Of a stretch of 64,000 bases of DNA, positions 1 through 64,000 are shown piece by piece; the stretch's first letter is position 1, and each line of letters opens with the position of its first letter. Source of the stretch: Saccharothrix sp. HUAS TT1 (GTDB lineage: Bacteria > Actinomycetota > Actinomycetes > Mycobacteriales > Pseudonocardiaceae); NCBI RefSeq assembly GCF_040744945.1, contig NZ_CP160453.1:5022001-5086000 (forward strand), written 5' to 3'. The notes under the pieces are model-generated. The model was given only the letters and a program-made list of their open reading frames with translations, had not been told where the DNA came from and did no database searches. Both the position numbers and the translations under genes were made by a program.

Positions 1-1
1 G

Positions 2-70
2 CTGCCGAACATGGGCAACCTCCGCGCCGTGTACGACGTGCTCGCGCAGTACGCCGACTGGCAGGACTGA
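2..70 (+). CDS. C-terminal end of an upstream gene (possibly acyl carrier protein)
   Basis: Only the last 22 codons are in the window, ending LPNMGNLRAVYDVLAQYADW-QD at a TGA two bases before the KS start. The position directly before a KS/CLF pair and the helix-like, acidic-ended tail would suit an acyl carrier protein, which such operons usually carry. The phosphopantetheine serine would lie outside the window, so the identity is a guess. The reading frame and translational coupling to the KS gene are seen directly. Confidence 0.4.
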   Translation: MPNMGNLRAVYDVLAQYADWQD

Positions 71-72
71 CC

Positions 73-1281
73 GTGTCGCGCCGTGTCGTGATCACGGGCC
101 TCGGCCCGGTGTCGAGCGTGGGCATCGGCGCCGAGGACTTCGGCGCCGCCCTGCGCGAGGGCCGCAGCGGCATCTCCCCGATCTCCAGCTTCGACGCCTC
201 GGGCTTCCCCCACCGCATGGCGGGGGAGGTGCCCGACTTCGACCCGGGGACCATGGTGCGCTCGCTGTCCCCGGACGAGTGGGGGCGCACGAGCCTGTTC
301 GCCGCCGCGGCGGGCCGGCTCGCGGTGGAGGACTCCGGCCTCGACCCGGCGGTGCTCGCGCGGTCCCGGGCCGGTTCCAGCATCGGCACCACCAGCGGCG
401 AGTCGCAGGTGGTCGAACAGCTCACCGCCCAGTGGGTCGACGGCGGCCTGTCCTCGCTGCGACCCGACCTCGTCCGGCAGGCCCCGGCGTCGCGGCTGGC
501 GGTCGCCGTCAACCGCGAGCTGGGCCTGACCGGCGAGGCGATGACCCTGTCCACCGCGTGCTCGGCCAGCAACTACGCGCTGGGCTACGCCTACGACCAG
601 ATCGCGATGGGCGACGCGGACTACATGATCGCGGGCGGCGCGGACTCGGTGTGCCGCTGGGCGCACGCCGGGTTCTACCGCCTGGGCGCCCTCACCGAGC
701 ACGCGTGCAGCCCGTTCGACGCCAACCGGTCGGGCATCCTGACCGGCGAGGGCGGCGCGGCGCTGTTCCTGGAGACCCTGGAGTCGGCCGAGTCCCGCGG
801 CGCGCACGTCTACGCCGAGGTGCTGGGCTACGGCCTCAACTGCGACGCCAACCACATGGTCGCGCCGGACGCGGACAGCATCGCCGAGTGCATGCGCCGC
901 GCCCACCGCAACGCGGGCATCGACGCCTCCCAGGTGGACTACATCTGCGCCCACGGCACGGGGACCCCGGCCAACGACGCGGTCGAGTCCAGGGCGGTGC
1001 TGGACGTCTTCGGCGACACCCCGCCGCCGATCAGCTCCATCAAGTCGATGCTGGGCCACACCATGGGCGCGGCCAGCGGCTTCGGCGCCATCGCCTCGGC
1101 CCTGGGCATCGACCAGGGCTTCATGCCGCCGACGACCAACCACACCACGCCCGACCCGGACCTGGTGGGCATCGACCCCGTGCCGAACAAGGCCCGGATC
1201 GCGCGGCTGGACGTCGTGCAGAACAACGGATTCGCCTTCGGTGGCAACAACGCCATCACGATCCTGGGACGGGTGGCATGA
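73..1281 (+). CDS. Beta-ketoacyl synthase, KS-alpha of type II PKS (pair 1)
   Basis: A 402-residue FabF/KS-alpha fold protein that would condense malonyl-ACP units onto a growing chain in the cytoplasm. It starts VVITGLGPVSSVG. The nucleophile is Cys163 in LSTACSAS, and both catalytic histidines are present in AHGTGTP and LGHTMGAASG, so it should be an active condensing enzyme. The GTG start is two bases after the preceding stop, and the stop overlaps the next ATG (ATGA). The next gene is a Gln-type chain length factor, so the two most likely form a KS/CLF heterodimer. The pairing with a second KS/CLF set downstream points to a highly reducing type II system rather than an aromatic one, because no cyclase or aromatase is seen. 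The KS identity is firm; the product is unknown. Confidence 0.93.
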   Translation: MSRRVVITGLGPVSSVGIGAEDFGAALREGRSGISPISSFDASGFPHRMAGEVPDFDPGTMVRSLSPDEWGRTSLFAAAAGRLAVEDSGLDPAVLARSRAGSSIGTTSGESQVVEQLTAQWVDGGLSSLRPDLVRQAPASRLAVAVNRELGLTGEAMTLSTACSASNYALGYAYDQIAMGDADYMIAGGADSVCRWAHAGFYRLGALTEHACSPFDANRSGILTGEGGAALFLETLESAESRGAHVYAEVLGYGLNCDANHMVAPDADSIAECMRRAHRNAGIDASQVDYICAHGTGTPANDAVESRAVLDVFGDTPPPISSIKSMLGHTMGAASGFGAIASALGIDQGFMPPTTNHTTPDPDLVGIDPVPNKARIARLDVVQNNGFAFGGNNAITILGRVA

Positions 1282-2399
1282 GCACCGCACCGGACACGCT
1301 GGCCATCACCGGCTGGGGAGTGCTGACCTCGACCGGGTTCGGCGCCGACGAGTTCGCCGCCGCGGTCCGCGAGGGCCGCTCCGGGCTGGTCGACGTCGAG
1401 GGCGCCTTCGACGAGCAGCTGCCGACGTCCAAGGCGTGCGCCCTGGTGGGCTTCCACGCCCGCGACCACCTCGGCCGCAAGGGCACCTCGTTCCTGGACC
1501 GCAGCACCTCGCTCGCGCTGATCGGCTGCGAGCTGGCGCTGAACGACACCGGCCTGGTCGTGGACGACGCCAACCGCGACCGCGTCGGCATCGTGCTCGG
1601 CACCACCGCGGGCAGCCTGAAGGCGACCAGCGACTACAGCCGCGAGACGCTGGTGCAGGACAAGCCCTACCTGGTCAACCCCATGCTGTTCCCCAACACG
1701 GTGATGAACTGCGCGGCCGGCCAGTCGGCGATCTGGCACAAGCTCAAGGGCGTCAACGCCACCGTCGCGGGCGGCCAGCTCGCCGGCCTCAACGCCCTGC
1801 GCTACACCAGGAACCTGGTGCGGCGCGGGTACGTGGACGGCGCGCTGGTCGGCGCGGTGGAGGAGTTCAGCCCGCACACCGCGTGGAGCGCGCACCACCT
1901 GCACCGGCAGCTCGGCGTGCAGGTGCCGGTCGGCGAGGGCTCGGCGGTGTTCGTCGCGGAGAACCCGGACGTGGCCCGCGCGGCCGGTCGCACCCCCGAC
2001 GCCGAGGTGCTGGCGGTGGAGATCGGCTACTACGCGCCCACCGGGCAGCTGCCCGACGCGGGCGAGGGCCTGGCGACCACGATCGCCCGCGCCCTGGAGC
2101 GGGCCGGTGTCGCGGCGGACGAGGTGTGGGCCGTGGCCACCGGCGAGACCGGCGCGCAACCGCTCGACGAGGTCGAGGCGCGCGGGGTGGCCGCGGTGTT
2201 CGGCGGCGCCGCCCGTCGGGTGCGCGTCAAGGAGCTGACCGGCGAGTGCCAGGCGGCCTCGGGCGCCCTCCAGCTGGCCGCGCTGCTGTCCCACCACCGG
2301 GACGACCGCGCCCTGGACGGCCGGGTCGGCGTCGTCACCTCGGTGTCGGCGGACGGCGCGGTGGGCGCGGCCGTGGTGCGGGGGTACTCCCGTGCCTAG
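1278..2399 (+). CDS. Chain length factor (KS-beta) of type II PKS (pair 1)
   Basis: A 373-residue KS-fold protein that is probably catalytically silent. Aligning NATVAGGQLAGLNAL with the LSTACSAS motif of the preceding KS puts Gln167 where the nucleophilic Cys should be. Cys-to-Gln replacement is the known hallmark of chain length factors and KSQ domains. The C-terminal His motifs are also lost (ELTGECQAASGALQLA where the KS has LGHTMGAASG). It begins with the ATG that overlaps the KS stop, so equimolar KS and CLF synthesis is expected. It overlaps the next gene by eight bases. The inferred role is to shape the cavity and set the chain length of KS 1. Confidence 0.88.
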   Translation: MSTAPDTLAITGWGVLTSTGFGADEFAAAVREGRSGLVDVEGAFDEQLPTSKACALVGFHARDHLGRKGTSFLDRSTSLALIGCELALNDTGLVVDDANRDRVGIVLGTTAGSLKATSDYSRETLVQDKPYLVNPMLFPNTVMNCAAGQSAIWHKLKGVNATVAGGQLAGLNALRYTRNLVRRGYVDGALVGAVEEFSPHTAWSAHHLHRQLGVQVPVGEGSAVFVAENPDVARAAGRTPDAEVLAVEIGYYAPTGQLPDAGEGLATTIARALERAGVAADEVWAVATGETGAQPLDEVEARGVAAVFGGAARRVRVKELTGECQAASGALQLAALLSHHRDDRALDGRVGVVTSVSADGAVGAAVVRGYSRA

Positions 2400-3501
2400 C
2401 ACGATCACCGGCGCCGAGATCCGAACCTGCCTCGGCGACACGACCACCACGTTCAAGGCGTTGGCGGAGGGCGTGAGCGGGGTGTCACCGCTGCGCTTCC
2501 ACGACACCGCCAAGCTCAACGTCACCCACGGCTACCAGATCGACGACGGTGACGAGGAGCGCCCGCGCCGCGCCGCCGGGTGGCTGGCCGAGTGCGTGGC
2601 CGCCGCGGCGGCGCAGGCCGGGCTCGACACCGCCGGCCGCCGCGTCACCGCGATCGTCGGCACCGGCCTGCGCGAGCTGCGCTCGGTCGAACGGGCGACC
2701 GCGGACGACGTGCCGGTGGCGCCGGAAGAACTGCACTTCGCCGCGGCGGTGCGGGCGGCCCTGCCCGGCGTCGCCGAGGTGATCACGGTGGCCAACGCGT
2801 GCTCGGCGTCCGGGCACGCGCTGGCGCTGGCCGAGGACCTGCTGGCCGCCGACGAGGCGGACGCGGTGGTGGTCGCCGGCTGCGACGCCACCGCGGAGAG
2901 CATGCTGACCATGATCGGCCGCGTCGCGGACGCCCCGACGACCTCCGTGCGGCCGTTCGACCGGGACCGCACGGGCGTCCTGCTCGGCGAGGGCGCGGCG
3001 GCCGTGGTGCTGGAGCGCTCCGGCGACGGCCCCACCGTGCTCGGCGTCGGCCTGTCCTGCGACGCGTTCCACGAGACCGCGCCGGACGTGCGGGGCATCG
3101 TCGCGGCCATGCGCGACGCGCACGACCGCGCCGGCGTCACCCCGGACCGGATCGGTCTGGTGCTGGCGCACGGCACCGGCACGGCGCTGAACGACCCGAC
3201 CGAGGCGGCGGCGCTGACCGAGGTCTTCGGCGCGGCCCGACCGCTGGTCACCGGCGTCAAGGGCGGGATCGGCCACACCTCGGGCGCGGCGGCGCTGATG
3301 AGCCTGGTGCTCGCGGCGCGGGCCGTGCGCGAAGGTCTCGTGCCGCCGGTCACCGGTCTGGTCGAGCCGATCGACGAGGCCGCGGGCCTGCGCCTGGTCG
3401 TCGGCGAGGCCGAGCCGATCACCGGGCCGACCGTGGTGCAGGTGGACGCGTTCGGCTTCGGCGGCGTCAACGCCGTGTGCGTGCTGGAGGTGACCCCGTG
3501 A
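2392..3501 (+). CDS. Second beta-ketoacyl synthase (pair 2)
   Basis: A 369-residue KS-fold protein with the nucleophile Cys137 in VANACSASGHALAL and catalytic histidines in AHGTGTALND and GIGHTSGAAA, so it is predicted active. It is shorter at the N-terminus than KS 1 and diverged from it, so this is not a recent duplicate. The GTG start lies inside the last codons of the CLF gene. The stop overlaps the next GTG (GTGA). A second KS/CLF pair in one operon is typical of highly reducing type II PKS pathways. There, one pair may start the chain or make a shorter segment, but which pair does so cannot be told from sequence. Confidence 0.9.
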   Translation: MPSTITGAEIRTCLGDTTTTFKALAEGVSGVSPLRFHDTAKLNVTHGYQIDDGDEERPRRAAGWLAECVAAAAAQAGLDTAGRRVTAIVGTGLRELRSVERATADDVPVAPEELHFAAAVRAALPGVAEVITVANACSASGHALALAEDLLAADEADAVVVAGCDATAESMLTMIGRVADAPTTSVRPFDRDRTGVLLGEGAAAVVLERSGDGPTVLGVGLSCDAFHETAPDVRGIVAAMRDAHDRAGVTPDRIGLVLAHGTGTALNDPTEAAALTEVFGAARPLVTGVKGGIGHTSGAAALMSLVLAARAVREGLVPPVTGLVEPIDEAAGLRLVVGEAEPITGPTVVQVDAFGFGGVNAVCVLEVTP

Positions 3502-4340
3502 CCGCCGAAGTGCTGGTGACCGCGCAGTCGGTGCACCTGCCCGGACCCGGGGTCGACGACCCGCTGCTCGGCCTGCTGGCCGGCGGTCCGGCGGTGGCGG
3601 CCGACCAGGCGCACGCGCTGCTGGGCCGCAAGGGCCTGCTCTACAAGGAGCCGTCCACCCGGCTGGCGCTGTGCGCCGTGCACCGGGCGCTGGGCCTGCC
3701 CGACGGCAAGCCGCAGCTCCCCCTGCCGGGCGCGGACCGGACCGGCGTCGTGGTCAGCTCGAACTACGGCAACGTCGCCACCGTCGCCGACATCGTCCGC
3801 GAGCAGCGCGCCGGTTCCGGCCACGACGTCAGCCCGCTGCGCAGCCCCAACGCCTCCAGCAACGTCGTGGCCAGCACCATCGCCATCCGGTGGGGCTTCA
3901 CCGGCCCGAACCTGACGGTGTGCTCGGGCGAGACCTCCGGCCTGGACGCGATCTCCCTCGCCGCGCTGACCGTGCGCGCGGGGCGGGCCGACCGGGTGGT
4001 GGTCGTCGGCGTCGAACCCGACGACGACGTCGCCACCGCGCTGGCCGGACCGCTGCGCGCCCTGGCCGCGTGCGTCGTGCTCGAACCCGACCGGGGGCAG
4101 GACGGCGTCCGGCTCGGCCGGGTGGCCCGCACCGCCGCGGTCGACGACCTGCTGCTGGACGCGGCGGGCGCCGACGACCTGGTCGGCCCGACCTCGGGCG
4201 CGCGCGGCGTGCTCCAGGTGGCGCTGGCCGCGGCCTGGCTGCGGTCCGCCGCGGGCACGGCCGCCGGCGTGGTGTGCGGCGGCGACGCCGACGGCTACGC
4301 CGCCGTGCGCCTGACCACCGGGGGAGCGGCGGGCCGATGA
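3498..4340 (+). CDS. Short KS-fold protein, CLF-like with Glu at the active site (pair 2)
   Basis: A 280-residue protein, about 90 residues shorter than its paralogues. GPNLTVCSGETSGLDAI aligns with the KS active-site loop so that Glu145 replaces the Cys. The C-terminal histidine motifs of KS enzymes are absent or very degenerate, although GPTSGARGVLQVALAAAW keeps the shape of the region. It should be non-catalytic and is the natural partner of the KS just upstream (GTGA overlap). CLFs normally carry Gln here, so Glu is unusual. An alternative is a structural subunit that recruits a starter. The reading frame is intact and codon use matches the neighbours, so it is not a pseudogene. Confidence 0.75.
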   Translation: MTAEVLVTAQSVHLPGPGVDDPLLGLLAGGPAVAADQAHALLGRKGLLYKEPSTRLALCAVHRALGLPDGKPQLPLPGADRTGVVVSSNYGNVATVADIVREQRAGSGHDVSPLRSPNASSNVVASTIAIRWGFTGPNLTVCSGETSGLDAISLAALTVRAGRADRVVVVGVEPDDDVATALAGPLRALAACVVLEPDRGQDGVRLGRVARTAAVDDLLLDAAGADDLVGPTSGARGVLQVALAAAWLRSAAGTAAGVVCGGDADGYAAVRLTTGGAAGR

Positions 4341-5155
4341 GCGCGCGGGACGACTGGCAGCCGATCACCGCCGGGGCGGCGACAGCGTGGCGACGGCCCG
4401 GCACGGGTTCGCCCGTGGTCCTCGCGCACGGCCTGGAGGACACCTGGACGGGCTGGCTGCCGCTGGTCGACGGCCTGGCCGGGGACCGCACCTGCTACGC
4501 CCTCGACCTGCCGTGGCGGGCGGGCAGCGCGCACGGCTGGTGCCACGACGGCACACCCGGCGCGGTGCTGCGCGACGTGCTCGCCCACCTGCCCGAGGAG
4601 CCGACCGCCGTGGTCGCGCACTCCTTCGGCGCCAACGCCGTCCTCGAACTGCTCGCCCACGACGGGCTGCCCGGCGCGGTGAGCGCCGTCGCCCTGCTGG
4701 CGCCGTTCTTCCGACCGCCCACCCTGACCGTCGACTGGGAGCTGCACGAGAACGCCCTCGCCGGCGTGCGCCGCGTGATGGCTTCGGGCTTGCGGCTGCG
4801 GCTGGGCGACCGGGCCGACCGGCTGGGCGACGACCTGCTCGACGCGATGGCGGGCACCGTGGTCGACCGCATCGGCCCGGTCGGGTTCGGCGCGTTCTTC
4901 CGCAGCTTCGTCGCCACCACCGACCTGCCGCTGGCCGCGGTGACCACACCGGTGCTGGTGCTCGTCGGCGAGGACGACGAGTGCCTGCGCGGTGAGCGCG
5001 CCACCGCCCTGTCCCGCGCGCTGCCCGCCGCCCGCCTGCGCACCCGGTCCCACTACTCGCACTTCTGCCACGTGGAGCAGGCCGCCGACGTCGCGGCCGA
5101 GCTCGACGCGTTCCTCGACCCGTCCCGCCGCACTCCCGTCGGCGCCAGCACCTGA
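4337..5155 (+). CDS. Alpha/beta-hydrolase
   Basis: A 272-residue cytoplasmic alpha/beta-hydrolase. The nucleophile elbow reads VVAHSFGANAVLEL (Ser in AHSFG), the acid is probably in LVLVGEDDECLRGE, and the catalytic His is in SHYSHFCHVEQAAD near the C-terminus. The oxyanion region is VLAHGLEDTWTGW. ATGA overlap with the preceding KS-fold gene places it in the PKS operon. The likely job is hydrolysis or transacylation releasing the chain from ACP (a discrete thioesterase), or hydrolysis of an activated intermediate. No lid or transmembrane segment is seen. The fold is secure; the substrate is inferred from context only. Confidence 0.82.
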   Translation: MSARDDWQPITAGAATAWRRPGTGSPVVLAHGLEDTWTGWLPLVDGLAGDRTCYALDLPWRAGSAHGWCHDGTPGAVLRDVLAHLPEEPTAVVAHSFGANAVLELLAHDGLPGAVSAVALLAPFFRPPTLTVDWELHENALAGVRRVMASGLRLRLGDRADRLGDDLLDAMAGTVVDRIGPVGFGAFFRSFVATTDLPLAAVTTPVLVLVGEDDECLRGERATALSRALPAARLRTRSHYSHFCHVEQAADVAAELDAFLDPSRRTPVGAST

Positions 5156-5166
5156 AGGAAGCTCCC

Positions 5167-6117
5167 ATGACCGCGACGCTCGACGCGGGCCCCACCACCT
5201 ACGTGGGCCGCCCCCGCTACGAAGGCGCGAACATCCGCACCTGGATCGGCTTCAAGCACTTCACCTACCTGCTCGAAGAGGCCGTGCTGCAGCACTTCCG
5301 CGACCGCGGGATCGGCCCCGACGCGCTGTACCACCGGCACGGGCTGGGCATCGAGTTCGTGGAGACCTCCATCCAGCTCCCGGCCACCCTGCTGGTGGAC
5401 GACGAGGTCACCGCGACCGTCGTGCCCGCCAAGGCCAAGCCGGGCCACGGCGCCGCGTTCACCGTGCGGCTGGGCGTCCGGCGCGACGACCGCGACGTCA
5501 CCGTGCTGACCGGCAAGGTCCGGATCGCCCTGGTGGCGGAGAAGGACGCGCCCGGCCACGAGCCGGTGCCGGTCGAGCTGGTGCCGTTCGTGGTCTCCGA
5601 GGTGGCCGAGCTGGAGAGCGCCGCGTCCGTGCGCCGCGACGTCGAGTGCGCCGGCGGGGTCGCCGACGTGCTCACCCCGGCGGGCTCCAACGCCTTCCTG
5701 TGGTCCTGGCGCATCCCGTACTTCTACTGCCACTTCTCCCTGCGGTTCCAGCACTCCGGCTACACCCGGGCGCTGGAGGAGGTGGTGGACCGCTTCCTGC
5801 ACGAGCGCGGCCTGGGCATCGGCAAGCTGCTCGACGAGCGCGGCTGGATCCCCGTCGTGTCGCGCGCCCGCGTGCGGTTGCTGGCCGACGCGCACATGGA
5901 GGAGACGCTGCACACCGTCTTCACCGTGGAGGAAATCCTCAAGGACGTCATGTACACCGCGCGCATGGACACCTACGTGCGGCGTGGCGACACCCTGGTG
6001 CACACCGCCACCGCGTCCATCGTGCACGGCTACGCGGTCAGCCGCGGTGAGAACGCCGGGTCGCTGGCCGAGTTCGACCCCGAGACCCGCGCCGCCCTGC
6101 TGGGCGGTGACCGCTGA
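5167..6117 (+). CDS. Double-hotdog acyl thioesterase/dehydratase-like protein
   Basis: A 316-residue protein of two tandem hotdog-like halves (about residues 15-150 and 165-305). Both halves carry segments typical of 4HBT/FabA-like acyl enzymes (WIGFKHFTYLLEEAVLQHF in the first, LEEVVDRFLHERG in the second). It is preceded by a clear AAGGAAG ribosome binding site. Its TGA overlaps the next ATG (TGATG). In reducing type II PKS operons such proteins act as dehydratases on beta-hydroxyacyl-ACP or as thioesterases. No textbook catalytic motif decides between these, so the activity is inferred from fold and location. Confidence 0.62.
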   Translation: MTATLDAGPTTYVGRPRYEGANIRTWIGFKHFTYLLEEAVLQHFRDRGIGPDALYHRHGLGIEFVETSIQLPATLLVDDEVTATVVPAKAKPGHGAAFTVRLGVRRDDRDVTVLTGKVRIALVAEKDAPGHEPVPVELVPFVVSEVAELESAASVRRDVECAGGVADVLTPAGSNAFLWSWRIPYFYCHFSLRFQHSGYTRALEEVVDRFLHERGLGIGKLLDERGWIPVVSRARVRLLADAHMEETLHTVFTVEEILKDVMYTARMDTYVRRGDTLVHTATASIVHGYAVSRGENAGSLAEFDPETRAALLGGDR

Positions 6118-6833
6118 TGGCCCGCAAGCCACCGCGCCTGTACTTCAACCTGCGCAGCCCGTTCAGCTGGATGTCCCTGCGCCGGCTGGAGGAGCGCCTG
6201 CCGCAGGCCCGCGAGATCATCGAGTTCGTCCCCTACTGGGACCCGGACGCGGAGACGGTGCGCGGCCTTGAGGAGCGCGGCGCGGGCTACCACTACGTGC
6301 AGATGAGCAAGGCCAAGCACCTGTACATCCTCCAGGACACCAAGCGGCTCACCGCGCGCTTCGGCTACTCCATGACGTGGCCGGTCGACGTCGACCCCTG
6401 GTGGGAGCTGCCGCACCTGGGCTGGCTCAAGGCGCGCCACCTCGGTCAGGACCGCGTGTTCTACGACGCGGTGACCGGCGCCCGGTGGGGGCGCGGCGAG
6501 AACATCTGCGACGCCGACGTGCTGCGCCGCGTGCTGTCCGACGCGGGCCTCGACCCGGAGCCGCTGGTGACGGCCGCGCACGACCCCGCCATCCGCGCCG
6601 AGGGGCTGGACGCCATGGAGCAGGCGTGGAAGGACGACGTCTTCGGCATCCCCTACTTCAAGGTCGGGCGGCACCGCTTCTGGGGCCTGGACCGGGTGGA
6701 CGACTACCTGGACGCCCTGCTGCCCACGCTCGCCGACCAGCTCGTGCCCGCCGCGGTGCTGGACGACCTGCCCGCACCCGTGCTGGAGCGCGTGGGAGGG
6801 CTCGACCACGACACCGCGGGCGGCTGCGGCTGA
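6117..6833 (+). CDS. DsbA-fold isomerase, 2-hydroxychromene-2-carboxylate isomerase family
   Basis: A 238-residue thioredoxin-fold protein of the GST-kappa/HCCA isomerase group. The N-terminal strand and active-site loop read LYFNLRSPFSWMSL, giving Ser-Pro-Phe-Ser in place of the redox CxxC, so it should isomerise rather than oxidise thiols. The cis-Pro loop is FGIPYFKVGRHRFWG, followed by DRVDDYLDALL. HCCA isomerases use glutathione for cis/trans isomerisation. Since actinomycetes lack glutathione, another thiol or none is likely. In this operon it could isomerise double bonds of a polyene intermediate. The fold is firm, the reaction inferred. Confidence 0.75.
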   Translation: MARKPPRLYFNLRSPFSWMSLRRLEERLPQAREIIEFVPYWDPDAETVRGLEERGAGYHYVQMSKAKHLYILQDTKRLTARFGYSMTWPVDVDPWWELPHLGWLKARHLGQDRVFYDAVTGARWGRGENICDADVLRRVLSDAGLDPEPLVTAAHDPAIRAEGLDAMEQAWKDDVFGIPYFKVGRHRFWGLDRVDDYLDALLPTLADQLVPAAVLDDLPAPVLERVGGLDHDTAGGCG

Positions 6834-6866
6834 CCGCCCACCCCGACCGCCTACCCAGGAGCGACC

Positions 6867-8294
6867 ATGACCGTGCTCGCGGAACGTCCCACGGAACTGC
6901 CCGCCGTCCCACCCGATCCGCGCGATCCGGAGTTCCGGTTGGCGCAGCTGCTCGACCCCGGTTCGATCGTGCCGCTGCGTCCGCGTGACGACAGCGGCAT
7001 GTTCGCGGTGCGGGGACGCATCGACGGCGCGAGGGTCGTGGCCTACTGCAGTGATGCCACGCGGATGGGTGGCGCGTTGGGGTCACAGGGGTGTGGGCAC
7101 ATCGTGGAGGCGATCGACACCGCGGTGCGTGAGCGCGTCCCGGTGATCGGGGTGTGGCACTCCGGCGGCGCGAGGCTGCCGGAGGGGGTGGAGTCGCTGG
7201 ACGGCATGGGCCGGATGTTCGCGGCGATGATCCGGGCCTCGGGGCGGGTGCCGCAGGTCTCGGTCGTGGTCGGCCCCGCCGCCGCCGGCGGCGGCGCGTA
7301 CGGGCCGGCGTTGACCGACGTGGTCGTGATGGCCCCGGCCGGGAAGGTGTTCGTGACCGGGCCGGACGTGGTGCGGTCGGTGACCGGCGAGCGGATCGAC
7401 ATGGACGGTCTGGGCGGGGCGGAGGCGCACGGGCGCAGGTCCGGTGTGGTGCACGTGGTGGCCGAGGACGAGCCCGACGCCTACCTGCGGGCGCGGCGGA
7501 TCACCGGGCTGTTCGCCCGGCCGGGGGTGTTCGACCTGCAGTCGGTGCCCGACGGGGAGGACCTGCGGGCGTTGCTGCCGGACCGGCCGCGGCGGGCCTA
7601 CGACGTCAAGCCGCTGGTGCGGGCGATCCTGGACGAGGACTCGTTGGAGGAGTTGCAGGCGCGGTGGGCGCCCAACGTCGTGGTCGGCCTGGGCCGGTTG
7701 GGCGGGCGCGCGGTGGGGGTGATCGCGAACAACCCGATCCGCAAGGGCGGCTGCCTGGACTCGTTGTCGGCGGAGAAGGCGGCGCGGTTCGTGCGGATGT
7801 GCGACGCGTTCGGGGTGCCGTTGCTGGTGCTGGTGGACGTGCCGGGGTATCTGCCCGGGGTGGGGCAGGAGTGGGACGGGGTGGTGCGGCGGGGCGCGAA
7901 GCTGCTGCACGCCTTCGGCGAGGCCGTCGTGCCGCGGGTGACGCTGGTGACGCGCAAGTCCTACGGCGGGGCCTACATCGCGATGAACTCGCGGTCGCTG
8001 GGCGCCACGGCGGTGTTCGCGTGGCCGGAGGCGGAGGTGGCCGTGATGGGTGCGGGGGCCGCGGTGGGCATCCTGCACCGCAGGAAGCTCGCGGCCGTGC
8101 CCGACGAGGAGCGCGAGGCGCTGCACGCCGAGTTGGTGCGGGAGCACGAGCGGATCGCCGGCGGCGTGGACCGGGCGATCGCGATCGGCGTCGTGGACGA
8201 GGTCGTCGACCCCACCCGAACCCGCCGGGCACTGGCCCGGGCCCTCGCCGCGGCCCCCGCCGGCCGCGGCGCGCACGGCAACATCCCGCTGTAG
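6867..8294 (+). CDS. Acyl-CoA carboxylase carboxyltransferase (beta) subunit
   Basis: A 475-residue protein of two crotonase-like carboxyltransferase domains, about the usual size for AccD/PccB. The N-terminal half has the acyl-CoA oxyanion segment (WHSGGARLPEGVESL, AAAGGGAYGPALTD) and VFVTGPDVVRSVTGE. The C-terminal half has the carboxybiotin site (LVLVDVPGYLPGVGQEWDG, KSYGGAYIAM). It would move CO2 from carboxybiotin to an acyl-CoA and so make malonyl-, methylmalonyl- or a longer dicarboxylic CoA unit. The biotin carboxylase/carrier subunit is not in the window. It starts 33 bases after the isomerase with the ribosome binding site AGGAGCG. From about 7030 to 8200 it uses many TTG, GGG and other G-ended codons, unlike its C-ended neighbours. 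That visual impression suggests a separate origin within the operon. Confidence 0.9.
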   Translation: MTVLAERPTELPAVPPDPRDPEFRLAQLLDPGSIVPLRPRDDSGMFAVRGRIDGARVVAYCSDATRMGGALGSQGCGHIVEAIDTAVRERVPVIGVWHSGGARLPEGVESLDGMGRMFAAMIRASGRVPQVSVVVGPAAAGGGAYGPALTDVVVMAPAGKVFVTGPDVVRSVTGERIDMDGLGGAEAHGRRSGVVHVVAEDEPDAYLRARRITGLFARPGVFDLQSVPDGEDLRALLPDRPRRAYDVKPLVRAILDEDSLEELQARWAPNVVVGLGRLGGRAVGVIANNPIRKGGCLDSLSAEKAARFVRMCDAFGVPLLVLVDVPGYLPGVGQEWDGVVRRGAKLLHAFGEAVVPRVTLVTRKSYGGAYIAMNSRSLGATAVFAWPEAEVAVMGAGAAVGILHRRKLAAVPDEEREALHAELVREHERIAGGVDRAIAIGVVDEVVDPTRTRRALARALAAAPAGRGAHGNIPL

Positions 8295-8302
8295 GAGGAG
8301 CG

Positions 8303-8752
8303 ATGCTCGACCGCTTTGGTGGACGGCGCGTGCTGCTGAGCAGCGTGTCCTCCGACTCGCACACCTGGAACCTGGTGTTCCTCCAGCTGCTGCTGGAGGA
8401 GCAGGGGCACGAGGTGGTCAACCTGGGCGCGTGCGCGCCCGACGACCTGGTCCTGGCGCACTGCCTCGCGGACGCGCCGGACCTGCTCGTCATCAGCACC
8501 GTCAACGGCCACGGCCACGCCGACGGCAAGCGCCTGATCGCCAAGTTGCGCGCGGAACCGGCGCTGCGCGGCCTGCCCGCCGTCATCGGCGGCAAGCTCG
8601 GCGTGGCGGGCGCCGCCGACCTGGACCGCGTCGCCGACCTGGTCGACGCCGGGTTCGACGCGGTCTTCGCGGAGGGCTCCGACCTGGGCGCGTTCACCCA
8701 CTTCGTCACCGCCGCCGGTGAGCGGCGGGCACTGGAAGGCGCTGCCACGTGA
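8303..8752 (+). CDS. glmS: Glutamate mutase S (B12-binding) subunit
   Basis: A 149-residue B12-binding Rossmann-like protein, the usual size of the sigma/S component of glutamate mutase. The base-off B12 signature DxHxxG appears as D18-S-H20-T-W-N23, with the cobalt-ligating His20 kept but Asn in place of the Gly. The following signatures are LLVISTVNGHGHADG (where others have SxL...GHG) and AVIGGKLGVAG (GG motif). With the E subunit next door it should turn L-glutamate into L-threo-3-methylaspartate. A GGAGGAG site precedes the ATG, and its last four bases overlap the E-subunit GTG. Within this operon the product probably feeds a starter or side-chain unit. The altered motif could also mean a changed substrate. 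Confidence 0.85.
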   Translation: MLDRFGGRRVLLSSVSSDSHTWNLVFLQLLLEEQGHEVVNLGACAPDDLVLAHCLADAPDLLVISTVNGHGHADGKRLIAKLRAEPALRGLPAVIGGKLGVAGAADLDRVADLVDAGFDAVFAEGSDLGAFTHFVTAAGERRALEGAAT

Positions 8753-10053
8753 CCGGTTTCGCCGCGTTCGTCCGGGACGCGCACGCCGCCGGGCACCTCG
8801 TCGTCCAACCCCGGATGGGTTTCGGCGACGCGGAGCGGATGCGCGCCGGCCTGGTCGCCACCCGCCGGGCCCGCGCCACGGCCGTCGGCACGATCACCCT
8901 CGACAGCTACACCCGGATCGGCGACTACCAGGCGCTGAGGGTGGCGGAGGCCCGGGGCACGCCCCTCAACGGGTACCCGCTCGTCACCACCGACCCGACC
9001 ACCACGGCGCACGTGCTGTCCGACGCGGTGGCGCACGGCTTCCCCGTCCAGGTCCGGCACGGCTCCCCGCTGCCCGGCGACATCGTCACCGCCCTGGTCC
9101 GCCTCGGCCTGGACGCCACCGAGGGCGGCCCGGTGTCCTACTGCCTGCCGTACGGGAGGTCGCCGCTGCGCGACTCCGTCACCGGCTGGCGGCGCGCCGT
9201 CGAGGCGTTCGCCGCCGCGCCGGGCGAACCGCACCTGGAGAGCTTCGGCGGCTGCATGATGGGCCAGCTGTGCCCGCCCAGCCTGCTCGTGGCGCTCACC
9301 GTGCTGGAGGGCCTGTTCTTCCGCGCGCACGGCATCCGCAGCCTGTCGCTGAGCTTCACCCAGCAGACCAACGCCGAGCAGGACGCCGAAGCGCTGCGCG
9401 CCCTGCACCGGCTGGCCGCGGACCTGCTGCCCGACGTCGACCACCACGTGGTGCTCTACGCCTACATGGGCGTCCACCCGCGAACCGAAGCGGGCTCCCT
9501 GGCGTTGCTCGCCGACGCCACCCGGCTGGCCGTGCGCGGCTCGGCGGCGCGGCTGATCGTGAAGACGCCGGCCGAGGCGCACCGCATCCCGAGGATCGCC
9601 GAGAACGTGGCGTCCCTGGAGCACGCCGCCGCCACCGCCCGCGCCACCTCCCGCACCGGTCCGCCGATCGCGGACACCGGGATCGAGGCCCAGGCGCGCA
9701 CGCTCGTCGCGGCCGTGCTCGACCTGCACCCGGACGTGGGCGAGGCGCTGGCGCGCGCGTTCGAGACCGGTGTGCTGGACGTGCCCTACTGCCTGCACCC
9801 GGACAACGCCAACCGCTCCCGCGCCCACGTGGACGGCGCCGGGTGGCTGCGCTGGTCGTCGGTGGGCGCGATGCCGCTGATCCCCGACGGCCCGCCCACC
9901 GCGGTCACCAGCAGCACCCTGCTGACCGCCCTGCACCACGTCGAGCAGCGCTACGACCGCGTGGCCCTGACCGCCGCCCCCGCACCCGCGGTGGAGCGGC
10001 GCCACGACCGCCTGGCCCTGACCGCCGCCCCCGCCCCGGCGGCCGAGCGATGA
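8749..10053 (+). CDS. glmE: Glutamate mutase E (epsilon, catalytic) subunit
   Basis: A 434-residue TIM-barrel protein matching the catalytic component of adenosylcobalamin-dependent glutamate mutase. Recognisable segments are QPRMGFGD near the N-terminus, SFGGCMMGQLCPPSLLVAL, SLSFTQQTNAEQDAEALRA and LDVPYCLHPDNANRS. It binds glutamate and pairs with the S subunit across the cobalamin. The GTG start overlaps the S-subunit stop (GTGA), so the two are co-translated. The C-terminus carries an unusual 17-residue tandem duplication of the type xDRxALTAAPAPAxER (from base 9952) that is outside the known fold. It may be a flexible tail added by slippage or duplication. In other actinomycete clusters (vicenistatin, friulimicin) glutamate mutase makes 3-methylaspartate as a building block. 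Confidence 0.88.
   Translation: MTGFAAFVRDAHAAGHLVVQPRMGFGDAERMRAGLVATRRARATAVGTITLDSYTRIGDYQALRVAEARGTPLNGYPLVTTDPTTTAHVLSDAVAHGFPVQVRHGSPLPGDIVTALVRLGLDATEGGPVSYCLPYGRSPLRDSVTGWRRAVEAFAAAPGEPHLESFGGCMMGQLCPPSLLVALTVLEGLFFRAHGIRSLSLSFTQQTNAEQDAEALRALHRLAADLLPDVDHHVVLYAYMGVHPRTEAGSLALLADATRLAVRGSAARLIVKTPAEAHRIPRIAENVASLEHAAATARATSRTGPPIADTGIEAQARTLVAAVLDLHPDVGEALARAFETGVLDVPYCLHPDNANRSRAHVDGAGWLRWSSVGAMPLIPDGPPTAVTSSTLLTALHHVEQRYDRVALTAAPAPAVERRHDRLALTAAPAPAAER
9952..10050 (+). repeat. 51-bp tandem duplication at the 3' end of glmE
   Basis: Two near-identical in-frame units begin at 9952 and 10003. They encode YDRVALTAAPAPAVERR and HDRLALTAAPAPAAER. The second copy runs into the stop codon. 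Confidence 0.85.
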
Positions 10054-10601
10054 CCCACCTGATCGACACCGTGCTGCCCGCCTGGGAGCACCGCGAGCAC
10101 CACGCCCGCCGCGTCGCCGCCCCGCCCGAGCGGGTCTGGGCGGCGCTGGTCGACCTGCGGGTGTCCGACCTGCCCCTGACCATGGCCCTGGTCCGCCTGC
10201 GCGGCGGCCCGGTGGCCTGGTTGCGCGGCGTGCAGGCGCCGCCGGACACCCGCGCGCTCACCTCGTTCGCCCCGAAACCGGTGCTCGACGACCCGCCGCA
10301 CGAGATCGTCCTCGCCGACGTGGCCCGCTACACCAGGCTCGCACCGGGCCGGCCGGACCTGCCGCGCGGCGACGGCGCGGCGTTCACCGCGTTCGACGAG
10401 CCCGGCTGGACCAAGGTCGTGATGAACTTCCGCCTCGACCCGGACGGGGAGCACGGCACGCTGCTGTCCACCGAGACCCGCGTGCACAGCACCGACGCCA
10501 CCACCCGCCTCGCGTTCCGCCCGTACTGGCTGCTGGTCCGCTTCGGCAGCGGCCTCATCCGGCGCGACCTGCTCGCCGCCACCGCGCGCACCGCGGTGTG
10601 A
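10050..10601 (+). CDS. SRPBCC-fold (START/Bet v1-like) protein
   Basis: A 183-residue protein with the SRPBCC start motif RRVAAPPERVWAALVDL and the C-terminal helix region TRLAFRPYWLLVRFGSGLIRR. The central part has strands ending in TLLSTETRVHSTD, as in actinobacterial proteins annotated as polyketide cyclase/dehydrase-like. The ATG overlaps the glmE stop (ATGA), so it closes the operon. Members bind hydrophobic ligands, and some cyclise polyketides. Here a role in binding or modifying the pathway product is plausible but unproven. It is the last gene before a fresh promoter. Confidence 0.65.
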   Translation: MTHLIDTVLPAWEHREHHARRVAAPPERVWAALVDLRVSDLPLTMALVRLRGGPVAWLRGVQAPPDTRALTSFAPKPVLDDPPHEIVLADVARYTRLAPGRPDLPRGDGAAFTAFDEPGWTKVVMNFRLDPDGEHGTLLSTETRVHSTDATTRLAFRPYWLLVRFGSGLIRRDLLAATARTAV

Positions 10602-10616
10602 CCTGATCCACCCGGT

Positions 10617-10646
10617 TTGACGCGGCAGGTCGAACGTCGATACGAC
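10617..10646 (+). promoter_or_regulatory. Candidate promoter for the DUF3995 gene
   Basis: TTGACG at 10617-10622 and TACGAC at 10641-10646 are 18 bases apart, a fair housekeeping-type -35/-10 pair about 35 bases before the ATG. The pair lies just after the PKS operon stop and marks the end of that unit. Confidence 0.45.
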
Positions 10647-10679
10647 TGTACGGACGAGATCAACGGAACGGAGACGACC

Positions 10680-11195
10680 ATGACGCGCACCGCCGCGCCC
10701 ATTCGACGCGGCCGGTGGCTGGGGTGGGCGGTGTTCGTCGTCGGATCTCTCTACGCCGCGGTCAGCGCCTACTGGGCGATCGGCGGCACCGCCGGTCTGG
10801 ACACCCTCGGCGGCACGCTCGCCGAACTGGCCCGCGCCCGCGACCCGCGGCTCATCGCCGTCGTGTGGGTCACGGTCGTGCTCAAGCTGGTCGGAGCCCT
10901 GCTGGGGCCCGCCCTGGTCGAGCCGTGGGGCCGCCGCGTGCCGCGCTGGATGCTGCTCACCGCGTCCTGGACCGCCACGGTCGTCCTGGTCCTCTACGGC
11001 GGTGTCCTGACCGTCGCGCAGGCCCTGATCGCGCTCGGCGTGCTGCCGCGGGCGGGGTCCTACGACGCGCTGGCGTTCTACTGGCACCTGTTCGTCTGGG
11101 ACCCCTGGTTCCTGCTGTGGGGGCTGCTGCTGGGTGTGGCCACGCTGCGCTTCACCCGGCGGGGGGCAGCCCGGAGGGGCGCGGGGCAAGCCTGA
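10680..11195 (+). CDS. DUF3995-type integral membrane protein
   Basis: A 171-residue protein with about four membrane segments: WLGWAVFVVGSLYAAVSAYWA, LIAVVWVTVVLKLVGALLG, LTASWTATVVLVLYGGVL and FLLWGLLLGVATL. Between helices 3 and 4 lies a loop with HLFVWDPW, a feature of the DUF3995 family. An upstream in-frame ATG at 10617 is rejected because it sits in the promoter; the chosen ATG follows GGAACGGAG. The function is unknown, and it has its own promoter so need not belong to the PKS operon. Confidence 0.72.
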   Translation: MTRTAAPIRRGRWLGWAVFVVGSLYAAVSAYWAIGGTAGLDTLGGTLAELARARDPRLIAVVWVTVVLKLVGALLGPALVEPWGRRVPRWMLLTASWTATVVLVLYGGVLTVAQALIALGVLPRAGSYDALAFYWHLFVWDPWFLLWGLLLGVATLRFTRRGAARRGAGQA

Positions 11196-11252
11196 CACCG
11201 CGATTTGCCGCTTTGGGCAATTCCATTGTCCGGCGCGCGCGAACTTCGCACC

Positions 11253-11357
11253 ATGGTTTTCATGTCCCTCACCGCATTCGCCGCACTCGCCACCCCCACC
11301 GCCCCGAACCAGGAGGGCGACCTCACCGACTGGCCCTGGATCGTCTGGATCGGCTGA
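11253..11357 (+). CDS. Trp-rich mini-ORF (34 aa), hypothetical
   Basis: An open frame of 34 codons that starts MVFMSLTAFAALATP and ends GDLTDWPWIVWIG. It has a short hydrophobic N-terminal stretch, a polar middle (NQEGDLTD) and an aromatic tail with three Trp in six residues. A second ATG at 11262 would give 31 residues. No convincing ribosome binding site is seen. A strong hairpin follows at 11419-11445. It could be a small membrane-active peptide, a ribosomally made peptide precursor or chance. It is listed because the composition is unlike random frames in GC-rich DNA. Confidence 0.3.
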   Translation: MVFMSLTAFAALATPTAPNQEGDLTDWPWIVWIG

Positions 11358-11418
11358 CTGCGCGCCCGTCGCGCGACTCCCAGAACCCCTCGCCGTCCGT
11401 TCGACGATCCCCCGACTC

Positions 11419-11445
11419 GCCCGGTCCGCCTTCCACGGACCGGGC
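11419..11445. terminator. Hairpin between converging genes
   Basis: GCCCGGTCCG at 11419-11428 and its exact complement at 11436-11445 form a 10-bp stem with a 7-base loop. It lies between the plus-strand DUF3995/mini-ORF unit and the minus-strand DUF3040 gene, so it may serve both. Confidence 0.7.
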
Positions 11446-11469
11446 GAACCCCTTTCCCGAGCCGCCCTC

Positions 11470-11757
11470 TCAGGGCCGTCGTTCGCGCCAGGCCCGCGCC
11501 GCCACCCTGACGGGGAGCGCGGCGGTGACGACAGCGCCGAGCGCGATCAGCAGCGGCGACGACAGGGCCGTCCCGACCACGATGCCCAGCAGACCGAGCA
11601 CGTAGGTCCCGACCAGGACCGCGCCGAGCAGCACCCTCCTGGGAACCCGCAACACCGCCCGCCCGCGGGTGAGCCGCGCCGCGAAGCGGGGGTCGTCATC
11701 GGCCAACTGCTGCTGGATCTGCGCCAACGCGCGCTGCTCGTGCTCCCTCAGCCCCAT
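11470..11757 (-). CDS. DUF3040 small membrane protein
   Basis: A 95-residue protein. It has the N-terminal DUF3040 motif LREHEQRALAQIQQQLADDD followed by PRFAARL. After a basic stretch come two membrane segments (VLLGAVLVGTYVLGLLGIVV and LIALGAVVTAALPV). This layout is common in actinobacteria, often near stress genes. The function is unknown. The ATG at 11757 was chosen because the long upstream extension of the frame is non-homologous. Confidence 0.85.
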   Translation of the reverse strand: MGLREHEQRALAQIQQQLADDDPRFAARLTRGRAVLRVPRRVLLGAVLVGTYVLGLLGIVVGTALSSPLLIALGAVVTAALPVRVAARAWRERRP

Positions 11758-11936
11758 CGTCGCAATCACCTCCGCGTCGTCGCGTCCTGGTCGGCTTGGC
11801 TGCACCAGTGTCACCGGTGATGCGACTGTCCTGCTACCGCACGGTTGCTCTGACCGCTCCGACCGGGTGAGGCGACGCCGCGGTCGCGGTGTCGGCGGAA
11901 GGGGAGCCCGGCTGTGCCGGGAAGCGCGCCGGCTCG

Positions 11937-13418
11937 TCAGCGGGACTCGGCTCGGCACCCGGTCAAGGCGGCCACCAGGCCGCGCAGGGACGTGGTCGCC
12001 AGCCCGATGGTCGAGTCGCTCGCGCCGTAGGGGATCACCAGCGTGTCGCCGTGCGGCAGGCCGCCGCAGGAGTAGACGACGTTGGGCACGTAGCCGTCGC
12101 GCTCGTCGGCGGCGGGCAGCAGCAGCGGTTCGGGCAGGGTCGCCAGCACCCGTTCGGGGTGGTCCAGGTCGAGCAGCATCGCGCCCATCGAGTAGACCCG
12201 CATCGGGCCGACCCCGTGGGTCAGCACGAGCCAGCCCTCGGGGGTCTCGATCGGCGAGCCGCAGTTGCCGACCTGGACGAGGTCCCAGTCCTTGCCGGGC
12301 GTCTCCACGGGCCGCGGCTCGTTCCACTTCGCGATGTCGTCCGAACTCACCACGGCCGTGCTCTCCCCGTCGCCGCGCGACAGCGCGACGAACCGGCCCC
12401 CGATCTTCCTGGGGAACAGCGCCACACCCTTGTTGCGCGCGGCCGAACCGGTCATCTGCGTGACCCGGAAGGTGCGGAAGTCATCGGTCTGCAACAGCTG
12501 CGGCGCGACACCGGCGCCGTCGAACGCCGTGTAGGTGGCGTAATAGGTCTGGCCACCACCGTCGTCGGTGAAGCGCACGAACCTGGCGTCCTCCATCCCC
12601 TGGCGCTCGGACGGACCGGTCGGCCAGAGCAGCCGGCCGCTGACGACGGTGTCGCCGGGGAACTCCGAGGTGTAGTTGCACGCGGCGATCCACCGGATCA
12701 GCTCGACGGTCCGGTGCGCCTCCTGGCGAGCGACGAGCCGCGGGTGCAGGTCGGCCAGCACCACGTCCAGTTCGGCGTCGGTGAACCGCGCGGGCAGCCA
12801 CCGGTTCAGCACGGCGGAGACCTCGTCGTCGTGGCCGAGCTCGGCGAGCTTGCCCAGGAAGAGGGCTTTCTCGTGCACCGAGTCCCTGCGCAGTCCCGTG
12901 GTGGTGACATCCGGGGGTGGCTCGACGGTGATCGCGCCCCCGGGTCCGACCACGCCGGTCCGGAAGCCGATCGACGACAGGTGGCCCTCGCCGATCCCGC
13001 GGACGCTCAGCACGAACCTCAAGTGCCCCGGCGCCAACCCGTCCTGGTCCGGGTGCGCGACCATGGAGGGGTTGCACAGCGCGGCGCCCTCGACGGCGTA
13101 CTCGTGCGTGAAGTACGCGCCGATGAGCAGTCGGCGGGACTCGGACAGCTCGACGCCCGCCGGGAAGCGGTGGCTGACGCTCGCGAAGTGGTCGGCGAAG
13201 GTCGCCCGGACGTCGCGGTGCCGATCCTCGAACAGGCGGACCGTGCGGGTCAGCGCCGCGGACACGGTCTCCTCGTCCAAGGCCATCACGCGCCGGATCA
13301 CGGCCGCGGACCGCGACTCGTGCTCGGGCCGCTCCTCTCCCGGGACGAACAGCTTGGTGATGACCCGGCGGGAATCCGGTCGAAGTCGCAGCGAGGTGCG
13401 GGTGACCAGGGCGTTCAC
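11937..13418 (-). CDS. GH130-family beta-mannoside phosphorylase/mannosidase-like protein
   Basis: A 493-residue five-bladed beta-propeller protein of the GH130 type. Family features include EDARFVRFTDDGGG, YTAFDG, KGVALFPRKIGGRFVALSRGD, GNCGSPIETPEGWLVLTHGVG and YVPNVVYSCGG. GH130 enzymes phosphorolyse or hydrolyse beta-mannosides in the cytoplasm. The GTG start overlaps the stop of the upstream hydrolase gene (GTGA), making it the last gene of a three-gene glycan operon with a GT4 glycosyltransferase and an alpha/alpha-barrel hydrolase. In actinomycetes this trio may make or turn over a mannose-based oligosaccharide. The exact glycan cannot be read from sequence. Confidence 0.85.
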   Translation of the reverse strand: MNALVTRTSLRLRPDSRRVITKLFVPGEERPEHESRSAAVIRRVMALDEETVSAALTRTVRLFEDRHRDVRATFADHFASVSHRFPAGVELSESRRLLIGAYFTHEYAVEGAALCNPSMVAHPDQDGLAPGHLRFVLSVRGIGEGHLSSIGFRTGVVGPGGAITVEPPPDVTTTGLRRDSVHEKALFLGKLAELGHDDEVSAVLNRWLPARFTDAELDVVLADLHPRLVARQEAHRTVELIRWIAACNYTSEFPGDTVVSGRLLWPTGPSERQGMEDARFVRFTDDGGGQTYYATYTAFDGAGVAPQLLQTDDFRTFRVTQMTGSAARNKGVALFPRKIGGRFVALSRGDGESTAVVSSDDIAKWNEPRPVETPGKDWDLVQVGNCGSPIETPEGWLVLTHGVGPMRVYSMGAMLLDLDHPERVLATLPEPLLLPAADERDGYVPNVVYSCGGLPHGDTLVIPYGASDSTIGLATTSLRGLVAALTGCRAESR

Positions 13419-14425
13419 CCGGCGCTCCCCACCAGGGTGCGGCCGTGTTGCAGCGTGGAGATCAGCGCCAAGGTCGACTCGGCGCCCTGGTTGCCGTTGC
13501 GCCCACCGGGCACCAGCGCGTCGTGACCGCCGCCGGTCTCCGGGTCGTGCAGGGGCACGCGGACGTCGTTGTCGCCGTCGAACCACGCGACCGCGCGGCG
13601 GACACCGGTGAGCCACGCCCGGTCACCGGTCACCCGGTGCGCACGGGCGCAGGCGTCGGCGAGCGCCGCGACCTCGATGGGTTGCTGGTCGAACGCCGGA
13701 CGGGGTTCGCCGACGCGCCAACCGCGGGTCGGGGTCGGCGAGATGTGGCCGTCGCGCGACTCGACGGTCAGCAGCCAGTCCAGCAGCCGCAGCCCGTTGT
13801 CGCGGATCGTGCGGTCCCCGAGGAGGTGACCCGCGGCGATCAGGGCCTCGGGCAGCACGGCGTTGGCGTAGAAGAGCCGGTGTTCGGGCCACGGCCAGTC
13901 CGGCACGTCGGAGGGCTCGCCGACGTACGAGGCGATGTCACCGAGCAGCTTGGCAGCGGGGGAGTGGTCGGGGTGGGCGCCGAGCACTTCGGCGGCGCCG
14001 AGCGCGGCGAAGGCCATCGAGCGCACCGACGGCGGCCGGTGGTGGGCACTCGCCTCGAAACGGGCCAGGGCGGCCGTGCGGATCCAGGGCACCGGGCACC
14101 GGGCAGCCGCGGTGCCCAGCCCCCACAGCGCACGTCCCCACCAGTCGCCGCACCCCGGTTCGTCCTGCCACCCGCGGTCGGGGCCGAGCCGGTTGTGGAA
14201 GCGCCCGTCATCGGTCTGCGCGTGCGCGGTGAAGGCGAGGTAGCGCTCCACCAGGACGACCAGGTCGGCCGGCAGCTCCGGCTCGCGGCACAGGACGACC
14301 AGGCCGCGCGCGACGTCGTCCAGGCAGTAGCCGTGCTCCCTGCGGGGCAGCGGCCCGTCGGCGTGCTCGTGCAGACCCGTGTCGTCGCTGAGCCGGAGCA
14401 GGTGGGCGAAGCTCGGGCCGGTCAC
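13415..14425 (-). CDS. Alpha/alpha-barrel glycoside hydrolase-like protein
   Basis: A 336-residue protein of probable (alpha/alpha)6 fold. Motifs include PRREHGYCLDDVARGLVVL, HAQTDDGRFHNRL, CGDWWGRALWGLG and FDQQPIEVAALADACARA. Proteins with this pattern are repeatedly coded next to GH130 and GT4 genes. GTGA overlaps on both sides show it is the middle gene of the operon. It is likely to act on the glycan made by the GT4 protein, or to bind it. Catalytic carboxylates are not assigned. No signal peptide is seen, so it should be cytoplasmic. Confidence 0.75.
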   Translation of the reverse strand: MTGPSFAHLLRLSDDTGLHEHADGPLPRREHGYCLDDVARGLVVLCREPELPADLVVLVERYLAFTAHAQTDDGRFHNRLGPDRGWQDEPGCGDWWGRALWGLGTAAARCPVPWIRTAALARFEASAHHRPPSVRSMAFAALGAAEVLGAHPDHSPAAKLLGDIASYVGEPSDVPDWPWPEHRLFYANAVLPEALIAAGHLLGDRTIRDNGLRLLDWLLTVESRDGHISPTPTRGWRVGEPRPAFDQQPIEVAALADACARAHRVTGDRAWLTGVRRAVAWFDGDNDVRVPLHDPETGGGHDALVPGGRNGNQGAESTLALISTLQHGRTLVGSAG

Positions 14426-15555
14426 GTGGTCACGACGACGCGGGCGGCGAGCAGGTCATCCGCCAGGCCCCGGTACCGGTTCGCGACCGCGGTCCAGCTC
14501 AGCGCGGGGGCGAGGCTCGCCGAGCGGTGGCTCATCCCGGCCGCGAGTCCCGGTTCGGTCAGCACCCGCCGCAGCGCCGCGGCGATGGCGGCCGGGTCGC
14601 GGTGGGGCACCAGCAGCCCGGCCCCGTCCGCCAGCAGCTCGACGGCGTGCGGGAACTCGGTCGCGACCACCGGTTTGCGAGCGGCCAGGGCTTCGACCAG
14701 GACGCCGGAGGTGACCTGCTCGGACGAGTCGTAGGGGAGCAGGACGACGTCGGCGCGGCCGACCAGCTCCGCCAGCGAGTCCACCTCGCGGTAGGTCGGG
14801 TCGAACTCGACCAGGTCCGCGACGCCGCACGCGATGGCGCGGTTGCGCAGGTTCCTGCGGTAGTCCTCGCCCTCGTGCGCCAGCACCTTGGGGTGGGTCT
14901 GGCCGGCCACCAGGTAACGCGGCTTCAGGTCGCGCAGCGCACCCAGCGCGGAGATGGCCCACTCGACGCCCTTGCCTCGCCCCAGCAGACCCCAGGTGAG
15001 GATCAACGGCCTGTCGGTGGACGGTGGGCGAGCGGGTGGCTCGACGGGAAGCGCGCCGTGCGGGATCACGGCGACCTCGTCGGGCCGCTCGACGGCGTAG
15101 CCGTCCACGAGTCGGCGGCGCGCGGCCTCGGACATGGTCACCACGGCGTCGGCGTGCCCGACGACCTCGTCCAGCACCTGGCGCTGGCCGGGCGTGGGCG
15201 CCGTGAGCACCGTGTGCAGCACGACGATCACAGGCACCCTCAGCCGGGCGAGCACGCCGAGCACGTCCTCGCCGTCACGACCGGCGTAGATCCCGTACTC
15301 GTGCTGGACCACGACCACGTCGCAGCCGTTGAGCGCTTCGGCGGCGGTCTCGACCGCGCCGGGAGCCATCTGGTGCGCCACCGCGGTCCCTTCCGCGACC
15401 GCGGGTTCGTGGTCCGCTTCGGAGAGGACGCGGACCACCCGTCCCTCGCTGCCCGGCGTCACCGCGGTCAGGTGGTGCAGCAGGGCGGCGGTGAACGTGG
15501 CCAGTCCGCACTGCGTGGGCGGGTACGTGCTCAGGAAACCGTAGGTGCGGGACAT
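14422..15555 (-). CDS. GT4-family glycosyltransferase
   Basis: A 377-residue GT-B fold glycosyltransferase. The N-terminal domain starts TYGFLSTYPPTQCGLATFTA, typical of mannosyltransferase-like GT4 proteins. The nucleotide-sugar domain has LILTWGLLGRGKGVEWAI, and the C-terminal donor-binding motif is EQVTSGVLVEALAARKPVVA. It is the first gene of the minus-strand glycan operon; the hydrolase gene overlaps its stop. The donor is probably GDP-mannose, given the GH130 partner, though this is inferred. A strong hairpin upstream at 15586-15621 insulates it from the preceding transcript. Confidence 0.88.
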   Translation of the reverse strand: MSRTYGFLSTYPPTQCGLATFTAALLHHLTAVTPGSEGRVVRVLSEADHEPAVAEGTAVAHQMAPGAVETAAEALNGCDVVVVQHEYGIYAGRDGEDVLGVLARLRVPVIVVLHTVLTAPTPGQRQVLDEVVGHADAVVTMSEAARRRLVDGYAVERPDEVAVIPHGALPVEPPARPPSTDRPLILTWGLLGRGKGVEWAISALGALRDLKPRYLVAGQTHPKVLAHEGEDYRRNLRNRAIACGVADLVEFDPTYREVDSLAELVGRADVVLLPYDSSEQVTSGVLVEALAARKPVVATEFPHAVELLADGAGLLVPHRDPAAIAAALRRVLTEPGLAAGMSHRSASLAPALSWTAVANRYRGLADDLLAARVVVTT

Positions 15556-15585
15556 CCAAGCCTTCCGGGTGGGTGGAGCGTGGTT

Positions 15586-15621
15586 CGGCGCCGCACGACG
15601 GGATCACGTCGTGCGGCGCCG
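15586..15621 (-). terminator. Strong hairpin between DUF5994 unit and GT4 operon
   Basis: A 15-bp perfect stem (15586-15600 with 15607-15621) closes a 6-base loop GGATCA. It lies after the 51-residue gene and before the GT4 start on the minus strand, so it should end the DUF5994 transcript. Confidence 0.75.
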
Positions 15622-15661
15622 GTCAGGGGGAGGACTGCCGCGGAGGTCCGTCAGCGGACCG

Positions 15662-15817
15662 TCAGCGCAGGTTCTCCGGGATGCGGTCCAGCGCGTGCAG
15701 GACGTGCACGGCGAGGTCCCGCGCGTCCTTCCGGCTGAGCTCGGAGTGCGCTGACAGCGCTTCCCGCACCAGTTCGATCCTGCGCTCGTACAAGGACAGG
15801 TAGGTCGGTGTCGTCAT
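15662..15817 (-). CDS. Small hypothetical protein (51 aa)
   Basis: A 51-residue helical, charged protein beginning MTTPTYLSLYERRIELVREA and ending HVLHALDRIPENLR. The ATG overlaps the TGA of the upstream DUF5994 gene, which supports co-translation. No known domain is recognised. It resembles short actinobacterial companion proteins of stress loci. Its function is unknown. Confidence 0.65.
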   Translation of the reverse strand: MTTPTYLSLYERRIELVREALSAHSELSRKDARDLAVHVLHALDRIPENLR

Positions 15818-16383
15818 GAGGTGCGCCTGTTCGTCTGCTCGGGGACCCGGCCGCCGTCCGCTTCCCAGCTCAGGAGTGCGATGTGGGCCAGGTCGGTCGC
15901 GTGCCGTGCCGGTGCGGTCGTGCTGACGCCCGCGGTGAGCAGGTCGTCCGCGGTCTGGGCGTTGTCGCGATCCGCCGCGAGCGCCATGGCCCGGTGCGCG
16001 GCGGCCGGATCGGTGTCCGATGGCACGACGAGCAGCGTGAGGCGGTGCCCGTCCGCCGCGACCAGGTCCACGGTGTGCGCGGGTCGTGAGTTGAACCCGT
16101 CGAGCCGGACCTGGCGGCTGTCGGCGGTGACGCTGCGGGGCGCGGAGCTCCACTCGGAGAGGTTGTAGCTCACCCGCAGGACGTCGCCCAGCCGGACCGC
16201 CGGCACCGCGAGCAACGCGGGGAGTTCGGTGACGAGGTCCCGGGAACGCGGCCACCAAGCGCCGTCGACGTGCCCCGTGGTGGTGAGCGCCTTCGGCCGC
16301 AGCCGCAGTCGCCGGGGGTGCGGAGGCCGCTCGGTGACCGCGGTGGCCGGCGGGACGATGAGGAGGTGGGGTGCCGACGTCAT
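15814..16383 (-). CDS. DUF5994 family protein (copy 1)
   Basis: A 189-residue protein with the DUF5994 core: GHVDGAWWPRSRDLVTELPAL, VLRVSYNLSEWSSAPR, VRLDGFNSRPAHTVDLVA and LLVVPSDTDPAAAHRAM. The family is restricted to actinobacteria, has no known activity, and often sits next to GAF-ANTAR and other stress-response genes. A paralogue lies at 24564-25154. It is co-transcribed with the 51-residue gene. It is likely cytosolic, with no signal or membrane segment. Confidence 0.8.
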   Translation of the reverse strand: MTSAPHLLIVPPATAVTERPPHPRRLRLRPKALTTTGHVDGAWWPRSRDLVTELPALLAVPAVRLGDVLRVSYNLSEWSSAPRSVTADSRQVRLDGFNSRPAHTVDLVAADGHRLTLLVVPSDTDPAAAHRAMALAADRDNAQTADDLLTAGVSTTAPARHATDLAHIALLSWEADGGRVPEQTNRRTS

Positions 16384-17035
16384 GCCGGACTCCCGTCTCC
16401 GGCCGGGAAAAGGCCGGTTTCGATTTTCACCGAGTACGACATGGGCTTGACCGCCCGTGTGCGGGATGTCCTCGACAACTGGATCCTACACCCATTCGGT
16501 CATGATCGACCGGAATTTTGCCGAGTGTTTTCCGACGTGGCCGTTCGCGGTCGACGAAATATCCGAAAAAACACCGGACGTTCCGGTCCGGCGTCACGGC
16601 GGCCGGCGCGCGACCATCGGACCCGGTCGCGCGCCGACCTCGTTTCAGCAGGTCGGTCGGAGTGGAGGACGCCGAGATCGCCCGGCGGAACTCATCGCGG
16701 ACCGCGTTGTGCGGCGGAAGCGCCATGCCCGACAAGTGCGAGCGCACCCGCAAGACGCGTGTAGCATTGAAGTGGAAGCGGCAGCTGCCGCGGAAATCCG
16801 ATCCGGGGGGGTCGGCATTCCGCATCGGGCGGTTCGCGATTTGATCGGATGCGCCTCCAGTGCGGCCCTGGGCGGGTCGGCGACGCGGAGCCCGCGCTGG
16901 ACGTGGTTCGACCCGACGGCGCCCGTCGTGCCTGCGGCGCTCCGGCCGACCGGCTCCGGTCGCGACCGAGTTCCGGTCGAACCGCTGTCGGGTATCCCGT
17001 GAGCGCGGTCGCCACCACCGACGAACAGGACGCAC
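16384..17035. other. Non-coding stretch, divergent promoter region
   Basis: There are 652 bases without a convincing gene between the minus-strand DUF5994 gene and the plus-strand dehydrogenase. A short hairpin CCGGCC-GGGAAAA-GGCCGG followed by T-rich sequence lies near 16400. Bases 16420-16590 are lower in GC than the surroundings, as expected for a promoter region. Open frames here have no recognisable product. Confidence 0.6.
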
Positions 17036-18172
17036 ATGGATCAGCTCAGCCTCGGGGTCATCGCGACCTCCCGCAAGGAGAACGAACTCCGGCTTCCCCT
17101 CCACCCGCTGCACCTGCACCGGATCGACGCGGACCTCCGGGATCGCATCTACCTCGAACACGGCTACGGAGAACGCTTCGGCGTCTCCGACGGGCAACTC
17201 GCCACCTCCGTCGCGGGACTGCGCTCGCGCGAGCGGATCATCGCCGAGTGCGACGTCGTCCTGCTGCTCAAGCCGCTCGCCGAGGACGTCGCGCAGCTGC
17301 GGGAGGGGCAGGTGCTGTGGGGGTGGCCGCACTGCGTCCAGGACGAGGGGATCACCCAGCTGGCCGTCGAGCGCCGGCTGACCCTCATCGCCTTCGAAGC
17401 GATGAACCACTGGAACGCCGACGGCTCGTTCGGGCTGCACGTGTTCCACAAGAACAACGAGCTCGCCGGTTACTGCTCGGTGCTGCACGCCTTGCAGCGG
17501 GTCGGCTCGACCGGCGACTACGGCCGTCGGCTGCGCGCCGTCGTGATCGGTTTCGGCGCGACCGCGCGGGGCGCCGTGACCGCCCTCAACGCCCACGGAG
17601 TGCACGACGTCGACGTGCTCACCAACAGGGGGGTCGCGGAGGTCGGCTCGCCGATCCACTCCGCGCGGATCATCCACTTCGGCCACGACGACGCCGATCC
17701 GCGGCGCAGCCAGGTCTCCACGGACGCGGGCCCCGTCCCACTGGCGGAGTTCCTCGCGGAGCACGACGTCATCGTCAACTGCGTGCTCCAAGACCCCGAC
17801 GCGCCGCTGATGTTCCTCGTCGACGACGACCTGCCCGCCCTGGCGCCGGGAACCCTCATCGTCGACGTTTCCTGCGACGCGGGCATGGGCTTCGAGTGGG
17901 CGCGCCCCACCTCGTTCGCGCAACCGGACTTCGAGGTGGGCGACCACGTGCGCTACTACGGCGTGGACCACAGCCCGTCCTACCTGTGGAACTCGGCGAC
18001 CTGGGAGATCAGCGAAGCGCTGCTCCCGCACCTGCGCCCGCTCCTCGCCGGCGACTGGGACTCCAACGAGGTCATCCGGCGTGCGGTCGAGATCCGCGGG
18101 GGGACCATCCTGAACCCCGGTGTCCTGTCGTTCCAGCACCGTTCGCCGGAGTACCCGCACGCCCGCGTCTGA
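17036..18172 (+). CDS. N5-(carboxyethyl)ornithine synthase-like / alanine dehydrogenase family
   Basis: A 378-residue protein of the alanine dehydrogenase/PNT family. It starts LGVIATSRKENELRLPLHP, where the basic residues match the substrate-binding site of N5-(carboxyethyl)ornithine synthases. The dinucleotide fold is VVIGFGATARGAVTAL, followed later by VDVSCDAGMGFEWARP. The known reaction is NADPH-dependent reductive condensation of pyruvate with ornithine. Alanine or opine dehydrogenase activity cannot be excluded. It stands alone with its own upstream region; the next gene is a desaturase 226 bases on. ATG chosen by the N-terminal homology. Confidence 0.78.
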   Translation: MDQLSLGVIATSRKENELRLPLHPLHLHRIDADLRDRIYLEHGYGERFGVSDGQLATSVAGLRSRERIIAECDVVLLLKPLAEDVAQLREGQVLWGWPHCVQDEGITQLAVERRLTLIAFEAMNHWNADGSFGLHVFHKNNELAGYCSVLHALQRVGSTGDYGRRLRAVVIGFGATARGAVTALNAHGVHDVDVLTNRGVAEVGSPIHSARIIHFGHDDADPRRSQVSTDAGPVPLAEFLAEHDVIVNCVLQDPDAPLMFLVDDDLPALAPGTLIVDVSCDAGMGFEWARPTSFAQPDFEVGDHVRYYGVDHSPSYLWNSATWEISEALLPHLRPLLAGDWDSNEVIRRAVEIRGGTILNPGVLSFQHRSPEYPHARV

Positions 18173-18398
18173 GCCGTCGACCGCCGACACCGCGCCGCCT
18201 TCCCGAACCCGCGGCAGGGCATGCCGCCCCCGACGCGCGGCACCGGCCTCGTCACGCCGGTTTCGCCCTCCCGCGCGCGGGGTACCCGACCGGCGCGACG
18301 CTCGACGGGGTTGCCCGCCGCACGGCACCCACCGAACCCCACACCGATCGCCCCGGACCCCGGCGACGGAAAACTCATTCCGTCCCGGAGGTACGAAC

Positions 18399-19355
18399 GT
18401 GAGCACGAAAGTCCAACCAGACGTCCCCCGAGCCGCTGCCGCGCCGCAGCCCATGCTGGCCGGTGAGAAGTCGTCGACCGAGATGTTCCTGGTCAAGTTG
18501 TTCGCCGTGATCCCGGCGCTGGCGCTCGCCGCGGCGGTTCCGCTGGCGTGGGGCTGGGGTCTCGGCTGGGTCGACATCGGTCTCGCCGCCTTCTTCTACA
18601 CCCTCACCTGCCTCGGGGTGACCATCGGGTTCCACCGCTACTTCACCCACGGCGCGTTCAGGGCCACCCGTGCGCTGAGGATCACGCTCGCGGTGGTCGG
18701 CAGCATGGCCATGCAGGGCCCGGTCATCGGTTGGGTCGCCGACCACCGCCGGCACCACGCCTACGCCGACCGCGAGGGCGACCCGCACTCCCCGTGGGTC
18801 TTCGGGACGTCGGCGGGTGCGCTGGCCAAGGGTTTCTGGCACGCCCACATGGGCTGGCTGTTCCAGCGGGAGCTGACGAACGCCGCCCGCTTCGCCCCCG
18901 ACCTGCTCGCCGACGAGGACATCCAGCGCGTCAACCGCTGGTTCCCCGCGCTGACCGTCGTGACGCTGCTCGCGCCCGGGCTCGCCGGCGGGCTCATCAC
19001 GTGGAGCTGGTGGGGCGCGCTGACCGGGTTCTTCTGGGCCGGCCTGGTGCGCGTCGCGGTGCTGCACCACGTCACGTGGTCGGTGAACTCGATCTGCCAC
19101 ATGATCGGCGACCGGCCCTTCACCTCGCGCGACAAGTCCGCCAACTTCTGGCCGCTGGCGATCCTGTCGATGGGCGAGTCCTGGCACAACTCCCACCACG
19201 CCGACCCCACCTGCGCCCGCCACGGCGTGCGACGCGGCCAGATCGACATCTCCGCGCGGCTGATCCGGGTCTTCGAGGTGTTCGGGTGGGCCACCAACGT
19301 CCGCTGGCAGCGGCCGGAGCGGCTGACCCGGATGCTCAAGGCCACCGCCTCCTGA
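18399..19355 (+). CDS. Delta-9-type acyl-CoA/acyl-lipid desaturase
   Basis: A 318-residue integral membrane di-iron desaturase. The three histidine boxes are FHRYFTH, DHRRHH and WHNSHHADP, matching stearoyl-CoA desaturase-type enzymes. Hydrophobic segments flank the boxes (FLVKLFAVIPALALAAAVPLA, LTVVTLLAPGLAGGLI). It would insert the first double bond in a saturated acyl chain and so adjust membrane fluidity. A good GGAGG site sits eight bases before the GTG. A second, front-end desaturase lies at 26302-27360, so the strain may make polyunsaturated lipids. An electron donor (ferredoxin) is not encoded nearby. Confidence 0.9.
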   Translation: MSTKVQPDVPRAAAAPQPMLAGEKSSTEMFLVKLFAVIPALALAAAVPLAWGWGLGWVDIGLAAFFYTLTCLGVTIGFHRYFTHGAFRATRALRITLAVVGSMAMQGPVIGWVADHRRHHAYADREGDPHSPWVFGTSAGALAKGFWHAHMGWLFQRELTNAARFAPDLLADEDIQRVNRWFPALTVVTLLAPGLAGGLITWSWWGALTGFFWAGLVRVAVLHHVTWSVNSICHMIGDRPFTSRDKSANFWPLAILSMGESWHNSHHADPTCARHGVRRGQIDISARLIRVFEVFGWATNVRWQRPERLTRMLKATAS

Positions 19356-19422
19356 CACCCCCGGCGGTCCCGGCAGGACCGGTTCCGCCAACCGATCCCG
19401 ACCTGCAGAGGATGGACAGCGC

Positions 19423-19806
19423 ATGCATGACGCCCCCGGAGGCAGAGCGGTCATCTTCCAGCGACTTCGGCTCGAAACCGGTTTCCTCGCCTCCGAGCAC
19501 GACTGGGTCTCGGGACACCTGGCCGCCCTCGGCTCGCGGTTGCGGTCGTTCCGAGCCGACCAGGTCGACCTGGCGATCAGCCTGAAGGACCGCCAGGGCG
19601 TCGAGCAGCGGGTCGCCCTGGAGTGCTGGATCAACCGGAGACCTCGCCTGCACCTCGTCGCCACGTCCTCGAAGCGCGACCTGCCCGCGGCGCTGAGCGA
19701 GGTCCGCGACGAGTTGATCCGACAGGTCGACGAGGCCAAGACGCGCACCGAACCGCGCGACAACCGCACGCTGAGGTCGGTGCCCGCACTGCCCGAGAAC
19801 GACTAG
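19423..19806 (+). CDS. HPF/RaiA-like ribosome hibernation factor (S30AE domain)
   Basis: A 127-residue protein resembling the N-terminal domain of hibernation-promoting factors. The pattern is an N-terminal strand and helix, then VDLAISLKDRQGVEQRVALECWI, then RPRLHLVATSSKRDLPAALSEVRDELIRQVDEAK. The C-terminal dimerisation domain of long HPF is missing. Such proteins bind the 30S decoding centre in stationary phase or stress. Similar short variants are common in actinomycete stress islands. It follows the desaturase by 67 bases and ends at a strong terminator, so the two may be co-transcribed. Confidence 0.62.
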   Translation: MHDAPGGRAVIFQRLRLETGFLASEHDWVSGHLAALGSRLRSFRADQVDLAISLKDRQGVEQRVALECWINRRPRLHLVATSSKRDLPAALSEVRDELIRQVDEAKTRTEPRDNRTLRSVPALPEND

Positions 19807-19834
19807 GCGACGCCGCGAACGGCCCGGTCACGGG

Positions 19835-19870
19835 CAAGGCCCCCTTCGGTCACATCCGAAGGGGGCCTTG
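19835..19870. terminator. Strong bidirectional hairpin
   Basis: CAAGGCCCCCTTCGG (19835-19849) and its exact complement (19856-19870) form a 15-bp stem with the 6-base loop TCACAT, between the converging HPF-like and beta-helix genes. Confidence 0.88.
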
Positions 19871-19934
19871 CCGTTCACGCGCTGCCGTCAGGCGGTGGTC
19901 GGGGAGAACCGGTGTGGCGTCTTGGGCGGGGTGG

Positions 19935-20804
19935 TCAGCCGGTGCAGTTGGGGACGGCGGGGGTGCTGCCGACGCAGTTGTTGGCGGTGTTGGCGGTGAT
20001 GGGGGAGTTGGTGGTGGTCATGGTGCCGCCTTGGCGGTGGACGCCGCCGGAGTTGCCGAGGGTGAGCAGGGCGTGGTTGTCGGTGATGGCGGTTCGGGTG
20101 AGGGTGGTGGCGGTGGAGTTGATCGCGGAGATGCCGCCGCCGCGGCCGGCGCTGTTGCCGGTGATGAACAGCGGGCTGCCGGTGACGCCGGTGACGGTCA
20201 GGGTGCCGCGCAGGCCGTTGTGGATGCCGCCGCCGTTGCCCAGCAGGGTGGTGTTGCCGGTGACGGGGCTGTTGGTGAAGGTCGCGGCGGGCGCGGTGCC
20301 GGTGGGGGTGTCGGCGTTGGCCAGGCCGCCGCCGTTGCCGGTGGCGGTGTTGCCGGTGAGGGTGCTGCCGGTGAGGGTGACGGCGCCGCGGTTGAGGATG
20401 CCGCCGCCGTGGCCGAGCACGTTGCCGCGGGTGAACGCGATCCCGGTGGTGAGGGTGAGGCTGCCGGTGGGGCCGACCTCGGCGATGCGGAACAGGCCCA
20501 GGCCCAGCGGTGAGGCGTTGGTGACGGTGGCGGGGCCGACCATCTCGATCGGGGTGGTGATGACGGGCAGGGCGTTGGACGGGCCGCCGTGGCCGGTGGT
20601 CATGCGGTAGGTGCAGCCGCCGGCCAGGGCGAGGGTGTCCGAGGTGGGGGTGGAGTTGGCCAGGTTCACCGCCGCGACCAGGGCGTTCTCGCTGCACGCC
20701 ACGGGAATGGTGATGGCCTGCGCCGCCGGCGCGAGGGCGATCAGGCTCCCGGTCACGGCGGTGGCGCCTAACAGGGCTTGGACGGTGGTGCGGATGTGTC
20801 GCAT
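19935..20804 (-). CDS. Secreted parallel beta-helix protein
   Basis: A 289-residue protein with a signal peptide (VQALLGATAVTGSLIALAP, cleavage after AQA). It is followed by repeats built around N-x-G-GG: GHGGGILNRG, GNGGGLANAD, GNGGGIHNGL, GRGGGISAIN and GNSGGVHRQGG. This is the pattern of right-handed parallel beta-helices of the polymorphic outer-membrane/pectate-lyase-like kind. It is exported, Thr- and Gly-rich, with two pairs of Cys. No catalytic residues are evident, so a structural or adhesive role is as likely as a lyase role. It is transcribed divergently from the RTX-like gene. Confidence 0.75.
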   Translation of the reverse strand: MRHIRTTVQALLGATAVTGSLIALAPAAQAITIPVACSENALVAAVNLANSTPTSDTLALAGGCTYRMTTGHGGPSNALPVITTPIEMVGPATVTNASPLGLGLFRIAEVGPTGSLTLTTGIAFTRGNVLGHGGGILNRGAVTLTGSTLTGNTATGNGGGLANADTPTGTAPAATFTNSPVTGNTTLLGNGGGIHNGLRGTLTVTGVTGSPLFITGNSAGRGGGISAINSTATTLTRTAITDNHALLTLGNSGGVHRQGGTMTTTNSPITANTANNCVGSTPAVPNCTG

Positions 20805-20904
20805 GAGGACTTCGTTTCCTGGAACAGGATTGGGGGCGACCTGCGCGGGTGTCGGCGTCGAGGCCGGCGTGGTTCGCGTGGCTGGTGCTGTTCACCAGTG
20901 AGAA

Positions 20905-20963
20905 GGACCCCGGATCGCGATGCGCCTCCGCAGACGCTGCGGGGTGCTTCGCCACCGGGGTCC
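20905..20963. repeat. Nested inverted repeat in a divergent promoter region
   Basis: GGACCCCGG (20905-20913) pairs with CCGGGGTCC (20955-20963). Inside lies a second stem, CCGCAG-ACG-CTGCGG (20928-20942). It sits 100 bases upstream of the beta-helix start and could be a leader structure, an operator or a terminator for antisense transcripts. The 324-base gap (20805-21128) has no gene. Confidence 0.45.
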
Positions 20964-21128
20964 GGGATGACTGTTCCAACATAGCCGCTTCGGCGGATCG
21001 GCCGATACCCAAGTCGCCCGAACGGCCGCGTGCTCTCGTCTTTTCGTCGGTGGGGCGTCACGCGGCGGTGACGCCTGACGGGCCACGCTGTGGTGGCCGG
21101 AACTCCCGGAGGCGAAACGGAGGACACA

Positions 21129-21596
21129 GTGCGAACTCGACAGCTCTACCCGGTCCTGGCCGCGGGCATCATGGTCATGGGCGGTCTGGTCGGCGCCGGC
21201 AGCGCCTCGGCGGCGGTCCCGTGCACCATCGGCCCCAACGTGACCCAGAACGACACCACGGTGTTCGGTTCCGGTGGGAACGACACGATCGACTGCACCA
21301 GCGCCAACCCCGGCAAGACGGTCCACGGCAACGGCGGCAACGACACCATCACCGGCACCGCCCACACCGACACGATCCACGGCGGGGCCGGCGACGACAC
21401 GCTCACCGGCCAGGTGGGGGACGACTTCCTCCACGGTGACGTCGGCACGGACACGCTGAACGGCTCCGCGGGCAACGACACGCTCAGCGGCCCCGGCGCC
21501 GACCTCGCCCAGGACACCCTCAACGGCGGCGACAACACCGACTCCTGCGGGCCCGTCGGCGTTCCCCCGGACCTCCGCAGCAGCTGCGAGTCCTGA
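21129..21596 (+). CDS. Secreted RTX-like calcium-binding repeat protein
   Basis: A 155-residue exported protein. The signal peptide is LAAGIMVMGGLVGAGSASA. Nonapeptide calcium-binding repeats follow (GSGGNDTIDC, GNGGNDTITG, GGAGDDTLTG, GSAGNDTLSG, NGGDNTDSC), the hemolysin-type beta-roll. There is only the repeat block, with no enzyme domain and no type I secretion signal, so Sec export fits. Four Cys may form disulfides. The GTG start follows CGGAGG at a suitable distance. It probably folds on meeting extracellular calcium; its role is unknown. Confidence 0.82.
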   Translation: MRTRQLYPVLAAGIMVMGGLVGAGSASAAVPCTIGPNVTQNDTTVFGSGGNDTIDCTSANPGKTVHGNGGNDTITGTAHTDTIHGGAGDDTLTGQVGDDFLHGDVGTDTLNGSAGNDTLSGPGADLAQDTLNGGDNTDSCGPVGVPPDLRSSCES

Positions 21597-21643
21597 CACC
21601 CGGCACCACCGGGATGACCCACGAACACGGCGACCCGCCGACG

Positions 21644-21668
21644 ACCCGGCCCCGGAAGGGGACCGGGT
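21644..21668 (+). terminator. Hairpin downstream of the RTX-like gene
   Basis: ACCCGGCCCC pairs with GGGGACCGGGT across a short GGAA loop with one bulge, 47 bases after the RTX stop. The rest of the 373-base gap (21597-21969) holds no gene, only the upstream region of the BTAD regulator. Confidence 0.6.
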
Positions 21669-21969
21669 CGCTCCTCGTGCCGTCCGAGAACTCCGGGAAC
21701 GAACCCCTGAACGGGTGGTTTGAGCGGCGGCGCAGCCCATTTCGCGCACGACGAATCCGGCTGGTGGCAAGGGATGCGCGCACGAACCGCGTCGTTCGCC
21801 GTGTCCGCGCTGGTAACCTGGTCGGCAGGACGTCAGTCGACGGTCCACCGCAGCCGGCTCCGATTCGGCCGCGAGTGCGCGGTTCCGCGCACACCGAGCA
21901 AGTCAAAGCCGGAAGGTCATCCGTGATCATCTTTTCGGACCTCTTCGACACAACACCGAACCCGGGCCC

Positions 21970-22746
21970 ATGACCTCGCTCGTGGCGCCGGAAGCGCGCT
22001 TGGCGGCCCACGGGGGCCAAGCGGGTTCGCGCGTCGCGCTCCTGGACGGGTTCCGGCTCACCCTCGGAGCCGACGCCGTCCCGGTCTCCGGGGGAGCCGA
22101 GCGCCTGCTGGCGTTCGTGGCGGTGCGCCGGAGGGCCGTGGGACGGCTGTTCGTGGCGGGCTCGCTGTGGGCGGACGCGACCGAAGGCCACGCCTACGCG
22201 GCTTTGAGGTCGACGTTGCTCCGGATGAATCGCGCCTGCCGGGACACGCTGCTGGTCACCCCGTCGAGCCTGGCGCTCGCGCCCGGCGTCTCGGTCGACC
22301 TGCGCGACGCCCAGGCGCTCGCCCACCGCCTGCTGGAAGCCGGTCCGCACGCCGCGGCGGACCTGAGCGTGGAGGCCGTCACCACCCTGTCGTCGGAACT
22401 GCTGCCGTTCTGGTGCGACGACTGGGTCGACTTCGAGGCCGAGGACTGGCGCCAGCTCCGGCTCCACGCGTTGGAGGCGGTGGTGGACGGCTTGGTGCAG
22501 GCGAGGCGGTTCGGTGACGCCACGGCGGCGGCGAGCGTGGTCGTCCGGGCCGACCCGTTGCGGGAGAGCGCGCAGACCGCCCTCATCCGCGTCCACCTGG
22601 CCGAGGGCAACCGGTCCGAGGCGGCGCACGCGTTCGACCGGTTCAGCCGCCTCCTCCACGTGGACCTCGGCCTGGCGCCCACCCAGGAACTCCGGGACCT
22701 GGTCGGACGCCACCCGAGGCCGCCGCGCGGCGGACCGGACCGGTAG
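21970..22746 (+). CDS. SARP/BTAD-type transcriptional regulator
   Basis: A 258-residue protein. An N-terminal winged-helix region (LLDGFRLTLGADAVPVSGGAE, LLAFVAVRRRAVGRLFVAGSLW, YAALRSTLLRMNRA) is followed by a bacterial transcriptional activator domain of TPR helices (LRLHALEAVVDGLVQARRFG, DPLRESAQTALIRVHLAEGN, AFDRFSRLLHVDLGLAPTQEL). This is the layout of small SARPs, which activate pathway or stress promoters. No ATPase domain is attached. It is separated by only eight bases from a converging GAF-ANTAR gene. Its target is not evident; it is some 11 kb from the type II PKS operon. Confidence 0.8.
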   Translation: MTSLVAPEARLAAHGGQAGSRVALLDGFRLTLGADAVPVSGGAERLLAFVAVRRRAVGRLFVAGSLWADATEGHAYAALRSTLLRMNRACRDTLLVTPSSLALAPGVSVDLRDAQALAHRLLEAGPHAAADLSVEAVTTLSSELLPFWCDDWVDFEAEDWRQLRLHALEAVVDGLVQARRFGDATAAASVVVRADPLRESAQTALIRVHLAEGNRSEAAHAFDRFSRLLHVDLGLAPTQELRDLVGRHPRPPRGGPDR

Positions 22747-22754
22747 GCGCCCGG

Positions 22755-23501
22755 TCAGCGCCGGGGCGTCTTGGCGTGGGCGGACGCCTTGAGGAATTCC
22801 GCGGTGTCGATGTCCCCCGCGATGACGCCGTGGGCGACGCTGCTCAGCTTGAGGTTGTGCCCGCGGGCGTAACCGCGCAGCGCGGTGAACGCGGTGTCCA
22901 TGCCGACCTGGAGGCGTTCGGCCACCAGCCCCTTGGCCTGTTCGACGACCACCCGGCTGTTCAGCGCGACTTGCAGCTGCTCGGTCAGCACCTGGTGGTG
23001 GTGGATCGACCGCTGTTGCAGCAGGCCGATGGTGGCGACGTCGACCAGCGCCGTGGCGGTGCGCAACGCGGTGGTGTCCAGCTCGCCGGACCGGTTGCGG
23101 AAGAGGCTGAGCGCACCGATCACCTCGTTGCGCAGGCGCATGGGCACCGCGTCCACGGCGGCGAACCCCGCTTCAGCGGCCACGGCGGTGAACCTCGGCC
23201 ACCGCCCACCCGCCTCCGCCAGGTCGGGGTGGCTGACCCTGGTGCCGGTGGCGAACGCGTCCAGGCAGGGCCCGTCGTCGTTCTGGAGCTGGAAGAGCTC
23301 CAGCAGCCGGGCCTGTTCGTTGGACGACGCGATCAGCTGCAACCTGCCCCGCTGGTCGGCCAGCAGCAGCCCCGCGGCGTCGACGTCGAGGAGTTCGACG
23401 CACCGGTTCACGAGCATGTGCAGGAAGTCGATGACGTCGAAGTCGTCGACCAGGGTGTCGGCCAACTCGACGAACGTTTCGACGAGACGTTCACCGTCCA
23501 T
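22755..23501 (-). CDS. GAF-ANTAR regulatory protein (copy 1)
   Basis: A 248-residue soluble regulator. The N-terminal GAF domain (about residues 20-160: LLDVDAAGLLLADQRGRLQL, MRLRNEVIGALSLFRN) probably senses a small ligand. The C-terminal ANTAR domain (LNSRVVVEQAKGLVAERLQV, AFTALRGYARGHNLKLSSVA) binds paired RNA hairpins to block termination. The ATG at 23501 was preferred to an upstream GTG because GGAGG lies eight bases before it. It is followed on the same strand by an upstream paralogue at 23553. The pair probably forms one stress-responsive unit. Confidence 0.88.
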   Translation of the reverse strand: MDGERLVETFVELADTLVDDFDVIDFLHMLVNRCVELLDVDAAGLLLADQRGRLQLIASSNEQARLLELFQLQNDDGPCLDAFATGTRVSHPDLAEAGGRWPRFTAVAAEAGFAAVDAVPMRLRNEVIGALSLFRNRSGELDTTALRTATALVDVATIGLLQQRSIHHHQVLTEQLQVALNSRVVVEQAKGLVAERLQVGMDTAFTALRGYARGHNLKLSSVAHGVIAGDIDTAEFLKASAHAKTPRR

Positions 23502-23552
23502 CGCAGCCACCTCCGCTGGTGTGCTCAGAGCGCGATCGTGTTCCGTGCGTGT

Positions 23553-24278
23553 TCACGGTCGTCCTCCGTCGTGGTCGAACCGCCGTCGGCGGGCCACGAC
23601 GTCGGCCGCCAGCCCGCTCAGCGGCACCTGCTCGGCGAACGCGCGGGCGCGCAGGTGGGCGAACGCGTCGGCCATGCCCAGGTCCAGTTGCACCGCGACC
23701 ATCCCGGTGGCCTGGTGCACGTGGGGGTTGTGGAGGGGGAGGCCGTCCTCGGCGCCGTCCGCGAGGTCCAGGCCGGCGTGCTCGTCCAGCAGCAGCCGCA
23801 GGGCCAGTTCCGCGAACGCCAGCGAGTCGATGAGCGCCGCGGCGTCGAGGTGTCCCACGTCGAGCCGGTACAGCGACAGCACCCCGGCCCGGATCGCGCC
23901 GACGCACAGCGGCAGCGCGAACAGCGCGCTCGCTCCGGCTTCGACGGCCAGCGGCGCGAACATCGGCCACCTGGCCTGGCTGGACGGGGCGTCGAGATCG
24001 GCGACGAGCGCCGGGCCGCCCCCGCGCCAGATGTCCACGGCCGGTCCTTCGCCCACCGTCACCTGCAACTCGGCCAGGCGTTCACCCAGCGCGTCCGTGG
24101 CGCACCTGACCTCCGGCCAGCCCGAGGTGTCCACGGTGAGCACGGCGCCGCTGACACCCAACCGCGCGACGGCGGCCTGGCAGAGGGCGTCGACCGAGAC
24201 GGGCGTGCCCAGTTCGGCGGCTTCCTCCGAGATCCAGCGGCTCACTTGCGCCAACCGACTGGTGGTGTACCGGGCCAT
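23553..24278 (-). CDS. GAF-ANTAR regulatory protein (copy 2)
   Basis: A 241-residue GAF-ANTAR protein. GAF features are VSGAVLTVDTSGWPEVRCATD, ARWPMFAPLAVEAGASALFAL and CVGAIRAGVLSLYRLD. The ANTAR end is HVHQATGMVAVQLDLGMADA then FAHLRARAFAEQVPLSGLA. A GGGAGG site precedes the ATG. Sequence identity with copy 1 is modest, so the duplication is old. It likely binds RNA leaders when its GAF domain is occupied. Confidence 0.88.
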   Translation of the reverse strand: MARYTTSRLAQVSRWISEEAAELGTPVSVDALCQAAVARLGVSGAVLTVDTSGWPEVRCATDALGERLAELQVTVGEGPAVDIWRGGGPALVADLDAPSSQARWPMFAPLAVEAGASALFALPLCVGAIRAGVLSLYRLDVGHLDAAALIDSLAFAELALRLLLDEHAGLDLADGAEDGLPLHNPHVHQATGMVAVQLDLGMADAFAHLRARAFAEQVPLSGLAADVVARRRRFDHDGGRP

Positions 24279-24563
24279 CCGGAGACCTCCCAGTCAGCGG
24301 GTCGCAGGGCACGATCCGAACCTCCCGCACCGCAGAACACGATCACCCACTCTACGCGCCGCAACCCCGCCGCCCGCTGACCGGCGTCGGGGGCCAGGTG
24401 CCGGAAACTCCCAGTCGAGCGGGAGACGGTCGCCGACGGCGGCTGACGTTCACCCGGACACGCCTGCGCCACAGCGGCCCGGGGGGCACGGCGACGCCGA
24501 CCGGCGAACCGGGTACCACCGCCGGGGGAGACGTGGTCGTTCGTCCCGACGGGGTGGAGGCGG

Positions 24564-25154
24564 TCATGACGCGGCCTCGTCCTCGTAGAGGCGCACTTCC
24601 CGTCGCGGTCCGCGCGCCGCCGCCCGCAGGTCGAGCCCGCCGCCGTCGACCTCCGCGCGCTCAACCGTCCGCCACCCCGGGAGGGCGGCGACGCCGGCAC
24701 GCCGGACAGCGACGTTGTTCCACTCCAGGATGTCCTCGACGTCGGCGGTCGAGCCGGTGTCCGCCGCGGCGCGCAACGCGGCCCGAGCGGCGCCACCCGG
24801 CGTGGCCGACGGGATCACCAGCAGCCGGGTCCGGGCGCGGCCAGGGCCGATCATCGTGACCGTGTGCGGCTGCGTGGTGCGGAAACCCTCCATGCGCACC
24901 ACCGCGTCGCGCACGGTGAGACGCGGTCCGACGGCGTCCCACGCGTCGAGGTTGTAGGAAACCCGCTGCACGTGCACCCCCCGCGCGGCCATGGCGGTGA
25001 TCAGCGGGGGGAATTCGGTCGCGGGGTCGGTGGACCACGGCCACCAGCCACCGTCGACGGAACCCGACCCGTCGGTGTGCGGTTTCACCGCCCACCGGCA
25101 TCGAGGCCCTGTGGTCGGGTCGGTGGTGGGGGGACCTGACTGGTTCGAGGTCAA
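24564..25154 (-). CDS. DUF5994 family protein (copy 2)
   Basis: A 196-residue paralogue of the protein at 15814-16383, sharing GSVDGGWWPWSTDPATEFPPL, VQRVSYNLDAWDAVGPRL, VRMEGFRTTQPHTVTMIG and LLVIPSATPGGAARAAL. The frame opens with TTG and a weak ribosome binding site, so the start is uncertain. A Pro/Thr-rich N-terminal stretch precedes the domain. Its function is unknown. It lies upstream of the two GAF-ANTAR genes on the same strand, about 285 bases away. Confidence 0.78.
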   Translation of the reverse strand: MTSNQSGPPTTDPTTGPRCRWAVKPHTDGSGSVDGGWWPWSTDPATEFPPLITAMAARGVHVQRVSYNLDAWDAVGPRLTVRDAVVRMEGFRTTQPHTVTMIGPGRARTRLLVIPSATPGGAARAALRAAADTGSTADVEDILEWNNVAVRRAGVAALPGWRTVERAEVDGGGLDLRAAARGPRREVRLYEDEAAS

Positions 25155-25549
25155 CTCGGCGTTCCCGCCTCCGGCCGGTCCGGCCGGAATCGTGGTGCGC
25201 CCAAGGCGGCGCCGGCTCGAACGCCGGCGCTCGATGCGCCCTCGGTACTGCCCACATTACGCCGTCGAACAGCCGAAAAACGATTCGCCGAGGTTTTCGG
25301 CCGGAGATGCGAAAAGAGTCCGGAGTGCTCGAAAATGTTCGGACCGGGTTTGGCGTCGCCTTGTGCGGGGATCGCGCCGGGCGATGTGCCGAATACCTGA
25401 TGTTCGTCAGCCCGCCCGGACCCCACGCTCCGGCCGCCGGCCGTCACCGGACCGGACCTCGAGTTCGAGGTGTTTTCTCCCCAGTTCGAGGATGTGCCGG
25501 TGCGGGGCCCCGATCAGGCGTCTTCGCGGGCCGAGCGCCGGCACCGGCG
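25155..25549. other. Intergenic stretch without a gene
   Basis: Nearly 400 bases between the DUF5994 copy 2 start and the RGCVC gene end. Lower GC around 25260-25330 suits the promoter of the DUF5994 gene. No open frame with recognisable content was found. Confidence 0.55.
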
Positions 25550-25780
25550 TCATGCCCGATCGCTGATGTTCCCCTGGTCCGACTTGCCGTAGGTCGCGCT
25601 GCTCGACTCGGCGGAGCACAGGCAACCTCGGTGCAGCCCGCCCGCCCGGGTCGCGGCGCAGAACCGCCGTGCGAGGGGGTCGTGGGCGTCCGCCTGGTGC
25701 GGGCACGCGGAGCAGGACGGCTCGGCTTGCCTCGCGGCGTCGGGCGCCACGGGGTCGATCAGCATGTGGGTCGTCGTCAT
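25550..25780 (-). CDS. RGCVC-type Cys-rich small protein
   Basis: A 76-residue protein with the pattern CSACPHQADAHDPLARRFC, then AT, then HRGCLC. The six Cys plus two His would suit a small metal-binding or zinc-ribbon-like fold. The family is actinobacterial and is typically found near stress and GAF-ANTAR genes. The ATG is preceded by GAAGGA. Its function is unknown. The C-terminal tail after the last Cys is polar and likely disordered. Confidence 0.78.
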   Translation of the reverse strand: MTTTHMLIDPVAPDAARQAEPSCSACPHQADAHDPLARRFCAATRAGGLHRGCLCSAESSSATYGKSDQGNISDRA

Positions 25781-26301
25781 CGGTCAGTCCTTCGTGTGGT
25801 TGAGGCGTGGTGTCCGATGCGCTGCCGCCGCGGACGTCGAACCGCGGGCGGGAGGGTTCCCCGGTTCGTTCTCCGGGGACGCGTCGAATGAGATCGGCTT
25901 CGCCGGGGACCGGGGCGACACCTCCAAGGGTACCCCGAATACCTCGCCGGTTGTCGCCGGACGTCATTTCCGCCATTTTCACGGTGGTGGCCGCCACCAG
26001 GTGCGATCGGACGGTCTGCGGTGAACGGGCCGGCGTGTGCCGCTCGGCACATCAGGTCGACAACGGGAACAAGCCGAGTGCCGGCCGCGTTCAACTCGAT
26101 GACGGGCAAATCCGGTTCTTGCGCATCCGTCCACCGAAAACCCCCGGGGCGTCCAACGGCCCGCACTTCCACGGGCCCTCGTGAACCTCGCGAACGGGCC
26201 GCGCCGACTGATCGGCTGATCGGCCCCCTCCTCCCAGGCGCCACTCCACCCCAGGTCGCGGACACCGGGGAAGCGGGCGCGCCCGTCCACTCGGAAAGCA
26301 G
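25781..26301. other. Divergent intergenic region, no gene seen
   Basis: 521 bases between the minus-strand RGCVC gene and the plus-strand front-end desaturase. On the minus strand GGGTAC near 25930 resembles a SigB-type -10, which would fit a stress promoter for the RGCVC gene, but no clear -35 is seen. Open frames on both strands look like chance. Confidence 0.5.
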
Positions 26302-27360
26302 ATGTTCATGATCTCTTCACCCACCGCCGAGGCACGACCTCCCGAGGCCCGCCAGAGCAGCGACTTCGCCCGTTTGACGCGGCAGCTCAAGGACGCCGGC
26401 CTGCTGGAGAGGCGACGCGGGTACTACGCGACGAGGATGGCGATCAACGTGCTGCTGCTCGCGGTGGCCGGAGCGGCGATGGTGCTGCTGGGCGACTCGT
26501 GGTGGCAGGTGCTGACCGCGGTGCTCTTCGCGGTGGTCTTCACCCAGTTCGCCTTCATCGGCCACGACGCGGGGCACCGGCAGATCTTCCGCTCGCACCG
26601 GCACAACGACCTCGTGGGCCACCTGCACGGCGGTGTCACCGGGATCAGCTACCAGTGGTGGGTCGGCAAGCACACCCGTCACCACGCCAACCCCAACCAC
26701 GAGGACCACGACCCCGACATCGAGATCCACGCCATCGCCTTCAGCCGCGAGCAGGCCGGCGACAAGCGCGGCCTGTACCGGTGGATCACCAAGTACCAGG
26801 CGTTCCTGTTCTTCCCGCTGCTGCTGGTCGAGGCGGTCGTGCTGCGGATCTCGGGTCTGCAGGCCCTGTGGCGCGGCGAGCTCAAGCACCCCTGGCGGGA
26901 GGCCGCGCTGCAACTCCTCCCGGCGGCCGCGTACCTGACCGCGGTGTTCCTGGTGCTGTCCCCGCTGAAGGCGGTCGTGTTCATCGCGGTCCACCAGGGC
27001 CTCATGGGTGTCTACCTGGGCTGCTCCTTCGCCCCCAACCACAAGGGGATGCCCATCATCGCCAAGGGGCAGCGCTTGGACCACCTGCGCAAGCAGGTCC
27101 TCACCTCGCGCAACGTCACGGGCGGCCGGTGGGTCGACGCGCTGCTCGGTGGCCTCAACCACCAGGTGGAGCACCACCTCTACCCGCACATGCCCCGCCC
27201 CAACCTCCGCCGCGCGCAGCCCGTCGTCGAAGACTTCTGCGCTCGCAACGGCATTCCCTACAGCAAGGCCGGCCTGCGCTCCTCCTACGCCCAGGTGCTG
27301 CGCCACCTGCACGACGCCGGCGCGCCCCTGCGCTCGGAGCGCCGCGCGTCGCTGGGCTGA
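26302..27360 (+). CDS. Front-end (delta-6-like) fatty acid desaturase
   Basis: A 352-residue integral membrane di-iron desaturase. Histidine boxes are HDAGH (in FAFIGHDAGHRQIF), HTRHH and QVEHH. Gln in place of the first His of the third box is the signature of front-end desaturases (delta-4/5/6). The cytochrome b5 domain that eukaryotic members carry is missing, as is usual in bacteria, so a ferredoxin should donate electrons. Four to six membrane segments are visible. It would add a double bond between an existing one and the carboxyl end. Together with the delta-9 type enzyme at 18399 it could give dienoic lipids. It is a single gene with its own promoter region. Confidence 0.9.
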   Translation: MFMISSPTAEARPPEARQSSDFARLTRQLKDAGLLERRRGYYATRMAINVLLLAVAGAAMVLLGDSWWQVLTAVLFAVVFTQFAFIGHDAGHRQIFRSHRHNDLVGHLHGGVTGISYQWWVGKHTRHHANPNHEDHDPDIEIHAIAFSREQAGDKRGLYRWITKYQAFLFFPLLLVEAVVLRISGLQALWRGELKHPWREAALQLLPAAAYLTAVFLVLSPLKAVVFIAVHQGLMGVYLGCSFAPNHKGMPIIAKGQRLDHLRKQVLTSRNVTGGRWVDALLGGLNHQVEHHLYPHMPRPNLRRAQPVVEDFCARNGIPYSKAGLRSSYAQVLRHLHDAGAPLRSERRASLG

Positions 27361-27387
27361 GCGCAGCAGACGTCCGACCGCTCCCAC

Positions 27388-27684
27388 TCAGCTGGTCGGT
27401 GAAGTCGCGAGGCTCCACAGGCGGGCGGCGTACCAACGCGGCGGGCACCGCGCGATCGCTACGACGACGGCGTCCCGTTCGGGTTCTCGGGAAGCCCACG
27501 GCGCGGCCGGTGCGGTGCCGGCGCGGACCACCAGTTCGGTGGTGAGCATCAGGGGGTGCCGGGTGAGGGGCTTGCCCCGGCCGGTGGACGGTGGTCAGCG
27601 GCGGGATGGCCCACCGGCCGGTCGGCAGGTCGGCAGGTCGTAAGCCGACCACGCTCAGGTCGTGCGGGATGCGCAGGCCGGGGC
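27388..27684 (-). pseudogene. Relic of a LacI-family regulator (C-terminal part, frameshifted)
   Basis: On the minus strand one frame reads GLRIPHDLSVVGLRPADLPT then GRWAIPPLTTV. This is the well-known LacI/GalR stretch before the C-terminus (usually GLRVPxDLSVVGFDD...PPLTTV). About 35 residues later the homology resumes in another frame as LTTELVVRAGTAPA, the usual LacI end, and runs to a TGA at 27388. The helix-turn-helix and most of the ligand domain are absent. It sits directly downstream of the EF-hand gene. It is a clear gene remnant, not expressed as a working protein. Confidence 0.72.
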
Positions 27685-27687
27685 CGG

Positions 27688-28239
27688 TCAGCCGGCGATC
27701 CTGCCGAACAGGTGCGCGGCGGGGGAGTTCGGGTCGTCGCCGTAGAAGAACTCCGCCAGCGCCTGGTGGAACTCGGCGCGACTCAGCCAACCCGAGCCGT
27801 CCAGGTCCAACGCGTCGAAGACCGCGGCGCAGTCCTCGGGGGACACGTTGCCCGCCAGGCCGAAGATCTCCCCGAACTCGGCCCGGTCGAGCCTGTCGTC
27901 ACCGTCGAGGTCGATCAGGTCGAAGTAGCAGTCGCCCACCGGCCCGACCTGCTGCGGGTACAGGGCGGGGTCGGCCAGCGCCCGCCGGAACCCCTCGGTC
28001 ATCTCCCGCAGGTCGACCTTCCCGTCGCCGTCCTGGTCCATCGGCGCGATCACGTTGGCCCAGAACGCGTCCAGCCCGTCGGTCAACCGGCGGGCGGTCG
28101 TGGACCCCGGCGCCGCGTCACGAGCAGCGATGTACCGCTCGCCCATCAACCGGACGTCCTGCCGGGTGATCACCCCGTCGCCGTCGACGTCCGCGCCCTC
28201 GAACCACTGGCGGTACTTGAGATCCTGAACTGCAGTCAT
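27688..28239 (-). CDS. Four-EF-hand calcium-binding protein (calerythrin-like)
   Basis: A 183-residue acidic protein with four EF-hand loops: DVDGDGVITRQD, DQDGDGKVDLRE, DLDGDDRLDRAE and DLDGSGWLSRAE. The 1-3-5-12 ligand positions are kept in all four. The size and spacing match calerythrin and other actinomycete sarcoplasmic-type calcium proteins. It is cytosolic and likely a calcium buffer or sensor. No partner gene is adjacent: downstream is the LacI relic and upstream a molybdopterin enzyme. Confidence 0.92.
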   Translation of the reverse strand: MTAVQDLKYRQWFEGADVDGDGVITRQDVRLMGERYIAARDAAPGSTTARRLTDGLDAFWANVIAPMDQDGDGKVDLREMTEGFRRALADPALYPQQVGPVGDCYFDLIDLDGDDRLDRAEFGEIFGLAGNVSPEDCAAVFDALDLDGSGWLSRAEFHQALAEFFYGDDPNSPAAHLFGRIAG

Positions 28240-28333
28240 GACAGCGCAACGTAGTCAAGCGGTCGGGCAATACCCAGGGGACGCGACCACCGGGGAGTTC
28301 GGATCACTCGTTCGAGTGACGCCATCGTCCACG

Positions 28334-30652
28334 TCAGCTGGGCGGCACGAGGCTCGGTGGCGTGAAGGCGAGCACATCGGGCAGGGGACCGTCGTAGGGC
28401 TCGACGTCGACCAGCGCGCTGAGGGCGCTCGGTCCCTGGGACAGGCTTGAGCACGGTCGATCCGCCGTGAGGACGTTCGGGTTGCCGTGGCGGTCCAGCG
28501 TTCCGCTCAGGCCCGGCTCGACCGGGTCCCACCACGCCCCCGTGGACAGCTGCACGACGCCCGGCATGACGTCGTCCGACAGGATCGCGCCCGCGAGGCA
28601 GCTGCCCCGGTCGTTGTGGACGCGCACGACCACGCCGCTCTCGATGCCGCGTGCCGCGGCGTCCGACGGGTTCATCGTCAACGGCTCGCGGCCGCGGATC
28701 TTCGAGTCGAGGCTGTGGCCGCCGTTGTCGTACTGGCTGTGCAGGCGCGAGGCGGGCTGGTTCGAGATCAGGTGCAGCGGGAACCGGTTCGACAGGTCGG
28801 CGCGAAGCCATTCGGCCGGTTCGAACCACTTTGGGTGACCGGCGCAGTCGTCGTAGCCGAACGAGTCGATCTCCGCGGAGAAGACCTCGATCCGGCCCGA
28901 CGGCGTCGCCAGGGGGAAGCGCTGCGGGTCCGAGCGGAGGTCTTCGAAGCTGCCGGGGAACGGTCCGGTCAACGCCGGCAGCTCGGCGGTGGAGTTCTGC
29001 CAGAAGACGTCGAAGTCCGGCAGGGCGGCCTCGCCGCCGAGCTGGGCCCTCGTCTGCTCGTAGAGGTGCCGGACCCACTCGATCTCGGAGCGCGACTCGG
29101 TGAACTCCCGCTCGAACCCGAGCCGGGCGGCCAGGGCGGCGAAGATGTGGTGATCGGTGCGCGACTCGCCCGCGGGCTCGCGGACCTTCGGCATCGCGAC
29201 GAGGTGCGGGTCCGAGAACCCGGCGGCGAAGTCGTCGCGCTCCAGGCCGGTGGCGACGGGGAGGACGATGTCCGCGAACTTGGCCGTCGTGTTCCACCAG
29301 GCTTCGTGGACCACCACCGTGTCCGGGACCTGCCAGGCGCGGGTCAACCGGTGGAGGTCCTGGTGGTGGTGGAACGGGTTGCCCCCGCACCAGTAGACCA
29401 GGCGCAGCTCGGGCAGCGTGAGGCGCTTGCCGTCGTAGTCGATGACCTCACCCGGGTTCAGCAGGGTGTCGGCGATCCTCGCGACCGGGATGAAGTCCGG
29501 GACCGGGTTGGGGACCTCCGGGATCGTCGCCACGAAGGCGCGGCCTTCGGCGACGCCCGTCGCGTCCATCGTCGCGTACCCCGCGCCCCACCCGCAGCCG
29601 GGACGGCCCATCGAACCCGCCATGGCGGCCAGCACGACGGACATCCAGATCGGCTGTTCGCCGTGGTCCGCCCGCTGCACCGCGTAGTTGACCATGATGA
29701 GCGACCGCTGGGTGGTGAGGCGGCGGGCGAGGTCGGTGATCACGTCGTGCCCGATGCCCGTGATCGCCGCCGCCCAGGCGGCGTCCTTCCGGATGCCGTC
29801 GAGCTCGCCGACCAGGTAGGCGGCGAAGCGGTCGAACCCGACGCAGCACCGGCGCAGGAAGTCCTCGTCGTGCCACCCGTTGACCAGCATCGTGTGCGCG
29901 ATGCCGAGCATCGCGGCGGTGTCGGTGTTGGGGGTGACGGGCAGCCACTCGGCGTCGAGGAAGCCCGCGGTGTCGCTGCGGATGGGGCTGACGTTCACGA
30001 ACCGCACCCCGGCCTCACGGCACCGGCGCTGCAGGTCCCGCGTTTGGTGCCGGGCCAGCCCACCGGGGTTGATCTGGCTGTTCTTGAGGGCCAGCCCCCC
30101 GAACGCCACCACGAGTTCGCAGTTCTCGGCTATGTCGTCCCACATCGGCATCCGGCTCTGGTAGCTCCACGGGTGACCGCCGATCACGTGGGGGAGGATC
30201 ACCTCCAGGGCCGCGGTGCTGTAGGTGTTGCGCGAGTCGGTGTACCCACCGCCCAGCGCCAGGAACCGCTGGAGCTGACCCTGCGCGTTGTGGAACCTGC
30301 CCGCGCTGGCCCAGCCGTAGGACCCGCCGAACACCGCGCTGTCCCCGTGCTGTGAGCGGACCCGGCGGAGTTCGTCGCTCACCAGCGTGATCGCCTGGTC
30401 CCAGCTCACCTCCACGAAGGTGTCCGCGCCCCTGGCCGTGCCGTGGGCGCGAGGCTCGCCGTCCAGCCAGCCCTTGCGCACCGCGGGGCGCAGCACGCGA
30501 GCGCTGTCGTCGGCGGCTGTCACCATCCCGGGGCCGATCGGCGAGGGATCGGGGTCATCGCGAGTCGGCTCGATCCTCATTAACCGGCCGGAGTCGACCA
30601 CCGCGGTGAAGCTGCCCCAGTGCGTCGCAACCGGTATGCGTCTTTCCATCAC
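28334..30652 (-). CDS. Molybdopterin oxidoreductase, BisC/DMSO reductase type
   Basis: A 772-residue protein of the DMSO/TMAO/biotin sulfoxide reductase family. The N-terminal motif VFGGSYGWASAGRFHNAQ holds the probable Ser ligand of molybdenum. Cofactor-binding segments include LVVAFGGLALKNSQ, GGNPFHHHQD, VVVHEAWWNTTAKFADIVLP, and the C-terminal SNQPASRLHSQYDNGG and MNPSDAAARGI. It lacks an Fe-S cysteine motif and a Tat signal, so it should be a cytoplasmic single-subunit sulfoxide or N-oxide reductase like BisC. Codon 24 is TTA (30581-30583), the rare bldA-dependent leucine codon. GTG at 30652 and ATG at 30649 are both possible starts. No molybdenum cofactor genes are nearby. Confidence 0.88.
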   Translation of the reverse strand: MMERRIPVATHWGSFTAVVDSGRLMRIEPTRDDPDPSPIGPGMVTAADDSARVLRPAVRKGWLDGEPRAHGTARGADTFVEVSWDQAITLVSDELRRVRSQHGDSAVFGGSYGWASAGRFHNAQGQLQRFLALGGGYTDSRNTYSTAALEVILPHVIGGHPWSYQSRMPMWDDIAENCELVVAFGGLALKNSQINPGGLARHQTRDLQRRCREAGVRFVNVSPIRSDTAGFLDAEWLPVTPNTDTAAMLGIAHTMLVNGWHDEDFLRRCCVGFDRFAAYLVGELDGIRKDAAWAAAITGIGHDVITDLARRLTTQRSLIMVNYAVQRADHGEQPIWMSVVLAAMAGSMGRPGCGWGAGYATMDATGVAEGRAFVATIPEVPNPVPDFIPVARIADTLLNPGEVIDYDGKRLTLPELRLVYWCGGNPFHHHQDLHRLTRAWQVPDTVVVHEAWWNTTAKFADIVLPVATGLERDDFAAGFSDPHLVAMPKVREPAGESRTDHHIFAALAARLGFEREFTESRSEIEWVRHLYEQTRAQLGGEAALPDFDVFWQNSTAELPALTGPFPGSFEDLRSDPQRFPLATPSGRIEVFSAEIDSFGYDDCAGHPKWFEPAEWLRADLSNRFPLHLISNQPASRLHSQYDNGGHSLDSKIRGREPLTMNPSDAAARGIESGVVVRVHNDRGSCLAGAILSDDVMPGVVQLSTGAWWDPVEPGLSGTLDRHGNPNVLTADRPCSSLSQGPSALSALVDVEPYDGPLPDVLAFTPPSLVPPS

Positions 30653-30983
30653 GCGTCAACTCCGCCTCTGAAGTGGCCGTCCCGTCCTCCAGCGTGCCGC
30701 GCGCTGCGGCTGTTGGCCAGCGAGTGGCACCCGCGGTAGCGCGACCATCTGCGAGAAGTGCAAGGCGGGAACAACGCCATCCTGATCGAGAACCGCTACG
30801 GCGTCACGGTCGCGAGCCAGGGCGGCTGGGTGTCCGGCGGTGGTGAGATCCGCCTGGCGGCGCGCTCGGACTTCCCGAACGACGAGGTGTACCCGATCGT
30901 GGTCCTTCGCCGCGCTGCCCGATCGGTTACCGCGTGGTTCCATCGGGGTCGCAGCCTGCTCGGATCGCCGAACCGGGAGAGCC
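30653..30983. other. Intergenic stretch with an unidentified open frame
   Basis: 331 bases between diverging genes. A short open frame around 30758-30930 reads QGGNNAILIENRYGVTVASQ and on to PNDEVYPIVVL, with protein-like composition, but I cannot place it in a family. It may be a relic. The promoter of the amidinotransferase should lie in the last 100 bases. Confidence 0.4.
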
Positions 30984-32063
30984 ATGGCCGATGCGGTGCG
31001 CACGTCGCCGGTGTGGTCGCACACGGAGTGGGACCCGCTGGAGGAAGTGGTCGTCGGCGAGATCCGCGGCTGCGCGATCCCGGCGTGGGACCCGGCTGTC
31101 GGGGCGACCACGCCCGAGCGGCACCAGGAGCTGTTCCGCCGGGAGGCGGGGCGCGGCTTCCCCGCCGAGCACGTCCAACGCGCTGCCCAGGAGCTGGACG
31201 CCTTCGCCGCCCTGCTGACCTCCCGCGGCGTCCGGGTCGTGCGGCCGGAGGCGGTCGACCACGGCCGCCCCTTCGCCACGCCGAACTGGCGCAGCCCCGG
31301 CGGCCTCTACAGCGCCATGCCGCGCGACCTGCTGCTGGTGGTCGGCGACCTGGTCATCGAGGCGCCGATGGCCTGGCGCTGCCGCTACTTCGAGGTCGAC
31401 GCCTACCGGTCGCTGCTCAACGACTACTTCCGGCGCGGCGCCCGCTGGATCAGCGCCCCGAGACCGCGGCTGCTCGACTCGCTCTACGACCCCGACCACG
31501 ACCACGAGCACCCCTACCGCAGCGGTCGCTACGCCACCACCGAGGCCGAACCGACCTTCGACGCGGCGGACTTCACCCGCTGCGGGCGCGACCTGTTCGC
31601 CCAGCGCAGCCACGTCACCAACCGCGCCGGCATCGAGTGGGTCGCCCGGCACGTAGGTGAGGACTACCGCGTGCACGTCCTGGACACCACCGACCACGCG
31701 CCCATGCACCTCGACGCCTCGTTCGTGCCGCTGGCCCCCGGAAAGCTGCTGCTCAACCCCGAGCGCGTCAAGGCCGTGCCGAGCTGCTTCGACACCTGGG
31801 AGATCCGGTTCGCCCCCGAACCCGCGCTGCCGGCCGACCACGTGCTCTACCTGTCCAGTGCCTGGGTGAGCATGAACGTGCTCGTGCTGGACGAGCGCAC
31901 CGTCGTCGTGGAGGCCGGCGAACAGCCCCTCATCGACCTGCTGCGGGACTGGGCCTTCGACGTGCTCGCCGTGCCGTTCCGCAACGTCATGCGCTTCGGC
32001 GGCTGCTTCCACTGCGTCACCGCCGACATCCGCCGCACCGGCGAGCTGCGCTCGTACTTCTGA
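30984..32063 (+). CDS. Amidinotransferase (arginine:glycine amidinotransferase-like)
   Basis: A 359-residue protein of the AGAT/StrB1 family of the pentein fold. Typical segments are WDPLEEVVVGEIRGC at the N-terminus, EAPMAWRCRYFEVDAYRSLL, FDAADFTRCGRDLFAQRSHV, TDHAPMHLDASFVPLAPGK and the nucleophilic-Cys region RFGGCFHCVTADIRRTG near the C-terminus. It would move an amidino group from arginine to an amine, giving a guanidino compound and ornithine. In actinomycetes such enzymes act in streptomycin-like or guanidino-starter pathways. Here no such cluster is adjacent, so the acceptor is unknown. The start was chosen at the ATG after GGGAGAG. Confidence 0.9.
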   Translation: MADAVRTSPVWSHTEWDPLEEVVVGEIRGCAIPAWDPAVGATTPERHQELFRREAGRGFPAEHVQRAAQELDAFAALLTSRGVRVVRPEAVDHGRPFATPNWRSPGGLYSAMPRDLLLVVGDLVIEAPMAWRCRYFEVDAYRSLLNDYFRRGARWISAPRPRLLDSLYDPDHDHEHPYRSGRYATTEAEPTFDAADFTRCGRDLFAQRSHVTNRAGIEWVARHVGEDYRVHVLDTTDHAPMHLDASFVPLAPGKLLLNPERVKAVPSCFDTWEIRFAPEPALPADHVLYLSSAWVSMNVLVLDERTVVVEAGEQPLIDLLRDWAFDVLAVPFRNVMRFGGCFHCVTADIRRTGELRSYF

Positions 32064-32106
32064 CCTCCGTGGAACCGGTTTTCGCGTTCGGGCAGGCTGT
32101 ACCGCC

Positions 32107-32673
32107 ATGGGAACGCTGACCTATGGCATGAACGTCTCGCTGGACGGTTACACGGTCGACGCGAACGGCGACCTCGGCTGGAGCACGCCGGACGACGAAC
32201 TGCACCAGTACTGGAACGACCGGACCGGGCAGGTCGCGCTGTCGCTGTACGGGCGCAAGCTGTACGAGCTGATGGCGGCCCACTGGCCGACCGCCGGCCA
32301 GGCGCCCGACGTGCCCCCGGTGGAGGCCGAGTACGCCCGGCTGTGGCTCGCGATGCCGAAAGTGGTCTTCTCCCGAACCCTGGAATCGGTCGACTGGAAC
32401 TCCAGGCTGGAACGGGGTGACGTGGTCGAGACCGCCAAGAAGCTCAAATCCGAAACCGATGGCCTGATGGAGGTCGGCGGCGCCGCACTCGCCGCCCCCT
32501 TGATCCGAGCCGGCCTGGTGGACGAGTTCCACGTCCTGGTCACGCCGGTCGCGATCGGCGGCGGCACACCGTTCTTCCCGTCGTTGAACAAGTGGTTGGA
32601 GCTGGAACTGGTGGAGAACCGCACGTTCGGATCGGGCGCGGTCCTCCTGCGCTACAAGCCCGTCCTCGACTAG
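32107..32673 (+). CDS. Dihydrofolate reductase-like (RibD C-terminal) protein
   Basis: A 188-residue protein of the RibD C-terminal/DHFR-like fold. It begins GTLTYGMNVSLDGYTVDANG. NADPH-binding segments are VALSLYGRKLYELMAAHWP and KSETDGLMEVGGAALAAPLI, followed by VDEFHVLVTPVAIGGGTPFF. These stand-alone proteins are common in actinobacteria and are usually annotated as dihydrofolate reductase family oxidoreductases of unknown substrate. It lies 43 bases after the amidinotransferase and ends at a clear terminator. Confidence 0.88.
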   Translation: MGTLTYGMNVSLDGYTVDANGDLGWSTPDDELHQYWNDRTGQVALSLYGRKLYELMAAHWPTAGQAPDVPPVEAEYARLWLAMPKVVFSRTLESVDWNSRLERGDVVETAKKLKSETDGLMEVGGAALAAPLIRAGLVDEFHVLVTPVAIGGGTPFFPSLNKWLELELVENRTFGSGAVLLRYKPVLD

Positions 32674-32679
32674 CGGACG

Positions 32680-32706
32680 CCGTCTGCCGGGACTCCCGGC
32701 AGACGG
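32680..32706. terminator. Hairpin between converging genes
   Basis: CCGTCTGCCGGG (32680-32691) and CCCGGCAGACGG (32695-32706) form a 12-bp stem with a three-base loop, directly after the DHFR-like stop and before the end of the converging gene. Confidence 0.82.
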
Positions 32707-32715
32707 GGTCGTGCG

Positions 32716-33264
32716 TCACCCCTCGTAGAGAACCGCACCACGCGCGTCGAGCGCCTGGTGGACGCGCATGTAGGGCAGCTCGTCCTCGCGCACGCCGGTC
32801 AGGTCGACCAGGAAGCTGCCGCCGCTGACCCGCGCGGCCACGATGTGACCCGATGTCGTCCGGATGCTCAACCCGGCGACGTCGGCGCGCACGGCCCCGT
32901 GGACGTACCAGTCCCCGTTCGGCGGGTCACCCACCAAGCCCGACGAGCCCACGGCCTTGTCGTGGTGGATTTCGCGGTGCCACGTGGTGGTCCTGGCGCC
33001 GTCTACGGTGCACACCAGGGCGACCGACTCCGAACGTGCCACGAGGACGACCTTCCGGCCGCGCACCATGCTCGGGCCGGCGGTGAACGATTCGAAGCGC
33101 GTCGCCCCCATCAGCTGGACGCAACGTTCGAGTGCCGTGGCGACGCTCGGCGGTGTCTGGTCGGGCACGGGACGGGCCTGACCGACCAGCGCCGCAGGCA
33201 CTTGAGCCACCGCCCACAGCGCCACCAGCAGCAGCGACACCGCCGCAAGTCCGATTCGCAGCAT
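32716..33264 (-). CDS. Hypothetical exported or membrane-anchored protein
   Basis: A 182-residue protein with an N-terminal signal or anchor (MLRIGLAAVSLLLVALWAVA) then a Pro-rich linker and a globular part with two Cys (CVQLMG, VALVCTVDGAR). Near the end DELPYMRVHQALDARGAVLYE suggests an alpha/beta domain. The ATG at 33264 follows GGGGGTGGAAG; an in-frame ATG 30 bases upstream is less well placed. No family is recognised. Confidence 0.6.
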   Translation of the reverse strand: MLRIGLAAVSLLLVALWAVAQVPAALVGQARPVPDQTPPSVATALERCVQLMGATRFESFTAGPSMVRGRKVVLVARSESVALVCTVDGARTTTWHREIHHDKAVGSSGLVGDPPNGDWYVHGAVRADVAGLSIRTTSGHIVAARVSGGSFLVDLTGVREDELPYMRVHQALDARGAVLYEG

Positions 33265-33561
33265 CTTCCACCCCCTGCTCCCAGTATTCTCCACTCACGT
33301 CGCCGGGTGGTGCCGAATCGACATCCCCACCTTCAGGTTTTCAATGAGCTGTCCTCACTTCAACCGAATCCAAGGGGCCGTTGCTGACCCGACAGCACCC
33401 ACCTCCATCGAGCCTGAACACGCCGCACAGGGGAGAGCAGGACATGCGTGAATCAGGAATTCGACGTGCTGACGAGCCACGTGAACGTGCAACCGTTCGA
33501 CAACGCAGTGTCGTCCTCCGAGCGCGCACTTCGCCCCGCCGAAGCGAGCGCTCCGGGTCGA

Positions 33562-33909
33562 TCAGCGAAGCGTCCCCGCGTTTTCAGGCCATGGACCGGT
33601 GTTGCACGGGAAGGTTTTGCCGGCCGTGGTGGACCCGGTGGAGTCGGTTGCCGTCACGGCGATGTCGACCACCTCGCCGAGCACGCACTGACCCAGGAAG
33701 TAGCCACGGCCGTCGGAGGTCGGCACGGGGACGCCGTTCCTGGTCCAGGTCAAGGCCGCCGGCGCGGTGCCGCTCCGGACGGCGAAGCAGGTGAAGTGAC
33801 TGCCGTACGACTGGCAGCGGAGGTCGACGGAGGGTGCGGCCACCACAGGCGTGGCGGTGGTGATCATGGTGACGGCGGCTGCCGCCACCGCGAACACGCG
33901 TGCCCTCAA
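33562..33909 (-). CDS. Small secreted protein, hypothetical
   Basis: A 115-residue exported protein. The TTG start at 33909 is chosen because GGGAGG lies seven bases before it. It gives a good signal peptide (MRARVFAVAAAAVTMITTAT, cleavage near VVAAP). The mature part (about 90 residues) has four Cys (DLRCQSYGSHFTCFAV, GQCVLGEV, FPCNTG), likely in disulfides, and an immunoglobulin-like pattern (LTWTRNGVPVPTSDGRGYFL, VTATDSTGSTTAG). Its function is unknown. Confidence 0.65.
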   Translation of the reverse strand: MRARVFAVAAAAVTMITTATPVVAAPSVDLRCQSYGSHFTCFAVRSGTAPAALTWTRNGVPVPTSDGRGYFLGQCVLGEVVDIAVTATDSTGSTTAGKTFPCNTGPWPENAGTLR

Positions 33910-34181
33910 CGGAACCTCCCGCAACCGGTTGACCACACGCTAGCCGACCGGAGACCTCAGGTGAACGATTTCCGATCGCCCTTGGAATTCGCGGTTCGGA
34001 GTCGCCTCCATTGCCGGACCGATTCCGACCGCGGTCGATCTCCACATCAATTGCCGAACACCGTCGGCCGATCGCGACTCCCCGACCACGCGACTCTCCT
34101 GCGACGTGCCCGCCCGGCGGGGCGTGCCCGTTCAGGCGACGACCGCAGTCCGCGACAACGGCACCACCGTCGACCTCCACC

Positions 34182-34744
34182 TCACCCCGCAATCCGACGC
34201 CCACGCGCGACGAGTGCCGATCGCACCGACCGGGCACGGGGGTCGCGGCCCTGCTCTACGACCCGACCGACGGCATCGTCGGTGAGCAGTTCGCCGGGTT
34301 CGATCGTCATGTTCGGACCGGCCTGGGACCACACGGCGAAGGTGTGCGGGCGGCTGGGGATGTGGCAGAAGCCCTTGCTGCGCACCACGCCTTCCCCGTC
34401 GGCCAGGGCGGCGACCAGTCGGGCGGGGTGGAACGGCCGGTCGGCCCGGTAGGTGACCGAGCGGATGCCGTGCTCCTCCTCGGCGGCGGCGAGGTCGCGG
34501 TCGTCCAGTCGGTCGCCGCGTTCCAGTTCGGGCAGGAAGTTCGAGGCGTCGACCACGGTGACGATCGTGTCGAGGCGGGCGTGGTCGGACAGGCTCGTGC
34601 CGTCCTCGAACGTCCACTCGAACGTCGCGGCCACCGGCATCGGCTCGGAGATGCCGGTGGACTCGATCAGGATCGTGTCGAAGTGGTCTTCCCGGCGCCG
34701 AGGAAGCCGGACAGCACCGTGACGGGAACGCGCGAATCGGAGGT
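34182..34744 (-). pseudogene. Relic of a CobW/ZigA-type GTPase (zinc metallochaperone)
   Basis: On the minus strand the frame at 34744-34690 reads VPVTVLSGFLGAGKTT, the CobW P-loop. It then jumps, with a frame change, to FDTILIESTGISEPMPVAAT, losing roughly 70-80 residues including the CxCC metal motif. Homology goes on through LDTIVTVVDASNFLPELE. A second gap follows, then EHGIRSVTYRADRPFHPARL and RSKGFCHIPSRPHTFAVWSQ. No start codon remains upstream. It lies next to the zinc-free ribosomal gene set, where an intact CobW gene is common, so it is a decayed member of that zinc-starvation locus. Confidence 0.78.
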
Positions 34745-34768
34745 CAGGTGGTTCTTCCCGGATAGGGC

Positions 34769-34803
34769 CCGGTGTGCTCCGTCGCGCGGACGGAGCACAC
34801 CGG
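34769..34803 (-). terminator. Terminator of the minus-strand ribosomal protein operon
   Basis: A 15-bp perfect stem (34769-34783 with 34789-34803) with a GCGCG loop, five bases after the S18 stop. It separates the operon from the CobW relic. Confidence 0.85.
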
Positions 34804-34807
34804 ACGG

Positions 34808-35041
34808 TCAGCGACCCTGCGACGGGTAGGGGAGCAGTGCCATCTCGCGGGCGTTCTTGATGGCGGTGGCGACCTGGCGTTGTTGCTGCGGCGTCAGGCC
34901 GGTGACGCGGCGGGAGCGGATCTTGCCGCGGTCGGAGATGAACTTGCGCAGCAGCGTCGCGTCCTTCCAGTCCACGTCGGTGATGCCCTCTTTGCGCAGG
35001 AGGTTGACGCGGCGCTTGGCGGGGCGTTCGGGGCGGGGCAC
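34808..35041 (-). CDS. rpsR2: 30S ribosomal protein S18, zinc-independent paralogue
   Basis: A 77-residue bS18: [60 protein letters not shown]. The N-terminal Cys motif of zinc-type S18 is missing ([13 protein letters not shown]), so this is the C-minus form that replaces the zinc-binding protein during zinc starvation. It is the last gene of the operon L28-L33-S14-S18, 11 bases from S14, and is followed by a terminator. Confidence 0.95.
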
Positions 35042-35052
35042 GGTTGTTCCTC

Positions 35053-35349
35053 CTACCAGCTGGACTTGGTCACACCGGGGAGTTCGCCCCGGTGGGCCAT
35101 CTCGCGCAGGCGGATGCGCGACAGGCCGAAGGCGCGGAACACCGCGCGGGGCCTGCCGTCGACGGTGTCGCGGTTGCGCAGCCTGGTGGGGCTGGCGTCG
35201 CGCGGGAGCTTCTGCAACGCCCTGACGGCCTCGTCGCGCCGTTCGGGGTCGGTGCGGACGACCTCCTTCAGCTCCGCCCGCCGCTCGGCGTACCGGGCGA
35301 CGACCTCGCGCCGCTGCCGGTCCTTGGCGATCTTGGACTTCTTGGCCAT
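35053..35349 (-). CDS. rpsN2: 30S ribosomal protein S14, zinc-independent paralogue
   Basis: A 98-residue uS14 of the long, zinc-free type: [60 protein letters not shown]. It has no CxxC zinc ribbon. The ATG overlaps the L33 stop by one base. It sits in the operon with zinc-independent L28, L33 and S18 and should be made when Zur is released. Confidence 0.96.
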
Positions 35350-35516
35350 CAGCGCTCCTCCTTGAAGTCGACGTGGCGGCGCACGACCGGGTCGAACTTG
35401 CGCAGCACCAGCCGGTCGGGGTCGTTGCGGCGGTTCTTGCGGGTCACGTAGGTGTAGCCGGTGCCCGCGGTCGACCTCATCTTGATGATCGGTCGGACGT
35501 CGGTGGACTTGGCCAT
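35349..35516 (-). CDS. rpmG2: 50S ribosomal protein L33, zinc-independent paralogue
   Basis: A 55-residue bL33: [20 protein letters not shown] then [20 protein letters not shown]. The CxxC pairs of the zinc form are absent. It starts on the base where L28 stops, so the genes are coupled. It is second in the operon. Confidence 0.95.
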
Positions 35517-35755
35517 CAGACCTTCACCCCCTGGCGGCGCAGCTCGGCCACCACGGCCTCGACGCCCCGCTTGTCCACGGTCTTGATGCCCTTGGTCGAC
35601 AGGGTCAGCACCACGTGCCGGTTCTCCGAGGGCAGCCAGAACCGGCGCCGCTGGGTGTTGGGCAGCCAACGCCGGGACGTGCGCCGGTGCGAGTGCGAGA
35701 CCTGCTTGCCGAAGCCGGGCTTGCGCCCGGTGACCTGGCAGTGCCGTGAGGACAC
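35516..35755 (-). CDS. rpmB2: 50S ribosomal protein L28, zinc-independent paralogue
   Basis: A 79-residue bL28: [20 protein letters not shown] then [19 protein letters not shown] and [20 protein letters not shown]. Only one Cys remains of the zinc motif (CQVTG), the C-minus arrangement. The GTG start lies 15 bases from the palindromic operator at 35770-35786. It is the first gene of the minus-strand operon, so its promoter must overlap that site. Confidence 0.95.
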
Positions 35756-35769
35756 GCTACCTCCAGTTT

Positions 35770-35786
35770 GAAACGACAATCGTTTC
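35770..35786. promoter_or_regulatory. Candidate Zur operator between divergent ribosomal operons
   Basis: GAAACGA-CAA-TCGTTTC is a perfect 7-bp inverted repeat in a locally AT-richer stretch, placed between the L28 operon (minus) and the L31-L32 operon (plus). Its AT-rich palindromic form and this gene context match actinobacterial Zur boxes, which keep such operons off when zinc is plentiful. The TAGGCT at 35790-35795 could be a -10 element for the plus strand. Confidence 0.78.
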
Positions 35787-35877
35787 CGTTAGGCTAGCGC
35801 ACGTGGTTGCCGAGGGTGGTTCGAGCACCCGGCAACCCCGACCCCCGCGCCGAGCGGCACGACGAGATGGAGGAGTT

Positions 35878-36129
35878 GTGAAGCAGGGCATCCACCCCGA
35901 CTACCACCCGGTGGTCTTCCAGGACCAGGCGACCGGGAAGGCGTTCCTGACCCGGTCCACGGCCACGTCCGCCCGCACGATCGACTGGGAGGACGGCAAC
36001 ACCTACCCGCTCATCACCGTGGACATCACGTCCGACTCGCACCCGTTCTGGACCGGCGCGCAGCGCGTCATGGACACCGCGGGCCGCGTGGAGAAGTTCA
36101 ACCGCCGCTACGGCAAGAGGAACCGCTGA
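35878..36129 (+). CDS. rpmE2: 50S ribosomal protein L31 type B (zinc-independent)
   Basis: An 83-residue bL31 type [61 protein letters not shown]. It has no CxxC, as expected for the zinc-free form. The GTG start follows ATGGAGGAG. It is first in the plus-strand half of the zinc-starvation regulon; L32 follows after one base. Confidence 0.95.
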
Positions 36130-36130
36130 C

Positions 36131-36292
36131 ATGGCCGTCCCCAAGCGCAAGACCTCGCGCAGCAACACCCGCCACCGCCGCTCGCAGTGGAAGGCCACCG
36201 CGCCGGACCTCGTGCCGGTGACCACCCTGGACGGCCGCAAGCTCACCGTGCCCCGCCGCCTCGTCGCCGCGTACCGCCGCGGCCTGCTGTGA
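36131..36292 (+). CDS. rpmF2: 50S ribosomal protein L32
   Basis: A 53-residue bL32: [20 protein letters not shown], then [20 protein letters not shown] and VAAYRRGLL. Cys residues are absent, so it is the zinc-free type like its neighbours. It starts one base after the L31 stop. The gene is short, but homology over its whole length is clear. Confidence 0.95.
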
Positions 36293-36530
36293 CCTGAGGC
36301 CGACCCATGTCCTGAACGGGTTCGCGGAAATTCCGGACTACTGCGTGGGTGATTTTTCCTCGTTCATCATGCGAATGCGCTGTTTCTGGGTTATGTGAAT
36401 CGGGCCGGCGAACCTCCGTAATGGATCTTCACATGGTTCAGGTCATTCTCCTCGTGTGGTGGTGGTCGTTGTGATTGCACATAATTCTTGACCAAGTGCC
36501 GATCGGGTGTCTGATCAGGGAGGTGCCGGT

Positions 36531-37127
36531 ATGACACGAGCGGTGGGTCCGGGTTCGGCGGAAATGCCGGAGTTGCCCCGGCGCGAGCCGTACCGGACCT
36601 GGTTGGGGTCGGCGGTCGTGTTCGCGGTGATCGTGCTGCTGGTCGGCGCGCTGGTCGTGGTCGACTCGAACACCTCCGGCGCGGAGGAGGTCGCCCCGGG
36701 CACGACGGTGGACGTCGGCAAGGGCGTGACCTTCGTGCCGGCCGACGGGTGGTCCCTGGTCCGCGAGAACACGACGCCGGGCAGCGAAGCGGCCGTCGCC
36801 GCGCAGGGCGGCAGCTTCAGCGTGCAGGTCAAGGAGTGGGACGACAGCCTGGACGCCGAGGTGGAGCGGACTCGGCGCACCATCGACGCCAACTCGCTGC
36901 GGGTGATCGGCGACGGTGCGCCCTTCCGCACCGAGGGCGGCCTGACCGGCACGCGCCTGGGGTACACCGGGCCCACCACGCAGGGCTCCGCCTGGGTCGC
37001 GGTCGACGACGCGGCCGACCTGGCCGTGGTGGTCTTCGCCTCCAGCGTCCCGGAAACCGCCCAGCGGGTTTCCGGCCCGTTCGACGAAATGACCAACAGC
37101 ATCCGGATGACGGGAGCGGGCGCGTGA
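36531..37127 (+). CDS. Membrane-anchored hypothetical protein, partner of PrsW-like gene
   Basis: A 198-residue protein. A cytoplasmic N-terminus (about 25 residues) is followed by one membrane segment (WLGSAVVFAVIVLLVGALVV), then an extracellular domain. That domain reads VDVGKGVTFVPADGWSLVRE and VAVDDAADLAVVVFASSVPE, as in actinobacterial proteins found before PrsW-type proteases. The stop overlaps the next GTG (GTGA). It may be a substrate or regulator of the protease. A GGGAGG site is present. Confidence 0.72.
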   Translation: MTRAVGPGSAEMPELPRREPYRTWLGSAVVFAVIVLLVGALVVVDSNTSGAEEVAPGTTVDVGKGVTFVPADGWSLVRENTTPGSEAAVAAQGGSFSVQVKEWDDSLDAEVERTRRTIDANSLRVIGDGAPFRTEGGLTGTRLGYTGPTTQGSAWVAVDDAADLAVVVFASSVPETAQRVSGPFDEMTNSIRMTGAGA

Positions 37128-38302
37128 CGACCACCGGTGGACCCACCCGCTTTCTGGCGCCGGTGGGCGTCGACAGCTTCTGGCAGCCCCGTCGCGCGGC
37201 GTTCTGGCTGTTCGTGTTCTTAGTGGCGAACGGGTTGTTCTTCCAGACCACGCAGTTGCTCACGGCCTATCGGATCGTGCCGACCGCGGTGCTGTTCGGC
37301 ATCGTGGTCTGGACGCTCTACACGATCCCGGCGCTGCTGTTCTTCCGGTCGCTGGACGTTTTCGAGCAGCACCCGCCGCTCGGGTTCGTGATGGCGTTCG
37401 CCTGGGGCGGCCTGGCCGCCACCTACCTGGCCGTCCCGGCCAACGCCGCGATCTTCTCGCTGGCCGCCAAGCTCGGCGGGCCCCAGTACGGCAGCGACTG
37501 GGGCGCGGCGCTGGCCGGACCCACCATCGAGGAGCCGCTGAAGTACCTCGGCGTGGTCCTGCTGGTCCTCATCGCGCGCACCCAGTTCCCGACCGTCCTG
37601 TCCGTCGTGGTCACCGGCGCGATGGTCGGCCTGGGCTTCCAGGTGCTGGAGGACCTGTCCTACTCGCTCAACGCCGCCATCGCGTTCCCGATGGACAACG
37701 AGGTGCTGCCCGTGGCGCTCGTCCTGGGGTCGCGCGGGATCGTCAGCGGCATCTGGAGCCACGCCATGTACACGTCGATCTCGGCGTTCGGCATCGGCTA
37801 CTTCCTGACCCGCCGGCACAAGCCCGTCGCGCAGCGGCTGGCGGTGGCCGCGGGCGCGCTCGTCGTCGCCTGGTCGTTGCACTTCTTCTGGAACTCGCCG
37901 TTCTTCACCGACCTCGGGTTCTTCCCCAGCGTCCTGATCAAGGCCGTGCCGGTGGCCGTGGTGGGCTACCTGATCTGGCGGCTCGCGGGCAAGGAGGAGG
38001 GCAGCTACCTGAAGGTGCTGGCCGACCACTTCGTCTCCGACGACCTGATCACGGCGCAGGAGCGGGCGAACCTGCCCTCGCTGCTCGCCCGCCGCCGCGC
38101 CCGCAAGGCCGTGAAGAAGGCCCACGGCCGCGAGGCCGCCAAGGCGCTGCGCGAACTGCAACGCGAGCAGGTGCGGCTGGTGATGTACCACGGCCGCCAC
38201 GGCGCCGGGGCCAAGCTCGCCGACCACGAGTACGCCGTCCACCGCGCCCGCGCCCGCCTCGACGCCGCCACCGGCGGGGAGCACCCCTCCTCCGTCGCCT
38301 GA
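37124..38302 (+). CDS. PrsW-family intramembrane metalloprotease-like protein
   Basis: A 392-residue polytopic membrane protein with about eight helices and a long charged C-terminal tail (RRRARKAVKKAHGREAAKAL). PrsW features are ALAGPTIEEPLKYLGV (EExxK), LGFQVLEDLSYSLNAA (FxxxEDxxY), GIWSHAMYTSISAF and LHFFWNSP. Family members cut anti-sigma factors within the membrane. It is co-translated with a single-pass protein that could be its client. A TTA leucine codon occurs at 37220-37222, codon 33, so translation may depend on the rare bldA tRNA and so be tied to development. Confidence 0.85.
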   Translation: MTTTGGPTRFLAPVGVDSFWQPRRAAFWLFVFLVANGLFFQTTQLLTAYRIVPTAVLFGIVVWTLYTIPALLFFRSLDVFEQHPPLGFVMAFAWGGLAATYLAVPANAAIFSLAAKLGGPQYGSDWGAALAGPTIEEPLKYLGVVLLVLIARTQFPTVLSVVVTGAMVGLGFQVLEDLSYSLNAAIAFPMDNEVLPVALVLGSRGIVSGIWSHAMYTSISAFGIGYFLTRRHKPVAQRLAVAAGALVVAWSLHFFWNSPFFTDLGFFPSVLIKAVPVAVVGYLIWRLAGKEEGSYLKVLADHFVSDDLITAQERANLPSLLARRRARKAVKKAHGREAAKALRELQREQVRLVMYHGRHGAGAKLADHEYAVHRARARLDAATGGEHPSSVA

Positions 38303-38524
38303 TACGCCCCGGGAAGGACGCCCGGTCATGCCGACACCGCGACGATCGCACGAGTGCTCCGGCCGGTGGCCGCGGTGAACGCCCACGACATCAGGCGCGC
38401 GTTCGTGGGGTTCATGGGCGAACGGGGGCACGTGCGGCTGAAACCAGGGCGCGCAGATCGCCTTCTACGGCCCGAAGAAACTGGTCGAGCGGGGCCGCCG
38501 ACATGCCGATCGCGTGGCGGGTGT

Positions 38525-39859
38525 TCACCCGGTGCGGGGATCTCCCGCGTGCCGTGCTCGGGCGGGTCGGCGGTTGATGTAGGCGGTCAGGCCGCCGAGT
38601 TCTTCGTTGGCGATGAACGCCGACCGCACGTTGAGGAGGGCTTCCTCGGCGTGGTCGTGGCAGCCCCACGCGGCGTCGCCCCAGGCGTCGGCGATCTTGA
38701 GCTCGGCCGGCGCCGCGCACCCGTCGGCGCCGCCGAGCGCGCACTGCCGGGGGTGCGGCACGGCGGCCTGCGCGGCTTCGGCGGCGCGCATCCGCTCGGC
38801 CAGCTCCGCCGCGGCGGTGGCGCGCTGCTCGGCTTCGGCGCGCAGCTTCTGCTCCGCGCGCATCGCCTTGGTCAGCTCGGCGTGGGCCGCTTCGACGCGG
38901 GCCTCGGCGTCGCGACGGGCCTGCTCGGTGTGGTGACGTTCGATGGCCAGGGCCGCGGTGCCGGCGAAGACGCGGGCCAGGGCGAGGTCGGAGTCCTGCG
39001 GGGCGCGCGGGCTGCGGTGGTACATGGCGAAGGTGCCCAGCAGGCTCCCGTCGCGGGCCAGGATCGGCGTGGACCAGCACGCGGCCAGCCCGGCCCGGTC
39101 GGCCAGGCCCCGGAAGTCGTCCCAGAACGGGTCGGTGGCGATGTCGGTGACGACGACCGACTCCCGCCGGTGGGCGGCCGTGCCGCACGAGCCGACGCCC
39201 TCGCCGGTGGCGATCCCGTCGATGGCCTGGTTGTAGAAGTCGGGCAGGCTGGGCGCGGCCCCGTGGCGCAGGTGCAGCCCGTCGGGTTCGGCGAGCAGGA
39301 CCGAGACGAGCACTTCCTGCGGCGCCAGGTCTTCGATGCAGCGGGCCATCCCGTCGAGGACCTCGGTCAGCGGCGCCTGCCGGGCGATCTGCTCCAGCAG
39401 GGCGCGGTGCTCGGCCATCAGGTGCTGGGCGTGCTTGACCTGGGTGGTCTCCACACCGATCACCCGGATCCCGACGACCTCGCCCTCGCCGTCGCGCCGA
39501 GGCTCGTAGGTGAAGTCGAAGAACGCCTCCCGGCCGTGCGGGCCGGTGTCGAGCACGATCCGCACGTCGCGACCGGTGTAGGGCTCACCGGTGCGGTAGA
39601 CCTCGTCGAGCAGGGCGATGAAGCCTTGACCAGCCAGTTCGGGCATCAACTCCGCCAGCGGGACGCCGGTGCGCGCCCGGTGCTCGCCGATGGTGGCGAA
39701 GAACGCCGGGTTCGCCGCCTCCACCACGTGCGCCGACCCCGCCAGCGCGGCGAACACGGCGATGGACTGCCCGAACAAGTCCCGCAGGTCCCCCGCGGCA
39801 GCCTGCCCGGCAACCGCGGACCCCGCGGTGGAGGGGTGCTGGTCTGGTACCGCTGTCAT
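38525..39859 (-). CDS. PAS-GAF sensor protein with C-terminal Cys/His module
   Basis: A 444-residue soluble protein. An N-terminal PAS domain (about 25-145: SIAVFAALAGSAHVVEAANP, PHGREAFFDFTYEPRRDGEG) precedes a GAF domain (about 165-310: GVGSCGTAAHRRESVVVTDI, WSTPILARDGSLLGTFAMYH). A long coiled coil follows (about 310-370, RRDAEARVEAAHAELTKAMR). The C-terminal 70 residues carry PRQCALGGADGCAAPAELKI and WGDAAWGCHDHAEEALLNV, a Cys/Cys/Cys/His set that could bind a metal. No kinase, phosphatase or DNA-binding domain is present, so output is probably protein-protein. It looks like a redox or light-linked sensor, but the signal is unknown. Confidence 0.78.
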   Translation of the reverse strand: MTAVPDQHPSTAGSAVAGQAAAGDLRDLFGQSIAVFAALAGSAHVVEAANPAFFATIGEHRARTGVPLAELMPELAGQGFIALLDEVYRTGEPYTGRDVRIVLDTGPHGREAFFDFTYEPRRDGEGEVVGIRVIGVETTQVKHAQHLMAEHRALLEQIARQAPLTEVLDGMARCIEDLAPQEVLVSVLLAEPDGLHLRHGAAPSLPDFYNQAIDGIATGEGVGSCGTAAHRRESVVVTDIATDPFWDDFRGLADRAGLAACWSTPILARDGSLLGTFAMYHRSPRAPQDSDLALARVFAGTAALAIERHHTEQARRDAEARVEAAHAELTKAMRAEQKLRAEAEQRATAAAELAERMRAAEAAQAAVPHPRQCALGGADGCAAPAELKIADAWGDAAWGCHDHAEEALLNVRSAFIANEELGGLTAYINRRPARARHAGDPRTG

Positions 39860-40049
39860 CGTGTGGTCCGCTCCTCGTCTGTGGTGCTGATCGTAGTGCC
39901 GGGACGAGGGGCGTGCGACGTTCCGAGGTGGGGGCGGGGGTTCCTCGTGCCCCCGTCCCCACCTCTGTCCCTGTCGGTCTCAACGTGGGAAGCCGACGTA
40001 GAGGTGGTCGCGCGGAAGGGCGTTCTGGTTCCCGCCGGCGCCCCGGGGC

Positions 40050-40601
40050 TCACCCCGCTTCGGTGGCCTCGTCGCCGGCGGCGCGCAGCAGGTCGTCGCG
40101 GGCGCGGGCGACGCGGGAGCGGATGGTGCCCACCGGGCAGCCGACCACGTCGGCGGCCTCGGCGTAGGACAGGCCCAGGATCTGGGTGAGCACCAGGGCC
40201 TCGCGGCGGTCGGGGCTGAGCGTGTCGATCAGCGCGTTCAGCGCGACGGTGTCCTCGAAGCCGGGGTCGGCGGCCTTGCGGTCGGCCTCGTGCGCCCAGT
40301 CGGCGCCGGAGGAGAGCCGGGGTCGTGACTGCGCCGTGCGGATGTGGTCGACCACGACGCGGCGGGCGATGACCAGCAGCCAGGTGCGTGCCGAGGAGCG
40401 GCCGGCGAAGCGGCGCAGGCTGGGCAGGGCGCGGGCGTAGGTCTCCTGCGCGAGGTCGTCCGCCAGCCCCACATCGGTCAGATGGGCGAGGAAGCGCCAC
40501 ACGTCGCGCTGGGTGGCGCGGACGAACCGCTCCAGGGCGTCGCGGTCGCCGGAGCGCGCCGCGAGTGCCCAGCGGGTGCCCTCGTCATCGGGTGCTGTCA
40601 C
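40050..40601 (-). CDS. ECF-family RNA polymerase sigma factor
   Basis: A 183-residue ECF sigma factor. Sigma2 spans about 20-95 ([59 protein letters not shown]). Sigma4 spans about 118-175 ([50 protein letters not shown]). It resembles the SigC-type group. The GTG start is 64 bases from a divergent zinc-finger anti-sigma gene which is broken by a frameshift, so this sigma factor may lack its normal brake. Confidence 0.93.
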
Positions 40602-40664
40602 GATTCCGGATCGTAACCACACCTCGTGGGGAACTCGTGAGCCGAATGGAGCGACTGTTGGTGC

Positions 40665-41180
40665 GTGGACTGCCGATCCTGCCGTGAAGCGCTCTCGGCC
40701 CGCCTTGACGGCGAGGTCGAGCCCGTGCCCGCCGCCGAGACGGACGCGCATCTGGCGCAGTGCCCCGCCTGCACCCGGCGGCAGGCAGGCGCACAGGCGC
40801 TGACCAGGTCCATCCGGGTCCGGCCGGCAGGACCGGGCCCGGAATTCGTCGACGCCGTGCCGGCCGCCGCCCCACCCCGCCACACCGCCCTGGCGCCGGG
40901 CCTGGACCCCGCTGCGGTCGCCCCATCGTCCAACTGTGGCTCGCCCTGGCCCAGCTGCTCGCCGGGACCACCGGCGACCACTCCGACGGCGGCGCCATCG
41001 CCCTCGACCGGCGCGACCGCGCGCCGGCCGGCGGTGCGGAATCCAGGGAGGCCGCGGAGGCTGAGCCGGGGTTGGCCGACGCGCTCGCGCTGCGCGCGAC
41101 GCTGTGGCCCGAAGGCGCGCGGGCGTCGTCTGGCAGGACCTCCAGGAACGCGTCCTCGTCGGGCTCAAGCAGAGGCGGGG
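40665..41180 (+). pseudogene. Frameshifted zinc-finger anti-sigma factor
   Basis: The GTG-started frame gives [20 protein letters not shown], then [16 protein letters not shown] zf-HC2 residues ([15 protein letters not shown]) and SIRVRPAGP: a typical ZAS domain with CxxC-H-CxxC. About 85 codons in, near 40920, the membrane part continues in a different frame as [13 protein letters not shown]. The downstream sequence is rearranged and no further membrane helices are found. The ZAS domain alone may still be made. It faces away from the ECF sigma gene; the end point of the relic is approximate. Confidence 0.68.
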
Positions 41181-41193
41181 CTGAACCAGGACA

Positions 41194-41252
41194 CCGCGTG
41201 TGCCCTGCCCGTGCCACTCGTGGTCGATGCGGCACGGGCAGGGCACACGCGG
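41194..41252 (-). terminator. Very long hairpin after the PepSY gene
   Basis: Two 22-base arms, 41194-41215 and 41231-41252, are perfect complements with a 15-base loop. The hairpin lies 13 bases beyond the stop of the minus-strand PepSY gene. Confidence 0.85.
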
Positions 41253-41264
41253 GTGGGCGAGCGG

Positions 41265-42692
41265 TTACCGGCTGCGTGGTGAGGTGCGTGCGCGGGAGGC
41301 CAGGCCGATCAACCCGTCGAGGACGAGGAAGGCGAGCAGGCTCAGGCCGAGCAGGGGGATGGCCCAGCCGATGGCGATGAGCACGAGCGGCGCGGGGATG
41401 ACGAACCACAGCGGCAGGTGCTGCCAGGTTCCGCGCTTCGGCGCGGCGCCGAGCGGGGCGCGGCGGTCGGCGCGGGTGGGACGGCGCTGCCACCACATGC
41501 GGTAGCCGAGCACGATCAGCGTGATCAGCCCCGCGGCGAGCAGGAACAGCGCGACCTGGTTGGCCGGGCCGAACAGCCGGCCCATGTGGGCCTGGATGCC
41601 CAGTGACGACAGCTTGGCCAACAGCGGTCGGTCGGCGAAGTCGGATCGTGCGCTCACCGCCGCGGCCTCAGGGTCGACGGCGACCCTGTCCAGGCGGATC
41701 GGCCAGGTGTTGTCGATCTGGGCGGCGGTCCACGCGGTGCCCGGCTCGGCCGCGACGCCGAGCTGCAGGGGGCCGTCCAGACCGGCGCCGCGGGCGGCGA
41801 CGAGCACCCGGTCGAACGTCGCCGGGTCCACCGGCTGCGAGTCCTGCGACGCTTCGCCGTGTCCGGAGTGGCCGTCCGAGCCGGTGGCCGCCGCGTCGCC
41901 GCCCAGGCTGGTGTCCAGGGCGGGGGTCCCGGCGTCGAGCGCGGTCAGGGCGGCGCTGAAGTTCTCGCCGGCGTAGGTGGACCAGGTCAGACCGGTGGCC
42001 GAGAGGAACAGCGCGCCGAGCAGCACCCACACGCCGAGGCTGCCGTGCCACGAGCGGGTCCTGCGCACGCCCTTCGCGCCACCCTCCGGCGTCAACACCG
42101 CGCGGACCCTGCGGCGGGCGGTGCGCTGCCGAACCAGCCACAGGACCACGCCGACGAGGGCGAGCACCCACAGCCAGCTCGCGGCCAGCTCCGAGTACAG
42201 GCGGCCGGGTTCGCCCAGGTGCAGGTGCCGGTGCAGGCCGCCCAACCAGGTCGTGGCCGGGGTGGATCCGAACGTGGTGGTCAGCCGGCCCTGCACCTGG
42301 GCGGTGCGGGGGTCGACGTAGACGGTCTCGTTGGAGCCCTCGGGCAGACCGGGGAGGGAGAACACGACCTGTGTCGTGGCGTCGGGGTCGTCGGCGGTGA
42401 GCACGGCGGTGACCGCGCCGTCGGGCAGCGCGGCCTGGGCGGCGGCTACCTGGTCGGCCAGCGGGCGCGGTGCACCGGTGGTCGACGACGCCTCCAGCAC
42501 ATCGTCGTAGAGCACGGCGTCGAGCTGCGGCGCGAACGCGTACAGCAGCCCTGAGAACGCCGCGACCACCAGGAACGGGGCCACCAGCACCCCGGCGTAG
42601 AAGTGCAACCGGCGTAGCAGCGGCACCACGGACACCCGGGCCGAGCCAGAGGGCTCGTCGGTTCGCACGACGTCGATCGGTGGAGCGGACAC
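41265..42692 (-). CDS. PepSY-associated transmembrane protein
   Basis: A 475-residue membrane protein of the PepSY-TM (PiuB-like) family. The N-terminal LLRRLHFYAGVLVAPFLVVA is the conserved first helix. An extracellular PepSY region follows (VFSLPGLPEGSNETVYVDPR, TTWLGGLHRHLHLGEPGRLY), then helices WLWVLALVGVVLWLVRQ, SWHGSLGVWVLLGALFLSAT, VALFLLAAGLITLIVLGYRM and two more at the C-terminus. A His-rich loop (DGHSGHGEASQD) may bind metal. Such proteins are linked to iron or copper uptake and reductase activity. The GTG at 42692 follows AGAGG; a longer frame start is less likely. Confidence 0.87.
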   Translation of the reverse strand: MSAPPIDVVRTDEPSGSARVSVVPLLRRLHFYAGVLVAPFLVVAAFSGLLYAFAPQLDAVLYDDVLEASSTTGAPRPLADQVAAAQAALPDGAVTAVLTADDPDATTQVVFSLPGLPEGSNETVYVDPRTAQVQGRLTTTFGSTPATTWLGGLHRHLHLGEPGRLYSELAASWLWVLALVGVVLWLVRQRTARRRVRAVLTPEGGAKGVRRTRSWHGSLGVWVLLGALFLSATGLTWSTYAGENFSAALTALDAGTPALDTSLGGDAAATGSDGHSGHGEASQDSQPVDPATFDRVLVAARGAGLDGPLQLGVAAEPGTAWTAAQIDNTWPIRLDRVAVDPEAAAVSARSDFADRPLLAKLSSLGIQAHMGRLFGPANQVALFLLAAGLITLIVLGYRMWWQRRPTRADRRAPLGAAPKRGTWQHLPLWFVIPAPLVLIAIGWAIPLLGLSLLAFLVLDGLIGLASRARTSPRSR

Positions 42693-43064
42693 GGAGCACC
42701 TCTGGTGGGGACGAAGGGAGGATCTGCTCACTGGTCGGATGTGGGCGGCATCCGGTTCCCGGCGATTCGAGAACCGGGAGGAATGGTCCGGAGCGGGGTG
42801 GTGTCGCTGATCCGCACGCGCGACCGCGAACCGGAGGATGCGAGTTCGCGGGCGAGTATCGCGCCGTGGTCGGAGCTGTGCACGCCGTAGCGCCGATGAC
42901 CGAGCTTGCGCATGAGGGTGTCGACAGCTGCTACTTACCGCTTCGCCGATCGCATCCGGGGGCTCGACGGATGACCACTGTCAACGACGGTGGAACCCGT
43001 GGCCGGGTCGAGCCGTCGAAGCCCGTTGCGCACGGGTGTTCAGCGAGTCGATGCTCCTCAGGGG
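42693..43064. other. Divergent intergenic region
   Basis: 372 bases between diverging genes. It contains CCGGTTC...GAACCGG near 42750 as a short inverted repeat. A frame of 61 codons on the plus strand looks like chance. Promoters for the PepSY gene and for the following membrane protein are expected here. Confidence 0.5.
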
Positions 43065-44381
43065 ATGGGTGATCCAGTGTCCGGCATGTCGTCGTCGCCG
43101 TACCCGCAGGTCCCGGGTGGACCGGGGCCGGGTCACGGGCCGCAGTCCTGGCCCGCCTACCCGGCTGGACCGGTGCACGGTGGGCCGGGGTGGTCATCGA
43201 CCCCGCCGCCGCCGCCGCGACGCACGAGCCGGATGGTGTGGGTGGTCGTGGTCGTGATCGCGGTGCTGGTGGCCGGGAGCGTCACCGCCTGGCTGGTCCT
43301 GGGCGGTGAGGGTGAAGGGACTCCTGGTGGCGGACGTAGCGGCGGTGTGGGTGAGGGCGCCGGCTGTTCGGGCGAGTACTGCCTCGGCGAGTACCAGTAC
43401 GTGAACGCCTGCGGCCTGCTCGACCCGTCGAGCGTGGCCAACCGGATCGGACCGATCGGCAACGACGGCCTGCTGGTGCAGGAGTCCTTCATGGACCCCC
43501 TGCCGACGGCCGACCCGGCGTCGCCGCCGACGTGGCCCTTCTCGGCGCGATCGCTCTGCGACATCAGGCCGGTGGACTACGAGAAGGCGGTGTTCCGCAC
43601 CCTGTCGCTGGAGTTGGAGCAGTACGCCAAGGACGGTGTGGTCGAGCAGAGGCCCGTCGAGCGGGGCCGGTCGTTGCCCGGCATCGAGAACGTCGCCGTC
43701 CAGGACGGGGACGGTGGCGCGGAGGTGTTCGGCCGGGTCCGCAACACGCGCTTCAGGCTCAACCTCTTCTGGGGGAACAAGAAGCCCGCGATCCCCGAGC
43801 CCACGCTCACCGCGCTGGTCGACGCCGTCGTCAAGGGGGTGCCCAACGGGCCGAGCCCGGCCGCGGACCTCGGTGAGCCGGGCGGCGGCGACCGGAAGGC
43901 GGTGACCGACGCCTGCGCGGTGTTCACCGGAGCGGACTTCCAGGACGCGGTGGGCTACGTCGTCGACCCCACCAACGTCGACCGCACGTACCGCACGACG
44001 CCCGTGGGTCCGATCACCAGGACGTGCAGGCGGACCACCGCCGCGCTCGACCGCGAGCGGCCTGCCCCCGAGGGGGCCACCTACATGGACGGGGCGATGT
44101 CGCCCAAGGTCACGGTCACCCTGCACCCCGACGCGGCGGCGGCGCGGAAGGCGATGGCGGAAGACCGTCGCGACGTGGCCGGCGCGGTCGACATCCCCGG
44201 TCTTGGCGACGGGGCCGTGTTCGGGGTCGTCGCCTCCGCCTTCACCCTGGAGTTCACGCACGGGGTCCACCAGGTCCAGATCAGCTGCGGCCTCACCAAC
44301 GGCAACGCGGACTGGACGCCCGCCGACATGCGCGCCCGCCTGGAGCCCCTGGCCGCCGCCGTCGCGGCCCGCATGCCCTGA
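43065..44381 (+). CDS. Single-pass membrane protein with DUF3558-like extracellular domains
   Basis: A 438-residue protein. It has a Pro/Gly-rich cytoplasmic N-terminus, one membrane helix (MVWVVVVVIAVLVAGSVTAW), a Gly-rich linker, and two similar extracellular parts. Each begins with a Cys-containing helix (YVNACGLLDPSSVANRIGP; AVTDACAVFTGADFQDAVGY) and has a later Cys (SLCDIRP; RTCRRTT), as in DUF3558-like proteins. A further Cys pair, CSGEYC, follows the linker. The start is uncertain: ATG 43065, GTG 43077 and ATG 43086 are in frame, and AGGGG at 43060-43064 suits the GTG best. Its function is unknown. Confidence 0.65.
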   Translation: MGDPVSGMSSSPYPQVPGGPGPGHGPQSWPAYPAGPVHGGPGWSSTPPPPPRRTSRMVWVVVVVIAVLVAGSVTAWLVLGGEGEGTPGGGRSGGVGEGAGCSGEYCLGEYQYVNACGLLDPSSVANRIGPIGNDGLLVQESFMDPLPTADPASPPTWPFSARSLCDIRPVDYEKAVFRTLSLELEQYAKDGVVEQRPVERGRSLPGIENVAVQDGDGGAEVFGRVRNTRFRLNLFWGNKKPAIPEPTLTALVDAVVKGVPNGPSPAADLGEPGGGDRKAVTDACAVFTGADFQDAVGYVVDPTNVDRTYRTTPVGPITRTCRRTTAALDRERPAPEGATYMDGAMSPKVTVTLHPDAAAARKAMAEDRRDVAGAVDIPGLGDGAVFGVVASAFTLEFTHGVHQVQISCGLTNGNADWTPADMRARLEPLAAAVAARMP

Positions 44382-44469
44382 CGACCGGAGGGTGGACCGG
44401 TCCACTGCCGGGCCGCCCGGGCGCCCTGCGACCCGCGCTGATCCGACCCGTGCTGATTCGACGGGGGTG

Positions 44470-44550
44470 TCAGATCAGGTGGGACTTCAACGCGTCGGCG
44501 ATGCGAGCCGCCAGCACCCACCGGTCGGCATCGACGGACTTGGATGACAT
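44470..44550 (-). CDS. Very short ORF (26 aa) after the TOMM-like fragment
   Basis: An ATG at 44550 is preceded by GTGAGGG at a suitable six-base spacing. It opens a 26-codon frame beginning SSKSVDADRWVLAARIADAL and ending KSHLI. It is amphipathic and helix-like, with no Cys, Ser-rich or Thr-rich core. It could be a leader-type peptide, a relic of a longer protein or chance. It is coded 34 bases after the fragment at 44585-44803 on the same strand. Confidence 0.28.
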   Translation of the reverse strand: MSSKSVDADRWVLAARIADALKSHLI

Positions 44551-44584
44551 GATCATCCCTCACTTTTGGCGTGGCCGGGAGGTC

Positions 44585-44803
44585 CTACGCGCCCGTCCCA
44601 CCCGACGGTGCCGCCCGCTGGTCGGGTCCCAACGGCGCGACGAGGTCGCCCAGCACGTGCTCGCCGGTGAGGAACGGAGCCAGGCGGTCCAGCCACTCGT
44701 AGCTCGCGCTGCCGGTCAGCGTGCAGGCGCCGGCGAAGCCGTGCACGTACACCCCGTCCGGGCTCCTCACGTACCGCACGTCGGCACGCAGCCGTGGACG
44801 CAT
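44585..44803 (-). CDS. Orphan RRE-like domain (N-terminus of TOMM leader peptide-binding protein)
   Basis: A 72-residue protein reading RPRLRADVRYVRSPDGVYVH, then GACTLTGSASYEWLDRLAPF and LTGEHVLGDLVAPLG. This is the start of the winged-helix leader-binding domain of TOMM (thiazole/oxazole-modified microcin) cyclodehydratase partners. Those proteins usually go on for several hundred residues (MVxxLVxxL...), but here a TAG follows a Pro/Gly-rich end. Either it is a truncated relic or a free-standing precursor-recognition domain. No cyclodehydratase or dehydrogenase gene is seen nearby. Confidence 0.55.
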   Translation of the reverse strand: MRPRLRADVRYVRSPDGVYVHGFAGACTLTGSASYEWLDRLAPFLTGEHVLGDLVAPLGPDQRAAPSGGTGA

Positions 44804-44969
44804 CCTGATCCCCAGTCTCGACCGGTCACCGGAGTGAAGCCCGTCCGCCGGGGACCGGCAACTCGGATCACCTGTTCCGGTGGCGCGCACGTTCGGTCAG
44901 CGAGGTCGGGTCGACCTGCCACCGCGGGTGCGCACCGGCGCCTCACCGCCGCCGTGCCGGGTTGAGCCG

Positions 44970-45341
44970 GTCGAGGGCGACCTGGTCCGCGTGGTGGACT
45001 TCGACGTGCGCCCCGGCGTGGAGACCGACATGGGCGACGGCGACCAGGGCCGCCCGTCGATGTGCGGCAAGGTCGCGGTGGTGGCGGTGGTGGCGGTGGT
45101 GGGCAACGAGGACGGCGCGCACAAGATCGTCGCCGACTGCTTCCAGGCGCTCAACGACGTGGGCTTCACCATCCCGACCGGCGACGGCACCTACTGGAAC
45201 AACGAGGCGATGAACCCGAAGGACTACCTCGACCTCGACGAGACCCCGGATGCGGTCGCCTCGACCAACGAGAAGCCGGCGGGCAACGCCGTGCACCTGG
45301 CGCGGCTGCTCAAGCAGGCCCAGTACCCGCCGGTCCGGTGA
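44970..45341 (+). pseudogene. Internally deleted flavodoxin/NAD(P)H-dependent oxidoreductase
   Basis: The frame carries DLVRVVDFDVRPGVETDMGD, the early part of actinobacterial flavodoxin-like oxidoreductases. After a short join (GDQGRPSMCGK) comes VVGNEDGAHKIVADCFQALN then VGFTIPTGDGTYWNNEAMN and AGNAVHLARLLKQAQYP from the C-terminal half. The FMN-phosphate loop and about 50 residues between the parts are missing, as is the N-terminus. A 9-base repeat expands VAVVAVVAVV at the join. The frame is open but cannot form a complete flavin site. Confidence 0.68.
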
Positions 45342-45421
45342 GGGGCGCCCGCGTGAGCGAGCTGGAAGTGGTGCACGAGTCACCGGTCCGATGCCCACCG
45401 GGTGGTCGATCCGGTCGACCG

Positions 45422-45450
45422 GCTGTGGGTGGCGTTTCGCCACCCACAGC
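45422..45450 (+). terminator. Stable hairpin upstream of the ADH operon
   Basis: GCTGTGGGTGGCG (45422-45434) and CGCCACCCACAGC (45438-45450) form a 13-bp stem with a TTT loop. It is 39 bases before the dehydrogenase start. It may end transcripts from the left or act as a leader structure. Confidence 0.65.
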
Positions 45451-45488
45451 ACGGGAAGCCGTCCGTGGACGACGACGGAGGAGACGGC

Positions 45489-46700
45489 ATGAAGGCAGTG
45501 GTGTGGCACGGGATCGGGGACATCCGCCTGGAGGCGGTGCCCGATCCGAAGATCCTGGAGCCCAGTGACGCGATCGTGCGCATCACGCGCAGCGCGATCT
45601 GCGGCACCGACCTGCACCTGGTGCGCGGCACCATGCCCGGCATGGTGGAGGGCACGGTCCTCGGCCACGAGGCCGTGGGCGTGGTGGAAGAGGTCGGCCC
45701 GGCGGTGCGCGGTTTCTCACCCGGTGACCGGGTGGTGGTGACCTCCACCATCGGGTGCGGCACCTGCTCCTACTGCCGGTCTGGTTACTACGCGCAGTGC
45801 GACACGGCGAACCCGAACGGGCCGACCGCCGGGACCAGCTTCTTCGGCGGGCCGGAGACGACCGGTCCGGTGGACGGCCTCCAAGCCGAGTACGCGCGGG
45901 TGCCGTTCGCGATGACGACGCTGGTGCGCGTCCCGGACGCGGTGAGCGACGACCAGGCGATCCTGCTGTCCGACATCTTCCCCACCGCCTGGTTCGGTGC
46001 CCGGCTGGCCGAGGTCCGCAAGGGCGACAGCGTGCTGGTGCTGGGCGCCGGAGTGGTCGGGCAGTTCGCCATCGCCTCCGCCAAGCGGCAGGGCGCCGGG
46101 CGGGTGTTCGCGGTCGACGGCATCGCCTCCCGCCTGGACAAGGCGCGCGAGCAGAACGCCGAGACCGTCGACTTCAACCGGGAGGACCCGGTCGCCCTGG
46201 TCAAGGAGCTGACCGGGGGCATCGGCGTCGACCGCGTCATCGAGGCCGTCGGCGTGGACGCCCAGCGCCCGAAGACCGGCCCCGCCGCCGAGCGGGCCGA
46301 GCAGCAGGCGGAGCGGTTCGAGCAGGAACGGCGGCAGGCCGCTCCCGACGCCGACCCCGCCGGGGAGCAGTGGGTGCCCGGCGACGCGCCCAGCCAGGCC
46401 CTGAGGTGGGCGGTGGAAGCGGTGGCCAAGGCGGGCAGCATCGGGATCATCGGCGTCTACCCGCCCGGCTTCAGCGCCTTCCCCATCGGCGAGGCGATGA
46501 ACAAGAACCTCACCGTCAAGATGGGCAACTGCAACCACCGCCGCTACCTGCCCGAACTGCTCGACCTGGTCGTCAGCGGGGTGGTCGACCCCACCGCGTT
46601 CATCACCCAGCACGAGCAGCCGGTCAACGCGGTCGAGGCCTACGAGACCTTCGACCGGCGCGAAGAGGGCTGGCTCAAGACCGTCCTGGACGTCGCATGA
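45489..46700 (+). CDS. Zinc-dependent alcohol/formaldehyde dehydrogenase-like protein
   Basis: A 403-residue medium-chain dehydrogenase. The catalytic zinc site is SAICGTDLHLVRG and LGHEAVGVVEEVG. The structural zinc lobe is GCGTCSYCRSGYYAQC. The dinucleotide fold is VLVLGAGVVGQFAIASAKR followed by VFAVDG. An insertion of charged residues (AERAEQQAERFEQERRQAAP), as in glutathione-independent formaldehyde dehydrogenases, lies before the C-terminal strand. It would oxidise a small alcohol or aldehyde with NAD. The stop overlaps the start of a TPP enzyme (ATGA), so the two probably act in one short pathway for aldehydes or two-carbon units. Confidence 0.88.
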   Translation: MKAVVWHGIGDIRLEAVPDPKILEPSDAIVRITRSAICGTDLHLVRGTMPGMVEGTVLGHEAVGVVEEVGPAVRGFSPGDRVVVTSTIGCGTCSYCRSGYYAQCDTANPNGPTAGTSFFGGPETTGPVDGLQAEYARVPFAMTTLVRVPDAVSDDQAILLSDIFPTAWFGARLAEVRKGDSVLVLGAGVVGQFAIASAKRQGAGRVFAVDGIASRLDKAREQNAETVDFNREDPVALVKELTGGIGVDRVIEAVGVDAQRPKTGPAAERAEQQAERFEQERRQAAPDADPAGEQWVPGDAPSQALRWAVEAVAKAGSIGIIGVYPPGFSAFPIGEAMNKNLTVKMGNCNHRRYLPELLDLVVSGVVDPTAFITQHEQPVNAVEAYETFDRREEGWLKTVLDVA

Positions 46701-48475
46701 GCGGCACCGTCGCCGACGCGCTCGTCCGGCGCCTGCGGACCTGGGGCGTGCCCAGGGTGTTCGGCTACGCGGGCGACGGCATCGACCCGATCCTGGCCGC
46801 CCTGCACCGGGCCGGCGGCGATCCGGAGTTCGTGCCGGTGCGGCACGAGGAGATGGCCGCGTTCATGGCCACCGGTCACGCCAAGTACACCGGCGAGGTC
46901 GGCGTCTGCCTGGCCACCCAGGGACCCGGTGCGATCCACCTGCTCAACGGGCTCTACGACGCCAAGCTGGACCACCGCCCGGTGGTGGCGGTCGTGGGCC
47001 AGGTGGTGTCGACGGCACTGGGGACGGGCTACTTGCAGGAGGTGGACCTGCACACGCTGTTCAAGGACGTCTGCGGCCAGTACCTGCAGACGGTGTCCGC
47101 GCCCGAGCAGCTGCCGGTCCTGCTGGACAACGCGATGCGCACCGCGATCTCCGAGCGCGTGCCGACGTGCCTGATCGTGCCGCACGACGTGCAGCGCGCC
47201 GACGCGGTGGAGGAGCTGCCGCACACCCACGGCGTGGTGCCGTCCTCGGCGGTCGTGGCCCGGCCGCGCGTGCTGCCGCGCACCGACGACCTGCGCCGCG
47301 CCGCCGAAGTGCTCAACGCGGCGCGGCGGCCGGCGCTGCTGGTCGGGCGCGGCGCGGCAGGCGCGGAGCGCGAGGTCGCCCAGGTGGTCGAAGCGCTGGG
47401 TGCGGGGGTGACGGCATCCCTGGTGGGCAAGCCGGTGATCCCCGAGGACGCCCCCTGGCACACCGGCGTGATGGGCCACCTGGGCACCACCGCCTCGGCC
47501 GAGCTGATGGCCGGCTGCGACGCGCTGCTCATCGTCGGCAGCAACGACCCGTGGACCGAGTTCTACCCCGAACCCGGCCAGGCGCGCGCCGTGCAGATCG
47601 ACGTCGAGGCCCGCGTGGTCGGCAGCAAGTACCCGGTCGAGGTCCCGCTGGTGGGGGACGCCACCGAGACGCTGCGGGCACTGCTGCCGCTGCTCCACCG
47701 CAACCCCGACCGCCGGTGGGAGCAGCGGGTGTTCACCTCCGTGGCCACGTGGCGGCGGATCGCCGGCGAACGCGCCCAAGCCCCTGCCGACCCGCTCAAC
47801 CCGGAACTGGTGGTGCACGAGCTGTCCGGCCACCTGCCGCTCGACGTGCGGGTGGCGGTGGACGTCGGCTCGGCCACCTACTGGTTCGCCCGCCACCTGG
47901 CGCTGCCGGCCGGCGTGCCCGCCCACACCTCCAGCTACCTCGCGTCCATGGGCTGCGCCCTGCCCTACGGCCTGGCGGCCAAGCTGGACGCGCCCGACCG
48001 GCCGGTCGTCGCCCTGGTGGGTGACGGCGCGATGCAGATGAACGGCCTGCTGGAGCTGATCACCGTCGCGGACCGGTGGCGCGACTGGGCCGACCCGCGG
48101 TTCGTGGTGCTGGTGCTGCACAACCGCGACCTCAACGAGGTCACCTGGGAGCAGCGCGAGATGGAGGGCGACCCGCGCTTCCCCACCTCGCAACGCGTCC
48201 CGGACTTCCCTTATGCCGCTTACGCCGAGCTGCTGGGCCTGCGCGGCATCCGGGTCGACTCACCGGAAGCGGTGGGCAAGGCGTGGCACGACGCGTTCCA
48301 CGCCGACCGGCCGGTGGTGGTCGAGGCGGTCGTGGACCCCGCGGTGCCCCTCCTGGCCCCGCACCTGCCCGACGAGAAAGTGGACAAGATCCACCAAGGG
48401 CTGGACCAGGAGCCCGACGGCGACGCGGAACGGGAGCACCTGCGGCGGCAACGCGCCGACGAGGGGCACCAGTAG
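46697..48475 (+). CDS. Thiamine pyrophosphate-dependent enzyme (pyruvate oxidase/acetolactate synthase type)
   Basis: A 592-residue protein with the three TPP-enzyme domains. The N-terminal pyrimidine-binding domain has the catalytic Glu in FVPVRHEEMAAFMATGHAKY. The central domain runs about 195-330. The C-terminal diphosphate domain has VALVGDGAMQMNGLLELI and VLVLHNRDLNEVTWEQRE as the GDG...N motif. It matches actinobacterial proteins annotated as pyruvate dehydrogenase (quinone)/pyruvate oxidase or acetolactate synthase-like. The product could be acetate, acetyl phosphate or an acyloin. It is co-translated with the dehydrogenase. A strong terminator follows. Confidence 0.88.
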   Translation: MSGTVADALVRRLRTWGVPRVFGYAGDGIDPILAALHRAGGDPEFVPVRHEEMAAFMATGHAKYTGEVGVCLATQGPGAIHLLNGLYDAKLDHRPVVAVVGQVVSTALGTGYLQEVDLHTLFKDVCGQYLQTVSAPEQLPVLLDNAMRTAISERVPTCLIVPHDVQRADAVEELPHTHGVVPSSAVVARPRVLPRTDDLRRAAEVLNAARRPALLVGRGAAGAEREVAQVVEALGAGVTASLVGKPVIPEDAPWHTGVMGHLGTTASAELMAGCDALLIVGSNDPWTEFYPEPGQARAVQIDVEARVVGSKYPVEVPLVGDATETLRALLPLLHRNPDRRWEQRVFTSVATWRRIAGERAQAPADPLNPELVVHELSGHLPLDVRVAVDVGSATYWFARHLALPAGVPAHTSSYLASMGCALPYGLAAKLDAPDRPVVALVGDGAMQMNGLLELITVADRWRDWADPRFVVLVLHNRDLNEVTWEQREMEGDPRFPTSQRVPDFPYAAYAELLGLRGIRVDSPEAVGKAWHDAFHADRPVVVEAVVDPAVPLLAPHLPDEKVDKIHQGLDQEPDGDAEREHLRRQRADEGHQ

Positions 48476-48482
48476 CGGTCGG

Positions 48483-48518
48483 CGGTGGTGGGCCGGGCGA
48501 GCACCCGGCCCACCACCG
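48483..48518 (+). terminator. Terminator of the ADH/TPP operon
   Basis: CGGTGGTGGGCCGGG (48483-48497) pairs perfectly with 48504-48518 across a six-base loop, seven bases after the stop. It also marks the left edge of the second biosynthetic cluster. Confidence 0.88.
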
Positions 48519-49196
48519 CACCGGAGCCGGTCCCGGGGAAGAAGCCGTGCGCGCCGGCCAGGCGAAGCCCGCCGCCGAGCAGGGGGGAGGACTCGGCGAA
48601 CCGGGCTCCTCCAGCAGGCCGCAGCCGCTGTGCTGGTGGGGTCCTATCGGGCTGGTGGTGCTCTGTTGCGCAGCGCCACCTCACCGGTGACCTTGACGGC
48701 GATCACGGAACACGCCCGGATCCGCACGCCCGCAGAAGTCCGTTCATCCGGGGGAGTTCGCTCGTGGTGGTGCGGCGGCAGGCGATGGGCAGGCCGGACC
48801 CGCAAACCCGATAACACAGGTGGGAAGCCGGGCCCGTCGTCCGGCGCCGCGGTCGGTGGTGATCGGTGTGTCGAACAGGTGTCCTCGGAATGAAATGTCG
48901 GGACTTCCCATTCGGTCGGCAGGGGTGGCGCGATCCGGTCGCGGTGCTCCGTCTCGTGTGCCCGACCCGTCCTTCCGCGAATTGCGCACGGCGGCGGCGA
49001 AGCCTCCGCTATTCGCGGAAGGGGGTGTCGTGACCTCGGTCGCGACTCGCTGACCTGGGCCGAGGTTGCCTGAAGGGGCATCCGGTCGCCTTTACACATC
49101 GTGCTCGGATGGCTACGATAGGTTATCGACGGAATTCGTTCAGCTATTGCGATATCTCTTGGGACATCGTTCGCACAGTGGTCGGAGGTCGTCGAG
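48519..49196. other. Long upstream region of the LAL operon
   Basis: About 680 bases with no convincing gene. It holds the PAS-LuxR-type box at 48900-48909. From 49080 it becomes AT-richer (TTTACACATCGTG, GGCTACGATAGGTTATC), a likely promoter for the first LAL gene. Frames on either strand appear to be chance. Confidence 0.55.
48897..48912 (+). promoter_or_regulatory. Candidate PAS-LuxR operator upstream of the LAL operon
   Basis: GTCGGGACTTCCCATT has the GGGA-N2-TCCC core of the reported PimM operator (CTVGGGAWWTCCCBAG) and agrees at 11 of 16 positions by hand. It lies about 285 bases before the first LAL start. Confidence 0.5.
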
Positions 49197-51944
49197 GTGT
49201 CTACACCCCGAACGCTCGATCGCGCGGCAGGTCGAGGTGGGCGACTGCTGGGCCGTGAGCGCGAGTGCGCCTCGGCTCGCGGCCGCGTCGAAGCCGTCGA
49301 GGTCGGCGTGCGGCAATTGCTGATGATCCGCGGGGACGAGGGGGTCGGGAAGTCCCGGCTGCTCGACGAGGTGCTGGACACCGCGGTCGTTCCCGCGGGG
49401 ACCACGATTCTCCGCGCACGCTGCGATCCGGAACTCCGCAACGTCTCCTACGGCGTGGCGCGCGACCTCCTCGGCTGTCCCAGCGGGCTGCCCGGGCAGC
49501 CCGACGCTCCCGCCATCATGCACTACCTGTACCGGCGCGCGGCCGACCTGATGGCGTCCGGGCCGCTGGTCCTCGCCGTCGACGACCTCCACTGGTCCGA
49601 CGAGGACTCGCTGGACTGGCTCGGTTACCTGATCCGGCGCTCCTGGCATCGGCCGCTGTGCCTCGCGCTGACCGCGCGCACACCGCTCATCCGCCCGATC
49701 ACGGTGCTGCGCGGCGCTTTCCTCGGCGCCGGCACGACCACCATCGACCTCGGGCCGCTGCCCACCGACGCCGTGGACCGGCTCGTCACCGAAGCCCTGG
49801 GCGACTCCGTGGACGAGGGCGTGCTGACCGAGGTCCGCCGGCTGAGCGGGGGGAACTCGCTGCTGCTGACGCGCCTGCTCGCGCGGCTCGCGGACGGTTC
49901 GGCCCCCGCGGTCGGTGTCGAGGTGGTCATCACCTCGGTCGTCGACTGGCTGCTGGCGCAGCGCCCGCAGGTGGCGCGCGTCGCCCGCGCCATCGCGGTG
50001 CTGGAGACCGGCGATCCCGACCTCGTCGCCGCGCTGTCGGGTGTGCCCACCCGCGCCGTGTCCGGCGCCGCGGACCTCCTGCGCTCCGCCGGCCTGCTCG
50101 TGCCCGGTGGCGACGGCTTCGTCCACGACCTGGTCCGCGAGGCGGTGCTGACCGGCCTGTCCGGATCTCGTGTCGTCCACATGCGCACCCGGGCGGCCCG
50201 CCTGCTCAACGACGCCGGCCGGCCGGCCGAGGTGGTCGCGTCGCACCTGCTCCGCCTGCCGGCGCCCGACAAGCCGTGGATGCGCGCCGTCTTGCGCGCG
50301 GCGGCCGACGACAGCGCCCGGCGAGGGGCGCCCCGCGCGGCGGCGCGGTTCCTGCTGCCGCTGGTCGACGCCATGCCCGGTGATGCCGCCCTGCGTGCCG
50401 GGCTGGCCGGTCTGCTGGCGCACGACGACCCGTCCTCAGCGCTGCGCCACCTCGACCGCGCGCTCGCCGACGCGCCCGATCCGAGGCTGCGCGCGCGCAT
50501 CGCCGTGCAGCACGGGAAGACCGCGCTGGCCCTCCAGCGCTCGCCCGACGCCACGCGAGTCCTGGAAACCGCGCTCGACGCGCTGGTGGAGGCGGCCGGG
50601 CCGACCCCGTCGAGGGAGGACCGCGAACTGCTCCACCACGTCCGCGCCTCGTTGTTCATGTCCGCGGTCGACGAGAAGTCGACGGTGCGCCAAGCCCGCG
50701 ACCGGGTGCTCCGGCTCGGCGAGCCCGCCGGCGGCACCCCGGCCGAACGACAACTGCTGGCCGTCCTGGCGGTGTCGGACGCGATTGCCGGGCACCCCGT
50801 CGAGCGGGCCGTCCGCCGCGCCGAGCGGGCCCTGCTGCTGGACGAGGCGGCCTGCGGCGGCTGGACGGCGCTGGCGTCGGCGTTCGTGCTCGACCTCGCG
50901 GACGACACCGCCGCGGCCGTCACGGCGGTCGACCGCCTCGTCACGCGCAGCCGCGCGGAGGGCGCGGCCTGGGCGCACCGCGTCGCTCTGGGCACCCGCG
51001 CGACCCTGTTGTGCGGCGCGGGCAACTTCACGTCGGCCGGCGTGGACGCCAGGCTCGCCCTGAAGTCGTCGCGCCACCGCACCCGGCGGTCCCACCCCGT
51101 CCAGCCGGCCGTCACCCTCGCCCACGTCCTCGTGCGGGAAGGCGCCGCGCGTCGCGCGGCCGACCTGCTGGCGGCGGTCGAGCACCCGGGCTTGGACGAC
51201 CTGCTGTTCGACGGCCACCTGTTCCGCATGGCGCGCGCCTCGGCCCGCGCCGAACTGGGCGACGCGGAAGGTGCCCTGGCCGACCTGTCGTGGTGCGGTC
51301 GCAGCCTCGCCGGAGCCGGGGTGGCCAACCCCGTGTTCGCGCCGTGGTGGGCCGAAGCGGCTCTCCTGCTCGCCGACCAGGGCCGCACGGCCGAAGCCGA
51401 GGCCCACGTCGAGCACGGTGAGCGGTTGACCGCGAACTGGGACGTGCCGCGGGCGCGAGGGCTCGTCCTGCTGACCCGGGCCGCGGTCGAGAAGGGCTCC
51501 ACGGCCGTCGAGTCGATGACCGAGGCGGTGCGGGTCCTGGAGGCGTCGAGCGCCCGGTACGACCTCCAGCGCGCGGAGCACCGCCTGGGCAGCGCGCTGC
51601 TGCGCCGCGGCGACACCCGGGAAGCGCGCGAGCACCTGCGGCGCGCGGCCGACCTCGCCACGCTGTGCGGCGCGCCGGTCGCCGCCGCCCGGGCCAGGGC
51701 GCTGCTCCTCAAGGCAGGTGGCCGGATGCGGAACCTCACGGGCAACCGCGCCGACATCCTCACGGACAGCGAGCGGCGGGTGGCGCGGTTGGCGGTGGGC
51801 GGGGCGACCAACCGCGAGATCGCCGAGGCGCTGTTCGTCACCGCCCGCACCGTGGAGGTCCACCTCACCAGCGCGTACCGCAAGCTGGGCATCACCGGCA
51901 GGGCGGAGCTGGCGACCGTGTTCGCCGGCGGGGAGGGCGACTGA
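49197..51944 (+). CDS. LAL-type LuxR regulator 1
   Basis: A 915-residue large ATP-binding LuxR regulator. Walker A is complete (RGDEGVGKSRLL, Lys52), and Walker B is LVLAVDDLHWSDEDS. A long TPR-like middle has DLSWCGRSLAGAGVANPVFA, typical of LALs in macrolide clusters. The C-terminal helix-turn-helix is LTDSERRVARLAVGGATNRE then IAEALFVTARTVEVHLTSAY. A GGAGG site lies nine bases before the GTG. It is first of three tandem LAL genes; the next starts three bases after its stop. The role is most likely activation of the PKS cluster to its right. Confidence 0.9.
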   Translation: MSTPRTLDRAAGRGGRLLGRERECASARGRVEAVEVGVRQLLMIRGDEGVGKSRLLDEVLDTAVVPAGTTILRARCDPELRNVSYGVARDLLGCPSGLPGQPDAPAIMHYLYRRAADLMASGPLVLAVDDLHWSDEDSLDWLGYLIRRSWHRPLCLALTARTPLIRPITVLRGAFLGAGTTTIDLGPLPTDAVDRLVTEALGDSVDEGVLTEVRRLSGGNSLLLTRLLARLADGSAPAVGVEVVITSVVDWLLAQRPQVARVARAIAVLETGDPDLVAALSGVPTRAVSGAADLLRSAGLLVPGGDGFVHDLVREAVLTGLSGSRVVHMRTRAARLLNDAGRPAEVVASHLLRLPAPDKPWMRAVLRAAADDSARRGAPRAAARFLLPLVDAMPGDAALRAGLAGLLAHDDPSSALRHLDRALADAPDPRLRARIAVQHGKTALALQRSPDATRVLETALDALVEAAGPTPSREDRELLHHVRASLFMSAVDEKSTVRQARDRVLRLGEPAGGTPAERQLLAVLAVSDAIAGHPVERAVRRAERALLLDEAACGGWTALASAFVLDLADDTAAAVTAVDRLVTRSRAEGAAWAHRVALGTRATLLCGAGNFTSAGVDARLALKSSRHRTRRSHPVQPAVTLAHVLVREGAARRAADLLAAVEHPGLDDLLFDGHLFRMARASARAELGDAEGALADLSWCGRSLAGAGVANPVFAPWWAEAALLLADQGRTAEAEAHVEHGERLTANWDVPRARGLVLLTRAAVEKGSTAVESMTEAVRVLEASSARYDLQRAEHRLGSALLRRGDTREAREHLRRAADLATLCGAPVAAARARALLLKAGGRMRNLTGNRADILTDSERRVARLAVGGATNREIAEALFVTARTVEVHLTSAYRKLGITGRAELATVFAGGEGD

Positions 51945-51947
51945 CCG

Positions 51948-54596
51948 GTGTCCGCGACGCACCCAGAGCAGCACCCCGTGACACCACTGGTGGAGCGGGA
52001 CGCGGAAACCTCGCTCCTCGACCGCGTCGTCGGCGACCTGACCGCGGGCCGGTCGGCGGCCGTCGCCGTGATCGGTCCGCCGGCGATCGGCCACAGCGCG
52101 CTCCTCGCGCACGCGGCCCGCGTCGCCGCCGGGCACGGCGTGCGCACCGTCGCGGCCCGCGCCCGGCGGTGGGAGACCGACGTCGAGTGGGGCGTGGTCG
52201 ACCAGTGGCGCGCGTCCCTGGCCCCGGACGGGTCCGGGTGGCCGCCCTTGGACCGCCTGCGGCCCGAGCAGCGGGCCGCCGCGTCGTCCGACGTGTGCTC
52301 CGCGCTGCTCGCCACCGCCAGGCGCACTCCGCTGCTGCTGCTGGTCGACGACGTCCACCGGGCCGACCGGGCCTCCACCCACCTGCTCGGGATGCTGCTG
52401 CGCCGGCTGCGGCAGGCCCCCATCGCCGTGGTGTGCACCGGTCGCTCCGCCCCGGAGGCCGGCGAGTGCACCCCGCTGCGCCCCCGGCCGCTCACCGCCG
52501 CGGGCGGGCGCCGCGTGAGCCGCGACCGCCTCGGGCTGCCCGGCGCGGACGACCGGTTCGACGCCGTCGTCGAGGCGTCGCTCGGCCTGCCCGGGGTCCT
52601 CGTGCCGGCCCTCGACGAGCTGCGCGACACAGGGGCGCGCGTCGACGTGCGCGCGGTCGAGGCCGCCGTGCTGCGCCGCCGTGCCGCCGTCGTCGACCGC
52701 ACGCTCACCGGCCTGCCCGCCGGTCTCCTCGACGTGGTCCGCGTCCTCGCCGTCGCCGGGGACGCCGTCCCGCTACCCGCGGCGCGGGGTACCGCCGCCG
52801 CGCTCGACCACCTCCGCGCCAACGGCCTCACCGCCGCCGGTCCGGCCGCGGGCGACCGCCCCCGGCTCGCGCCGCACGTCGCCGAGCAGGTGCTCGCCGG
52901 CACGGACCCGGCGGTGCGCCGCGAACTGCACGCCCGGATCGCCGAGGCCGCCCACCGCGTCGCCGCGCCCGATGACGTGGTGGCCCGTCTCCTGCTCGGC
53001 GCCGCGCCGCTCGGCGCGCCCTGGGCGGCCGCCGTGCTGCGCCGCGTCGGCCGGCGCAGGCTGCGCGAGGGGCACGACAGGGAGGCCGCCGCGCTGCTGG
53101 CGCGCGCCGCCGGCGAACCGGTCGACCCCGCCGCCCGCGCGGCTCTGGTGGTCGACCTGGCGTGCGCCGAGGGCCGCGACCGGCCGGTCGTGTCCAGACG
53201 CGCTCTGATCACCGCGGCGTCCGAGGGCCGGCACCGGCAGCCCGCCGTCGACCTGCTCCTCGTCGTGGGCGACGGGGACGCGGTGTGCCGGACGCTGCCG
53301 CTCGACCAGGTGGGAGACCGGCCGGGCGACGCCGGGTTGGGCAAGCTGCGCCGGATCGCCTCCCTGATAGCCGGCCACGACGTGGACGACCGGGTCGACG
53401 CCCGCACGGCCGCGGCGGACCCGGTGCTCGCGGGCGCCGAAGCCTGGCGGCTCGCGCTCGCCGGCCGCGACCTCCACCGCGCCCGGAGGCTGGCGTCGCT
53501 GGCCGTCGCGGAGCAGCCGCTCCTCTCGCCCCGGCTGGCCGGCGCCGCCACGCTCGTGCTCACCGACGACCTCGCCGAGGCCCGCGCCGTGCTGACCGAC
53601 ATGCTGACCGACGCCCTGCGCGTCGGCCGGCGCGGCAGCGCCGCCTCCATCGCCCACCACCTGGCCCACGCCGCGCGCCGGGCCGGGTACCTGGACGAGG
53701 CCGCGCGGCACCTCGACCACGCCCTGGAGCTGCTTCCGCTGCCGGCGTGGCCAGCGCGCACGCGGGCCATGCTGATCGCCTCCGGCACGCTGCTGGAGGT
53801 CGAGCGCGGCGACCCGGACGCCGCCCGCCGCCACCTGGCCCTCGCGGACCCCGCATCCGGACCGGGCCGTGGACGCCTCCTGCACGCCCGCGCCGCCGTC
53901 AGCCTCGCGTCGGGCGACCCGGTCTCGGCGCTGCACGACCTGCTCGACTGCGGGCGCCGGCTCGCCGGGCGGGGGCGCGGCAACCCGGCGCTGGTGGACT
54001 GGCGCCCCCTCGCGGCCGAGGCGCTGGTCCGGTTGGACCGCGCCGACGAGGCCCGGACCCTCCTCGCGGAGGAGAGCCGGGCGGCCGCCGCGTGGGGCAC
54101 GGCCAGCTGCGTCGGCGCCGCCAGGCTCGCCGCGGCGCGCTGGGGCCGCGAGCCCTTCGAGCCACGGGCGCTGGCCGAGGCCGAGCACGTGCTGCGCCGG
54201 TCACCCGCCCGCCTGCTGCACGTCCAGGCCCAGGTGGAGCTGTCGGCGGCCGAGCTGCGGCTCGGCCGGACCCGGGAAGCGGCACGGCTGGCCGACGCCG
54301 CCGCGCGCACGGCCCGTGCCTGCGGCGCGGTGCCCGTGCGCCTGCACGCCGAGGCGCTGAGCGCGGCGGCGCGGGCCGGCGCCGACGTCCCGCACGACCG
54401 CACCCGCCGGCTGTCCGAGCTGTCGCCGGCGCAGGCGAAGGCCGCGGAACTCGCCGCGCGGGGGATGACCAACCCCGAGATCGCGGGTGTGCTGGGCGTG
54501 AGCCGCCGCACGGTCGAGCTGCACCTGACCACCGCCTACCGCAAGCTCGGTGTGGCAGGCCGGGGCGAACTGCTCGCCCTGATCGGTGGGCGGTGA
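51948..54596 (+). CDS. LAL-type LuxR regulator 2
   Basis: An 882-residue LAL protein. The Walker A site reads VIGPPAIGHSALL, with His49 in place of the conserved Lys, so ATP hydrolysis is doubtful; Walker B is LLLLVDDVHRADRAS. The middle part has LHDLLDCGRRLAGRGRGNPA. The C-terminal helix-turn-helix is LSPAQAKAAELAARGMTNPE then IAGVLGVSRRTVELHLTTAY. It is placed in the middle of the three-gene operon with three-base gaps. It may form mixed complexes with its neighbours. Confidence 0.9.
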   Translation: MSATHPEQHPVTPLVERDAETSLLDRVVGDLTAGRSAAVAVIGPPAIGHSALLAHAARVAAGHGVRTVAARARRWETDVEWGVVDQWRASLAPDGSGWPPLDRLRPEQRAAASSDVCSALLATARRTPLLLLVDDVHRADRASTHLLGMLLRRLRQAPIAVVCTGRSAPEAGECTPLRPRPLTAAGGRRVSRDRLGLPGADDRFDAVVEASLGLPGVLVPALDELRDTGARVDVRAVEAAVLRRRAAVVDRTLTGLPAGLLDVVRVLAVAGDAVPLPAARGTAAALDHLRANGLTAAGPAAGDRPRLAPHVAEQVLAGTDPAVRRELHARIAEAAHRVAAPDDVVARLLLGAAPLGAPWAAAVLRRVGRRRLREGHDREAAALLARAAGEPVDPAARAALVVDLACAEGRDRPVVSRRALITAASEGRHRQPAVDLLLVVGDGDAVCRTLPLDQVGDRPGDAGLGKLRRIASLIAGHDVDDRVDARTAAADPVLAGAEAWRLALAGRDLHRARRLASLAVAEQPLLSPRLAGAATLVLTDDLAEARAVLTDMLTDALRVGRRGSAASIAHHLAHAARRAGYLDEAARHLDHALELLPLPAWPARTRAMLIASGTLLEVERGDPDAARRHLALADPASGPGRGRLLHARAAVSLASGDPVSALHDLLDCGRRLAGRGRGNPALVDWRPLAAEALVRLDRADEARTLLAEESRAAAAWGTASCVGAARLAAARWGREPFEPRALAEAEHVLRRSPARLLHVQAQVELSAAELRLGRTREAARLADAAARTARACGAVPVRLHAEALSAAARAGADVPHDRTRRLSELSPAQAKAAELAARGMTNPEIAGVLGVSRRTVELHLTTAYRKLGVAGRGELLALIGGR

Positions 54597-54599
54597 CGC

Positions 54600-57377
54600 G
54601 TGCTGTTCGACCGTGACAGCGAGATCGCCCGCCTGAGCCGCGCCGTGACCGACGCCGCGGCCGGGCGCGGCTCCCTGCTCGTGATCACCGGCCCGATCGG
54701 GGCGGGGCGCACCGCGTTGCTCGACGCCGTGCGCCCGCCGGCCGCCCGGGAGGGCGCCCGCGTCGTGGAGGCCGTCGCCGCGCGGGCCGAGCGCGCGTTC
54801 CCCGCCGGTGTGCTGCGGCAGCTGGCCGAACCGCTCACCGCGGACCTCACCGCCGACGAACGCGACCGCGTCGCGGCGGGGATCGCGGACTTCCTGCACC
54901 CGGTGTTCGCGAACGGGGAGGCGACACCGCGCGCCGGGTACCCCGCGTCCGCCTCCCACGCCGTGCTGCACGGCTTTCGGCACCTGGTGTCCGTGGCCGG
55001 CGGGCGTCGACCGCTGGTGCTCGTCGTGGACGACCTCCAGTGGGCCGACGCGGAATCGCTGCGCTGCCTCGCCTACCTCGTGCACCGCCTCGACGGTCTG
55101 CGGGTCGCCGTGGTCGTCGCGGTGCGCGACGGCCTGCCCCGGTCGGGCTCCGAATCCGTGTGGGCGGTCGTGCAAGGCGCGGCGGACGTGCTGGCGCCGC
55201 GCCCCCTGTCGTCCGCCGGTGTGCGGGGCCTGGTGCGGGAGGCGTTCGGCGAGGACGGCGGTGACCGGTTCGCCGCCGCGTGCCTGGAGGTGTCCCGGGG
55301 CGTGCCGCTGATCGCGCGCGCGGTGGTGGACGAGCTGGCGGAGTCGGGTGTGCGGCCGGTCGACGACGCGGTGCGGGAGGTGTTCGCCTGCCTGCCGGCG
55401 CAGCTGTGCGAGTGGTACGGCGCCAGGTTGGTGGAGTTCCCCGGCGCGGTGCGGTCGTACGCGGTCGCGGCGGGTCTCCTCGGTGACGCGGCCGAGCCGG
55501 AGCTGATCGGTGAGCTGACGCGCCTCGACCCCGCGGAACTCGCCGCCGCCGCACGCGCCCTGCACGCCGCGGGGGTGGTCGTGCCGGACCGGCTCCCCCG
55601 CTTCGTCCACCCGGTCGTCCGCGAGGCCGTGCTGCGGGCCCTCGACGCGGCGGACGAGGAGGGCCTGCACGTCGCGGCCGCGAAGGCCCTGCACCGGGCC
55701 GGCCGACCGGCCGAGGAGGTGGCGGCGCACCTGCTGGCCGTGCCGTCGTTCCAGGACGTGTGGGTCGTGGACTCGCTGCGTGACGCCGCCCGCGCCGCCG
55801 TGCGCGGGGGTGCGCGCGACCAGGCCGCCCGCGTGCTGCGCCGCGCCCTGTTCGACACGCCCGTGCAGACCGCGCAACGCGGTGAGCTGCTGGTCGAGCT
55901 GGCTGAGGTGGAAAGCGCCGCCACGCCCGTCGCGGCGACCCGTCACCTGCTGGAGGCCCTGCCCCTCTTGCGATCGGCCACCGCCCGCGCGACCACGCTC
56001 GCCCGTGCCGCGACCACCTGCCTGCGGGCAGCGCCGGACGAGTTCGCGGACGCGGCGCGCGCCGTGCTGGCCGACGACGTGCTGCACCCGGAACTGCGGC
56101 TGCGCGTGGAGGCGCGGCTGTTCCTGATCACCGACGACGACCCGCGCCGCCTCGCGGACGCGGTGCGCCGGGCGCGGGAGGCGGACCCGCGGGCGCTCGC
56201 CGCGACGTCCGGCGGTCGGGAGCTGTCCGCGGTGCTGCTGCGCGCCGCCGTCCTCACGGGCCGTCCCTCCCGCGACGACGTGGTGCGCGATGCCACGCTG
56301 CTGATGCGTGAGCTGACGCCCGAGGACCCGCGCCTGCCCGACACGGCCGCCTTGCTGACCGAGGTGTTCGTCCTCGCGGACCGCCCGCTCGACGCGGCCC
56401 CCCTGTCGGCGCTCGCGGCCCAGTACGCGCGCGACCACCAGGCGCCGGACGCCGCCGCCACCACCGCCGTCGCTTCGGCGCTGAGGCTGCTCGCCCAGGG
56501 GCTCGTCGGCCAGGCCGACGACCTCCTGGCGTCCGTCGAGCGGGAACCGTCCGCCACCGGGAGCACCACGGGGCTGCTGCTCGGCGCGGCGGTGCTGAGC
56601 CTGCCCGACCCGCGGCGCGCGCACCACCTGCTGAGCACCGACCCGGAACGCCCCGAGCACCCGGCCGCGACCGCCCTGGGGCAGGCCCTGCGAGCCCTGG
56701 CCCCGCAGGGCGACGAGCCGGCGTCGATCAGGGTGGAGCGCCTGCTCGACTGCGGTCGCCGGTTGGAGCGCGCCGGGTGGGTCAACCCGGCGGTGCTCGC
56801 CTGGCGCTCGCACGCCGCGACCCTGCTCCACGGGCTTGGCGACACCGACGCCGCGCTCGCCCTCGTCGAAGCCGAACTGGCGGCGGCGCGGACGTGGGGC
56901 GGACCGGTCGCGATCGGCCGCGCCCTTCGCGCGCTCGGCTCGGTGCTGCCGGACGAGGACGCGGCCGTGCGTTCGACCAGGGAGGCGCTGGAGGTGCTGC
57001 GCGGCACCGACCACCGGTGGGAGGTGGCGCTCACCGAGGCGCAGCTCGCCCGGGCGCTCCAGCGGTCGCGACCGGAGGAAGCCGCCGCGCTCGCCGCCCG
57101 GGCCAGGGCGGCGAGCGCCGAGCACGGCGTCCGCCAACCCGCCGACCAGGTCCCGGCGGGGCATCCCGCGCCGACTCCGGGGCGGTCGACCGCCCTGACG
57201 CGCGCCGAACTGCGCGTGGCCCGCTGGGCGGCCGAGGGGCGGACCAACCAGGACATCGCCGAGGAGCTGGGCGTCAGTTCGCGCGCCGTCGAGAAGCACC
57301 TGACGAGCGTCTACCGGAAGCTGAGCCTGTCGGGCCGGGCGGCGCTGGCCGCCGCGCTGGACGACTACGGAGTGTGA
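54600..57377 (+). CDS. LAL-type LuxR regulator 3
   Basis: A 925-residue LAL protein. Walker A is ITGPIGAGRTALLDAV with Arg37 for Lys; Walker B is LVLVVDDLQWADAES. The middle has LLDCGRRLERAGWVNPAVLA then ARTWGGPVAIGRALRALGS. The C-terminal DNA-binding domain is LTRAELRVARWAAEGRTNQD then IAEELGVSSRAVEKHLTSVY. It starts three bases after regulator 2 and completes a NysRI-RII-RIII-like trio. The non-coding stretch that follows suggests the operon ends here. Confidence 0.9.
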   Translation: MLFDRDSEIARLSRAVTDAAAGRGSLLVITGPIGAGRTALLDAVRPPAAREGARVVEAVAARAERAFPAGVLRQLAEPLTADLTADERDRVAAGIADFLHPVFANGEATPRAGYPASASHAVLHGFRHLVSVAGGRRPLVLVVDDLQWADAESLRCLAYLVHRLDGLRVAVVVAVRDGLPRSGSESVWAVVQGAADVLAPRPLSSAGVRGLVREAFGEDGGDRFAAACLEVSRGVPLIARAVVDELAESGVRPVDDAVREVFACLPAQLCEWYGARLVEFPGAVRSYAVAAGLLGDAAEPELIGELTRLDPAELAAAARALHAAGVVVPDRLPRFVHPVVREAVLRALDAADEEGLHVAAAKALHRAGRPAEEVAAHLLAVPSFQDVWVVDSLRDAARAAVRGGARDQAARVLRRALFDTPVQTAQRGELLVELAEVESAATPVAATRHLLEALPLLRSATARATTLARAATTCLRAAPDEFADAARAVLADDVLHPELRLRVEARLFLITDDDPRRLADAVRRAREADPRALAATSGGRELSAVLLRAAVLTGRPSRDDVVRDATLLMRELTPEDPRLPDTAALLTEVFVLADRPLDAAPLSALAAQYARDHQAPDAAATTAVASALRLLAQGLVGQADDLLASVEREPSATGSTTGLLLGAAVLSLPDPRRAHHLLSTDPERPEHPAATALGQALRALAPQGDEPASIRVERLLDCGRRLERAGWVNPAVLAWRSHAATLLHGLGDTDAALALVEAELAAARTWGGPVAIGRALRALGSVLPDEDAAVRSTREALEVLRGTDHRWEVALTEAQLARALQRSRPEEAAALAARARAASAEHGVRQPADQVPAGHPAPTPGRSTALTRAELRVARWAAEGRTNQDIAEELGVSSRAVEKHLTSVYRKLSLSGRAALAAALDDYGV

Positions 57378-57872
57378 CTTCGTCCACGCGTCGCGCGGAC
57401 CTTGGATGGACTCAATTGGGTTTCCGGTGGTTCGGGGCATCGCGCTGGGCTGTTCGTCCCAACCCGGTTAAATTGTTGTGAACGGACTGTCGCGGGTATT
57501 CATCGCGTGCTGCGGGAGTTCGGCGCGGCTAATGCCGCGCCGCCCTCGGGTGATAGTGGACCCGACCGGCAATGTGTCCTTTCTCACAAGATCGGTTGTC
57601 GCGTCAGGGCTGGTCCAGGCTGTTCGCTCGCTTCTCGGCACCGGGTCGCGAGCGGTCCGAACGGTCACACCACACCACCCGTCCCCGAAGTGACCGAACC
57701 CCGGTGCGGGGGGCACCACAGTATTAGCCGCGAAAGCAGTGCGAGCGTTGACCCCTGCAGTCGATTCTTCTTACGGTGGTTGCAGTGGTTATTCGGGGCC
57801 GCGTGCCGGCAAGCGTTTTCCGCCTTGTCCGGCCACACGTGCGGGCCGCGCATCGAGAGGAATGGTGACGCA
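57378..57872. other. Upstream region of the PAS-LuxR gene
   Basis: About 495 bases without a supported gene, lower in GC than the flanks. The open frame that runs through it in phase with the regulator has no domain content and lacks a good start. Several promoter-like AT-richer patches (57470-57480, 57720-57790) are present. Confidence 0.55.
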
Positions 57873-58577
57873 GTGCGTCCAGTCGCAACCCTGCCCTCCC
57901 TCCGTACGACGAACCGCCCGGCGAACCACCGGGCGGCGCACCACGACACCCGCCACGCCGACGCGTTCCGGTCGCTGTTCGAGCGTTCCGGCACGTGCAT
58001 GGCGGTCGTCGACCCGATGCTGCGCATCCACGAGGTCAACAAGCAGTTCCTGCGCGAAGTCCCCCTCTCCGACAGCCCCGTCGGCCGGACCCTGCTCGAC
58101 TTCGTGCCGCCGGTGGACCACGTCCGGCTGCGCCGGCAGTTCACCCAGCTCGCCCTGGGGCGTCGCGAACGCCTCGTGGAGCGCGTCACCTGGCTGTGGC
58201 CCGGCACGTGCGACACCGGCGGCACCATGACGGCCGTCGCCGGCCACAGCGAGGTGGTGCCCGGCGAGGCTCCCGTCTCGACCATCGTGGTCAGCGTCAC
58301 CTGGAACGAGGGGCCGGTCGAAGAGGGGCCCGGACAGGGGTTCCGGCTCACCGAACTGGACGCGCGCATCCTGGAGGGCATCGCCACCGGCATGTCCACG
58401 ATCAACCTGGCCACCAAGCTCTACCTGAGTCGACAGGGCGTCGAGTACCACGTGGGCAGCATGCTGAAGAAGCTCGACGCGCCCAACCGCGCGGCCCTGG
58501 TGTCGCGGGCCTTCTCGCTGGGCGTCCTGCGATCCATGTCCTGGCCGCCCAGGGTGGACGCCGCTTTCGTGAAGTGA
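57873..58577 (+). CDS. PAS-LuxR transcriptional regulator (PimM/NysRIV type)
   Basis: A 234-residue regulator. A PAS domain (about 30-145: FRSLFERSGTCMAVVDPMLR, HEVNKQFLREVPLSDSPVGR) is joined to a LuxR helix-turn-helix (about 165-225: FRLTELDARILEGIATGMST, INLATKLYLSRQGVEYHVGS, MLKKLDAPNRAALVSRAFSL). This two-domain layout is the hallmark of polyene macrolide activators such as PimM, NysRIV, AmphRIV and PteF. GTG at 57873 chosen because GAGAGG lies upstream and the PAS domain begins soon after. It is expected to bind GGGA-N2-TCCC operators, of which candidates lie upstream of the PKS and the LAL operon. Confidence 0.93.
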   Translation: MRPVATLPSLRTTNRPANHRAAHHDTRHADAFRSLFERSGTCMAVVDPMLRIHEVNKQFLREVPLSDSPVGRTLLDFVPPVDHVRLRRQFTQLALGRRERLVERVTWLWPGTCDTGGTMTAVAGHSEVVPGEAPVSTIVVSVTWNEGPVEEGPGQGFRLTELDARILEGIATGMSTINLATKLYLSRQGVEYHVGSMLKKLDAPNRAALVSRAFSLGVLRSMSWPPRVDAAFVK

Positions 58578-58653
58578 CCGCGACGCGCACGGCCAGTCCG
58601 CGCACCGCGGCGTCGGGCCGGCCGCGTCGGCGCTCCTCCCGCCCCGGTGCGGT

Positions 58654-59829
58654 TCAGCCGCTGTGGCGGCCGATGCCCAGGGCGATCCACCACAGCGCGG
58701 CGCCCTCGGTGGTCCGCGGGTCGACCCCGGTCAGCCGGGCGATCCGGTCCAGGCGGTAGACGAGGGTGGACCGGTGCACCGCGAGCAGTTCGGCGGCCTT
58801 GCTGAGGTTCAGGTCGCACGTCAGCAGCGTCTGCACCGAGCGGGTCAGCTCCCCGGCCCCGGAGAGCTGGGCCAGCATCCGCACGAACCGGTCGGTCGCG
58901 GCCGGATTCGCCGACACCGAGTCCAGCACGGTCAGCCGCCTGCCGGACAGGACCTCCGCCGGGCGCAGGGGTCTCGGCTGGTACTCCGCGACCTTCGCGC
59001 GCAGGACGGCCAGGATGTCGTGCAGTTCCGCCAGGGAACCGCTGTCGGCGGCGATCACGCCCTCGGTCGAGCTGTCCGGCCGCAGCGCGAGCAGCGTGTC
59101 ACCCAGCCAGTCGCCCTCGGCGCGCGCCAGGTCGCCGACGACGATCAGCTGCTCGGGCGTCGGCCGCCACACCGTCCACCACGAGTCCAGCCTCTCCTCG
59201 CCGTCGAGGACGGTCCTGATGACGGGCGGCGCGGCCCGCAGGACGACGACGAACAGCCGCGCCGGCACGTGGTCCACGTAGTCGCCCATGGACGCGTGCG
59301 ACGACGTGAGCACGTTGAGCAGCCAGTTGCGGTGCTGATCGCCGGTGCGCTGGCGGCCGTGCAGGGGCGGGACCGTGCGCAAGGACTCCAGCGCGTGCCG
59401 GTGGGCTTCGGTGAAGAAGGTGTCGTGCCACTCGCCGAGGGGGCTGAGCAGGCCGACCACGTGGTCGTCGGGAATCGCGGACAGCAGTTGTCGCATCACG
59501 ATCACGTGCGCCGAGGTGCTGATCTTCAGCAGTCCGGGCAGGTCGACCACGCCGCTGTTCATGACGCGCCGCGCCCACCCCAGGGAGGCGCCGCGCATCT
59601 CCCACTCGTGGTCGGTCTCCACGGTCGGGCGCAGGTCGCGCGCCAGGCCCAGGAAGATGGTGATCGAGTTGGACAGGCTGATCGCCATGTCGGCGGCGTT
59701 GTTGCGCCGCACCACCTCGTCCAGCGCGCGGTGCTCGGGGGACAGCTCGTTGACGCGTTGCACGAGCTTGTCGAGATCGCCCAGCATCGCGTCGGCGGTT
59801 TCGGCCAGTACGCGCGTGCCCGGAGCCAT
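58654..59829 (-). CDS. PucR-family transcriptional regulator
   Basis: A 391-residue regulator. The N-terminal two thirds match the sensing part of PucR/CdaR-like proteins (NNAADMAISLSNSITIFLGL, ARLFVVVLRAAPPVIRTVLD). The C-terminal PucR helix-turn-helix is LTRSVQTLLTCDLNLSKAAE then LLAVHRSTLVYRLDRIARLT. GGAGG precedes the ATG. PucR proteins often sit in macrolide clusters. It is coded opposite to the PAS-LuxR gene and ends 76 bases from it. It may be a pathway-specific activator or repressor. Confidence 0.87.
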   Translation of the reverse strand: MAPGTRVLAETADAMLGDLDKLVQRVNELSPEHRALDEVVRRNNAADMAISLSNSITIFLGLARDLRPTVETDHEWEMRGASLGWARRVMNSGVVDLPGLLKISTSAHVIVMRQLLSAIPDDHVVGLLSPLGEWHDTFFTEAHRHALESLRTVPPLHGRQRTGDQHRNWLLNVLTSSHASMGDYVDHVPARLFVVVLRAAPPVIRTVLDGEERLDSWWTVWRPTPEQLIVVGDLARAEGDWLGDTLLALRPDSSTEGVIAADSGSLAELHDILAVLRAKVAEYQPRPLRPAEVLSGRRLTVLDSVSANPAATDRFVRMLAQLSGAGELTRSVQTLLTCDLNLSKAAELLAVHRSTLVYRLDRIARLTGVDPRTTEGAALWWIALGIGRHSG

Positions 59830-60131
59830 CAGCAGCCTCCATCAGGAACGGAACACCGGTGTCCGTCGGGTGTTGCTCGCCGATGAGCACTTCCGCACGC
59901 CACGTTATTGCGTGACCGGTATCCCGGCAACTCATTCGGGGTGCCGGAGGAAAACCGCCGCGCTGCATGTGAGGGTTATTCGCATTAATTGGTTTAAAGG
60001 ATTATACTCCCGGTCGTCCCGCTGCGGCTTCTATGTCCTGGGGGGCGTGATGCCCGTGACTCCGGCGTCCCAATTGGCATTCGCTTCGCAAATTGGGCTG
60101 TTCGGCTCCTGGCTCACCGGTTCGGATTCCA
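59830..60131. other. Intergenic stretch, no gene seen
   Basis: About 300 bases upstream of the PucR gene and downstream of the membrane-protein gene. Bases 59980-60010 are strikingly AT-rich for this window (GCATTAATTGGTTTAAAGG) and probably form the PucR promoter. No GGGA-N2-TCCC box was found here. Confidence 0.55.
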
Positions 60132-60815
60132 CTACCGCCGGTCGGCCGAGTGGCCCACCCACGCGTGCGGTGAACGGGTGCGGACGCGGGCGATGTGGAG
60201 CAGGTTCCAGGTGAGGATCGCCGCGACGAACACGGCCATCATCAACGCCGACAGGCCCACCGCCACGTCGACCGGCACCAGGTAGATGACGGGTAGTCGC
60301 AGGACCGCCTCGGCGATCAACCCCACCCCCCAGACGAGCCCGCTCAGCCGGAACAGCCGACGCGTCTCCGGAACGGTCCGGTACAGCTCGCCGAACTCGG
60401 CGGCCTGCGCCGGCTTCCACGTCTGGACCGCCGCGAGCGCGAACGGACGCGCCCCGGCCAGGCTGATCAGGTGGACCAGCCCCGCGCCCGCGGTGCCGAA
60501 CGAGTCCTTCACCAGCAGGAACCTCGGATCGCCGCTGAGGAAGCCCAGCGCCAGCCCGAGGCCGAAGACCATCATCATGACCGCGGCGAACCAGGTCACC
60601 TGCCGGGTGCGCAGCGCGACCCAGACGAGTCGCCCCGTCGCGGTCGCGGTGGCCGCCAGCAGCGCGACCCAGTCGGACGCGCCGAGCAGGTGCAGCGCGT
60701 AGTACGCGACGAGCGGCAGGCCCAGGTCCCAGACGACGGCCAGCACCGCGGCGGCCCGACCCCCTCCGGGCGGAGTGGCGGGAGCGGCGGACGAAGCGGC
60801 AATGCTCTCGGACAC
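60132..60815 (-). CDS. Polytopic membrane protein (VC0807-like)
   Basis: A 227-residue protein with five to six membrane segments: AAAVLAVVWDLGLPLVAYYA, DWVALLAATATATGRLVWVA, VTWFAAVMMMVFGLGLALGF, LVWGVGLIAEAVLRLPVIYL, ALMMAVFVAAILTWNLLHIA. The loop FLSGDPRFLLVKDSFGTAGA matches VC0807-family proteins, whose function is unknown. It is divergent from the PKS gene and shares the region with the GGGA-N2-TCCC boxes. It could be an accessory of the cluster. Confidence 0.72.
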   Translation of the reverse strand: MSESIAASSAAPATPPGGGRAAAVLAVVWDLGLPLVAYYALHLLGASDWVALLAATATATGRLVWVALRTRQVTWFAAVMMMVFGLGLALGFLSGDPRFLLVKDSFGTAGAGLVHLISLAGARPFALAAVQTWKPAQAAEFGELYRTVPETRRLFRLSGLVWGVGLIAEAVLRLPVIYLVPVDVAVGLSALMMAVFVAAILTWNLLHIARVRTRSPHAWVGHSADRR

Positions 60816-60897
60816 CGTTGCATCCCCTGGGTGCTCGATCGGTCAGTTCCGCCACCGTATCCGCGTGAACGGGGACTTTCGTTCCCGGGACGGATGT

Positions 60898-60913
60898 GTA
60901 GGGAGTTCCCTAA
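60898..60913 (+). promoter_or_regulatory. Candidate PAS-LuxR operator 1 upstream of the PKS
   Basis: GTAGGGAGTTCCCTAA contains perfect arms TAGGGA/TCCCTA around GT. It agrees with the reported PimM operator CTVGGGAWWTCCCBAG at 13 of 16 positions (counted by hand). It lies about 190 bases before the PKS start in the divergent promoter region. Confidence 0.68.
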
Positions 60914-60927
60914 CCGCTCCGGCCCCT

Positions 60928-60943
60928 TTAGGGCACTCCTTAG
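60928..60943 (+). promoter_or_regulatory. Candidate PAS-LuxR operator 2 upstream of the PKS
   Basis: TTAGGGCACTCCTTAG is a second, weaker copy 30 bases after the first, with about 12 of 16 positions agreeing. The spacing of about three helical turns would allow two dimers to bind the same face. Confidence 0.5.
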
Positions 60944-61103
60944 AGTTCGCTCGGCCGTGCCTTCCGCGAACGCTTCCCGTGGTTACGTGGACCGACGCGC
61001 CGTGCGGGCGCGACCGGTCCCGGGCCACACCGGGAAACGCCCACCGCAGGTGGTCGAAGTGGCGTCACGTGGTTGTTTTCGCGAACTCGTGGGAGTGCCG
61101 TAC

Positions 61104-64000
<2,897 letters not shown>

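What the first reader, a model, noticed from the sequence alone, without database searches (positions are those of the whole stretch)
1..10601. Type II PKS with two KS/CLF pairs joined to glutamate mutase and a carboxyltransferase
One overlapping operon codes two KS/CLF pairs, a double-hotdog protein, a DsbA-fold isomerase, an acyl-CoA carboxyltransferase and both glutamate mutase subunits. Two KS/CLF pairs with an isomerase suggest a highly reducing (polyene-forming) type II PKS. Glutamate mutase is known to supply 3-methylaspartate in vicenistatin and friulimicin pathways. I do not know a characterised pathway that has all of these together. The carboxyltransferase might make an unusual extender, or the mutase product might be a starter or amide partner.
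Basis: partly seen in the sequence, partly recalled or inferred. Interest (0 to 1): 0.8.

Follow-up and report, generated by a model that had tools for sequence, protein, structure and literature searches.

The report
Coprisamide-type cinnamoyl peptide gene cluster
This is most of the acyl-chain half of a bacterial gene cluster that very probably makes a coprisamide-like cyclic peptide capped with an alkenyl-cinnamic acid, so the odd gene combination is real but belongs to a known kind of natural-product pathway.

Summary
The same genome to the left holds the rest of one cluster: ACP, dehydratases, KR, MbtH, a six-module NRPS, an ABC transporter and SbnA/SbnB (2,3-diaminopropionate, Dap). Read in order, the adenylation signatures fit Val?-Ser-Leu?-Val-Dap-(methyl)Asp, with epimerase domains after modules 1-3; coprisamide C is listed as alkenyl-cinnamoyl, D-Ser, D-Leu, Val, Dap, beta-methyl-Asp plus Val. 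The signatures recur in five relatives' clusters. So the mutase makes a peptide residue, and the two KS/CLF pairs with isomerase make the cinnamoyl cap. The carboxyltransferase is no exotic-extender enzyme: it is a 99.7%-identical DNA copy (1382 bp) of this genome's accD6 in a fatty-acid-synthesis operon, hence malonyl-CoA supply; the nearest relative keeps only a remnant. In the mutase-bearing clusters compared, a KAS III gene and the START-fold gene exclude each other, suggesting a straight, coprisamide A/B-like acyl chain here. The published coprisamide cluster itself could not be compared. New member of a known kind; modest interest.

The parts
1..70 (+). 3' end of the acyl carrier protein gene (whole gene G000:C1:5021804-5022070)
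   Evidence: PF00550 52.8 bits; gene call
73..1281 (+). KS1, ketosynthase of the first KS/CLF pair
   Evidence: PF00109/PF02801; active-site Cys present
1278..2399 (+). CLF1, chain length factor
   Evidence: PF00109/PF02801; Gln at the Cys position
2392..3501 (+). KS2, ketosynthase of the second pair
   Evidence: PF02801/PF00109; active-site Cys present
3498..4340 (+). CLF2, short chain length factor (280 aa)
   Evidence: PF00109; Glu at the Cys position; short length usual for the group (median 313 aa, n=59 best-hit genes in 80 loci)
4337..5155 (+). alpha/beta-hydrolase, perhaps an editing or off-loading enzyme (inferred)
   Evidence: PF00561/PF12697
5167..6117 (+). double-hotdog protein, acyl-ACP thioesterase-like fold; role in the PKS unknown
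6117..6833 (+). DsbA-fold isomerase of the cinnamoyl-type PKS
   Evidence: PF01323; PDB 3fz5, possible 2-hydroxychromene-2-carboxylate isomerase; family search
6867..8294 (+). AccD6-type acyl-CoA carboxylase carboxyltransferase; near-identical copy of the accD6 in the fatty-acid-synthesis operon
   Evidence: best PDB match AccD6 (4fb8), 682 bits; 99.7% DNA identity over 1382 bp to C1:8424395-8425773; neighbours there by Pfam: acyltransferase, KAS III, ACP, KS
8303..8752 (+). glutamate mutase small (B12-binding) subunit
   Evidence: PF02310 43.4 bits
8749..10053 (+). glutamate mutase large subunit (MutE); only match in the genome
   Evidence: PF06368 252.9 bits; one match in own genome
10050..10601 (+). 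START/SRPBCC-fold protein, no Pfam match; role unknown
10680..11195 (+). DUF3995 membrane protein, last gene of the conserved block
   Evidence: PF13160 75 bits; matched in 4 of 4 compared relative regions

Best explanation
The stretch is the right-hand part of a coprisamide-type biosynthetic gene cluster of about 43-46 kb (G000:C1:about 4987400-5033195). Inferred route: the AccD6 copy helps make malonyl-CoA; ACP, KS1/CLF1, KR and two dehydratase-type proteins build a polyene; the isomerase sets the cis bond needed for ring closure; KS2/CLF2 completes the chain; ring closure gives a 2-alkenyl-cinnamoyl-ACP. The first condensation domain of the NRPS takes this acyl group. Six modules (C-A-T-E, C-A-T-E | C-A-T-E, C-A-T, C-A-T, C-A-T-TE) add residues 1-6, predicted (Val), D-Ser, D-Leu, Val, 2,3-diaminopropionate (Dap) and beta-methylaspartate; the terminal thioesterase releases a ring. 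SbnA/SbnB make Dap; glutamate mutase makes beta-methylaspartate from glutamate. Shown: gene content, order, family membership, domain content, conserved signatures, the AccD6 copy. Inferred: substrates, ring closure, product.
For: Left flank of the same genome: SbnB and SbnA above NCBIfam cut-offs (389.4 vs 326.9; 402.8 vs 349.95), ABC transporter pair, MbtH, KR, FabA-like DH, ACP. NRPS by Pfam: 4 condensation-type, 2 A, 2 T in the first protein; 5 condensation-type, 4 A, 4 T and TE in the second; order from motifs, E assigned by lying between T and the next C or after the last T. Signatures read by hand on motif anchors: DVFSVAIVYK, DVWHISLVDK, DALLVGAVAK, DAYWWGGTFK, DIWEMTADDK, DLTKLGMVNK; their meanings (Ser, Val, basic diamino, Asp-type) are recalled, no call tells them. 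Coprisamide C is listed as an alkenyl-cinnamoyl cap, cyc(D-Ser, D-Leu, Val, Dap, beta-methyl-Asp) and Val (PMC13192320, table passage and legend). All six signatures recur, with at most 2 of 9 letters changed in any one, in 5 of 5 relatives' clusters fetched with the whole NRPS (Saccharothrix S26, Actinokineospora, Prauserella, Micromonospora tulbaghiae, Micromonospora CB01531), and modules 3-6 in a sixth, cut one. M. tulbaghiae carries SbnA/B, two KS/CLF pairs, isomerase and MutS/MutE in one block. A published table gives Streptomyces rugosispiralis RCU-064 a cluster 95% similar to coprisamide C/D (PMC10525797, table passage); locus L019 of that strain has two KS/CLF pairs, isomerase, MutS, MutE, SbnB and a cut SbnA.
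Against: The coprisamide C/D cluster (BGC0002378, named) was not compared and its paper is not held. The first module has an epimerase domain, while the review writes the exocyclic Val as a capital (L) letter. A review calls coprisamides A/B cyclic heptapeptides; six modules predict six residues. Modules 1 and 3 are assigned only by analogy with coprisamide C. Two C domains of the second NRPS protein were not caught by the motif and are placed by Pfam count. AccD6 and the START-fold gene were not found in the M. tulbaghiae and CB01531 clusters. No enzyme for the aromatising step was recognised. No product has been seen from this strain. That L019 is the 95%-similar cluster is inferred from strain and content.
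Confidence: 0.88

Rival explanations
1. The carboxyltransferase makes an unusual extender unit, so the polyketide part is not a plain malonate-derived cinnamoyl chain.
For: A carboxyltransferase gene lies inside the operon; within the flanks held, 12 of 80 related loci have a carboxyltransferase match, 6 of them near full length at 41-42% identity.
Against: It is AccD6-type and 99.7% identical in DNA over 1382 bp to the copy beside acyltransferase, KAS III, ACP and KS genes elsewhere in this genome; of 4 compared relatives 3 have no match in the stretches held and 1 a remnant of about 0.4 kb.
Confidence: 0.04
2. The AccD6 copy is a self-resistance spare of a target enzyme rather than a supply gene.
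For: Near-identical duplicate of a fatty-acid-synthesis gene inside an antibiotic-type cluster; recalled precedent of a carboxyltransferase homologue in the andrimid cluster.
Against: Its sequence is practically that of the other copy, so it would not be less sensitive; not found intact in the 4 compared clusters of the same type; no such target is named in the coprisamide passages read.
Confidence: 0.06
3. Mutase and carboxyltransferase form a separate primary-metabolic unit that merely adjoins a type II PKS.
For: Both families have primary-metabolic members (recalled).
Against: Closely packed or overlapping genes; MutS, MutE and the START-fold gene lie in this order behind the isomerase in 12 of 80 loci; MutE is single-copy; an Asp-type NRPS module ends the assembly line.
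Confidence: 0.02
4. The cluster makes a cinnamoyl peptide that differs from the coprisamides in ring or cap (a new congener or scaffold; not exclusive with the best explanation where only the cap differs).
For: An SHMT-like gene matched in only two of four compared relatives, the START-fold gene, and no KAS III gene, unlike the Micromonosporaceae clusters.
Against: All six module signatures are shared with the two Micromonospora clusters.
Confidence: 0.25

Closest known systems
Coprisamides (A/B from Streptomyces sp. SNU533, C/D from Micromonospora sp. UTJ3; MIBiG BGC0002378 for C/D)
   Same: Ser, Leu, Val, Dap, beta-methyl-Asp and an alkenyl-cinnamoyl cap fit the six modules and the SbnA/B, mutase and PKS genes.
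   Different: No gene-level comparison with the published cluster was possible; this cluster has AccD6, a START-fold gene and an SHMT-like gene and lacks the KAS III gene of the Micromonosporaceae relatives.
Skyllamycin, WS9326A, kitacinnamycin, epoxinnamide (other cinnamoyl-containing nonribosomal peptides)
   Same: Polyene-type KS/CLF, KR, dehydratase and isomerase beside an NRPS (kitacinnamycin paper, part 1 of 3; epoxinnamide paper, passages); skyllamycin also has beta-methyl-Asp.
   Different: Other peptide scaffolds; Dap is not mentioned for them in the passages read; 'mutase' does not occur in the epoxinnamide main text.
Youssoufene / globisporamic acid type II PKS
   Same: Highly reducing type II PKS with a cis-trans isomerase and several KS/CLF pairs (PMC9381841 passages).
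   Different: Three KS/CLF pairs; different products.
Glutamate mutase in friulimicin and vicenistatin pathways
   Same: Makes 3-methylaspartate for secondary metabolism (recalled; papers seen only as search listings).
   Different: Other scaffolds: lipopeptide and macrolactam starter (recalled).

Membership tests
Cinnamoyl-containing nonribosomal peptide (CCNP) cluster | Polyene-type KS, KR and isomerase genes together with ACP, DH and NRPS genes (gene set used by the 51-cluster mining paper; its E-value thresholds were not applied) | tested here: met
Cinnamoyl-containing nonribosomal peptide (CCNP) cluster | Product carries an N-terminal cinnamoyl group | not testable with these tools
   needs metabolite isolation
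Coprisamide type | Genes for 2,3-diaminopropionate and beta-methylaspartate beside the cinnamoyl PKS and NRPS | tested here: met
   SbnA/SbnB above cut-off; MutS/MutE; same block in relatives
Coprisamide type | Six-module NRPS fitting Val, D-Ser, D-Leu, Val, Dap, beta-methyl-Asp | tested here: inconclusive
   module number, signatures 2, 4, 5, 6 and the epimerases of modules 2 and 3 fit; signature meanings are recalled, modules 1 and 3 assigned by analogy, and the epimerase of module 1 does not fit an L-Val
Coprisamide type | Gene-by-gene match to BGC0002378 | not tested
   paper not held; no record of it in the collections was searched
Glutamate mutase (methylaspartate mutase) | MutE plus B12-binding MutS subunit | tested here: met
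Glutamate mutase (methylaspartate mutase) | Classical D-x-H-x-x-G cobalamin motif in the small subunit (motif recalled) | tested here: not met
   D-S-H-T-W-N in the window; D-[SA]-HTWN in 11 of 12 related loci, the 12th hit starting inside the motif; the D-x-H core is kept, so working as a mutase is not excluded
AccD6-type carboxyltransferase | Closer to AccD6 than to PccB-type carboxyltransferases | tested here: met
   682 bits to AccD6 against 383 to the best PccB-type entry
START/SRPBCC aromatase/cyclase (gene 10050-10601) | Helix-grip fold | tested here: met
START/SRPBCC aromatase/cyclase (gene 10050-10601) | Cyclase activity on an ACP-bound polyene | not testable with these tools
   needs assay; many ligand-binding proteins share the fold

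The most novel reading that the evidence does not exclude
The START-fold gene behind the mutase (10050-10601) is a so far unassigned dedicated cyclase/aromatase or chain-tailoring protein of the alkenyl-cinnamoyl pathway in acetate-started coprisamide-type clusters, taking a role that the Micromonosporaceae clusters (which carry a KAS III gene instead) fill otherwise; and the cluster's accD6 is kept near-identical to the fatty-acid-synthesis copy by gene conversion, tying malonyl-CoA supply to the cluster.
Probability: 0.15. Interest if true: 0.5.

Novelty: new member of a known kind. Interest (0 to 1): 0.3.

Why it matters
It turns an apparently unexplained gene mixture into a concrete, testable product prediction (a coprisamide-like peptide with beta-methylaspartate, Dap and probably a straight-chain alkenyl-cinnamoyl cap) and shows this kind of cluster in several actinobacterial genera. 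It also leaves two small questions that can be tested: what the START-fold gene does in a pathway whose benzene-ring formation is said to need further research for a sister compound (epoxinnamide), and whether the accD6 copy is homogenised with the fatty-acid-synthesis gene.

Tried and rejected
Considered and rejected: unusual extender unit, polyketide starter role of 3-methylaspartate, separate primary-metabolic unit (see rivals). The SHMT-like gene was first thought a threonine transaldolase; the 60 best of 87 PDB sequence matches shown are all called serine hydroxymethyltransferase, and the usual PLP-lysine motif (recalled) was not seen by eye in it or its two homologues, so no role is claimed. 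A strict tie of the START-fold gene to glutamate mutase was considered: it holds in the 12 of 80 loci that have MutE in the fetched flank, but 4 of 12 genomes searched have no match to the START-fold protein although each has MutE. Further MutE copies in five of those genomes have no START-fold match beside them. A pattern look for the cobalamin motif in twelve small-subunit loci found it in seven and missed five and is not used. The automatic signature reader was unreliable and was replaced by hand reading and alignment transfer; one search prints one wrong letter for module 6 (an anchor offset; G is right) and stopped with an error after printing six relatives and two short fragments, which are not used. 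Structure searches are second looks at Foldseek's own ranking. Literature: seven searches; in the listings and passages seen, no held paper describes the coprisamide genes; this covers only the held open-licence library.
Full report
Observation. The window lies at G000:C1:5022001-5086000 of an 8.7-Mb genome in two contigs. Two genes were missed: an alpha/beta-hydrolase (4337-5155) and an unannotated gene overlapping the end of MutE (10050-10601). Of 11 junctions from KS1 to DUF3995, 7 overlap by 1-8 bases. The KSs keep the catalytic Cys, the CLFs do not. The second CLF is short (280 aa), which is usual for the group: median 313 aa among 59 best-hit genes in 80 loci; 49 of 80 loci have best-hit genes for all four KS/CLF proteins.

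Left flank. Directly upstream, on the same strand, are ACP, two dehydratase-type proteins (one with a Pfam FabA match; the other has no Pfam match and is called so by eye), KR, MbtH and two NRPS genes of 4902 and 3055 aa; divergent from these are an ABC transporter pair, an SHMT-like gene, SbnA and SbnB. SbnA and SbnB pass the NCBIfam cut-offs for 2,3-diaminopropionate biosynthesis. The NRPS reads C-A-T-E-C-A-T-E and C-A-T-E-C-A-T-C-A-T-C-A-T-TE: domain numbers from Pfam, order from motifs; two C domains were not caught by the motif and are placed by the Pfam count.

Specificity. The ten-letter signatures, read by hand on motif anchors, are DVFSVAIVYK, DVWHISLVDK, DALLVGAVAK, DAYWWGGTFK, DIWEMTADDK, DLTKLGMVNK (the last letter K is the usual invariant lysine, not read). 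From recall, the second is a Ser type, the fourth Val, the fifth a small basic diamino acid, the sixth Asp/Asn; the first and third I could not assign alone. A 2026 review (PMC13192320; passages and legend) lists coprisamide C as an alkenyl-phenyl-propenoyl cap, a ring of D-Ser, D-Leu, Val, 2,3-diaminopropanoic acid and beta-methyl-Asp, and a Val outside it. The order of ring residues is the order of modules 2-6, and the D residues fall on modules 2 and 3, which have epimerase domains. Module 1 would then take the exocyclic Val, though its epimerase domain predicts a D residue whereas the review's capital letter implies L. Another review calls coprisamides A/B cyclic heptapeptides (PMC4778507 passage), one residue more than six modules give; I could not resolve this.

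Relatives. One scan of genome contigs with an alignment of 22 isomerases gave 91 confirmed stretches, of which the best 80 became loci. In 12 of these 80, MutS, MutE and the START-fold gene follow the isomerase in this order (Saccharothrix, Prauserella, Solihabitans, Actinokineospora, Rhodococcus x2, Streptomyces x6). MutE was found in 11 of 13 genomes searched; a fourteenth, of L024, is not held. Longer stretches of four relatives show the block from SbnB to DUF3995 nearly whole: what lacks a match is the SHMT-like gene in two, AccD6 in three (a remnant in the fourth) and the START-fold gene in one. None of the genes called between DUF3995 and window position 28239 (g46-g62) has a match there at E 1e-8, apart from a weak 26% match of a regulator in a looser comparison, so the right border is near 11195. 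To the left, one regulator is shared with Saccharothrix only and a second chiefly with it, which puts that border near C1:4987400. All six signatures recur in 5 of 5 whole NRPS sets. In Micromonospora tulbaghiae the mutase genes lie at the far end of the same block, about 33 kb from the isomerase that follows KS2/CLF2, beside a second isomerase. A published table lists a coprisamide C/D-like cluster of 95% similarity in Streptomyces rugosispiralis RCU-064 (PMC10525797 table passage), the strain of locus L019. Skyllamycin, another cinnamoyl peptide, also contains beta-methyl-Asp (PMC13194151 passage), so a cinnamoyl PKS with a source of methylaspartate is not confined to coprisamides.

Carboxyltransferase. 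Sequence search puts it with AccD6 (682 bits against 383 for the best PccB-type entry). In its own genome it has a copy of 98% protein identity, 99.7% DNA identity over 1382 bp, one mismatch and one gap. That copy follows genes for an acyltransferase, a KAS III, an ACP and a KS (gene calls; Pfam), the usual fabD-fabH-acpP-fabF set. About the first 15 codons differ. In the nearest relative, Saccharothrix S26, the same spot holds a remnant of about 0.4 kb, in which an open frame of 117 aa can still be called. Its five pieces match S26's own fab-operon accD6 at 90-100% and the window's copy at 86-91%, while the two fab-operon genes match at 88%. So each cluster copy resembles the fab-operon gene of its own genome. 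Either accD6 entered this spot twice, or it entered once and was homogenised by gene conversion in each lineage, then decayed in S26; two genomes cannot decide. Both readings make it a malonyl-CoA supply gene (inferred). Within the flanks held, 12 of 80 loci have a carboxyltransferase match, 6 near full length at 41-42% identity.

Verdict. Real, coherent and, I think, explained: a new member of the coprisamide type of cinnamoyl-containing nonribosomal peptide clusters.

Noticed in passing
window 6867-8294 and G000:C1:8424395-8425773: Cluster-borne accD6 is 99.7% identical in DNA to the fab-operon accD6 of the same genome, while the nearest relative's cluster has a decayed remnant that resembles its own fab-operon copy: possible gene conversion.
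   Followed up: partly
G000:C1:4992376-4993704 (left of the window): SHMT-like gene beside SbnA, matched in 2 of 4 compared relatives; the usual PLP-lysine motif (recalled) is not seen by eye in the three sequences: perhaps a non-PLP SHMT relative.
   Followed up: partly
window 10050-10601: START-fold gene overlapping MutE; among the mutase-bearing cinnamoyl clusters compared, it and a KAS III-like gene exclude each other.
   Followed up: partly
window 10680-11195: DUF3995 membrane protein matched in 4 of 4 compared relatives, also where the gene order differs; role unknown.
   Followed up: no
window 6117-6833 (isomerase C-terminus): A C-terminal tail ending AGGCG, with a Cys, is kept in 18 of 22 aligned isomerases and absent in 4 shorter ones.
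   Followed up: no
window 8303-8752: Small mutase subunit has D-S-H-T-W-N where the recalled classical motif is D-x-H-x-x-G; D-[SA]-HTWN in 11 of 12 related loci, the 12th hit starting inside the motif.
   Followed up: partly
G000:C1:6805196-6806572 and 4832872-4834272: Two further AccD6-like genes (74% and 70%) elsewhere in the genome.
   Followed up: no
L056 and G008:C11 region: Micromonospora tulbaghiae cluster has a second isomerase and a second alpha/beta-hydrolase next to MutS/MutE.
   Followed up: no
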